Program-made: the position numbers and the translations under genes
Assembly (NCBI GenBank): GCA_945881865.1
Contig: CAMCVK010000020.1
Span: forward strand, 1-33,804
DNA length: 33,804 nucleotides
Source of the DNA: Fimbriimonas ginsengisoli Gsoil 348
Lineage (GTDB): Bacteria; Armatimonadota; Fimbriimonadia; Fimbriimonadales; Fimbriimonadaceae
Direction of reading: 5' to 3'
In this document: piece after piece, positions 1 to 33,804 of the stretch
Layout of the letters: every line of letters starts with the position of its first letter
How positions within the stretch are numbered: the stretch's first letter is position 1
The notes under the pieces: generated by a model
Databases searched by the model: none
What the model saw: the letters and a program-made list of their open reading frames with translations, nothing else
What the model was told of the DNA's origin: nothing

Positions 1-203
1 TTGTTAAAGAGCTCAACGTTCCGAAGGGCTTCGGCAGTCTGTTTCGCGGCATCTGGGTCGCTGCCAAGCCGGAAACACGTAAAAATGAGGAGTCCCGCGG
101 CGACGCTGCTGGCAACGCCTCCGAGATAAAAGAGGAATCGGGCGCAACCCGACACGAAGTCGGCAAAGACTTCCGAAACATCCCTTCCGCGGGAACTACT
201 CAT
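1..203 (-). CDS. Hypothetical membrane protein, N-terminal part (cut by window edge)
   Basis: The reverse strand from the ATG at 203 is open to the window edge, giving 67 codons. After a polar N-terminus (MSSSRGRDVSEVF) there is one hydrophobic stretch at about residues 19-46 (GCARFLFYLGG, then SSVAAGLLIFTCF) that could be a membrane segment, followed by a polar region with Ala and Glu. The start codon lies 4 nt beyond the efp stop, so it is probably co-transcribed with efp. I do not recognise a family. It is not the biotin carboxyl carrier protein that often follows efp. Confidence 0.6.
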   Translation of the reverse strand, partial: MSSSRGRDVSEVFADFVSGCARFLFYLGGVASSVAAGLLIFTCFRLGSDPDAAKQTAEALRNVELFN

Positions 204-207
204 AGGC

Positions 208-774
208 TTACTTCTTGACGCGTTCTAGATACCCATCGGTGCGGGTGTCCACTTTTATGACGTCGCCAATGTTGATGTGGAACGGCACAAGTACCACGGC
301 ACCGGTTTCTACGGTGGCGGGCTTGGTCGAACCGCTCACGGTGTCGCCCTTAAAACCGGGGTCGGTCTCGGTGACCTCAACCTCAACGAAGTTGGGAAGT
401 TCGTAGCTCAGCGTTTCTCCGTTTGCCTGAAGCGCAACGATCTTCGCCTCGTCCTTCAGATACTTGCCCTGGCTGCCAAAGATGGAAAGCGGAACCTCGA
501 ACTGCTCGTAGGTGTCCATGTCCATAATGGTCGCGTTCTGCATCTGCTTGAAAAGGTATTGCATTTCGACCTTCTCAATGAAAACGGGTTCCACTTTTTC
601 GCCGGAGCGGAAGGTCTTTTCGATCACCTGGCCGGTCTTGAGCTTTCGCAAGCGGGTTCGGACGAACGCGCCGCCTTTGCCTGGCTTCACGTGTTGGAAC
701 TCGATAATCGCCCACACGTCGCCGTCCATGATGAAACTCATTCCGTTTTTGAAATCGCTGGTATCAACCGCCAA
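208..774 (-). CDS. efp: Elongation factor P
   Basis: EF-P binds ribosomes stalled on consecutive prolines and stimulates peptide-bond formation. The 188-aa length is normal. The N-terminal KOW-like domain carries the loop HVKPGKGGAF, and Lys33 matches the lysine that is modified in E. coli (Lys34). The C-terminal OB domain ends in the conserved GDVIKVDTRTDGYLERVKK. The start is a TTG at 774, fixed by a GGAGGA Shine-Dalgarno 6 nt upstream and by the family N-terminus (xTxDFKNGM). It appears to lead a small operon with the edge gene. No lysine-modifying enzyme (EpmA/EarP type) is visible in the window. Confidence 0.97.
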   Translation of the reverse strand: MAVDTSDFKNGMSFIMDGDVWAIIEFQHVKPGKGGAFVRTRLRKLKTGQVIEKTFRSGEKVEPVFIEKVEMQYLFKQMQNATIMDMDTYEQFEVPLSIFGSQGKYLKDEAKIVALQANGETLSYELPNFVEVEVTETDPGFKGDTVSGSTKPATVETGAVVLVPFHINIGDVIKVDTRTDGYLERVKK

Positions 775-876
775 ACTAGATCCTCCGCAGACCGTTTAAT
801 CTGCCGTTGGATTTTGGCATATGCCTCGGCACCCGTGGTTATGGGAACGTCGGATTTCCGCCCGCCAGGGATGCTG

Positions 877-888
877 TAACCTAGCGCG
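877..888 (+). promoter_or_regulatory. Putative leaderless -10 box of the sialidase-like gene
   Basis: TAACCT at 877-882 is followed by six bases and then the ATG at 889, with no Shine-Dalgarno. This TANNNT-N6-start arrangement recurs at several other genes of the window and suggests transcription starting at or next to the start codon. Confidence 0.4.
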
Positions 889-2181
889 ATGTCGTTCGCG
901 CTCATCCTTGCAACCTTGTTCACGGCAAAAGTACCGGTTCTAGCACCGCTGCAGGCAGCTGGCGGTTGGGAAACCCGCACGATTGGGACCGGGGGCGAAA
1001 CGTTTGTTTCCACCGACGGCAAGGGTACGGTCTACATCTCAAGCCACATCCCGAGCCAGATTTTCACCAGCCGCGATTCCGGCGCGTCGTTTGGTGCGCC
1101 CGTCAGCTTTCCGGATTCGCTCGGAGACGTGACGCATCTACCGCTTCCCGACGGCCGCGTGATCGTGACCTACCTGGACCGGAAGCTCAACGGCCTCATC
1201 GCGCAGACTTCAAAGGACTACGGAAAGACCTTCAAGAAAGGAAATGCGCCCTTCAATCGCCCGCTCGACCGCGAGTGGCTCGCCTATGACGCGAAACGGA
1301 AACAAACCGCGCTGATCTACAGCGACGGCTACATCGGCGGGCCAAAATCGAAGGGCGTGTTTGTCGCGATGAGTGCGGATCACGGCATCACCTGGAAGGA
1401 GACCGCCCGGGTGGACAACGAGGCAGCCGGGAGCTATGCCATTGACCCGCACATTGCTTCCCTTAGCGATGGCACGCTCGTTGGCTTCTGGAACACGTCG
1501 GTTGACTACGACAAGGTGAATTCTTTCCGAACGGCCCGTTCGCTGGATGGCGGAAAAACGTTCATCGGTCACAAAACCCTCCAGGTGATTGACCCCGCGA
1601 GCGGCGACACCCAGGAACGCTGGATGCTAGGCGGCATGGCGTCGTTCGGCAAGAGCGAAGTATCGGCGTTTTTTGTTCGGTACGAGTCGATGGCTTTGGA
1701 GAGTGGGCCGCTGAACACGATGCGCGTGTGCGTTCGCACCAGTAAGGACGGCGGCCAGACGTTTGGCCCGGCCCGAAACGTGACACCTCCGGGTGAACTA
1801 ACGTCTGCCGCAGCAAGCTTTCTCGGGGGGCGACTTGACGCCACGGAGCCGTTTCGGCAGGTGATGGCCTGGGGGGCATATGACCCGATGGGGACCCTGC
1901 ACCTCATCTGGTTCGACAACCGCTACGGCCAAGCGCGTGTGGGCGATAAGGCGCTAAGCCGGTGGCAGTTGCGGCACGCGGCGCTTCGGCCCGGCGAGAA
2001 AGATGCCGTCAGCGAGCCGGTTGGCAAGCCATTCGCGGCGGCGCGACCGGCGCTCGACTTCATTTGCTGCGCCGCCGACCGGAATTTTGTTTACGTCACC
2101 TGGACGGAGAACCCAAATTCCGCCAGTGGCTACGACTTTACTGGCACGTTCATGTACGCACGGAAGAAGCTGGCCAGATAG
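889..2181 (+). CDS. Secreted sialidase-fold (BNR/Asp-box) protein
   Basis: This 430-aa protein has a signal-like hydrophobic N-terminus (MSFALILATLFTAKVPVLAP). At least five Asp-box motifs (S-x-D-x-G-x-T-F/W type) are spread along it: TSRDSGASF, TSKDYGKTF, MSADHGITW, RSLDGGKTF and TSKDGGQTF. Asp-boxes sit at blade turns of sialidase-type beta-propellers, so the fold call is secure. Sialidase activity is not: I do not see a convincing arginine triad or the FRIP motif, and the family includes many non-sialidase glycan-binding proteins. It is divergent from efp and convergent with the OYE-type gene across a palindrome-rich spacer. The ATG at 889 is preceded by a TAACCT box. Confidence 0.8.
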   Translation: MSFALILATLFTAKVPVLAPLQAAGGWETRTIGTGGETFVSTDGKGTVYISSHIPSQIFTSRDSGASFGAPVSFPDSLGDVTHLPLPDGRVIVTYLDRKLNGLIAQTSKDYGKTFKKGNAPFNRPLDREWLAYDAKRKQTALIYSDGYIGGPKSKGVFVAMSADHGITWKETARVDNEAAGSYAIDPHIASLSDGTLVGFWNTSVDYDKVNSFRTARSLDGGKTFIGHKTLQVIDPASGDTQERWMLGGMASFGKSEVSAFFVRYESMALESGPLNTMRVCVRTSKDGGQTFGPARNVTPPGELTSAAASFLGGRLDATEPFRQVMAWGAYDPMGTLHLIWFDNRYGQARVGDKALSRWQLRHAALRPGEKDAVSEPVGKPFAAARPALDFICCAADRNFVYVTWTENPNSASGYDFTGTFMYARKKLAR

Positions 2182-2189
2182 GAAGCGAG

Positions 2190-2400
2190 AGCCCAGCCAC
2201 GGCGGCTGGGGCTACACGCTTCGCGCAGGGTTACGGTGAGCCCGAAGGGCTGTAGCCGACGGCACCGTGCCGTCGCATCCGGCAACACGGGCCCGGACCC
2301 CGGCACGGGTTCCAGAACGGATTCCGTAGGCGCCGGTTGGTTTTTACCGGCGATAGGCAAGCAGAGCTTGCCCGGAGAACAGCGGGAGCAGAGCTCCCGC
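2190..2400. repeat. Cluster of short palindromes in a convergent spacer
   Basis: The 243-bp gap between two convergent genes is nearly filled by hairpin-forming repeats: 2190-2213 (AGCCCAGCC/GGCTGGGGCT, one bulge), 2239-2251 (AGCCC-GAA-GGGCT), 2257-2275 (CGACGGCAC-C-GTGCCGTCG), 2331-2352 (CGCCGGT/ACCGGCG), 2356-2372 (GGCAAGC-AGA-GCTTGCC) and 2382-2400 (GCGGGAGC-AGA-GCTCCCGC). The last two share the core AGC-AGA-GCT. None has a clean T-run, so they look more like REP-type repeats than simple terminators, although they may stop transcription from both sides. No gene was found in this stretch. Confidence 0.7.
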
Positions 2401-2424
2401 ACTCCAAAACCGGAACAGCGGGTT

Positions 2425-3471
2425 CTAAACGCCGGGATCGATGCCCTTCGAAAGACCGCTGACATCGTCCGGCGCGAGCGGACGAATCGGCTGCCCGGAA
2501 GCGGCTTTGTTCGCCCAATTGGCATCCGCGATAAGCCCGCGCGCCAGAACGGCGGCCTCGGCGTGGCCCCCGGAAAGGTAGTCGACCGCCGATTCCGGCG
2601 TCGGCAGGTTCCCTGCCACCAGGCGAGGCTTGTCGGAAAACTGATCGACCCAGTCTGGCAGCCACTTATCGGTGCCGAAGTAGCCGCGCCGAGATTCCTT
2701 CCAGCAACTGATGTCCCAAGCGTCCACTCCGGCTGCCTCCAGCGTCTCCAAAAACTCCCGAAGCGAGTCGGGCGTCACCGGCTGATTCTCGGCCGCCGGA
2801 TCGTCGGCGTGAATGCTGAATCGATACAGAAGTGGAACGTCCGGGCCGATTGCCTCGCGCACGGCTCGGGTCACGGCCTCTGGGAACGCGGTCAGCTTGC
2901 GCCACTTGTCCGTTCGATGGTTCACGTCTCCGCGCCAGAACTGGTGCAAAAGGTAGCCGTGAGCGCCATGAAGCTCGACGAAATCGCAGCCCGCCATGAT
3001 GCTTCGGCGGGCACCTTCTGCGAAGTCTTCGATTGCCTGCTCCACTTCGGCTTCCGTCATCGCGCGCGCCGGGTCGAAGCCGTCGCGTGTCCAGTCGGAA
3101 GCAGAAAGCGGTTGATGCCCCAAAAGACTCTCTTTGCTGGCTGCCCCGCCGTGGAAAAGCTGCGTTCCGAATAATGCGCCATGGTCGTGTGCCGCCTGCA
3201 CGCACTCGCGCCAACCGTCCGTGTAGCTATCGTCGGCGATGCCGACCGCGTTCCCCCATCCTCGTCCGTTCTGCGCCACAAAAACCGCCGCCCCGATGAT
3301 CGTTCCGGTGCCACCGGCCGCCCGTGCCCGGTACCAATCGACAATCCACGGCGTGATATGGCCAGATTCCGTCGCCTGGTTTAGGGTCATCGGGCCCATG
3401 ATGATGCGGTTAGGAAGGGCTACCTCGGCCCGACCGATGGCGAGAGGAGAGAAAAGTTCTGGGTGATGCAT
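2425..3471 (-). CDS. NADH:flavin oxidoreductase, Old Yellow Enzyme family
   Basis: FMN-dependent TIM-barrel oxidoreductase of 348 aa from the chosen start. The family N-terminus is present (LFSPLAIGRAEVALPNRIIMGPMT), and the central signature ELHGAHGYLLHQFWRGDVNHRTD corresponds to the OYE active-site and FMN region. Near the C-terminus PRLVAGNLPTPESA and AAVLARGLIADANWANK match the phosphate-binding strands. The usual YGGS after the N-R-D motif is replaced (KWRKLT). The ATG at 3471 was chosen over an upstream extension because GGGAGG lies 7 nt before it and family homology starts at MHHPELF. No iron-sulfur or C-terminal reductase domain is present, so it is a single-domain OYE; the substrate cannot be told. 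Confidence 0.88.
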   Translation of the reverse strand: MHHPELFSPLAIGRAEVALPNRIIMGPMTLNQATESGHITPWIVDWYRARAAGGTGTIIGAAVFVAQNGRGWGNAVGIADDSYTDGWRECVQAAHDHGALFGTQLFHGGAASKESLLGHQPLSASDWTRDGFDPARAMTEAEVEQAIEDFAEGARRSIMAGCDFVELHGAHGYLLHQFWRGDVNHRTDKWRKLTAFPEAVTRAVREAIGPDVPLLYRFSIHADDPAAENQPVTPDSLREFLETLEAAGVDAWDISCWKESRRGYFGTDKWLPDWVDQFSDKPRLVAGNLPTPESAVDYLSGGHAEAAVLARGLIADANWANKAASGQPIRPLAPDDVSGLSKGIDPGV

Positions 3472-3551
3472 TGGGCGGCCTCCCGGGTAACTACGTCGAT
3501 TCTGTACCAAAGAACGCCCACCGGCAGGGATTCCTCCGCGCACAATGGCAT

Positions 3552-3956
3552 GTGACCTTCGCATTCTCAATGAACATCACCGTGGAAGCGGCCGACCTTG
3601 ACGAGCTGGACCTCGTGAACAATGCGGTCTATCTGCGGTACGTCGAGACGGTCGCGCGGGCGCATGCCGATCTTTTGGGAATTGGCGGCGAGGTCATCTT
3701 GGCCATGAGCCGGGCGTTTGTGGTGCGTCGGCACGAGATCGACTACCACCTTCCGGCTCGTCTGGGTGACGTCCTTACCCTGCGAACCCGAATCGAAAAA
3801 TTCCAGGGAGCCCGCGCGGTGCGGGTGGTGCAAATTGAGCGAGACGGCGAAGTACTGGTGGTCGCCCGAACCGAGTGGACGTTCATCGATTTGGAGACCC
3901 TTCGGCCGGTGCGGATGCCGAAAGAGTTTCAGGCCCACGTTACGATTGAAGAGTGA
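3552..3956 (+). CDS. Hotdog-fold acyl-CoA thioesterase (4HBT/YbgC-like)
   Basis: A protein of 134 aa from GTG 3552 (an ATG at 3570 is the alternative; an open frame reaches back to TTG 3471 but would overlap the divergent gene). It shows the thioesterase superfamily pattern: beta-1 FSMNITVEAADLDELDLVNNAVYLRYVE equals the 4HBT D-x-x-x-x-V-x-x-x-x-Y-L-R-Y-x-E region, followed by HEIDYHLPARLGDVLTLRTRI and ARTEWTFIDLETLRPVRMP. Such enzymes hydrolyse acyl-CoA or acyl-ACP thioesters; the acyl group is unknown. It is divergent from the OYE-type gene with about 80 bp between starts, and its stop codon directly abuts the 3' end of rnpB. Confidence 0.82.
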   Translation: MTFAFSMNITVEAADLDELDLVNNAVYLRYVETVARAHADLLGIGGEVILAMSRAFVVRRHEIDYHLPARLGDVLTLRTRIEKFQGARAVRVVQIERDGEVLVVARTEWTFIDLETLRPVRMPKEFQAHVTIEE

Positions 3957-4283
3957 GAGTCGGTCTATAAGCCGGATTCTGTATTTGTGCAGCGATTTAT
4001 CTGCGCGACCAACCCGGAGGATCGGCGGGCAGCGTCATCTCCTCCCTATTTGGTCTTGCTTCCGGTGGGGTTTGCCCCCGACCGCCTTACGACGAATCGG
4101 CGTGAGCTCTTACCTCACGATTTCACCCTTACCCCGGCAAGCCGAGGCGGTTTGTTTCTGTTGCACTTTCCGTCGGGTCGCCCCGCCCCAACTTGCGCGA
4201 GCGCTCGTTGGGCACCGTGCCCTGTGAAGTCCGGACTTTCCTCTCCCCTGCAAGCAAAGGAGCCGCTACCCGACCTACTCTCC
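3957..4283 (-). ncRNA. rnpB: RNase P RNA (bacterial type A)
   Basis: The reverse strand has the conserved ends of RNase P RNA. Near the 5' end is GAGGAAAGTCCGGACTTC (4244-4227) followed by ACAGGGCACGGTG. The 3' end is ACAGAATCCGGCTTATAGAC (about 3982-3963). The outer segments GAGT-A-GGTC (about 4283-4275) and GACC-G-ACTC (about 3965-3957) pair as helix P1. The length of about 327 nt is normal. The RNA cleaves the 5' leader from tRNA precursors. ORFs reading through this stretch are spurious. The 3' end abuts the thioesterase stop codon on the opposite strand. Exact ends may be off by a few bases. Confidence 0.95.
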
Positions 4284-4335
4284 CCTTGAGTGTAGCAGTC
4301 CGGTCGTTCGCGGTAGGATTTCGCAAAACCCTGCT

Positions 4336-4743
4336 ATGCAAAATCGATTCGACCGAACCCGACAAGACCACCGGCAGGAACGGGCGGAGGATTATGTCGA
4401 ATTGATCGAGGCTCTGATCGCCGAGCGAGGCGAAGCGCGGGCGGCCTACCTTGCGGAGCGACTTGCAGTAAGCCAAGTGACGGTCTCCAAGACGCTGCAG
4501 CGGCTTTCTCGCGAGGGGTTTGTTTCGCTTGCGCCGTACCGGAGCATCTTGCTCACCGAGAAAGGGGCCGAGCTTGCGGCGTCCGCCCGGGCGCGGCATC
4601 AGATCGTTTTGGATTTTTTGTTGTCGCTTGGCGTCTCGCCCGAGACGGCGGAAGTCGATGCGGAAGGCATCGAGCACCACGTCAGCGAGGAGACGCTGGC
4701 GGCGATGTCGGCTTCGGTTGTTTCCCGCCGAGAAGGGGCTTAG
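4336..4743 (+). CDS. mntR: Manganese-dependent transcriptional regulator MntR (DtxR family)
   Basis: A 135-aa DtxR-family repressor. The N-terminal winged helix (about 17-75) contains the recognition helix VSQVTVSKTLQRLSREGFV. The dimerisation and metal part contains RARHQIVLDFLLSLGVSPETA and DAEGIEHHVSEETL. With a constant offset of 11, the B. subtilis MntR metal ligands are all present: D19, E22, H88, E110, E113 and H114. MntR binds Mn(II) and represses manganese uptake genes. No transporter gene is adjacent. The gene starts just upstream of divergent rnpB, and TAGGAT at 4312-ish lies about 16 nt before the ATG. There is no SH3-like third domain, as expected for MntR. Confidence 0.9.
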   Translation: MQNRFDRTRQDHRQERAEDYVELIEALIAERGEARAAYLAERLAVSQVTVSKTLQRLSREGFVSLAPYRSILLTEKGAELAASARARHQIVLDFLLSLGVSPETAEVDAEGIEHHVSEETLAAMSASVVSRREGA

Positions 4744-4745
4744 TC

Positions 4746-4766
4746 CGCGACCATTCCATGGTCGCG
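4746..4766. repeat. Hairpin of the CGACC/GGTCG family between convergent genes
   Basis: CGCGACCAT (4746-4754), loop TCC, ATGGTCGCG (4758-4766) is a perfect 9-bp stem just after the mntR stop. Its core differs at only two positions from the hairpin at 5795-5811 (CGACCCTTCCAGGGTCG), so it belongs to the same repeat family. It may also act as the terminator between mntR and the convergent two-TM gene, although it lacks a T-run. Confidence 0.6.
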
Positions 4767-4825
4767 AACTTCCATTCGCCTTGTTACGCGGCCCGATTCG
4801 GGACGATCACTTTGCATGCGTCGGC

Positions 4826-5569
4826 TCAACCCTCAGTCTTGAGGTGGAGTGGATCTTCGGAAGTTGCTGTTTCGTTGGTGGAGTTTTCGGTCTCGGAAAC
4901 TCCCGATGACCGGTGGCATTCGAGGGCGACCACATCGGAGAGCCCCTGGAAGAATTCGAGGCCCTTACGCCGGGTGAGCCTTAGGATGTAGCTGTAGAGC
5001 AGTACTCCGAGACCGAGAACGGCTCCGAACACTGAAAGTGCGAGCCAGAGCGGTTGTCCTGGGGCAGGGAAGTTCACCAGGAGCACGATCAAGAGAATGA
5101 GAGGCGTGTGCAGACCGGCGAAGTAAGCGAGTTGCGCGGACTGTCTGAAAACTACTCGGGTGCGGCCTTTTCGACTCGTAACATTTAATTTGGAGTTTGA
5201 GAGCCAGGAGTCAGCAATTTGGATCGACTTCGTACGTGGCGTTGAGGTTAGTGTCACGAATCGGCCTTGCTTGGTAAGAAACTCGTTGAGCTCCTCCCAT
5301 CCGTCTTCGGAGAGTTCACCGTCGATGACCACTTCCCTTTCCTCGACCTGGCCGAGGAATGAGCGCTTGATGTTGGGCGGAAGCGGCTCGGCCAGCGCGG
5401 ACTTAAGGAACGTGGCGTCGATTCCGGCTTCGGCGGCAATCCGCTCTAGCTCGGAAATGGAGATGCCGGGGCTGTACCCATCTGCGCCGTCGCGACTGGC
5501 TTCTTGTAATCGAGCCGCTCTTTCCAGGATTCTCCCGGCTTCTCGCTCGCTCACAAATCGCTCTGCCAT
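4826..5569 (-). CDS. Conserved hypothetical protein with two transmembrane segments
   Basis: A 247-aa protein. The helical N-terminal region (residues 5-62; EREAGRILERAARLQEAS ... SISELERIAAEAGIDATFLKSAL) resembles a module common in bacterial two-TM proteins of unknown function. A soluble beta-rich middle follows (about 70-145), then two hydrophobic segments (about 150-170, LAYFAGLHTPLILLIVLLV, and about 176-197, PLWLALSVFGAVLGLGVLLY), then a cytoplasmic-type tail RLTRRKGLEFFQGL and an acidic C-terminus. No enzyme motif was found. The ATG at 5569 is preceded by TAAATT and six bases with no Shine-Dalgarno, suggesting a leaderless start. A HicB-like gene ends 26 nt upstream on the same strand. 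Confidence 0.75.
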   Translation of the reverse strand: MAERFVSEREAGRILERAARLQEASRDGADGYSPGISISELERIAAEAGIDATFLKSALAEPLPPNIKRSFLGQVEEREVVIDGELSEDGWEELNEFLTKQGRFVTLTSTPRTKSIQIADSWLSNSKLNVTSRKGRTRVVFRQSAQLAYFAGLHTPLILLIVLLVNFPAPGQPLWLALSVFGAVLGLGVLLYSYILRLTRRKGLEFFQGLSDVVALECHRSSGVSETENSTNETATSEDPLHLKTEG

Positions 5570-5581
5570 TGCTTCAATTTA
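5570..5581 (-). promoter_or_regulatory. Putative leaderless -10 box of the two-TM gene
   Basis: On the reverse strand TAAATT (5581-5576) is followed by GAAGCA and the ATG at 5569, which is the TANNNT-N6-start pattern. Confidence 0.35.
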
Positions 5582-5595
5582 CAATATGCAGGCCC

Positions 5596-5766
5596 TTAGC
5601 GAGATTGACTTCGCGCGGCCAATAGCTCTTCCATCGCCGAAACCACGTTCTCTCGGGCCGGCGCTTTGGTTGAACCTTGGGAAAACGCACCGGGAACCTC
5701 CGGGATCGTCGCGATCCACGTCCCGTCATCGCCTTCTTCCAAGTTGATTGTGATTTCCCGCGCCAC
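5596..5766 (-). CDS. Small HicB-like antitoxin-domain protein (no HicA partner)
   Basis: A short frame reads GTG (5766) to TAA (5596), 56 aa. The sequence has the HicB N-terminal pattern: ITINLEEGDDGTWIATIPEV then PGAFSQGSTK and a helix NVVSAMEELLAAR, matching the HicB consensus of two strands, an acidic turn, W-x-A-x-x-P-x-x-P-G-x-x-S-x-G-x-T and a helix. HicB proteins normally neutralise the HicA mRNA interferase and add a C-terminal DNA-binding domain. Here there is no DNA-binding domain, and no HicA-like frame lies on either side. It is therefore an orphan single-domain member whose function is uncertain. It ends 26 nt before the two-TM gene. Confidence 0.75.
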   Translation of the reverse strand: MAREITINLEEGDDGTWIATIPEVPGAFSQGSTKAPARENVVSAMEELLAARSQSR

Positions 5767-5794
5767 GGTGCGATTGCTACCTCAGAGAAGTCTG

Positions 5795-6052
5795 CGACCC
5801 TTCCAGGGTCGGAATAAAACCTGGCTTGCCTCCCCGGGTCGCCACGCGACCCGGGGCTATCGTCGATGACCCCGCCGGGGTCAGGGAGGAGCAGAACAGA
5901 GCGAGGAGATCAATGCAGCCCGTAAGCCGTAATTCCGTCGGACGGGCGGATGTCTCTACTGACCCCGGACGGGGTCACAGCCCAATAGCCCGGCGGTCGC
6001 GAAGCGACCCCGGGAAGGCTAACGCAACACCAAGCCGACCCTGAAAGGGTCG
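5795..6052. repeat. Array of six hairpins with a GACC/GGTC core
   Basis: The spacer of about 350 bp without a gene (5767-6112) holds six imperfectly spaced palindromes: 5795-5811 (CGACCC/GGGTCG), 5832-5856 (CCCCGGGTCGC-CAC-GCGACCCGGGG, 11-bp arms), 5867-5883 (TGACCCC/GGGGTCA), 5960-5977 (TGACCCC/GGGGTCA), 5989-6014 (CCCGG-C-GGTCGC-GAA-GCGACC-CCGGG) and 6036-6052 (CGACCCT-GAA-AGGGTCG). The stems differ in length and loop but share GACC/GGTC. A seventh member lies at 4746-4766. The pattern resembles REP/BIME-type elements. Confidence 0.75.
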
Positions 6053-6100
6053 CAGCACCACCTACGATAGCGCCGTCTTCCCTAAATCCCCGCCGAGATG

Positions 6101-6112
6101 TACGATAGGGCC
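6101..6112 (+). promoter_or_regulatory. Putative leaderless -10 box of the GH109-like gene
   Basis: TACGAT (6101-6106) plus six bases precedes the GTG at 6113. This supports 6113, rather than the ATG at 6098, as the start of the downstream gene. Confidence 0.35.
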
Positions 6113-7441
6113 GTGCCCGGATTTTCACGACGCGACTTCATCGGCGGATTCACCGCCCTTTCGGCTTCCCTCACGGGGATGATGGCCTTTGCCACCCCGG
6201 GCGTTAAACCCCGCAAGCACCCTTCGATGCGGAAGGTTCGGTTCCAGGCGATGGACCGCGTCCGCGTCGGCATCATCGGCGTGGGTGGGCGCGGAACCGG
6301 CGTCCTCAGCGACTTTCTGAACACCGGCCACGTCGACCTGATCGCCGCCTGCGACATCAACCCGGCGGCGACCGCCCGGGCGACGCGCCTGGCGAAATCC
6401 AAAGGCCAAAAAGAGCCCGCACTGTACGGAAAGAACGAGAAAGATTTCGAAAACCTGTGCAAACGGGACGATCTCGACCTCGTGATCATCGCGACACCCT
6501 GGGATTGGCACGTGCCGATGGCGGTTTCCGCGATGAAAAACGGCCACCACGCGGCAGTTGAGGTTCCGGCGGCCAACACCCTGGCCGAGTGCTGGAAGCT
6601 CGTCGAAACCTCGGAAGAAACCCGCCGCCACTGCATGATCCTCGAAAACTGTTGCTATGGCTATACCGAGATGATGGTGAAGCTGATGTGCGACGCGGGC
6701 GAGTTTGGCGAGATCGTCCACGGCGAAGCCGCTTACATCCACGACCTTCGGGCCATCCTGCTGGAAGACGCGAGCGAGGGCCTGTGGCGCCGCTTCCCGC
6801 ACATCAAAGAGAACGGCAATCTGTATCCGACCCACGGCCTTGGCCCGGTTGCGCAGTACATGAACGTAAACCGCGGCGACCGGTTCGAGACGTTGGTCAG
6901 CCTATCCTCACGTGAGGCGTCGCTGACCGAGTACCGCGACCGAACGCAGGCCGCCGACAATGCGAAGCGCAAAGAAAAATACCAGTGCGGCGACATGAAC
7001 ACCAGCATCCTTCGCACGGCCAAGGGGCGAACCGTGATGCTGCAACACGACGTCGTGACGCCCCGGCCGTACACCCGGCACAACATGATCTCGGGCACGA
7101 AGGGCACCTTCGCGGACTATCCGGCACGAATCTATCTGGACCGAATGGGCGACGACTCCTGGCACGACTTGAAGGAGTTCACCGATAAGTACGAGCACCC
7201 GTACTGGAGAAAGAACGGCGAGCTCGCCCGGAAGTCGGGCGGCCACGGCGGCATGGATTTCATCATGGCCTACCGCCTTGTCGAAACCATGCGACAAGGC
7301 GACGTGCCGGACATCGACGTTTACGACACCGCCGCGTGGAGCGCGCCGAAGGCCCTCAGCGAGGCCTCGGTGAAGCGCGGCGGCGCGCCCCAGGCGTTTC
7401 CCGACTTCACGCGGGGCGACTGGGACGTTAAGCCGAAGTAA
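6113..7441 (+). CDS. Gfo/Idh/MocA-family protein, glycoside hydrolase family 109-like, Tat-exported
   Basis: About 442 aa from GTG 6113 (447 aa from ATG 6098). The N-terminus carries a twin-arginine signal (SRRDFIGG plus a weakly hydrophobic stretch ending near TPGVKP). A Rossmann fold follows with GIIGVGGRGTG and AACDINPAATARA. The segments DLDLVIIATPWDWHVPMAV, MILENCCYGY and NLYPTHGLGPVAQYMNVNRGD match GH109, NAD-dependent alpha-N-acetylgalactosaminidases that cleave by an oxidation/elimination mechanism on a tightly bound NAD. Tat export fits a protein exported folded with its cofactor. The exact substrate is not provable; other Tat-exported Gfo/Idh oxidoreductases look similar. It is convergent with the large hydrolase, 4 bp between stop codons. 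Confidence 0.85.
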   Translation: MPGFSRRDFIGGFTALSASLTGMMAFATPGVKPRKHPSMRKVRFQAMDRVRVGIIGVGGRGTGVLSDFLNTGHVDLIAACDINPAATARATRLAKSKGQKEPALYGKNEKDFENLCKRDDLDLVIIATPWDWHVPMAVSAMKNGHHAAVEVPAANTLAECWKLVETSEETRRHCMILENCCYGYTEMMVKLMCDAGEFGEIVHGEAAYIHDLRAILLEDASEGLWRRFPHIKENGNLYPTHGLGPVAQYMNVNRGDRFETLVSLSSREASLTEYRDRTQAADNAKRKEKYQCGDMNTSILRTAKGRTVMLQHDVVTPRPYTRHNMISGTKGTFADYPARIYLDRMGDDSWHDLKEFTDKYEHPYWRKNGELARKSGGHGGMDFIMAYRLVETMRQGDVPDIDVYDTAAWSAPKALSEASVKRGGAPQAFPDFTRGDWDVKPK

Positions 7442-7445
7442 GCCT

Positions 7446-7463
7446 CTAGCCGCCGGCGGCTAG
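7446..7463. repeat. Perfect 18-bp palindrome spanning a stop codon between convergent genes
   Basis: CTAGCCGCC/GGCGGCTAG is a perfect inverted repeat. Its left half contains the stop codon of the reverse-strand hydrolase and it begins 5 bp after the stop of the GH109-like gene. It is the only structure between the two convergent genes and may serve as a bidirectional terminator, although no T-run follows. Confidence 0.5.
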
Positions 7464-9791
7464 GTCCCAAGTCGGGCCGAAGAATCCGGCGGCCGAAACG
7501 CCGTCGATCCCTTTCTGAAGGTGGTCGGCGGCCAGGACCATGAAGTCGGGCATCCCCGCGCCCGAGGTGAACAGCGGCACGCGATAGGACGATCTTGCGG
7601 CGGCGAGGCTCGTCGGCGAGATCGTGGCTACGGACGCAATCTCGGAGCCCGGGCGAGGCCGAATCATGAACAGCGTATTGCCGCCGGTGAGGGCGATGCT
7701 CTTGCCGTCCGCAAAGTTCAGCGAGATCGCGGTTGTGCCGCCCCGGACCGGGGAATCGCCGAGGAGGTCGCTCTGGCCAAACACGAGCAAGTTTCGATCT
7801 TTGAACTTTGGCGCGTCCTTCTCTTCGATGATTTCTACTGCGCCGTTGCCCCGGTAGTAGTAGGTTTCGGCGGCAAATCGCGCGGCCTTTCTTGCCCAAT
7901 CCTGCATCTCGGCGGTTCCTTGGGAGCCAATCACGAACACGACTCGGTTCCGGAAAATGTCTTTGAAACTTCCGGACCGGTTTTGATTCTTCTCTTTCGT
8001 GCTCGGCAGCGAAGCAATTCGCCAAGTTGTGGCTCCGCGCTGTAGCGTGAGTCGGTCAGCCGTTGTCGTGACGGTTTGGCCGTCGATTTCCACCTTAACC
8101 GGGCCCTGAGTCGCCAACGGTGCGGGATCCAAAGTGAGGGACCGCACGTTCTCGGTCGTCACCCGGAAGGTCGCCAACTGCGGCATCGCCTCTGCGACCA
8201 CCCGTGAAGGTGCAAACGAGGTGGTACTTTGGTTCACGGTTACCCAAAAGGACCGGCTCGAAATACCGGGATCGGCGGTGCTGAAATTGACCTTTCGAAC
8301 TTCGGACGTTTGCGGCAATCTGGCGGCGGCGAAGGAGCGCCAAATCTCGACGTCATCAACCGCGTCGGCTCCCGGCTCGGGCGAACCATCCCACCAGTGG
8401 CCCGCGCCCGGCACTTCCTTCCACCGCAGCCGCGCCTGCTTGGGCAGCAAAAGCTCGCGCATTCGTCGGGCTTCCGTCACCGGGACGTTGTCATCGGCGT
8501 CTCCGTGGAGCACGAAAATCTCTGGCGTGAGGAGGTTATCGATCCGGCTCAGGGTGTCGCTGGGCGAATTCGCGCGCGTCAGCACCCGACCGACCGCCGT
8601 ATCCGGGAAGGTCGGCGAGCCGGTGTAGCTGTTGAAGCTGATCCAGCCGGCGCTGGGGGCGATTGCGGCGAACATCGACGGGAAATTGGAGCCCATTTGC
8701 CAGGTGCCGTGGCCGCCCATCGAGTGGCCGGTGGCGTAGATTCGCGTCGGATCGGGCTGGAATTGCGCGCGAGCGTGATCCAGAACTTCCATGGCATCAC
8801 GCCGGCCAATGTCCTCCCAGTCGAATCCATACGGGCGTCGGTTCGTGGCCGCGACCAGGTTTGCCCATGTCTTTTGGCCGTAGGCTTCGGCTTGGCCCTG
8901 CGCTTCGACGCTCGCTCCGTGCATAGAAAGCACCAGCGCCTGGCCAGCGCCCGGCCGCAACGAAGGCTGGACCGCGTAGTACTGCACGCTGCCATCGATG
9001 TCGCTGATGAAGGTTCGGCGGTAGCTCTCGGTGGTCTTCCGAACCCGCAGCGTGATGGTCTGCTCGTCGGCCGCTTTTCCTTTTTGAATCAGCCGCAGGG
9101 TCACGCGACCGTCCTTGCCGGTGGGGATCTGAAAGCCGACTTTGCGGACGCTCTCAGCCGGCACCGGCGGAAGCTTCGTCCGGACGGTGCGGCCGTTCGC
9201 GCGGGCTTCCAATGTCAGGTCGGATTGAACGTCCGCCGTCGCGTTGCGGACGATGATTCCTCCCCAGAGCGGCCGTTTGTCGGATGGAAGCAGGTCCGGC
9301 ATCGTGGTATCGCGCAGATCGAGACTTACCGGCGCGGTCACCGGCACGAGCCGCGCCGAGAACGAGCCGCGACCAACCGCGAAGACAAACTCGTGCGATC
9401 CCGCCGAGAGTCGAACCGGCAAGGAAAGGTAACCGAACGAATACGGGTCGCCGGCCCTGGGCGCACCGTTAACGTAGGCGGCCCCGTTCCCTTTTGCTTC
9501 CAAGAAGAAAGCCTTCTCCTGCGGCAGATTCAGCGTAAATCGAACATAGCCGCTCTGGAAGGGAGGTCCGGAAAAGACGCCTTCTTTCGCCGTAACCGGC
9601 TTCCAATTTGTGACGTCGAAGCGGCCGGTTTCGGCGAAAGCGGCTTCGATCGGATCTCTGCGGATGATGGAGCGCGGCGAACCCGAAACGCCGATTGCGA
9701 GGCCTTCGGAGAAGACAATCGGGGCGTCGGCGGCAAGGGCGATGGCAATAAGGCCGGTGAGCACAATGCCATTATGCCTTTCGGTTAACAT
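7446..9791 (-). CDS. Large secreted alpha/beta hydrolase (prolyl-oligopeptidase/esterase-like)
   Basis: A 781-aa protein from ATG 9791 (a second ATG at 9797 adds two residues). A signal peptide (IVLTGLIAIALAADAPIVF) is followed by a beta-rich N-terminal half, then an alpha/beta hydrolase domain with nucleophile GHSMGGHGTW (Ser357), acid loop LHGDADDNVPV and histidine loop GAGHWWDG, giving a complete catalytic triad. A further C-terminal region of about 300 aa (from about FVIGSQGTAEMQDWARKAA) resembles nothing I can name. This layout is seen in secreted esterases and peptidases of the S9/PHB-depolymerase-like group. Longer N-terminal frames read antisense through the NamZ-like gene and were discarded. 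It is divergent from the NamZ-like gene with only 6 bp between start codons. Confidence 0.82.
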   Translation of the reverse strand: MLTERHNGIVLTGLIAIALAADAPIVFSEGLAIGVSGSPRSIIRRDPIEAAFAETGRFDVTNWKPVTAKEGVFSGPPFQSGYVRFTLNLPQEKAFFLEAKGNGAAYVNGAPRAGDPYSFGYLSLPVRLSAGSHEFVFAVGRGSFSARLVPVTAPVSLDLRDTTMPDLLPSDKRPLWGGIIVRNATADVQSDLTLEARANGRTVRTKLPPVPAESVRKVGFQIPTGKDGRVTLRLIQKGKAADEQTITLRVRKTTESYRRTFISDIDGSVQYYAVQPSLRPGAGQALVLSMHGASVEAQGQAEAYGQKTWANLVAATNRRPYGFDWEDIGRRDAMEVLDHARAQFQPDPTRIYATGHSMGGHGTWQMGSNFPSMFAAIAPSAGWISFNSYTGSPTFPDTAVGRVLTRANSPSDTLSRIDNLLTPEIFVLHGDADDNVPVTEARRMRELLLPKQARLRWKEVPGAGHWWDGSPEPGADAVDDVEIWRSFAAARLPQTSEVRKVNFSTADPGISSRSFWVTVNQSTTSFAPSRVVAEAMPQLATFRVTTENVRSLTLDPAPLATQGPVKVEIDGQTVTTTADRLTLQRGATTWRIASLPSTKEKNQNRSGSFKDIFRNRVVFVIGSQGTAEMQDWARKAARFAAETYYYRGNGAVEIIEEKDAPKFKDRNLLVFGQSDLLGDSPVRGGTTAISLNFADGKSIALTGGNTLFMIRPRPGSEIASVATISPTSLAAARSSYRVPLFTSGAGMPDFMVLAADHLQKGIDGVSAAGFFGPTWDLAAGG

Positions 9792-9797
9792 CCGCAT
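9786..9797 (+). promoter_or_regulatory. Putative leaderless -10 box of the NamZ-like gene
   Basis: TAACAT (9786-9791) plus six bases precedes the ATG at 9798. The box overlaps the start codon of the divergent hydrolase gene: the CAT at 9789-9791 is its ATG on the other strand. Confidence 0.4.
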
Positions 9798-11051
9798 ATG
9801 CACGTGCTTTCTGGGCTGGATGTCGTTGTCGCGGAGGACCTCTCGAGGTTGCGGGGGCAGAGTATCGGCCTGGTCACAAACCAGGCCGCCATCGACTCGC
9901 AGTATTGCCACATCCTCGACCTCTTCCTACCCTTCCACCGACGCGGCGAGCTCAACCTCGCCGCTGTCTTCGGCCCGGAGCACGGCCTCTTCGGACACAC
10001 GCAGGACAACATGATCGAGTGGGAGGGCCTGCCCGACCCGCGAACGGGCGTCGTCGTGCATTCGCTCTACGGCGAGCACCGCCGGCCGGTCCAAAAAATG
10101 ATGGCGGGGGTCGAGCGGTTCGTCATCGACCTTCCCGACATCGGAAGCCGCTACTACACATTTGCCTGGACAATGGCGCACTGCCTGGAGGCGGCCGTCG
10201 AGTTTGGCGTCCCCGTAACGATCCTCGACCGCCCGAACCCGATCGGCGGCACGATTACCGAGGGACCGGTCCTCGACTTGGCATATTCGAGCTTCGTTGG
10301 TTTATATCCCGTTCCCACCCGGCACGGCCTCACGCTTGGAGAAATCGCGCGGTTCGTCAACGAGTTCCACCTCGGCGGCGCGGTTGACCTGGAGATCATC
10401 GAAGCCCAGGGCTGGGACCGTGCGCAGTATCAAGACGAAACCGGGCTGCCATGGGCGATGCCGTCGCCGAACATGCCCACCGTGCAAACAGCGGCGGTCT
10501 ACCCGGGCGGCTGCCTCTTGGAGGCCACAAACCTGAGCGAGGGTCGCGGCACCACGCGTCCGTTCGAAATCTTCGGCGCACCATTTCTGGACGGCTGGAA
10601 ACTCGCTGAATCCCTCAACCGCCTCGAGCTCCCCGGCGTGATCTTTCGGCCGCTGCCGTTCGAGCCGACGTTCAACAAACACGCACGGCAGCTCTGCGAG
10701 GGCTGCTTCGCTCACGTCACCGACCGAAGCACCTTTGAGCCGGTGCTCGCGTACGTCGCCATCCTTCAAGAGTGCCTGCGGCAGACCGGGTTGCACGATT
10801 CGTCAACGGTCGCGCGGCCCGACGTCTTTCAGGCAAACTCCAGCGAAACCGGGCTTGGCGGGTTCGCTTGGAAGCAACCGCCTTACGAGTACGTGAACGA
10901 CCGGATGCCAATCGACATCCTTGCCGGAAACGGCTGGCTACGGGGCGACATCGAGAACCTCACGCCGCTCGGCGAAATTCGGGAAAGGTTCCGAACTGAA
11001 TCCGCGAAGTTTCTTCAAGAAACATTGCCGATTCGTGGCTACGCCCACTAA
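9798..11051 (+). CDS. DUF1343 / exo-beta-N-acetylmuramidase NamZ-like (GH171)
   Basis: A 417-aa protein with the DUF1343 pattern along its length: GLDVVVAEDLSRLRGQSIGLVTNQAAID, AVFGPEHGLFG, RFVIDLPDIGSRYYTFAWTM, VTILDRPNPIGG, PVPTRHGLTLGEIARF, LPWAMPSPNMPT and LLEATNLSEGRGTTRPFEIFGAP. NamZ of B. subtilis, the founding enzyme, removes terminal MurNAc from peptidoglycan fragments. Unlike that secreted enzyme, this protein starts directly at the domain with no signal peptide (MHVLSGLDVVV), so it would act in the cytoplasm unless the start is wrong; there is no room upstream for one. It is divergent from the secreted hydrolase. Confidence 0.9.
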   Translation: MHVLSGLDVVVAEDLSRLRGQSIGLVTNQAAIDSQYCHILDLFLPFHRRGELNLAAVFGPEHGLFGHTQDNMIEWEGLPDPRTGVVVHSLYGEHRRPVQKMMAGVERFVIDLPDIGSRYYTFAWTMAHCLEAAVEFGVPVTILDRPNPIGGTITEGPVLDLAYSSFVGLYPVPTRHGLTLGEIARFVNEFHLGGAVDLEIIEAQGWDRAQYQDETGLPWAMPSPNMPTVQTAAVYPGGCLLEATNLSEGRGTTRPFEIFGAPFLDGWKLAESLNRLELPGVIFRPLPFEPTFNKHARQLCEGCFAHVTDRSTFEPVLAYVAILQECLRQTGLHDSSTVARPDVFQANSSETGLGGFAWKQPPYEYVNDRMPIDILAGNGWLRGDIENLTPLGEIRERFRTESAKFLQETLPIRGYAH

Positions 11052-11104
11052 TCAGGCGGAAGTTTCCCCTCCCACCTTCCAGAAGTTAGGCGAGAATGCA
11101 TTTC

Positions 11105-11120
11105 TTAACAAACTCTTAAC
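11105..11120 (+). promoter_or_regulatory. TTAA-type direct repeat upstream of pilin-like gene 1
   Basis: TTAACAAACTCTTAAC consists of two TTAAC half-sites whose starts are 11 bp apart, one helical turn. The second half-site begins 98 bp before the ATG at 11214. The same spacing appears upstream of pilin-like gene 2 (12449-12464) at 97 bp. This could be an operator or part of a promoter. An inverted repeat GCGGGCA/TGCCCGC (11123-11129/11152-11158) follows in the leader. Confidence 0.45.
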
Positions 11121-11213
11121 GTGCGGGCACCATTATGTGTGAGGGTTTTTATGCCCGCCTTGAGGATGTCTGCGTTCCTAACGTCGGCTGTCAGCAAGTG
11201 AATTGAGGATCTT

Positions 11214-12206
11214 ATGAAGAAAGCATTTACTCTCATTGAACTCCTCGTAGTCATCGCGATCATCGCGATTTTGGCTGCGATTCTGTTCCCCGTTTTCGCT
11301 CAGGCTAAGGCTGCTGCAAAGGGAACCCAGGCAATCTCGAACCAGAAGCAGATCGGTCTCGGAATCGTTCTCTACGCTGGCGACTACGACGATATCCTGC
11401 CGCGACAGGATGGCTGTAACGACAAGTCGGCTCTCAACACCGCTCTGAACACGAACCCGTTCAATGCGACCGGCGTTGGCTGCTCCGCTTCGCCGTTCTT
11501 CTACCGCATGAACCACTTCTCGTGGCAGAAGTGGATTCTTCCGTACACGAAGAACACCGAGATGTTCGTCAACCCCTTCCGCGGCCGAAGCAACCGACTT
11601 ACCCCGAGCTGCCCGACCGGCGAGTGGACGGGTTGCGGCCAGCTGACCGCTAGCTTCGCCCTCAACCTTTCGCTCTTTGGTGCGCTTAACACGTACAACC
11701 AGAGCCCGACCGCTGTGAACCAGTACCGCGACTCCTTCCGCGGCGGCAGCATCAACAACCTTCCGGACGTCGCAGGCGCGATGATCGCGATGGAAGTTGG
11801 TAACCCGAACATCGCATTCGCTCCGACGTCGCCGGTTACGGGTGACGCGGGTGTGACGCAGATCAACTACGCTCCGGCAGTCCGAGAGGTCTGGAAGCGA
11901 GAGTTCTACAAGTCGTCCACGGCTTGCGACGCGACCAACACGGCCGACTGGACCGATTCCAACGTAATCGATGAGACCCGAGCACCCCGCGGCGGCTTCG
12001 CCGTTGCTTACGCCGACGGTCACACGAAGTTCATGAAGGTGAACGAGTTCCTTGGCAAGACCCCGACCGCAGCTGAGTACGGCGTGGCCGTTCCGTCCTT
12101 TACGTCCTCGGGTGTAGGCCGATGTATGTTCCCTGGCGGAACGTTCCGCATCAGCAACATCCCGAACACCAACATCAACTTCCCGCTCTGGGGCTTGGGC
12201 GGCTAG
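11214..12206 (+). CDS. Type IV pilin-like H-X9-DG protein, cassette 1
   Basis: A 330-aa protein with a class III prepilin signal [20 protein letters not shown] and Glu at mature position 5; the residue before the cleavage site is Ala instead of Gly. The membrane helix is followed by a cysteine-rich globular domain (C68, C90, C133, C141, C238, C304). The C-terminal [14 protein letters not shown] (D268-G269-H270) matches the DUF1559/H-X9-DG tail, but the His expected nine residues before DG is absent. It ends in [10 protein letters not shown] good ribosome site (TTGAGGATCTTATG) and even codon use suggest strong expression. The stop overlaps the start of a small lipoprotein gene. These proteins are processed by a prepilin peptidase; none is encoded here. 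Confidence 0.92.
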
Positions 12207-12367
12207 TGCGCAAGATCGCCGGAATTCTGGCAACGCTGTTCGCTGTCGGCATTCTTGTCGGCTGCGAGCCATCCGAAGACCGCACGGACGTGCGGGACAA
12301 GATGGAGCAGGCCAAGAAAGCTGATGCCGAAGCGGCAAAGGCTGAAGGGACTCAGGACAACCCTTAA
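12206..12367 (+). CDS. Small lipoprotein of pilin cassette 1 (53 aa)
   Basis: GTG at 12206 overlaps the last base of the pilin stop (TAGTG), giving 53 aa. It has a lipoprotein signal: Arg-Lys, a hydrophobic run (IAGILATLFAVGI), and lipobox LVGC with Cys20 as the lipidated residue. The mature peptide is only 34 aa, highly charged and probably helical (DVRDKMEQAKKADAEAAKAE). The one-base overlap with the pilin gene implies translational coupling. A strong terminator follows 6 bp after the stop. I recognise no family. The same kind of gene follows each of the other two pilins. Confidence 0.85.
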   Translation: MRKIAGILATLFAVGILVGCEPSEDRTDVRDKMEQAKKADAEAAKAEGTQDNP

Positions 12368-12373
12368 AAAGGT

Positions 12374-12399
12374 GGCCCGCCGAAAGGCGGGCCTTTTTT
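12374..12399 (+). terminator. Rho-independent terminator of pilin cassette 1
   Basis: GGCCCGCC (12374-12381), GAAA tetraloop, GGCGGGCC (12386-12393), then six T. This is a textbook intrinsic terminator directly after the small lipoprotein gene, showing that pilin and lipoprotein form one transcription unit. Confidence 0.93.
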
Positions 12400-12448
12400 G
12401 CGCCAAGTTATAAAAACTTCGCCATAAATCATGTTCGACGCCAAACTG

Positions 12449-12464
12449 TTAAAGCTCTCTTAAC
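12449..12464 (+). promoter_or_regulatory. TTAA-type direct repeat upstream of pilin-like gene 2
   Basis: TTAAAGCTCTCTTAAC has the same 11-bp spacing and shares the CTCTTAAC right half with the element at 11105-11120. The right half-site begins 97 bp before the ATG at 12557. A hairpin GTGGCG-GCAA-CGCCAC (12487-12502) with a GNRA loop lies in the leader between the element and the start codon. Confidence 0.45.
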
Positions 12465-12556
12465 AATTGGGCCTTAGAGTTAACCGGTGGCGGCAACGCC
12501 ACTCTTGCGCAAGCTGGGTCTTCACGGCCCTGATCGCGAGGATTTTGAGGAACATT

Positions 12557-13531
12557 ATGAAAAAGGCATTTACCCTTATCGAGCTTCTCGTGGTCATCGC
12601 GATCATCGCGATTCTCGCCGCAATTCTCTTCCCTGTTTTCGCCCAGGCAAAGCTCGCCGCAAAGAAGACCTCGTCGCTTTCTAACCAGAAGCAGATCACG
12701 ACGAGCATGTTCCTTTACACCAGCGACAGCGATGACATCTACGCTCGAAACGACGAGTGCATCCTGTTCAGCTCGCTCAACCCGGCTCTCAAGACCCCGG
12801 CCCTCAACTCCGCCACCGGCCAAGGCTGCACGCCTAACGGCAGCACCGGCTTCTACAACCGACTGAACCACTTCAGCTGGCCTAAGTGGGTCATGCCCTA
12901 CGTTAAGAACACCGACATGTTCTTCAACCCGGTTAAGGGTCGCGTCACCGGCGCTACCTTCGGTTGCACGGCCGGCGCTTGGGAGAGCTGTGGTCAGATG
13001 TTCGGCAGCTACGCTATCAACCTTTCGATCACGGGTTCGTTGAACACGTACGACGAAGCAGTTGGAGCCAGTTCGCAGCGAATCTATCGAAACAGCTGGA
13101 CGGGCGGCACGCAGACGGCTCTCCGGAGCCCGGCTGAGACCCTCCTGTTCTGGGTGACTTCGAACCCGACCACGTCGGTTGTTCCGAACGGCTTCCTTGA
13201 TGCAGAGTTCTCCAACTACTCGGCGACCGTTTACCCGGCCGTCGTGCGAGAGCAGCTCATCAACGACCTCTACGACGGCGCCAACGACGGCACCGCCACC
13301 GGCAAGAAGCTCATCGACTCGCGAACGGAAGCTGGCGGATTCAACATCGGCTTCGCCGACGGTCACGCCAAGTATATGAAGGCAGAAGCCATGATCGGCC
13401 AGACGCCGACCATCGCTGAGTACTCGCCAGGAATGAGCAGCACCCAGGCAGGACTTGCCGGTTCGACCCAGCGACTTGGCGCTGCCGTCAACCTCAACGT
13501 CAACTACCCGCTCTGGGGTCTCGGCCAGTGA
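12557..13531 (+). CDS. Type IV pilin-like H-X9-DG protein, cassette 2
   Basis: A 324-aa paralogue of the cassette 1 pilin: the first 32 residues are identical ([13 protein letters not shown]... to AQAK). Conserved landmarks are SNQKQI, F-Y-x-R-x-N-H-F-S-W, GQMFGSYAINLS and the tail GFNIGFADGHAKYM (D268-G269-H270), ending in NYPLWGLGQ. It has four cysteines (C68, C91, C137, C145) matching the first four of cassette 1 but lacks the third pair. The start at 12557 follows TTTTGAGGAACATT, nearly the same ribosome site as cassette 1; an in-frame TTG at 12467 would add 30 residues in front of the prepilin signal and was rejected. Arg is mostly CGA. The stop overlaps the next start by four bases (GTGA). 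Confidence 0.92.
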   Translation: MKKAFTLIELLVVIAIIAILAAILFPVFAQAKLAAKKTSSLSNQKQITTSMFLYTSDSDDIYARNDECILFSSLNPALKTPALNSATGQGCTPNGSTGFYNRLNHFSWPKWVMPYVKNTDMFFNPVKGRVTGATFGCTAGAWESCGQMFGSYAINLSITGSLNTYDEAVGASSQRIYRNSWTGGTQTALRSPAETLLFWVTSNPTTSVVPNGFLDAEFSNYSATVYPAVVREQLINDLYDGANDGTATGKKLIDSRTEAGGFNIGFADGHAKYMKAEAMIGQTPTIAEYSPGMSSTQAGLAGSTQRLGAAVNLNVNYPLWGLGQ

Positions 13532-13680
13532 TTCGAAGGGTCGCTCTTGTCGTTCTCGCCACATCGATAGTCGCCCTTTTGGGCGGCTGCGGCGAACCAA
13601 CGCAGAAAGAGGCCCAAGACAGTCAAGAGCAGATCAAAAAAGAGATGAAGGCCAGCGGCGACGACAAGAACGCCTACTGA
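13528..13680 (+). CDS. Small lipoprotein of pilin cassette 2 (50 aa)
   Basis: GTG at 13528 overlaps the pilin stop (GTGA), giving 50 aa. Signal: VIRRVALVVLATSIVALL, lipobox LGGC with Cys21; the mature peptide is 30 aa, charged and helix-prone (QKEAQDSQEQIKKEMKASGDD). There is no sequence identity to the cassette 1 lipoprotein beyond composition, but size, position and overlap are the same. An intrinsic terminator follows 14 bp downstream. Too short for automatic ORF calling, and no family is recognised. Confidence 0.85.
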   Translation: MIRRVALVVLATSIVALLGGCGEPTQKEAQDSQEQIKKEMKASGDDKNAY

Positions 13681-13694
13681 CCTCTGAAAGAAAC

Positions 13695-13725
13695 GGCTCG
13701 GCAAGCTTCTTGCCGGGCCCTTTTT
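13695..13725 (+). terminator. Rho-independent terminator of pilin cassette 2
   Basis: GGCTCGGCAAG (13695-13705), loop CTT, CTTGCCGGGCC (13709-13719) with one G-T wobble, followed by a T-rich tract. Confidence 0.9.
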
Positions 13726-13807
13726 CTCTTTTTCTGCCGTGCGACAGAATGCGTTGTAAAATCTTTAATGCGTCTTGCGCCATGCGCAACTGATTGCCGA
13801 GCGTGCC

Positions 13808-14773
13808 ATGAAGCAGGCCTTCACCCTTATCGAACTCCTTGTGGTTATTGCCATCGTGAGCATTTTGGCGGCGGTGTTATTCCCGGTGTTCGCACGGGCA
13901 AAAGTTTCCGCAAAGAAGACGACCGGAATCAGCCATCAAAAACAGATTGGGATTGGCTTCATCCTGTATGCGGGCGACTCGGACGATATGTACCCGCGCC
14001 AGGACGACTGCGTTCCTGGCTCATCTTTAAACCCGGCGCTCCGCAGCAACCCGGGTCCAGGCGACGGCTGTAGTTCGGCGCCATTCTACAACCGAACAAA
14101 CCACTACAGCTTCCAAAAGTGGATCATGCCCTACATGAAGAGCTCAGGCCTTTTCTTGCACCCGGGCCGGAGCCTCAACAACCTCGAAACCGCCAGTTGT
14201 CTGAATGGGCAGTGGACCTCTTGCGGTCAGATCACCGGGTCTTTCGCACTCAATCTCTCGATCACGGGGGCGCTCAACGTCTATGGAAATCCGGACCGCG
14301 CCAACGCGTACCGAAACAGCTTTTTGGGCGGATCCATGGGCGCCATCTCCCGGCCGGCAGAAACCATGATCCTGCTGGAAACCGGAAACCCGGTTCTCGC
14401 CTATGCCCCGACGGCCTTCGACGATGCGGATCGCTCCAATAATAGCGTCACCCACTATCCGGCCGCGTTCCGAGAAATCTATGCTCATGAGCTGCTTGAA
14501 GAGCCCGGCGACAACTGCACTGGATTGATGCAAGACATGACCGGAGCGTCTGCCGACGAAAACCGAGTGTTCGCGGATGGCCTAATCATTGGCTATACCG
14601 ACAGCCACGTCAAGTTTCTTCCGGTTCGCGAGTTTTTGGCGAAGACCCCAAGCGTCCTGGAATATGGCATGCCGAAGTTTGATTACTGCGGAATATCAAG
14701 CGGCTCCAACGCGTTCACCAATGGGAAGCCCAATGTCGGCATTAACTACCCGCTCTGGGGCCTAGGAGACTAA
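13808..14773 (+). CDS. Type IV pilin-like H-X9-DG-derived protein, cassette 3
   Basis: A 321-aa paralogue of the two preceding pilins. Signal [20 protein letters not shown], again with Ala before the cleavage site. Six cysteines (C68, C88, C131, C139, C237, C294) match all six of cassette 1. The tail motif is altered to IIGYTDSHVKFL (DS instead of DG), and the protein ends NYPLWGLGD. The ATG at 13808 was chosen because the prepilin signal begins there; the frame is open further upstream. Its ribosome site is weaker than in cassettes 1 and 2 and only a degenerate TTAA-like element (13754-13769) lies upstream, so it may be less strongly expressed. More divergent in sequence than cassettes 1 and 2 are from each other at the N-terminus. 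Confidence 0.9.
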   Translation: MKQAFTLIELLVVIAIVSILAAVLFPVFARAKVSAKKTTGISHQKQIGIGFILYAGDSDDMYPRQDDCVPGSSLNPALRSNPGPGDGCSSAPFYNRTNHYSFQKWIMPYMKSSGLFLHPGRSLNNLETASCLNGQWTSCGQITGSFALNLSITGALNVYGNPDRANAYRNSFLGGSMGAISRPAETMILLETGNPVLAYAPTAFDDADRSNNSVTHYPAAFREIYAHELLEEPGDNCTGLMQDMTGASADENRVFADGLIIGYTDSHVKFLPVREFLAKTPSVLEYGMPKFDYCGISSGSNAFTNGKPNVGINYPLWGLGD

Positions 14774-14774
14774 T

Positions 14775-14939
14775 ATGCGGCCAGCGAATGTGAAGTTGGC
14801 GATGCTCGCCATTGCGGTCGTTGTGGTGGCGGTGGCCTGCGAAAGCACCGATGTCTCGTCGTCCAGCATGCAGCGGTCTCAGATGAAGATCAACGAAGAC
14901 AATGATCGCCTCGGCGTTCGGAACCCAGATGGCCCGTAA
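14775..14939 (+). CDS. Small lipoprotein of pilin cassette 3 (54 aa)
   Basis: ATG at 14775, one base after the pilin stop, giving 54 aa. Signal: MRPANVKLAMLAIAVVVV, lipobox AVAC with Cys22; the mature peptide is 32-33 aa, Ser-rich then charged (MQRSQMKINEDNDRL). Same size and position as the small lipoproteins of cassettes 1 and 2, though the sequences are unlike. No clear intrinsic terminator follows; the darA promoter lies 45 bp downstream. Confidence 0.82.
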   Translation: MRPANVKLAMLAIAVVVVAVACESTDVSSSSMQRSQMKINEDNDRLGVRNPDGP

Positions 14940-14984
14940 GAAGGCCTTTCTTCGGCGGTTCACGCCAAAAGCCCCGGCTTCCCC

Positions 14985-14990
14985 TATAAT
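14985..14990 (+). promoter_or_regulatory. -10 box of darA
   Basis: A perfect TATAAT lies nine bases before the darA ATG at 15000. Normal spacing from -10 box to transcription start would leave a leader of only 0-3 nt, so darA is probably leaderless or nearly so. No clear -35 hexamer is seen. Confidence 0.6.
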
Positions 14991-14999
14991 GAAAGGGCA

Positions 15000-15329
15000 A
15001 TGAAGCTAGCCGTTTGCATCGTTCATAACCGGGACAAGAACCGAATTACCGATGAACTGGTGCGGGCGGGCTTTAAGTTCACCATCATCGGATCGACCGG
15101 CGGCTTCCTTCGAGAAGGAAATACGACCTACCTGATTGGCGTGGACGAACCGGATCTGCCGAGCCTTCAGGGTCTATTTCGCACCAACAGCCAGAGCCGC
15201 GAGCAGTTGGTCAACGTGATGCCGTTCGAAGCTGCGACCCCGGGGGCCTTCATCCCGAACCCGGTGAAGGTGCCGGTCGGCGGCGGCGTCATGTTCATCA
15301 TGGACGTGGAGCAGTTTCACCGCTTTTGA
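15000..15329 (+). CDS. darA: Cyclic di-AMP receptor, PII-like (DarA/PstA family)
   Basis: A 109-aa PII-like protein with the family signature: MKLAVCIVHNRDKNRITDELV, FKFTIIGSTGGFLREGNTTYLIGVDE and SREQLVN. The T-S-G-G-F-L-R-x-G-N-T-T core lines the c-di-AMP pocket in DarA/PstA proteins of Firmicutes. Its effector target is not known. It overlaps holB by one base (TGATG). The darA-holB pairing is the same as in Bacillus (yaaQ near holB), which supports the call. No diadenylate cyclase gene is in the window. Confidence 0.92.
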   Translation: MKLAVCIVHNRDKNRITDELVRAGFKFTIIGSTGGFLREGNTTYLIGVDEPDLPSLQGLFRTNSQSREQLVNVMPFEAATPGAFIPNPVKVPVGGGVMFIMDVEQFHRF

Positions 15330-16267
15330 TGCCGGTCCTCGAACAAACCGGAATCGAGAAAGTGCTCGCGGCAGCGGAGCGCGGCGAGCTTGGCGCCCAC
15401 GCCATTCTGCTCTACGGTCCGCGCGGAGCGGGCAAAGGCGGCTACATCCATCGCCTCGCCCAGGCTTGGTTGCGCAAGTCGTCGGCAGAGGACGACCGCG
15501 CGCTAGCCGCCTTTCGGCGGGGGAACAATCCGGATTTTCTGGAGATTCGCCCCGTCGGCCCGAGCGCGATCATCAAGCTCGCGGCAATTACCTACACGGA
15601 CGGCCCGAAGACGCCCGGCGCGGATGACCACGCCCATGCGCCGCTCCAGCAGTTCTTTCGCATGCAGCCGCTCATGTCGGCGAACAAGGTGGTTGCCATT
15701 CTGCGGGCCGACCGGATGAATGCCGACGCCACGAACGCGCTCCTGAAAACGCTCGAGGAGCCGTTTCCGAACGGCAAGCTGATTCTCACGACTACGTCTA
15801 TGGGGCGAATCCCGGCGACGATCATCTCCCGTTGCCTCGCCGTCGCCTGCGGTCTACCGACCAACGCCGAGCTAAGACGGCTGTACCCGAACGCGGACGA
15901 CGAGGAAATTCGGCTGGCCGATGGCGCGCCCGGAAGGCTGGCCGAGATCTTGCAGCACCGCGAGGCGTACGGGGAGATCATCCGTTTTGCCGAGCAGTTG
16001 TTCACCCGGTCGCCAGATTCGTTTTTGCGAGCGAGCGAGGAACTGACCGACGTCGCTGAAGGGATTGCCGATTCCACCAAGATCAACCGAAGGGCCGCCA
16101 TCGCTGAAACACTGGAGTGCCTTGCGATCTACCTGCGCGCCGATGCGCGGTCCAAGCCCACTTGGGTCGAAACCATCACGGAAGCCCATCGGCGCATCCT
16201 TCAAAACGGTGCGGACTCTATTGTCTTGGACTGGATGCTGAGCCAACTTTTACTGGCATCCGGATAG
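15329..16267 (+). CDS. holB: DNA polymerase III delta-prime-like clamp-loader subunit
   Basis: A 312-aa AAA+ clamp-loader subunit. P-loop-like ILLYGPRGAGKGGYI (the residue after GK is Gly, so ATP binding is probably lost, usual for delta-prime), then NKVVAILRADRMNADATNALLKTLEEP, PNGKLILTT and PATIISRCLAV, which are the sensor and SRC-like segments. The four zinc cysteines of the E. coli protein are absent. The helical collar domain fills residues 210-312. The start ATG at 15329 shares a base with the darA stop; a TTG three bases earlier is possible. Confidence 0.9.
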   Translation: MPVLEQTGIEKVLAAAERGELGAHAILLYGPRGAGKGGYIHRLAQAWLRKSSAEDDRALAAFRRGNNPDFLEIRPVGPSAIIKLAAITYTDGPKTPGADDHAHAPLQQFFRMQPLMSANKVVAILRADRMNADATNALLKTLEEPFPNGKLILTTTSMGRIPATIISRCLAVACGLPTNAELRRLYPNADDEEIRLADGAPGRLAEILQHREAYGEIIRFAEQLFTRSPDSFLRASEELTDVAEGIADSTKINRRAAIAETLECLAIYLRADARSKPTWVETITEAHRRILQNGADSIVLDWMLSQLLLASG

Positions 16268-16296
16268 GGAACCGATTCACACAGACGGAGCGTACG
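16268..16296 (+). promoter_or_regulatory. Predicted ECF-sigma promoter (autoregulation)
   Basis: GGAACC at 16268-16273, a 17-bp spacer and CGTACG at 16291-16296 match the common ECF promoter form (-35 GGAAC, -10 CGT). It lies 24 bp before the sigma factor ATG at 16321, in the only gap in front of this operon, so the operon is probably activated by its own sigma factor. Confidence 0.6.
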
Positions 16297-16320
16297 CAAT
16301 GTTTGGTTCTGGAAGTAAGT

Positions 16321-16941
16321 ATGTTTTTTAGCGCGGCAAAAGAAAGGCTGGAGACAGACACGGCCCAAAATCGAACGGCACGGTTCGAGCGCTTACTGCG
16401 CGAGACCCAAAAGCCGGCGTTCAATTTTGCCCTCCGGCTGACCGGGAATCGAACCGAAGCCGAAGACTTGGTACAGGAGGCGTTCGTTCGGGCCTATCGA
16501 TTCTTCGATAAGTACGATGATAGCCTGCCGTTTACGAACTGGCTCTACCGAATTCTTGCCAACACGCACATCGATCTCGTGCGCCGCAAACGCCGCCTGA
16601 AGACCACCAGCCTCGACACTTCGAACCAAGACGGAGCCTCGAGCTGGGAGATCGCCGACGAAGATGCGGCGGCCGATCGAAGCATCATGGAACAGACGCT
16701 CGACGAACCGGTCCAAAATGCGTTGCGCTCCATCCGACCCGAGTTTCGAACTGCCGTTTTGCTGGCGGACCTGGAAGGCATGGCCTACGAGGAAGTCGCC
16801 GACGTCATGAAAACCAGCGTTGGCACGGTTCGTTCGCGAATCCATCGCGGTCGAAAGCAACTGCGCGAACACCTTCTTCGACATTCGCCCGAAAGCGTCC
16901 GCCAGATGTCGGCGAATAAGGGAGACCGAAATGAATTGTAA
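16321..16941 (+). CDS. ECF-family (RpoE-like) sigma factor
   Basis: A 206-aa group 4 sigma factor. Region 2 (about 25-95): NFALRLTGNRTEAEDLVQEA, FVRAYRFFDKYDDSLPFTNW and LYRILANTHIDLVRRKRR. Region 4 (about 135-190): ALRSIRPEFRTAVLLADLEG, MAYEEVADVMKTSVGTVRSR and IHRGRKQLREHL. An acidic linker of about 40 aa joins them. The ATG at 16321 follows GGAAG; a long frame open further upstream reads out of frame through holB and was discarded. It overlaps the anti-sigma gene by 11 nt. Together with the next three genes it forms an envelope-stress operon of rpoE/algU type. Confidence 0.93.
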   Translation: MFFSAAKERLETDTAQNRTARFERLLRETQKPAFNFALRLTGNRTEAEDLVQEAFVRAYRFFDKYDDSLPFTNWLYRILANTHIDLVRRKRRLKTTSLDTSNQDGASSWEIADEDAAADRSIMEQTLDEPVQNALRSIRPEFRTAVLLADLEGMAYEEVADVMKTSVGTVRSRIHRGRKQLREHLLRHSPESVRQMSANKGDRNEL

Positions 16942-17455
16942 GCAGGTTCAAAATCTGCTCAACGCCTACGTGGACCGAGAGTTAGGTTGCGAGGAAGGCT
17001 ATGCAATCCGCACCCACCTGCACGATTGCTCGGCTTGCCACGAGGAGTTTGTCGAACTCGTTACGGTGAAACAACTACTCGGCGGAATGGTGGCCGAAGA
17101 CCCATCCAAGGATTTTGAAGCTCGGCTGATGCGCGCGGTCTTCCAGGAAGAACCGGCTACCCAGAAGAGCGGGTTTCGATGGCGACCGATTTTCACCTTT
17201 TCCGGGGTTGGGTTGGCTTCGATGGCTGCAACGCTGGCCGTGTTGGTCCTCTCGCGGCCGGCAGCCGACCCAAACAGCAATGTCGCCCGTCGTTTGAATT
17301 TCGATTCGGAATTCGGGCGCCCGGCCGTCTCCACCTCGCCGGACAACGTGCAAAACATTGCCTTCGAGATTCAACGCGATCAAATCTACGCCGTTGGGCC
17401 AGATGCGGCAAGCGGAGTTACGGTGGTGAGTGCCTCCCATGGTCCACGCCAGTAG
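16931..17455 (+). CDS. Zinc-binding (ZAS) anti-sigma factor, membrane anchored
   Basis: A 174-aa protein. The N-terminal domain has the zinc anti-sigma motif H29-X3-C33-X2-C36 (THLHDCSACHEEF), preceded by C3 and C20. One transmembrane helix lies at about 88-108 (FTFSGVGLASMAATLAVLVL), with a C-terminal extracytoplasmic part of about 65 aa. Such proteins hold the cognate ECF sigma at the membrane and are inactivated by oxidation or proteolysis. The ATG at 16931 follows GGGAGA and overlaps the sigma gene by 11 nt. With an RseB-like gene next door, regulated proteolysis is the likelier release mode. No site-1 or site-2 protease other than HtrA is present here. Confidence 0.9.
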   Translation: MNCKQVQNLLNAYVDRELGCEEGYAIRTHLHDCSACHEEFVELVTVKQLLGGMVAEDPSKDFEARLMRAVFQEEPATQKSGFRWRPIFTFSGVGLASMAATLAVLVLSRPAADPNSNVARRLNFDSEFGRPAVSTSPDNVQNIAFEIQRDQIYAVGPDAASGVTVVSASHGPRQ

Positions 17456-18593
17456 CCTTCTGACTCTCGTGGTCGCGGGCCTGCAAATAACTCCGGTTTT
17501 CGCCCAAACCGAGTCCACGGCCGAACAGTTTCTGCACCGCAGCATGCAGCGGCAATTCTCGGTGAACGTCGTCGCCCTCCTCGTGCAACGCGATCCTACC
17601 GGCGAGGGTCGGACTCAGGTCGTTCGCGTGGAACGCGACAAAGCAGGGCGAATTCACCACGTCGTGGTAGCACCTTTGCGGCTCCAGGGCACCGAGACCA
17701 TCGACGACGGCAAAAGGGCACGTACCTTTTGGCCCGACCAAAACGTCGTCATCGACCAGGAATCCCCGCAGCTGACGCCCTGCGACGCGAGCTGGCGCAT
17801 GGACTTGGTGAAGCAAAATTACCGGGTCCGATTCGGAAAGTCAACTAAGATCGCCGGCCGGGACGCCCGCCAAATCATTGCCACCCCAAAAGACAAGCGG
17901 ATGGACACCCGCATCGTCTCGGTGGATCGAGCAACCTCCTACCCGCTTCGGCTGGAAACCACCTCGCCAGATGGAAGCACCACGGTCCACTTTGACACGA
18001 AGGAGATCAAGTTTCCCGCATCCATTCCGAACGAGCATTTCGAAATGCGCGTCGTGGGTTCGGTGCGGAAACTTGCCTACTCCCGCCCGACGGTGCTGAC
18101 GCGGGACTTAGCGAGAGAGAAGATTGGCTTTGCGCCGCTGATGCCAGCAGAAATGCCGATGGGCTTCCAGCTTCAGGAAATTCAGCTAACCCAGAGCAGC
18201 GCCTGGCGGTCGATTGCCATCCGCATCACCGACGGGCTAGTCCGAGCGACCATCTACCAATGGCGGTCGAAGCCGGGCGAGGCCAAGCTCGTGTCGATGG
18301 AAAACAGTTCCCAGCGCGATGTCGGTGCCGTGCGAATGATGGTCGTCACCGACCTGGGCGAGGGCTTGCGCGAAGCCCTGCTGGTGGCGTTTGCCGAGGG
18401 CAGCGAGTCCTCGTTTGGCCTCAGTGGAAGCTGGACCATCTCGGCACGTCCTAGGTCCGATGGATCGAAGGAACTATCCACGTCTCTGCCGTCGTTTTGC
18501 CCATTACCAGAGCCAAAGATTTATTGGATTCGCGGCGACCGATCCAATTGTCGTCCCGCCGATGAACCCAAAAATCTGAGAAGCAACCTCTAA
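17439..18593 (+). CDS. RseB/MucB-like periplasmic sigma-factor regulatory protein
   Basis: A 384-aa protein with a signal peptide (MVHASSLLTLVVAGLQITPVFAQ). The N-terminal part is LolA/RseB-like: FSVNVVALLVQRDPTGEG, VVRVERDKAGRIHHVVVAPLRLQGTETIDDG, then TFWPDQNVVI and AGRDARQIIATPKDKR with SYPLRLETTSPDG. A second domain runs from about 215 (FAPLMPAEMPMGFQLQEIQL) to 345. In E. coli and Pseudomonas, RseB/MucB binds the periplasmic tail of the anti-sigma factor and mislocalised lipids or LPS, delaying its cleavage. The assignment rests on domain pattern and operon position, since identity to proteobacterial RseB is low. It overlaps the anti-sigma stop by 17 nt. ATG 17439 is preferred to GTG 17430. 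Confidence 0.72.
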   Translation: MVHASSLLTLVVAGLQITPVFAQTESTAEQFLHRSMQRQFSVNVVALLVQRDPTGEGRTQVVRVERDKAGRIHHVVVAPLRLQGTETIDDGKRARTFWPDQNVVIDQESPQLTPCDASWRMDLVKQNYRVRFGKSTKIAGRDARQIIATPKDKRMDTRIVSVDRATSYPLRLETTSPDGSTTVHFDTKEIKFPASIPNEHFEMRVVGSVRKLAYSRPTVLTRDLAREKIGFAPLMPAEMPMGFQLQEIQLTQSSAWRSIAIRITDGLVRATIYQWRSKPGEAKLVSMENSSQRDVGAVRMMVVTDLGEGLREALLVAFAEGSESSFGLSGSWTISARPRSDGSKELSTSLPSFCPLPEPKIYWIRGDRSNCRPADEPKNLRSNL

Positions 18594-18603
18594 AGAACAA
18601 ACC

Positions 18604-20169
18604 ATGAAAACCCAAATTCGAACCCCAAAGACGGTCTATCTCACCCTTGCGGCCGGGTTTGCGATGGGGGCCGGAACGTTGGCCATCGTATTGAACACGA
18701 AGCCGTTCCCGCAAGCCATCGCCCAAGTCTCCGGCCAGACAGCCTCGCCGCGACTGATGTCCGCGACCAGCGCCGAAAGCGTTGCCGAACTCAAAAACCT
18801 CAACGAGTCGTTCGCGAACCTTGCAGAATACGCGGCACCGGCCGTCGTCGACATTAAGGCGGTTACCGAGCGACGGCAGGGCCCGAACGGCGAGCGCATC
18901 CCGATGATGGGCGGCGAAGGCAGCGGCTTCATCTACCGGGCGGATGGCTACGTGATCACGAACGACCACGTCGTGGGCGGATTCGACAAAGTGACCGTGA
19001 CTCTGCGCGACGGGCGCGAGTATCCCGGCAAAGTGATCCGTGGCGGCGACATCAGCAACGACCTCGCGATCATCAAGATCGAAGCGAAGGACTTGCCGAC
19101 TCTCTCTTTTGCGAACTCGAAGGACGTTCGTCCCGGCCAAATCGCGATGGCCCTGGGCGCTCCGTTCGGCCTGGAAAACACCGTCACGGTCGGCCACATC
19201 TCTGCGCTGCACCGCTCCGAGCGGGTCATCGAGAACAAGGTCTATCCCGACCTCATCCAAACCGACACCTCGATCAATCGCGGTAACAGCGGCGGCCCGC
19301 TCGTAAACATCGACGGTCAGGTCATCGGCGTGAACACCGCGATCTTTTCGCCGAGTGGCACCAGTGCGGGCATCGGCTTCGCGATTCCGAGCAACCAGGT
19401 CAAGCTCATCGCGGACATTCTGATCTCGAAAGGCAAAATCACCCGGGCGTTTCTCGGCGTTCAACCGGAAACGCTGAAGGAGTACCGCCGAAAGGAACTG
19501 AATGTAACCGGCGGCGCGGTCGCCGTGATGGTGACTCCGGACTCCCCAGCCGGTAGAGCCGGACTGAAGGAGGGCGACGTCATCACGAACATCGGTGGAA
19601 CGCCCGTCTCCTCGTCGGTCGACCTGCGCAACACCATGCTGACGAACTCCGCGGGCTCCACGGTTGCTGTGAAGTACGTCCGAGATGGCAAGCCGGCCGA
19701 GGTGAAAGTAAAGCTCGCCGAACTCCCGTCGCAGATGCGAGAGCAAAACGAGAACCGGGCTCCGCAAGGGCAGAATCCTAGGTTCAATTTGCCGCCGGGC
19801 CTCCTTGACCCGTTCGAGGACACCGCTCCGTCCGTTCCCAACCCTCCGCGACGTAACACGCCTTCCAACGCTCAGCCGCGATTGGGGGTTGACGTCGCCG
19901 AGCCGTCGGCAGAGATGCGGACTCAGTTCCGAATTCCGGCCGGCCAAAAAGGCGCGATCGTCGTTTCAACCGAGCCAGGTTCGGTGGGATCGACGCTCGG
20001 GATGCGGATGGGAGATCTTGTCACCGGCTTCGGCGATGTGAAGATCGAGTCGGCGAAGCAACTCGTGGACGCGGTGAAGAAGGTCAAGCCCGGCGAGTCG
20101 CGCCAGGTGACGTTCATGCGGTTCACGGAGAAAGGTAGAAGCAGCGTCTCCGCGACGGCGAACTTCTAA
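18604..20169 (+). CDS. HtrA/DegP-type periplasmic serine protease with PDZ domains
   Basis: A 521-aa S1C protease. An N-terminal hydrophobic segment (about 10-30) acts as signal or anchor. The trypsin-like domain has the complete triad His122 (TNDHVVGG), Asp153 (NDLAIIKI) and Ser229 (NRGNSGGPLVN). A first PDZ domain lies at about 283-375 (FLGVQPETL ... GRAGLKEGDVITNIGG). A Pro/Asn-rich linker follows at about 375-425, then a second more degenerate PDZ at about 425-515. It degrades or refolds damaged envelope proteins, and in this operon is the likely output of the sigma/anti-sigma/RseB circuit, as MucD is in the algU operon. It starts 10 nt after the RseB-like gene and is followed by a bidirectional terminator. 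Confidence 0.93.
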   Translation: MKTQIRTPKTVYLTLAAGFAMGAGTLAIVLNTKPFPQAIAQVSGQTASPRLMSATSAESVAELKNLNESFANLAEYAAPAVVDIKAVTERRQGPNGERIPMMGGEGSGFIYRADGYVITNDHVVGGFDKVTVTLRDGREYPGKVIRGGDISNDLAIIKIEAKDLPTLSFANSKDVRPGQIAMALGAPFGLENTVTVGHISALHRSERVIENKVYPDLIQTDTSINRGNSGGPLVNIDGQVIGVNTAIFSPSGTSAGIGFAIPSNQVKLIADILISKGKITRAFLGVQPETLKEYRRKELNVTGGAVAVMVTPDSPAGRAGLKEGDVITNIGGTPVSSSVDLRNTMLTNSAGSTVAVKYVRDGKPAEVKVKLAELPSQMREQNENRAPQGQNPRFNLPPGLLDPFEDTAPSVPNPPRRNTPSNAQPRLGVDVAEPSAEMRTQFRIPAGQKGAIVVSTEPGSVGSTLGMRMGDLVTGFGDVKIESAKQLVDAVKKVKPGESRQVTFMRFTEKGRSSVSATANF

Positions 20170-20182
20170 AGTTCGGCAAGCA

Positions 20183-20222
20183 AAAAAGGTCCGGATGGCA
20201 ACTTTGCCAGCCGGACCTTTTT
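20183..20222. terminator. Bidirectional rho-independent terminator
   Basis: AAAAAGGTCCGG (20183-20194) pairs with CCGGACCTTTTT (20211-20222), and inside it TGGCA (20196-20200) pairs with TGCCA (20205-20209). The A-run on one side and T-run on the other make it work for both the htrA-like gene and the convergent Fur-like gene. Confidence 0.93.
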
Positions 20223-20239
20223 GTTGACTATCTACCGAA

Positions 20240-20734
20240 TCAGCGTCGCTTCGGGGTGAGGCGAGCCTTGATCTCGATCTTGACCACGTCGGTCTCGAAT
20301 CGGTTCTCGGCGGCCTGTGCGGCGATGATTTCCTTAATCGCGTCGGGCATGATGAGCTCGACGACGATTCCGGTTTCCTCGTCCACGATGACCTGAGTCA
20401 TCTTGGTGTTCTCGTTATCCATTCGGCTGGGGAAATAGCCGTCGACAACGCCGATATGGTGAATCAGGCCAACATCTTGCAGGGTTGCAAGGATTCGGTA
20501 GACGCTCACCACGTCGATCTTGCCGCCTCCGGCGAGAATCTTTTCGTGGATTGCGTAGGCACTGAGGGCAACCTCAGTGTCGGCAAGGGCGCGGATCACT
20601 TGGACACGCGGCATGGTGATGCGGTAGCTTGACGCTTTCAGCACGTTAATCGAATGATCTTCGTACAGTTTGGCGGCGGTGACGACCTGCTTGATTGCGG
20701 CCGCCTTGGCTTCTCGAGTTCTTCTTCCTCTCAT
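20240..20734 (-). CDS. Fur-family winged-helix regulator lacking the usual metal sites
   Basis: A 164-aa protein. The Fur DNA-binding domain is clear (about 33-100): SSYRITMPRVQVIRALADTE, LSAYAIHEKILAGGG and VVSVYRILATLQDVGLIHHI, including the V-Y-R-x-L-x-x-L recognition pattern. The C-terminal half, however, has neither the CxxC structural zinc site nor the His-rich regulatory site (usual H-H-H-D-H); this region reads GYFPSRMDNENTKMTQVIVDEETGIVVELIMP. It may dimerise without metal or sense something else. A basic N-terminal extension (MRGRRTREAKAAAIKQ) precedes the domain. It is convergent with htrA across a terminator. Confidence 0.85.
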   Translation of the reverse strand: MRGRRTREAKAAAIKQVVTAAKLYEDHSINVLKASSYRITMPRVQVIRALADTEVALSAYAIHEKILAGGGKIDVVSVYRILATLQDVGLIHHIGVVDGYFPSRMDNENTKMTQVIVDEETGIVVELIMPDAIKEIIAAQAAENRFETDVVKIEIKARLTPKRR

Positions 20735-20919
20735 GGCTATCTATACAGACGCGCCGCAACACGCTTTGACTGCGACAATTTCGAAAAACTGCCGCTTAAA
20801 CTTCGATAGAAGTGCGTTGATCCTGCCTGGTCCACTTTTAGGTGACTGCCAATCCCTTCGCTCCCACAAGTGATGCTGGGTCTAACTAAGCTTTTCGCCG
20901 CGTTTACGGGCTTCTAAAG

Positions 20920-20935
20920 TTAACAATACCTTAAA
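20920..20935 (+). promoter_or_regulatory. TTAA-type direct repeat upstream of the 65-aa gene
   Basis: TTAACAATACCTTAAA has the same 11-bp spacing between TTAA half-sites as the two elements in front of pilin-like genes 1 and 2. Here it lies 179 bp before the next start codon, so the shared role is less certain. Confidence 0.3.
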
Positions 20936-21077
20936 GGGTAAGCCGTCAGATTACAGTGAGCCCCGGAGATTGTCGCATTTATGCCTTACAGCGGATTTGC
21001 TTGAGATTTGACCAGAGAGCCATCGTTTTTGTTCCTAGACGGTCTGCAGGTATGTTATAGTGATCCTCGTCTGAGGG

Positions 21078-21100
21078 AGCCTGACCATTCTAATCAGGCT
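21078..21100 (+). promoter_or_regulatory. Leader hairpin before the 65-aa gene
   Basis: AGCCTGA (21078-21084) and TCAGGCT (21094-21100) form a 7-bp stem with a 9-nt loop. The only Shine-Dalgarno-like run, GAGGG, lies just 5' of the stem at 21073-21077, too far from the ATG at 21110 in linear form. Folding the stem would bring it to about 9 nt from the start codon. Confidence 0.45.
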
Positions 21101-21109
21101 AAGAACAAC

Positions 21110-21307
21110 ATGAATTTCTATAATCTTAAGACCCGCTCGCACGTGGATATTGCCGACACCGACATCAAAAAGAAGCGAATGATTCGGAAGACCAAGTCTG
21201 GAGAGCAGGTACGGTACGCCCTCGTGGCCGAATATGAAGGTACCCCCCTGTACAAGTTCGTGAGCGAGAAGGACTTCACCGCCTCCAACGCCAAAGAAAT
21301 CGAGTAA
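21110..21307 (+). CDS. Small basic protein of unknown function (65 aa)
   Basis: ATG 21110 gives MNFYNLKTRSHVDIADTDIK then KKRMIRKTKSGEQVRYALVA and EYEGTPLYKFVSEKDF. The protein is lysine- and arginine-rich in the middle and looks like a compact alpha/beta fold of one conserved domain, with no signal peptide or Cys. The frame is open upstream to 21008, but that extension crosses the promoter and hairpin and was discarded. The elaborate leader and clean composition argue that it is a real, regulated gene. I do not recognise the family; size and charge would suit a ribosome-associated or nucleic-acid-binding protein, but that is a guess. The DUF1800 gene starts 59 nt later. Confidence 0.7.
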   Translation: MNFYNLKTRSHVDIADTDIKKKRMIRKTKSGEQVRYALVAEYEGTPLYKFVSEKDFTASNAKEIE

Positions 21308-21366
21308 ATCGAACGCTCTGCCGCAAACGGAGCGAACCATATTTCATTTGGTGCGTTCATCGCGTT

Positions 21367-22788
21367 ATGGTTGCACTGACCGAGCGAGAGAAGATTGGCC
21401 ATCTCCTGCGCAGATTTGGCCTGGGAGCTAGCGAAGCCGAGCTGGATGCGCTGTCGGAGGTTGGTCTAGAGGCTGCGATCGACCGACTTCTGAACTACGA
21501 GTCGGTGGATGAGGGGATCGAAATCAACCCCGCGACCTTGCGGCTTGATGCCAATAAGCCCCTCAACATGCCTCTCCTCGTGACGTGGTGGGTGGCTCGC
21601 CTGCTTACGACCCGCCGACCGCTGCAAGAGAAGATGACCGTCTTCTGGCACGATCACTTTGCCACGAGCGCGGTCAAGGTTAAGGTCTCGGGGCTGATGC
21701 ACCAGCAGAACGAAACCCTGCGGGCCAACGCCACCGGAAATTTCCGAACGCTCCTCCACGCCGCCAGCCAAGACCCGGCCATGATCTTTTGGCTGGACAA
21801 TCAGCAGAACGTTGCCGGTAAGCCAAACGAGAACTTCGCCCGCGAGGTCATGGAGCTCTTCACGCTCGGCAATGGGCACTACACCGAGAAGGACGTTCAG
21901 GAGGCGGCACGCGCGTTCACCGGTTGGTCCGTAAACCGAGGCAAAAAGCCGGCCAGCCCAGACCAACTTGCCACCGGTGCCTTCATCAATCGAAGTCGAT
22001 TCCACGACCGGACGGAGAAGACGGTTCTAGGCCTCACCGGACGCCTCGATGGAGACCAGGTTCTGAATCACCTCTGCGACATGTCGCAGACGGCAGAGAC
22101 CATCACCGAGAAGCTGATTCAGTGGTTTGTGATGCCGGCTCCAAAGCCAGACTACGTGAAGCGCATGAGCCGCCTATTCCGCGACGAGAAGCTGGAGATC
22201 AAACCTCTACTTCGCACGATCATGACATCGCCCGAGTTCTATTCGGAGCAGGCGGTCCGCTCGATCGCCAAGAGTCCGGTCGATTTCGTCATCCCGACCA
22301 TGCGACAGCTGGGCATCGGAACGCTCATTCGAGAACGGGTAAGGGACGCGGCGGACGACGATGCCGCCGCAAAGAGCGCGAAAGTTCGACGCGCACTCTC
22401 CCCGGCCTTTCTCGCTCAAGACGCGATGCGAGCCATGGGGATGTACTTGATGTACCCGCCGGACGTTGCGGGTTGGGACGGCGGGACGGCCTGGATTACT
22501 TCGGCGACAATGGTCGAGCGGATCGGCTTCGCCGATCAGATCTTCGGCGTCTCCAAGAAGAGGAAGCTAGCGGTTCGCTACCCCGCCGCCGATCTGTTCG
22601 GGACACGTCCCTCGGCCGGCGAAGTCGTGGAACGCCTCTCCTCCATCTTCAACGTGACCTTCCCCGCCGATCGGACGCGAATTTTGGAATCTGCGGCGGC
22701 GAAAGGGATTGCCGGAGGCTCCGCCTCCGAGCTGGCGGCGAGCGTCTCGCGACTCATCTTTGCTTCGCCGGAATTCCAGTTCTCTTAG
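21367..22788 (+). CDS. DUF1800 family protein
   Basis: A 473-aa protein with the DUF1800 pattern: HLLRRFGLGASEAELDALSEVGLEAAIDRLL, KMTVFWHDHFATSA, PAMIFWLDNQQNVAGKPNEN, FAREVMELFTLGNGHYTEKD and VQEAARAFTGWSV. Its function is unknown. In most genomes it is paired with a DUF1501 (Tat-signal, sulfatase-like) gene; here neither neighbour is DUF1501. No signal peptide is seen from this start. The stop codon overlaps the ftsY stop on the other strand (TTAG at 22785-22788), so no terminator separates the two convergent genes. Confidence 0.9.
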   Translation: MVALTEREKIGHLLRRFGLGASEAELDALSEVGLEAAIDRLLNYESVDEGIEINPATLRLDANKPLNMPLLVTWWVARLLTTRRPLQEKMTVFWHDHFATSAVKVKVSGLMHQQNETLRANATGNFRTLLHAASQDPAMIFWLDNQQNVAGKPNENFAREVMELFTLGNGHYTEKDVQEAARAFTGWSVNRGKKPASPDQLATGAFINRSRFHDRTEKTVLGLTGRLDGDQVLNHLCDMSQTAETITEKLIQWFVMPAPKPDYVKRMSRLFRDEKLEIKPLLRTIMTSPEFYSEQAVRSIAKSPVDFVIPTMRQLGIGTLIRERVRDAADDDAAAKSAKVRRALSPAFLAQDAMRAMGMYLMYPPDVAGWDGGTAWITSATMVERIGFADQIFGVSKKRKLAVRYPAADLFGTRPSAGEVVERLSSIFNVTFPADRTRILESAAAKGIAGGSASELAASVSRLIFASPEFQFS

Positions 22789-23657
22789 TCGAATAGGCTG
22801 TTGGCGAACCGCTCCGGCTTAAAGTCGAGCAAGTCTCCTACCTTTTCACCGTTCCCGATCAGCTTGATCGGGATCTTGAACCGATCGTAGATGCCGATGA
22901 GGGCGCCTCCGCGCGCAGAGCCGTCCGTTTTCGTAAGGACAATGCCGGTGAGGGGGGCGGCCTTGGTGAACTCCTCGGCCTGGCGAATCGCGTTCTGACC
23001 CGTGTTGGCGTCGAGGACCAGCAGGATTTCGTCCGGCTTGCGGCCGAGGGCTTTCTCCGCGACCTTCACCACTTTCTGCAGCTCCAGCATCAAGTTCGCC
23101 TTGCTGTGCTGGCGACCGGCGGTATCGGCGAGCACAAAATCGGCACCTCGGCTTTTTGCGGCAACGATCGCATCATAGACCACCGCGCTGGCGTCTGCCC
23201 CCGGCTGAGATCGAACAATCTGTGCTCCGGTTCGCTCCGCCCAAACTTCCAACTGTTCAATCGCGGCCGCGCGGAACGTGTCACCCGCCGCAAGAACAAC
23301 TTTAAACCCGCGACCGACAAGCAGGTTTGCGAGCTTCGCAATGGTGGTGGTTTTGCCCACCCCGTTGACGCCAACGAACAGAAACAGCGAAGGCGGGACG
23401 TCGTTGATCTCAAGCCCCGGGGCACCTTCCTGGTGAAACCGGTCGGCAATCGTTTTCCGAAGCCGCTCTTTCATCGCGCCGGGATCGGTGATTTTCTCTT
23501 CCCGCACCGCTTTTCGGAGGGATTCGAGAATCTCCTCGACGGTGGCCACGTGCGTATCGGCCTGCAGGAGCGCCTCTTCGAGCTCCTCATAGAAGTCGTC
23601 GTCGATGACGCCGCGCCCTACGATTCGGTCGAATCGCTCCATCAGCTTCTTGAACAT
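22785..23657 (-). CDS. ftsY: Signal recognition particle receptor FtsY
   Basis: A 290-aa SRP GTPase, the short form without the acidic A domain. The N domain (about 1-80) is helical. The G domain has G1 GVNGVGKTTT (96-105), AAGDTFRAAAIEQL, the G3 region DTAGRQHSKANLM, then TKTDGSARGG and the C-terminal IGNGEKVGDLLDF. It docks ribosome-SRP complexes at the membrane. DTAGRQHSK differs slightly from the common DTAGRLHTN. The ATG at 23657 lies 26 nt after rfaE2 on the same strand, so it may be the last gene of the LPS operon's transcript. Confidence 0.97.
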   Translation of the reverse strand: MFKKLMERFDRIVGRGVIDDDFYEELEEALLQADTHVATVEEILESLRKAVREEKITDPGAMKERLRKTIADRFHQEGAPGLEINDVPPSLFLFVGVNGVGKTTTIAKLANLLVGRGFKVVLAAGDTFRAAAIEQLEVWAERTGAQIVRSQPGADASAVVYDAIVAAKSRGADFVLADTAGRQHSKANLMLELQKVVKVAEKALGRKPDEILLVLDANTGQNAIRQAEEFTKAAPLTGIVLTKTDGSARGGALIGIYDRFKIPIKLIGNGEKVGDLLDFKPERFANSLFD

Positions 23658-23683
23658 TCCTCTAGGATGGAAGGTTGGGCGGA

Positions 23684-24151
23684 CTAGCGGCTAGGCCCGG
23701 CGGTCTCATTTGCACGAATCTTGGCAACCAATCCGGTGGTTGATCGTCCGGCGAGCGTCGGCAGGATCACGACTTCGCCACCGTAGGTGCGGACGATCTT
23801 GGCCTCGGGCAGCATGTCCTCGGTGTAATCGCCGCCCTTTACGTGAACTTCGGGGCGCAGAACTTCGATGAGCCGCTCCGGCGTGTCCTCAGCGAAGGCA
23901 ACTGCGCCCGAGACGGCTCGCAGGGCTTCAAGCACCGCAATGCGATCTTCAAGCCGGTTCAGCGGCCTCTCCGGACCTTTTTGCAGACGCCTCACGCTGG
24001 AGTCGTCGTTGACACCGACGATTAGCAGATCGCCTAGTTCGGCGGCTTGCGAGAGGTATTGGACATGGCCGGCGTGGAGAAGGTCGAAAACTCCGTTGGT
24101 AAAGACAAGCTTCCGCCCCTCTCTCAATTGCAGCGCGGCTTCGAGCGTCAT
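23684..24151 (-). CDS. rfaE2: D-glycero-beta-D-manno-heptose 1-phosphate adenylyltransferase
   Basis: A 155-aa nucleotidyltransferase, the stand-alone counterpart of the C-terminal half of HldE. It makes ADP-heptose from heptose-1-phosphate and ATP for LPS core. The N-terminus has LVFTNGVFDLLHAGHVQYL with the HxGH motif (H26, H29), then VGVNDDSSVRRLQKGPERPL and VHVKGGDYTEDMLPEA. The ATG at 24151 overlaps the stop of the upstream heptosyltransferase by four bases (ATGA); an upstream in-frame extension inside that gene was discarded. The kinase half (HldE1) and the other heptose genes are not in the window. Confidence 0.93.
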   Translation of the reverse strand: MTLEAALQLREGRKLVFTNGVFDLLHAGHVQYLSQAAELGDLLIVGVNDDSSVRRLQKGPERPLNRLEDRIAVLEALRAVSGAVAFAEDTPERLIEVLRPEVHVKGGDYTEDMLPEAKIVRTYGGEVVILPTLAGRSTTGLVAKIRANETAGPSR

Positions 24152-25068
24152 CGCAGGACCTCCCGCAGGGTTTCCGTCACCGGCTCTGGGAGGATATTCC
24201 CAAGACCCGCCGGGTCGTAGTGGCAACGCTCGATTTGGCCGTACGGGCAGCTGCGCTGCGGACGGGTGATGCTGTAAAGCCCAATCGCCGGGATGCCGAG
24301 TGCGGCGGCCAGGTGGGTGCTTCCGGTGTCGCCGCCAAGGTGCGCGGCCGCGAGGCTGACTAACCCGACCAGTTCGGGAATGTTTGTTTGCCCGGCAAGA
24401 TCAAAAGCGGTGCCTGGCGGCAAGCCGTCAAGGACTTCGGCCACCGCCGCTTGATCCCCTTTCCCCCCGAGAAACACCACGGGTACGCCGTCTTGGCCAA
24501 GGCTTCGGCACACGGCCGCAAAATGGGCGGGCGGCCAACGCTTCGTCACCCAGCCGGCCCCGGCATTCATCACGACGAAGCGACCGCTAACGCCGATGGC
24601 AGCGAGCTTTTCTCGAACGGTTTCCAGCGGACCATCTTGCGGCGTCAAAGCGAACTCGGCGACATCGCTTGCGAGCGGATTTTCATCCGGCCGAAACGCC
24701 CGGACGACGTCAACGTACTGGTCCACGACGTGGAATGATGTCGGATCAGGAAGCACCCGCGCCGAGAACGCCCAGGCTGCCTCCCGCTGCCAGTGGTAGC
24801 CCAGCTTTTCGGGGGCTTTCGCCCGGCCCACGCAGATTGCGCTTTTGAGGAGCCCTTGAAGATCGAAGGCAGCGTCAAACGGCATCGGCCAACTCGGAAT
24901 CGTCCTCAGCCCGGGCTTCACCCGCACCACTTCATCCACGGCGGAACACGCCTCAACGATGCCGGCGAAACGCGGGTCCACCGCCCAGGTGACGTGGCAA
25001 TCGGGGAACCGCGCCTTGAGGGCCGATGCGGCCGGGAGCGTGCAAACGACGTCGCCCAGCGCGCTCAA
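24148..25068 (-). CDS. Glycosyltransferase family 9 (heptosyltransferase) protein, second copy
   Basis: A GT9 enzyme, 306 aa if the TTG at 25068 is the start. Motifs: SALGDVVCTLPAASALKARF, AFDLQGLLKSAICVGRAKAP, VMNAGAGWVTKRWPPAHFAA, VVFLGGKGDQAAV and the ADP-heptose region HLGGDTGSTHLAAALGIPAIGLY. It transfers heptose to the growing LPS core. Odd point: the family's first strand (RFLIAR) is encoded in frame just before the TTG, but the codon where the start should sit (25089-25087) is GTA, overlapping the TAA stop of the upstream gene. No ATG, GTG or TTG lies between there and about 70 bases upstream, so the true start is unresolved. Confidence 0.88.
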   Translation of the reverse strand: MSALGDVVCTLPAASALKARFPDCHVTWAVDPRFAGIVEACSAVDEVVRVKPGLRTIPSWPMPFDAAFDLQGLLKSAICVGRAKAPEKLGYHWQREAAWAFSARVLPDPTSFHVVDQYVDVVRAFRPDENPLASDVAEFALTPQDGPLETVREKLAAIGVSGRFVVMNAGAGWVTKRWPPAHFAAVCRSLGQDGVPVVFLGGKGDQAAVAEVLDGLPPGTAFDLAGQTNIPELVGLVSLAAAHLGGDTGSTHLAAALGIPAIGLYSITRPQRSCPYGQIERCHYDPAGLGNILPEPVTETLREVLR

Positions 25069-25085
25069 TCGGGCGATGAGGAACC

Positions 25086-26021
25086 TTACGCTCCGCCTCC
25101 CGACAAGTAGTGAGCGGCTGCCTCGAGGACTTCCTCGGGGGAAACCTTTTTCGGGTCTGCGTCGCGAAGCAAAACCGTTCCCGATTTCGTGTAGGGTCGG
25201 TAGAGAACCGGGTCCATCGGCCCGAAAATGCTCACGACCGGCGTCCCGACGGCGGCGGCCATGTGTCCGGTCCCGGTGTCTCCGGCGAGATGCAGTGCGC
25301 TCTCAGCGACAACCCGCAAGGACTCCTTGAGCCGCAGTTTGCCCACCTGGTTCTCGATTCCGTCAACTTCCAGCGGCTCGTCGTTCTTGCCACCCAGCGC
25401 GACCACGCGGAAACCCTTCGCGATTAGGTCCCGCGCGATCCGCTCCCAATGTATCCGCGGATAGATCTTGCTGGGGTGGCCCGCTCCCACCGAAATGCTG
25501 ACGAGGTTAGGCTGCCGCACGGCACCCACATCGGGCAAGGTCGGCCGCTCGGCAAACTCAAACGGCTCCAAGTGGTTCAGCACCGCATGGTTCCACTCCA
25601 CCGTGTGCATGTCGGCGGTGCGGCCGGTCGCCAGCGGATTAAGGCAGCTGGCAAACCGGTCGGTCGCGGCGGCAGAGATTCGTTTCTTAGGCGAGGCAAT
25701 CCGCAGGCAAAGGGCAGTCTTGGAGTGGCCCTGCAAATCCAGCCCGAGATCGAAGCGGAGGGCGCGCAGTCGGACGTATTTCGAGAGTTGCTGCTGCCAT
25801 GTCGCCGGCGACCACTTCTTTTGTTTCCAACGGTCCCGGGGAAACTCATACCGTTGGGTCACAAGTCGGTGCCGATCGATGACCGGCGCGCAGCGGCCTT
25901 CGACGGCCCAAACCAGGAATCCGTCGGGATATTTTTGGCGAATCGCCGTCGCCGCCCAAGTTGCCATCACGCAGTCTCCGATGGCACTAAACCGAACCAG
26001 GAGGATGCGCGGGCCGGTCAT
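25086..26021 (-). CDS. Glycosyltransferase family 9 (heptosyltransferase) protein, first copy
   Basis: A 311-aa GT9 enzyme. N-terminus MTGPRILLVRFSAIGDCVMATWAATAI, then DLGLDLQGHSKTALCLRIASP, VSISVGAGHPSKIYPRIHWERIA, VVALGGKNDEP and LHLAGDTGTGHMAAAVGTPVVSIFG. Like the adjacent copy it probably adds heptose or a related sugar to lipid A-core; acceptor order cannot be told. The ATG at 26021 overlaps the lpxL-like stop (ATGA), and GT9 homology begins exactly there. It is clearly a paralogue of the next gene. Confidence 0.9.
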   Translation of the reverse strand: MTGPRILLVRFSAIGDCVMATWAATAIRQKYPDGFLVWAVEGRCAPVIDRHRLVTQRYEFPRDRWKQKKWSPATWQQQLSKYVRLRALRFDLGLDLQGHSKTALCLRIASPKKRISAAATDRFASCLNPLATGRTADMHTVEWNHAVLNHLEPFEFAERPTLPDVGAVRQPNLVSISVGAGHPSKIYPRIHWERIARDLIAKGFRVVALGGKNDEPLEVDGIENQVGKLRLKESLRVVAESALHLAGDTGTGHMAAAVGTPVVSIFGPMDPVLYRPYTKSGTVLLRDADPKKVSPEEVLEAAAHYLSGGGA

Positions 26022-26923
26022 GCGATTCCTTGCAGCAGTCCCCGCTGACGCGCGCTTTTCCACCGATCATGCATCCACAGGTACTGGCTGGGAAACTGCC
26101 GAATCACGGATTCAAGGGCAAAGTTTGCCGCCGCCGTCAGCCGCTCGGCGTCTTGCTCGGCCCGATCCAGATTGATCGCCGGAAGGATGATGACCCGATA
26201 CTTTCCGACTCCCACTCGAACGCAGTAGGCCGGCAGCAGAGCGGCCCCGGTTCGAAGGTGCAACTTTGCTGGTCCGAGAACCGTGCCGCAGGGTTGCCCA
26301 AAGAACGGCACGAAGCATTCACTCGCGTTCTGGTCTGGAAGAATGCCAACCAAGCCGCCGCGTTTGAGCTCCCGCAGCAACGCCGTTGCGGCGCTGCCTC
26401 GCGAAAGCACTTTTACGCCGGTTGCTTCGCGCATTTGGAGAACCCGCTGTTGGAGCGCGCCATCATTGGCGTCACGGGCAACGACGGTAATCGACCGCCC
26501 GGTTCCGGTGCAATATTGGGCGAAGCGTTCCCAGTTGCCGAGGTGTGCGGTTAGGGCGATGATTCCGGTGCCTAGGCTTTCGGCGGCTTCCAAGTTCTCC
26601 GTCCCGGTGACCTCCACATTGTTCAGCACTTCCTGGTTCGACCGGATGCGGGTGCGGAAGAAGTCGCTGGCCAAGATGCCGAAGTGCCGGTACACGTTCC
26701 GGGCACCGTCATCCCACTGTTCGGGCGTCCACTCAGGAAAGGCGATCTTCAGGTTCGCATGGGTTCGAATGCGGTGTTTTTTGTCGAGGCGATAGGCAAT
26801 GAGGCCCCACTTTTCGCCTCGCCGTTCGGCTTCGGCGATGCTGCCCTTCTCGAAGTAGCGTTGCGTGACGCCGAACATCGAGAGCGAGACTTTGTCCACC
26901 AGGGCGCGTCGTCCCTCATTCAT
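26018..26923 (-). CDS. Lipid A biosynthesis late acyltransferase (LpxL/HtrB family)
   Basis: A 301-aa lysophospholipid-type acyltransferase. The catalytic H-X4-E is H127-LGNW-E132, followed by GRSITVVARD, VGILPDQNASECFVPFFGQP and a C-terminal PSQYLWMHDRWK, all standard for LpxL/LpxM. It transfers a fatty acyl chain to a lipid A precursor at the inner membrane. The N-terminus is short and only weakly hydrophobic (VSLSMFGVTQRYF). The ATG at 26923 overlaps the lpxK stop by 8 nt; a longer frame into lpxK was discarded. Confidence 0.9.
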   Translation of the reverse strand: MNEGRRALVDKVSLSMFGVTQRYFEKGSIAEAERRGEKWGLIAYRLDKKHRIRTHANLKIAFPEWTPEQWDDGARNVYRHFGILASDFFRTRIRSNQEVLNNVEVTGTENLEAAESLGTGIIALTAHLGNWERFAQYCTGTGRSITVVARDANDGALQQRVLQMREATGVKVLSRGSAATALLRELKRGGLVGILPDQNASECFVPFFGQPCGTVLGPAKLHLRTGAALLPAYCVRVGVGKYRVIILPAINLDRAEQDAERLTAAANFALESVIRQFPSQYLWMHDRWKSARQRGLLQGIA

Positions 26924-27887
26924 GGAGTTTGCTTCCGAGCCAGTTTCGCCATTCGTTAGCGGGCTCAACCGAAACCCGGTGGCGAGCGATCACGACGTTG
27001 TAGCCGCCGATATCGCTCCGATCCCGAAGTTTCACCCAGTCTTTGCCGGTGACGATCACGGGCAAGCCAGGGTTGAGTCCTTCCCATAAATTACCCGCGA
27101 CCAGCGGATCATGGTCGCCGAGTCGCTTTGCTTGCGTCAATTTCGCGTCGGGAAAATCCTCCCGCAGCGCGTCGATGAATTTTTCCGGCTGGCCTAGCGC
27201 ACAAATTAGCTGATATTCGACCGGCATTTCGACTGGCCCGCCAAGCGCCGATTCGAGCCGGGTTTTGCTTCGCACCACGCGGAACTCGCCGGGAAGCACG
27301 ACCTCGGCCCGACGGCGGTTCCAGGGCCCCTCGCGGTAGGGTCCGGCCGGCAGACAGAACCGGTTTCGTGTGGGCGGATCCAAGACAATCGAGAATGTCT
27401 TTGCCACCGGCAAGTGCTGGAATCCGTCGTCCATCACGAGGATCGCCCCGGGAAAATGCTCCTCGCACAGCTGCGCGGCAAGCACCCTTCGGCGACCGAC
27501 GATGAGCGGCACGTTTGGGAGTTCATCGCGGAACGCGGCCGGCTCATCGCCCCATTCCGCCGCCTTGAGTGGTCCCTCCGGCGCGACCGCGGCCGCCACC
27601 GAGTGCGGGCCACCGTAGCCGCTGGCCCCGATGACGACCCGGTGGCCCATCGCGATCAGCGTCTCGGCCATAAACAGTGTAAACGGGGTCTTCCCCGATC
27701 CCCCGACGACCAAGTTTCCAACGCAGATGATCTTGCCCTGGCTTCGGTACGGCTTTTTGAACCCGAAGCGGTAGATAGCAAGGTAGCCCTCCCAGCCCAA
27801 TGTGTAGAGCACCGAGATCGGCAACAGCGCGGCGCGGGCGAGGAATACCGACGCCGTACGACCGGTCCAGACCTCTTCAATGCGCAC
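26916..27887 (-). CDS. lpxK: Tetraacyldisaccharide 4'-kinase
   Basis: A 323-aa LpxK, which phosphorylates the 4' position of the lipid A disaccharide. It has an N-terminal membrane-associated helix (ARAALLPISVLYTLGWEGYL) and a Walker A of the LpxK type, GNLVVGGSGKTP (57-68), then VMDDGFQHLPVAKTFSIVLDP, a family signature, and PAGPYREGPWN. The start is GTG 27887, with TACAAT five bases upstream and no Shine-Dalgarno, so probably leaderless. First gene of the overlapping operon lpxK-lpxL-GT9-GT9-rfaE2. Confidence 0.95.
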   Translation of the reverse strand: MRIEEVWTGRTASVFLARAALLPISVLYTLGWEGYLAIYRFGFKKPYRSQGKIICVGNLVVGGSGKTPFTLFMAETLIAMGHRVVIGASGYGGPHSVAAAVAPEGPLKAAEWGDEPAAFRDELPNVPLIVGRRRVLAAQLCEEHFPGAILVMDDGFQHLPVAKTFSIVLDPPTRNRFCLPAGPYREGPWNRRRAEVVLPGEFRVVRSKTRLESALGGPVEMPVEYQLICALGQPEKFIDALREDFPDAKLTQAKRLGDHDPLVAGNLWEGLNPGLPVIVTGKDWVKLRDRSDIGGYNVVIARHRVSVEPANEWRNWLGSKLHE

Positions 27888-27929
27888 GGTCTATTGTAGA
27901 GCGTTCCCGGAAGCGGCATACTTTGCCTT
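27888..27929. promoter_or_regulatory. Divergent leaderless promoters of lpxK and the HIT gene
   Basis: Only 42 bp separate the two GTG starts. On the minus strand TACAAT (27898-27893) lies five bases before the lpxK GTG. On the plus strand TACTTT (27919-27924) lies five bases before the HIT GTG at 27930. Neither gene has a Shine-Dalgarno. Confidence 0.45.
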
Positions 27930-28259
27930 GTGGCAACGCTCTTCACGCGCATTCGCTCCGGCGAAATCCCAGGCGAAATCATCTTCGAAAACGAACACGT
28001 TTTCGCGATCCGGGACATCGTGCCGCAGGCTCCGGTGCACGTGCTGTTGATCCCGAAAGCCGAGATTCCGGGCGTGGCCGACGTCGAGGTTGAAGGTGAT
28101 CACCGTCATCTGCTGAATGCGGCCCGAAGCTTGGCCGAACAGCTTGGATTAGAGAGTTACCGGCTCGTTATCAATCAAGGCGAGGCGGCGGGGCAATCGG
28201 TGCCGCATCTACACATGCATCTCCTCTCCGGTCGGCCGTTCGCTTGGCCCCCCGGCTAG
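27930..28259 (+). CDS. HIT-family nucleotide hydrolase/transferase (HinT-like)
   Basis: A 109-aa HIT protein: TLFTRIRSGEIPGEIIFENEHVFAIRDI, APVHVLLIPK and the histidine triad VPHLHMHLLSG (H93, H95, H97). HinT-type enzymes hydrolyse AMP-lysine and similar phosphoramidates. Length and motifs are standard. The GTG start lies five bases after TACTTT. The last 51 bp overlap, antisense, the 3' end of the O-antigen-ligase-like gene. Confidence 0.95.
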   Translation: MATLFTRIRSGEIPGEIIFENEHVFAIRDIVPQAPVHVLLIPKAEIPGVADVEVEGDHRHLLNAARSLAEQLGLESYRLVINQGEAAGQSVPHLHMHLLSGRPFAWPPG

Positions 28260-29444
28260 GTCCGGCTCTGGCCGCACCGCGAGAACCAGCAGAATGGCCG
28301 CCCAAAATCGGCCGTCCAGAAACAGCGAAGACGAGTTGAAGCTTGAACCGATCGCAATGATCGCAACTGCGGCCACCCAGCGAGCTTCGGCAATCTGCGA
28401 GAGTCGCCAAATCTTCACTGCCGCGCGAACGAGGAGATAGAGCATCACGACGCCACCCACAACGCCGGCAGCAACGAACATTTCGACTAACTGGTTATGC
28501 GGGTAGATCCCGGTTCTCGGGTCGAGAGGCGAGGTTCCCGTAATCGGATGATCAAGGAACAAGTCGAGAGCCCGACGTAGCACCGGAACCCGCCCAAATG
28601 CTTCGTCGGACTCCATGGTCGCCCCGTTCGCCAGTCGTGCAAACATGTTGTAGGGGGTTAGCTTGATCACTAAGGCATAGCCAACCGCACACGCGACGCC
28701 TTGCTCGGCGAGAGCCCATAGCCGGTCTTGCCAAGCAACCCCTCGGCGCAATGGCACCAGAATCAGGCAACAGAGGATGCCGATAAAGAACGGCCCGCGG
28801 GACGCCGTCAGAGCAATGACTCCCCATCCAAGTCCGGATAGCATCAACGGGAACCACGCGGTTAGCTCGTTGAGGCTTCGCGGTCGGCCGATCTGCAACC
28901 GGTTGACCAGGCCGAACGCTGCAATCAATGACGCCGCCGATCCGATGACAATTGCGTTTACGCGGTCGGTTCCAAATCTCGGCAAACCGCTAACGCTCAA
29001 GGGCTGCTTCACGGCCGCGAGCATAAACAGCGGAACCGACGCAAGGCACGACCAAAAAACCCATTGGCGAAGCAATGCCAGCCGAGGGCGGGATATAGCC
29101 ACGCCAAAGCCCACCGCCGGAACCGCGACGATGCCTAAAAATGCGGTCCAATACCGCTCCGGCGGCACCATGCTCTGCGGGTTGGGCGCAATTACCATCA
29201 TCGCCAGCCGATAGACCAAGAACGCCAACACGGTTATGATGGCGAGGGTTTCCCAGCGCGGCAAGGCCCAAGTGCGGTCCCTAATTGCGAGCCAAGTTGC
29301 CCACAACGAAGCCACACAAACCGAGGCCCGGAACGCGTACGTAAACGGGGCCGGCAAACCGAGGAGTACTTCGGGTGCCGCAACGAGTAAGTAGCCGGCC
29401 CCGAGATGAAGCCCCAGCAGAATGGTTACCCAGCGGGGCATCAC
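28209..29444 (-). CDS. O-antigen ligase-like polytopic membrane protein
   Basis: A 411-aa protein with about ten or eleven hydrophobic segments. The Wzy_C/WaaL signature region lies near the C-terminus: RTGIYPHNQLVEMFVAAGVV then GGVVMLYLLVR, preceded by a large periplasmic loop with ALDLFLDHPITGTSPLDPRTG. WaaL joins O-antigen (or another undecaprenyl-linked glycan) to lipid A-core, which fits the adjacent LPS operon. It could instead be a Wzy-type polymerase. The start is GTG 29444 or ATG 29441; TAGGAT lies nine bases upstream of the GTG. The cytoplasmic C-terminal tail is encoded over the end of the HIT gene. Confidence 0.82.
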   Translation of the reverse strand: MMPRWVTILLGLHLGAGYLLVAAPEVLLGLPAPFTYAFRASVCVASLWATWLAIRDRTWALPRWETLAIITVLAFLVYRLAMMVIAPNPQSMVPPERYWTAFLGIVAVPAVGFGVAISRPRLALLRQWVFWSCLASVPLFMLAAVKQPLSVSGLPRFGTDRVNAIVIGSAASLIAAFGLVNRLQIGRPRSLNELTAWFPLMLSGLGWGVIALTASRGPFFIGILCCLILVPLRRGVAWQDRLWALAEQGVACAVGYALVIKLTPYNMFARLANGATMESDEAFGRVPVLRRALDLFLDHPITGTSPLDPRTGIYPHNQLVEMFVAAGVVGGVVMLYLLVRAAVKIWRLSQIAEARWVAAVAIIAIGSSFNSSSLFLDGRFWAAILLVLAVRPEPDLAGGPSERPTGEEMHV

Positions 29445-29502
29445 AATTCAACTATCCTACACCCTCTGCCGGGAAGGAATTTGGGAGACTTTTGATGCCG
29501 GG

Positions 29503-29514
29503 TAAGGTTAGGGG
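29503..29514 (+). promoter_or_regulatory. Putative leaderless -10 box of ftsE
   Basis: TAAGGT (29503-29508) plus six bases precedes the GTG at 29515. It matches the arrangement seen before the sialidase-like, GH109-like and NamZ-like genes. Confidence 0.4.
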
Positions 29515-30195
29515 GTGCCCGCTCGGCCCTACATCGAGTACCGCGACGTCCATGTCGTTTACTCCAATGGCGTAAAAGGCCTTGACGGCGTCTCCCTGCA
29601 AATTCAGCGCGGCGAGTTCGTATTCTTCGTCGGTGAAACTGGCGCGGGAAAGAGCACGCTCCTCAAGCTTCTTAGCCGTGAAGAGCACCATTGCGAGGGC
29701 GAAGTCCGCCTCGATGGCCAAGAGCTGTCGGACTTCAGCGAGTACAACTTGCACCGCCTGCGCCGTCAGATGGGCGTGGCTCCGCAAGATTACGACCTGC
29801 TGCCCAACAAAACCGTTTGGGAGAACGTTGCCTACGCGCTTCGGGCAGTTGGACGGTCCCGGCGCGAAGTCTTCGACCGGGTGCCAAAAATTCTTTTACA
29901 AGTAAACGTCGCCCACCGCGCCGACGCGTTTCCCTCCCAGCTTTCGGGTGGTGAAAAACAGCGAGTCGTCATCGGCCGGGCCCTTATCAATGAGCCGCCC
30001 TTGCTCCTCGCCGACGAGCCGACTGGAAATCTCGACGCTGCCCAGTCGGAAGAAATCATGCGGCTGCTTGCCGATCTCAACGCTCGCGGGACGACCGTTC
30101 TCGTGGCCAGCCACGACCTCCCGACGATGGAGAAGTTTTCCAAGCGGATCGTCTGCCTAGAGCGAGGCAAAATCAAGGAGGATCTCGGTGGTTGA
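29515..30195 (+). CDS. ftsE: Cell division ATP-binding protein FtsE
   Basis: A 226-aa ABC ATPase: Walker A GETGAGKST (40-48), Q-loop APQDYDLL (Gln91), signature LSGGEKQ (143-149), Walker B LLLADEPTGNLD (163-174) and switch His in VASHDLPTM. The substitution GETGAGKST and the short length are typical of FtsE. With FtsX it couples ATP hydrolysis at the divisome to activation of peptidoglycan hydrolases. The GTG start at 29515 overlaps no gene; ftsX begins 8 nt before the ftsE stop. Confidence 0.95.
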   Translation: MPARPYIEYRDVHVVYSNGVKGLDGVSLQIQRGEFVFFVGETGAGKSTLLKLLSREEHHCEGEVRLDGQELSDFSEYNLHRLRRQMGVAPQDYDLLPNKTVWENVAYALRAVGRSRREVFDRVPKILLQVNVAHRADAFPSQLSGGEKQRVVIGRALINEPPLLLADEPTGNLDAAQSEEIMRLLADLNARGTTVLVASHDLPTMEKFSKRIVCLERGKIKEDLGG

Positions 30196-31063
30196 TCGCA
30201 TCGCCTTCATTTTCGTCGAAGCGCTTCAGGCGATGCGACGTAACGTGACGATGAGCATCGCCGCGATTTCGACGTGCGGACTGGCATTGTTCCTGCTTGG
30301 CGGAATCTCGCTCGTTTACGTCGCGCTCGACAGTTGGGGCCAGAGCCTTTCGGGCAAATTTGAGATGCGCGCCTATCTGAAAGATGGGGTCAAACCACCG
30401 GAAATTTCAAAAGTTGCCGGTGAAATCCGCAGCATGCCTGGAGTGAAAGCAGTCTTCTGGATTCCGCGCGATAAGGCGTGGGAACGCGAGAAAGTCAAAT
30501 ATCCCAAAGAAGTTTCGCAGGGCCTGGAAAACCCGTTGCCGGACGCGTTCAAGATCGTACTCTCGGATCTCAACCAGGCCGACGCCGTCGAGCAAAGCGT
30601 GCAGCGGTTGCCACAGATGGACCCGCAGAACCCGATCCAGTACCTGAAGGCCGAGCAGGAGTTGGTCGAGCAAAGCCGGAGCTTTTTGCGCTGGCTGGCC
30701 GGTTCCTTGGGGGCGCTGTTGCTTCTCACGGCGGGCGTCCTCATCTATAACGCCATCCGGATGACGGTGTTTTCGCGACGGAAAGAAGCCCGGATCATGC
30801 GCCTTGTCGGGGCTTCTCTCTTCACGGTCCGAGTGCCCTACATGATCGAGGGCACGCTGCATGGCCTGGCCGGCGGCGCGCTGGCTTGCTTCCTTTTGTG
30901 GGCATGCCAACTCTCGCTTCAGAATCGTCTGGAGGCATTTACGGCGCTTGGCCAGTTGCCGCCGTTCCCGGCGGGGGCGGCGTTTTTGGTGCTCGGCGGC
31001 ATTGGGGCGCTCTACGGGTTTCTTGCCTCCTGGATCGCCCTTTGGGTGCCCATGAGATCATGA
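30188..31063 (+). CDS. ftsX: Cell division protein FtsX
   Basis: A 291-aa permease-like protein with four membrane segments: TM1 at about 22-48 (VTMSIAAISTCGLALFLLGG), a large extracytoplasmic loop (about 50-165; MRAYLKDGVKPPEI ... VKAVFWIPRDKAW), then TM2 at about 172-192, TM3 at about 220-240 and TM4 near the C-terminus. ARIMRLVGAS is the typical cytoplasmic FtsX segment. The loop binds the LytM factor encoded next. The GTG start overlaps ftsE by 8 nt and the stop overlaps the peptidase gene start by 4 nt (ATGA). Confidence 0.94.
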   Translation: MVDRIAFIFVEALQAMRRNVTMSIAAISTCGLALFLLGGISLVYVALDSWGQSLSGKFEMRAYLKDGVKPPEISKVAGEIRSMPGVKAVFWIPRDKAWEREKVKYPKEVSQGLENPLPDAFKIVLSDLNQADAVEQSVQRLPQMDPQNPIQYLKAEQELVEQSRSFLRWLAGSLGALLLLTAGVLIYNAIRMTVFSRRKEARIMRLVGASLFTVRVPYMIEGTLHGLAGGALACFLLWACQLSLQNRLEAFTALGQLPPFPAGAAFLVLGGIGALYGFLASWIALWVPMRS

Positions 31064-32199
31064 AACGGTGGGTTCTTTGGGCGGTGCTTGGGTTGTTCGC
31101 CGGGGTGACGCTTGCCGACCCTCCGAAGAAAGTCGGCACCCTGAAGGGTCGCTTGAAGAACGTTCGAAGCCAGAAGCAAAAGCTTCGCGCGGAACTGAAA
31201 GAGACGCGGGTGCAGACCCGAATCGTGAAGGAAGATGTAGCGACGTTAGAGGCTCGCATCGTTCGGGTTTCGCGGGAAGTTCGCGAGACAAACGAGGATC
31301 TCGCCGCCAGTCGCAAAGATCAGGCGCGTCTCGCCGCACAACTGAACGCAGGAACGGCGAAAAAGACCCGGATGTTGGCGGCGGTTCGCAATCGCCTACG
31401 CGTGATGTACGTTCAAAGCGGAGGCACATTCCTCTCGGTTCTGGCCGGCACGAAAGACGTGGGCGATTTGGTGACTCGCGCCAGCCTCATGCGCGACATC
31501 GCTCGGAAGGATCGAGAGCTGTTCAACGATTACTCGAAGGTCGTTCTGGAAATCGCCCGGGACAAGGCAGATGAAGACCGGGTGGTGTCGAAGATCGCCG
31601 ACTTGCAGCGGTTCATGATGCGTAAGAACGCCGAACTGACCGAAGTAAAGGCGGACAAAGTCATCGCGTTGCGGCAACTCGCGGCGAAACAGGTTAGCCT
31701 GCAGGCCGAACTGCGGGCCTACGAGGCCGATGAGCGGGCCATCTCCGGCGAAATTGCCGCTTACTACCGGCGGCTGGCCGCAATGCCGAAGACCGCGCGA
31801 CGTCTGCCCAAGCGCACCGGGCGGCTGCTTTGGCCGGTCGCCGGCCGCATCACGAGCGGGTTCGGCATGCGGTTCCACCCCATTCTTCGCGTTACGCGCC
31901 TGCACGCCGGGGTCGATTTTGGCGCCCCGACCGGCGCTCCCATCGTGGCCTCCGCAGACGGGATCGTCATCTCTTCCGGTATGGGGCGAGGTTACGGCAA
32001 CCGCGTGATTTTGGATCACGGCGGGGGCCTCTCGACCACCTATGCCCACTGCTCGCGACTCTACGTCCGGGCGGGGCAGTTCGTACGTCGGGGCCAGACG
32101 ATCGGAGCGGTAGGCGCTACCGGCCTTGCCACCGGTCCGCACCTGCACTTTGAGGTGCGCGTGAACGGGGTGCCGGTAAATCCTCGCGGCTACCTATAG
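31060..32199 (+). CDS. Murein hydrolase activator, EnvC-like (M23/LytM) protein
   Basis: A 379-aa protein: signal peptide (MKRWVLWAVLGLFAGVTLA), a long coiled coil (about 28-245; KGRLKNVRSQKQKLRAELKE ... ), then a LytM domain at about 258-379. The zinc-site residues look intact: H282-x-x-x-D286 (LHAGVDF), H361-L-H363 (GPHLHFEV), with TYAHCSRL between. EnvC of E. coli has lost some of these, so this protein may itself cut peptide crosslinks, as PcsB- or CwlO-type partners of FtsEX do. Translation is coupled to ftsX by a 4-nt overlap, which strongly suggests that FtsEX controls it. Confidence 0.92.
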   Translation: MKRWVLWAVLGLFAGVTLADPPKKVGTLKGRLKNVRSQKQKLRAELKETRVQTRIVKEDVATLEARIVRVSREVRETNEDLAASRKDQARLAAQLNAGTAKKTRMLAAVRNRLRVMYVQSGGTFLSVLAGTKDVGDLVTRASLMRDIARKDRELFNDYSKVVLEIARDKADEDRVVSKIADLQRFMMRKNAELTEVKADKVIALRQLAAKQVSLQAELRAYEADERAISGEIAAYYRRLAAMPKTARRLPKRTGRLLWPVAGRITSGFGMRFHPILRVTRLHAGVDFGAPTGAPIVASADGIVISSGMGRGYGNRVILDHGGGLSTTYAHCSRLYVRAGQFVRRGQTIGAVGATGLATGPHLHFEVRVNGVPVNPRGYL

Positions 32200-32263
32200 A
32201 TCGATATTTGGCGCATAATGGAGCAAGGCACCGAGGTGCTCATATCAACGGAGGTCAAGAAGC

Positions 32264-32329
32264 ATGATGAACAAACCCACTGTCGTTCGATACCCGTCTT
32301 CCGATCTCATTCCGGTCGCGCGCTCCTAA
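32264..32329 (+). CDS. Possible 21-aa leader peptide upstream of rsgA
   Basis: A strong Shine-Dalgarno (GGAGG, about 10 nt upstream) precedes ATGATG at 32264. The frame gives MMNKPTVVRYPSSDLIPVAR then S and stops at TAA 32327. This frame is the same as that of rsgA, whose proposed TTG start is 63 bp after the stop with a much weaker ribosome site. It may be a leader peptide, or the original rsgA N-terminus cut off by a stop codon. No other gene is seen between 32200 and 32392. Confidence 0.45.
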   Translation: MMNKPTVVRYPSSDLIPVARS

Positions 32330-32392
32330 AGCGTCGCGATTTCTGCCGGAAGCGAGGTCGTTCTGTCCTGCCTCGTTCCCAAAGAAAGACCG

Positions 32393-33445
32393 TTGAAGAA
32401 CCAAATATCAAACCAACTTCGCGCCCAACTGGCGCATCTTGAAGCTGATTCCTTGCGTCAACTCATCTCTCGCGCGCAGGCCATGCGCGACCGATCCGAC
32501 AAGCGGCCAAAGGAACCCCTTGACACCTGGGTGCAGCGCGCACTGCGGCAAGAAGACCGCCGCCGCGAAGCCATTCAGGACACGCAGCTCGGCCAAGTGA
32601 TTGGCACCTTCGGCAACACCTGCCGCGCGGAAGTCGACCGCAAGGTGTTTGACGTTGCCTTCGCGGGGAGCTTCTGCATCGTCGGCGACTGGATTCGCTT
32701 CGGCGAAAACAAGACCGGCGAACAGCAAGTCGTCGAGGTTCTGCCGCGCCGAACCAAGCTCTCGCGACCCGACGTTGGTGGGGCCAACAAAGAGAAGCTG
32801 ATCGTGGCGAACGTAGACAGCGTGGTCATCGTCGTTTCGGTGGTTTCGCCGCCGTTGCACCCCCGCCTCATCGATCGGTACCTCGTGGCGATTCAGCAGG
32901 GCGGCGCAAAACCGCTGCTCTGCGTGAACAAGATCGATCTGCTCGAGGATCGTTCGGAGCTCGACGTTCTGGAGCCGTACCGGCTCGCCGGAGTCGAGAT
33001 CATCGTGCTTTCGACCCGAACGCAGGAGGGCACGGCCCAATTGCGGGAGGCGTTGACCGGCCAGACGTGCGTGTTCGTTGGCCACAGCGGCGTCGGAAAG
33101 TCGAGCCTCGTAAACGCCCTCTTGGCAAAGCCGACCCAGGAGGTTCGAGGCGTGAGCGAGGGCTACGGGCGTGGTCGGCACACGACAACGGCTTCGTCGC
33201 TGCACCATTTGGGTGACGAAACCGTGCTGATTGATACGCCCGGGATTCGTAGCTTTGGCATTCAGGACCTGGAAGCCACCGAAATTGGCGGCTACTTCCC
33301 CGAATTCGCCAAGTTCGCTTGCCGGTTCAACGATTGCCAGCACATCGCCGAGCCGGGCTGCGGGGTTCAGCAGGCCGTCATCGACGGCGAACTCGACCCC
33401 ACCCGGTACGACACCTACCGACGCCTTCACGCCGAGCTTGGCTAG
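32393..33445 (+). CDS. rsgA: Small ribosomal subunit biogenesis GTPase RsgA
   Basis: A 350-aa circularly permuted GTPase that matures the 30S subunit. Order of motifs: a helical N-terminal stretch (1-60), the OB fold (about 63-130; TQLGQVIGTFGNTCRAEVD), G4 VNKIDLL, G5-like STRTQEG, G1 GHSGVGKSS (230-238), G2 GRGRHTTTAS, G3 DTPGIRSFG, and the C-terminal zinc knuckle CRFNDCQHIAEPGC. All are intact. The TTG start at 32393 follows AAAGAAAGACCG, a weak site. The same frame continues upstream without stop to TAA 32327, so the true start is uncertain. A mini-ORF precedes it in frame. Confidence 0.93.
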   Translation: MKNQISNQLRAQLAHLEADSLRQLISRAQAMRDRSDKRPKEPLDTWVQRALRQEDRRREAIQDTQLGQVIGTFGNTCRAEVDRKVFDVAFAGSFCIVGDWIRFGENKTGEQQVVEVLPRRTKLSRPDVGGANKEKLIVANVDSVVIVVSVVSPPLHPRLIDRYLVAIQQGGAKPLLCVNKIDLLEDRSELDVLEPYRLAGVEIIVLSTRTQEGTAQLREALTGQTCVFVGHSGVGKSSLVNALLAKPTQEVRGVSEGYGRGRHTTTASSLHHLGDETVLIDTPGIRSFGIQDLEATEIGGYFPEFAKFACRFNDCQHIAEPGCGVQQAVIDGELDPTRYDTYRRLHAELG

Positions 33446-33456
33446 GCCAACCTGGG

Positions 33457-33804
33457 TTAGGCGGCGGTCCGGACGGCGACGGCAGAAGGCAGCAACCCGA
33501 AGAGATCCTTCGGGTTGCTCATCTCGGGCACGAGGTCAATGGACCGTCCAAATCCGTGCTCCTTCGCGAGATCGTTGATGTAGCGCAGGGTCGAAAAGTC
33601 CTCCATCGCGAACCCAACCGAGTCGAAAACGGTGATCTCGTCGTCGCTGGCCCGACCGGGTTTCTGGCCGGAGAGCACTTCCCAAAGTTCGATGACGGGA
33701 AAATCTGCCGGCATCTGTTGGAGGTCGCCTTCGATGCGTGACTGCGGTTCGTACTCGACGACGACGCGGGCATCTGCCAGAATCGCGGCTTCGATTTCCG
33801 TTTT
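33457..33804 (-). CDS. Ornithine cyclodeaminase / mu-crystallin family protein, C-terminal part
   Basis: The reverse strand is open from the window edge to TAA at 33457, 115 codons. It includes AAILADARVVVEYEPQSRIEGD, PVIELWEVLSGQKPGRASDDE and ITVFDSVGFAMEDFSTLRYI. The last two are the C-terminal signature of ornithine cyclodeaminase/mu-crystallin proteins, where the Asp of VFDSVGFA is the catalytic acid in the Pseudomonas enzyme. The family converts L-ornithine to L-proline or reduces cyclic imines with NAD(P)H. The NAD-binding part lies outside the window. It is convergent with rsgA, 11 bp apart. Confidence 0.88.
   Translation of the reverse strand, partial: KTEIEAAILADARVVVEYEPQSRIEGDLQQMPADFPVIELWEVLSGQKPGRASDDEITVFDSVGFAMEDFSTLRYINDLAKEHGFGRSIDLVPEMSNPKDLFGLLPSAVAVRTAA

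Follow-up and report, generated by a model that had tools for sequence, protein, structure and literature searches.

How is translation initiated at a gene whose frame is intact and whose N-terminus is conserved, when the place of its start codon reads GTA? This question is raised by the second of two adjacent glycosyltransferase genes, hereafter gene 2, in a 33,804-nt stretch of DNA from Fimbriimonas ginsengisoli Gsoil 348, the whole of which was analysed and is called the window below.

The operon and its GTAA junction

The Pfam matches around gene 2 follow one another in the order LpxK, lipid A acyltransferase, two Glyco_transf_9, cytidylyltransferase-like, and then an SRP54-type GTPase. 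All on the minus strand, these comprise an lpxK-like tetraacyldisaccharide 4'-kinase gene (26916..27887; PF02606, E=1.7e-53), an lpxL-like lipid A acyltransferase gene (26018..26923, with its ATG at 26923; PF03279, E=8.7e-50), gene 1, which is the upstream GT9 paralogue with a canonical ATG start (25086..26021; PF01075, E=1.8e-26), the GT9 heptosyltransferase-like gene 2 (24148..25089, with 313 sense codons counted from the GTA and then a TGA; PF01075, E=3.1e-39), and a cytidylyltransferase-like (heptose nucleotidyltransferase-like) gene (23684..24151; PF01467, E=1.5e-19). The lpxK-, lpxL- and cytidylyltransferase-like neighbours are suggestive of a role for gene 2 in heptose transfer to the LPS core.

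As to the protein itself, gene 2 belongs to the GT9 family with 135.2 bits against PF01075, for which the curated cut-off is 22, and it matches WaaC/WaaF chains in the PDB. The sequence match to WaaC spans residues 2-288, and in the HMMER alignment residue 2 of the GTA-started protein falls on residue 2 of E. coli heptosyltransferase I (2gt1), the GTA taking the position of residue 1. Moreover, an AlphaFold2 model of gene 2 (mean pLDDT 92.9, from 14 aligned sequences) has a predicted strand at residues 2-6 and a helix at 11-27. Relatives are found in 16 named database records, 11 of them at 56-64% identity in metagenome-assembled genomes titled Armatimonadetes, Fimbriimonas, Fimbriimonadaceae, Chthonomonas or 'bacterium'.

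Two junctions of the operon read ATGA, at 26021-26018 before gene 1 and at 24151-24148 after gene 2, as a first-pass annotation of the sequence had pointed out and as direct reading and a script confirmed; its statement that the remaining junctions overlap too is borne out by lpxK and lpxL, which share the 8 nt ATGAATGA (26923-26916). Between genes 1 and 2 the same place reads GTAA (25089-25086), where the TAA stop of gene 1 (25086..25088, minus strand) lies over the GTA (25087..25089, minus strand) and the genes overlap by 4 nt, given that GTA is the start. In fact gene 1 ends with GGA GCG TAA, and the frame of gene 2 reads AGC GTA AGG TTC CTC ATC GCC CGA TTG, so that the GTA is in frame with the conserved N-terminus and its RFLIAR, again by both direct reading and script. 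A GGGAGG Shine-Dalgarno (SD) sequence at 25096..25101 (minus strand) ends 6 nt before the GTA.

Further upstream, 71 codons (213 bases) of the gene-2 frame lie open as far as a stop at 25305-25303, with no ATG, GTG or TTG among them, by which an upstream in-frame canonical start is rejected; the figure of about 70 bases given earlier was right as to the absence and too modest as to its extent. The sole ATT, ATC, ATA or CTG codon in this stretch is one ATC, 32 codons before the GTA. Downstream, the first canonical codon is the TTG at 25068-25066 (25066..25068, minus strand), correctly placed by the earlier annotation, which had counted six codons where there are seven. Ordinary gene callers would pick this TTG, being the first in-frame canonical codon. 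Starting there, the protein would begin at residue 8 and thus lose its first strand (2-6), just as had been predicted, and the nearest and only SD-like piece is an AAGG 15 nt upstream; that gene 2 is translated from the TTG, as a protein without its first strand, is in our judgement very unlikely.

As a base rate in the own genome, 19 stretches of 20 kb together with the window, holding 342 predicted genes, gave 64 places with an in-frame 4-nt overlap, and a noncanonical codon occupies 29 of them. By our own count the nearest canonical codon is more than 12 nt away in 14 of these 29, and an SD match of at least 5 nt is seen at one of the 14, namely at the GTA of gene 2. GTA is present at 10 of the sampled overlap places, seven of which have a canonical codon within 6 nt. 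Since the bare geometry is not rare, the case for a GTA start rests on homology and the SD rather than on geometry.

No stop or frameshift was found inside gene 2. Compared over the 19 sequences of its genus, it keeps 93 of the 95 columns that are invariant in the 18 congeners and breaks two (the others break 0-4), and its end branch in a quick tree is 0.52 against a median of 0.41. The gene shows no sign of decay, and the reading as a pseudogene was rejected.

Start codons of the orthologues across the family

Of 85 genomes, 71 yielded gene 2 in a family search with a cut-off of E<=1e-60, and the start could be read in 70 of the 71. A canonical start is located 1-8 codons before the conserved R in 62 orthologues, and none is present in the other eight, which are the window genome, G016 from the same genus, and six of the eight genomes of the genus g47. 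In G016 the sequence runs GGAGGAGG-CATT-CTG, i.e. ATT CTG, and the first canonical codon comes 20 codons in. In the six g47 species (G101-G105 and G108) ATC holds the start position with an SD 5-6 nt before it, and in G101 and G102 the first 25 codons are free of any canonical codon; the remaining two g47 genomes start with ATG. Thus seven other species lack the canonical start and have an SD followed by a near-cognate codon. In the majority of the closest congeners the start is found one codon before the place of the GTA, at a position occupied by AGC in the window genome. These data bear on the TTG as well, because the segment that it would remove is kept behind a canonical codon in the 62, and in G016, G101 and G102 the first canonical codon lies far inside the gene. 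Of the three readings offered by the first-pass annotation, namely a G-to-A change, a sequence error and a non-standard start codon, the comparison of relatives favours the last, with eight noncanonical cases in 70 and an ATC shared by six.

The proteins of the six ATC species are 63-92% identical, and their fourfold sites are 25-61% identical, which means that synonymous sites are largely randomised and that the ATC has been kept over a long divergence. In the g47 overlap a gene-1 codon for Pro, Ser or Arg supplies the A of ATC with its third base, and TC opens a conserved Ser codon. As this variable gene-1 codon retains its third-position A in all six, the pattern points to selection on ATC, while part of the conservation could be due to the overlapping gene 1. 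In a quick tree there are three changes between canonical and noncanonical starts and the six g47 rows group together (SH-aLRT 98), hence the eight orthologues amount to at least three cases and not to eight independent ones.

The SD sequences were scored by the best match 4-11 nt before the start; in Fimbriimonadia the SD is given as AGGAGGUGA in PMC10783764. The mean match is 6.0 nt in the eight noncanonical orthologues vs 3.7 nt in the 62 canonical ones, with Mann-Whitney p=5e-5 by rows and 0.011 with one row per event (three cases only), a comparison partly biased because the SD was taken into account in placing the start of G016.

The upstream stop falls at the same 4-nt place in 11 of the 67 measured orthologues, some of which have lpxL as the upstream gene, and it is TGA in 10 of them and TAA in the window only. 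Its position relative to gene 2 is -2 (frame 1) in the window, +11 (frame 2) in G016 and +19 (frame 1) in g47. Such varying frames argue against a frameshift at the end of gene 1 that would fuse the two genes and make a start codon for gene 2 unnecessary, an idea invited by the frame of gene 2 being open far into gene 1 and by the SD-like sequence before the junction. No slippery heptamer was seen at the junction by eye, and we consider the fusion highly improbable.

The GTA, however, is a single case among the 70 orthologues, and this allows for a recent start-codon mutation (e.g. GTG to GTA), arisen in this lineage or strain, by which the gene would have been silenced or nearly so, too recently for decay to have begun. 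Of the 11 orthologues that share the 4-nt junction 10 have TGA, which agrees with this, the lack of decay fits a young change equally well, and a GTA at the start place of another gene has been read as a lesion in PMC3411506. Against it stand the strong SD that is retained and the canonical start missing from the same gene in seven other species, in six of them over a long divergence, so that we hold a recent mutation to be unlikely. The source genome is moreover a 26-contig draft (98.2% complete) and one letter is decisive, whereby a base error in the assembly consensus might hide a canonical codon. Gene 2 nevertheless has no frameshift or other defect, seven orthologues are likewise without a canonical start, and an ATC common to six species cannot be an error; such a slip is in our opinion quite unlikely. 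Together, a young mutation and an error make up a possibility that is a minor one but has to be taken seriously. Concerning the origin of the GTA, the single change from GTG suggested earlier is plausible in view of the TGA at the related junctions, and it is not the sole route, since the loss of three bases from a junction of the TAATG type could have had the same result.

Two further observations were made among the orthologues. The heptosyltransferase gene of G002 (L015), counted among the 62 canonical ones, has a CTGA junction with GAGGTG 6 nt upstream, and its nominal GTG lies within that GAGGTG; for this reason G002 may really use a CTG start. The very similar genes of G089 and G090 (L160 and L161) have GTG and GCG, respectively, immediately before the conserved R, and both retain an in-frame ATG two codons further up.

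Control genes and neighbourhoods

Gene 1 has a canonical start in all 48 loci where its N-terminus was found, 22 of the 70 loci giving none, and the difference from gene 2 has a one-sided Fisher p of 0.013 when counted by species. For infC, whose start codon was taken as the last near-cognate codon before the conserved core, a canonical start before the core is absent from 20/20 genomes of the genus, with ATA in 14, ATC in five and ATT in one. The own-genome infC (L061, G000:C1) has ATA placed 6 nt after GAGGTGA. In g47, three of the eight infC genes were parsed, each with ATT, and all eight were flagged as lacking a canonical start.

A test for missing starts was applied to the 20-kb neighbourhoods of gene 2 in 14 genomes (13 of the genus plus G025; 94 gene instances) and in eight g47 genomes (132 instances), as well as to the infC neighbourhoods in 12 genomes of the genus (89 instances) and eight g47 genomes (106 instances). 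In its last, stricter version, whose flags were sorted by eye by the author and not by program, 72 of the 421 instances were flagged (24/106, 20/89, 10/94 and 18/132), and these consist of 20 infC genes, eight copies of gene 2, one lpxL (G018), one apparently interrupted ORF in G108, two shadow frames (plus strands of L059 and L201) and 40 genes with a canonical codon within 8 codons. The flagged infC genes are those of 8/8 g47 and 12/12 genus genomes, where in G107 a canonical codon comes 7 codons past the conserved start, and the gene-2 flags are the six g47 species, G016 and the window. In the Fisher comparison of 8/22 for gene 2 vs 1/204, the counts are of species and not of events, are read by eye, and assume that all 22 gene-2 copies are included. 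The counts for infC, gene 2 and lpxL suggest that near-cognate initiation occurs in this family, even at ATA, whose third base is mismatched as A-C, and judging from the two sampled neighbourhoods it would be rare beyond infC and these envelope genes.

Several other loci were noted in the course of this comparison. The lpxL genes of G001, G015 and G018 (L020, L023 and L024), situated upstream of the heptosyltransferase gene, have no ATG, GTG or TTG start and share AGGAG-CGAATCC-CTG AAT AAG AAA. In the own genome, the minus strand of L097 has at about position 8301 of the locus a CTGA junction preceded by GGAG at a distance of 9 nt, and canonical codons are absent for 54 nt, which makes it a further candidate for a near-cognate start. 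In L208 (G108; 10878-12792), the ORF opens at a stop inside a conserved region and has no canonical codon for 66 codons; it is probably interrupted in this draft genome.

A probable weak start coupled to gene 1

With its canonical start absent, its frame intact, its SD normally spaced and the infC of the same genome itself bearing a near-cognate codon, we propose that gene 2 is probably translated from the GTA, weakly, in coupling with gene 1 and by the ordinary initiator tRNA. The CAU anticodon of this tRNA would decode the GUA of an intact gene. The two make a poor match, with the G-U pair of GUG at the first position and the A-C mismatch of AUA at the third, so that initiation would be weak. 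The well-placed SD would support it, and ribosomes finishing the overlapping gene 1 would re-initiate at gene 2. The outcome would be that less of this enzyme is made than of its operon partners, and the start may, like that of infC, be sensitive to IF3. Since gene 2 is recurrently found without a canonical start in relatives, its poor start codons look like a recurring way to keep the enzyme scarce and not only like a sequencing slip. An altered initiator tRNA with a UAC anticodon was also considered and rejected: among the 45 tRNA matches of the 98.2% complete genome the one initiator-like tRNA (L119), which we take to be such by its initiator features, has CAU.

Known systems resemble gene 2 in part. 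The closest likeness is infC, which has a near-cognate start behind an SD, ATT in E. coli and ATC in Streptomyces (PMC5472188). Like the infC-type starts, gene 2 has no canonical start at the N-terminus defined by homology and has an SD (GGAGG) at the normal spacing, with a gap of 6 nt. The difference is that infC controls its own discriminating factor, by IF3 autoregulation, whereas gene 2 encodes an envelope glycosyltransferase within an operon and its GTA, unlike the infC starts, combines two poor positions. In the Streptomyces sigR, a GTC start is functional and repressed by IF3 and sets the ratio within a coupled pair (PMC5472188). As in gene 2, this is a noncanonical start with G first, two bases from ATG, in a cotranscribed coupled pair; sigR, however, is the upstream gene, a regulator and experimentally tested, while the start of gene 2 is predicted.

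For GUA itself, the precedent is the recJ initiation mutation of E. coli (Haggerty and Lovett 1997, as cited in PMC2268962 and PMC6200909), which is usable at low efficiency and is, according to PMC6200909, the sole GUA start whose function its authors knew to have been demonstrated. It shares with the start proposed for gene 2 the low efficiency, the coupling to an upstream ORF and the involvement of IF3; it differs as a laboratory mutant said to be without SD, whereas the GTA of gene 2 is natural, has an SD, and stands in a family with near-cognate starts. According to the same source, the natural non-AUG starts that are known lie a single base away from AUG. The ATC of the six species and the CTG or ATT of G016 are such codons, while GTA is two bases from ATG and one from GTG. 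A GUA start may therefore be too weak, the more so as the recJ GUA works at low efficiency and needed IF3 mutations for its suppression. In vitro with E. coli components, IF3 poorly tolerates weak third-position pairs, and GUA with a matching UAC initiator is among the better pairs (PMC10158994). For another bacterial gene, PMC3411506 mentions a GTA start, described as highly atypical, which was taken as probable loss of function and whose use was left open.

As to coupling, the 4-nt ATGA and GTGA junctions of termination-reinitiation (PMC10666635) have the same stop-over-start geometry as GTAA, which with GTA as the start has the 4-nt overlap of coupled junctions. The difference lies in the stop, for TAA can overlap by 4 nt only start codons ending in TA, and no canonical start does. 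An SD aids re-initiation, and an excess of IF3 lowers it (PMC2268962). It is on such findings (PMC10158994, PMC5472188, PMC2268962, PMC6200909 and PMC3411506) that we read the GTA as a weak, coupled start keeping the enzyme scarce.

Very few noncanonical starts have been characterized, according to PMC5472188, and our literature search, in which subscription journals are scarcely covered, found among the matches listed no report of near-cognate starts on LPS genes and no paper on a heptosyltransferase with a non-canonical start codon. This short list would be extended by an ATC start that six species conserve outside infC and by what is probably a natural GUA start, and callers accepting only ATG, GTG and TTG truncate such genes, here at the TTG, or move their starts. 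More tentatively, and as a view that we think rather doubtful in its full extent, the dose of an LPS-core heptosyltransferase might be set across this family by deliberately poor starts (ATC, CTG/ATT and GTA), as might that of a lipid A acyltransferase by CTG in one clade. Envelope assembly would then be tied to the amount of IF3 and the supply of ribosomes, and this genome would possess a natural GUA start that functions. With such start codons, the tuning of envelope synthesis by the IF3 level would become testable.

The mRNA around the start is predicted to form a fold (25057..25119, minus strand) that pairs the SD and exposes GUAAG in a hairpin loop, with -29.1 kcal/mol and a z of -2.51 as predicted values, vs a mean of -17.6 (sd 5.1, n=62) in the canonical orthologues. 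Such a fold, if real, would make initiation at gene 2 depend on a ribosome arriving from gene 1, and it can equally be read as an argument against efficient initiation. In the other seven noncanonical cases the predicted folds range from -11.2 to -21.1 kcal/mol and are not extreme.
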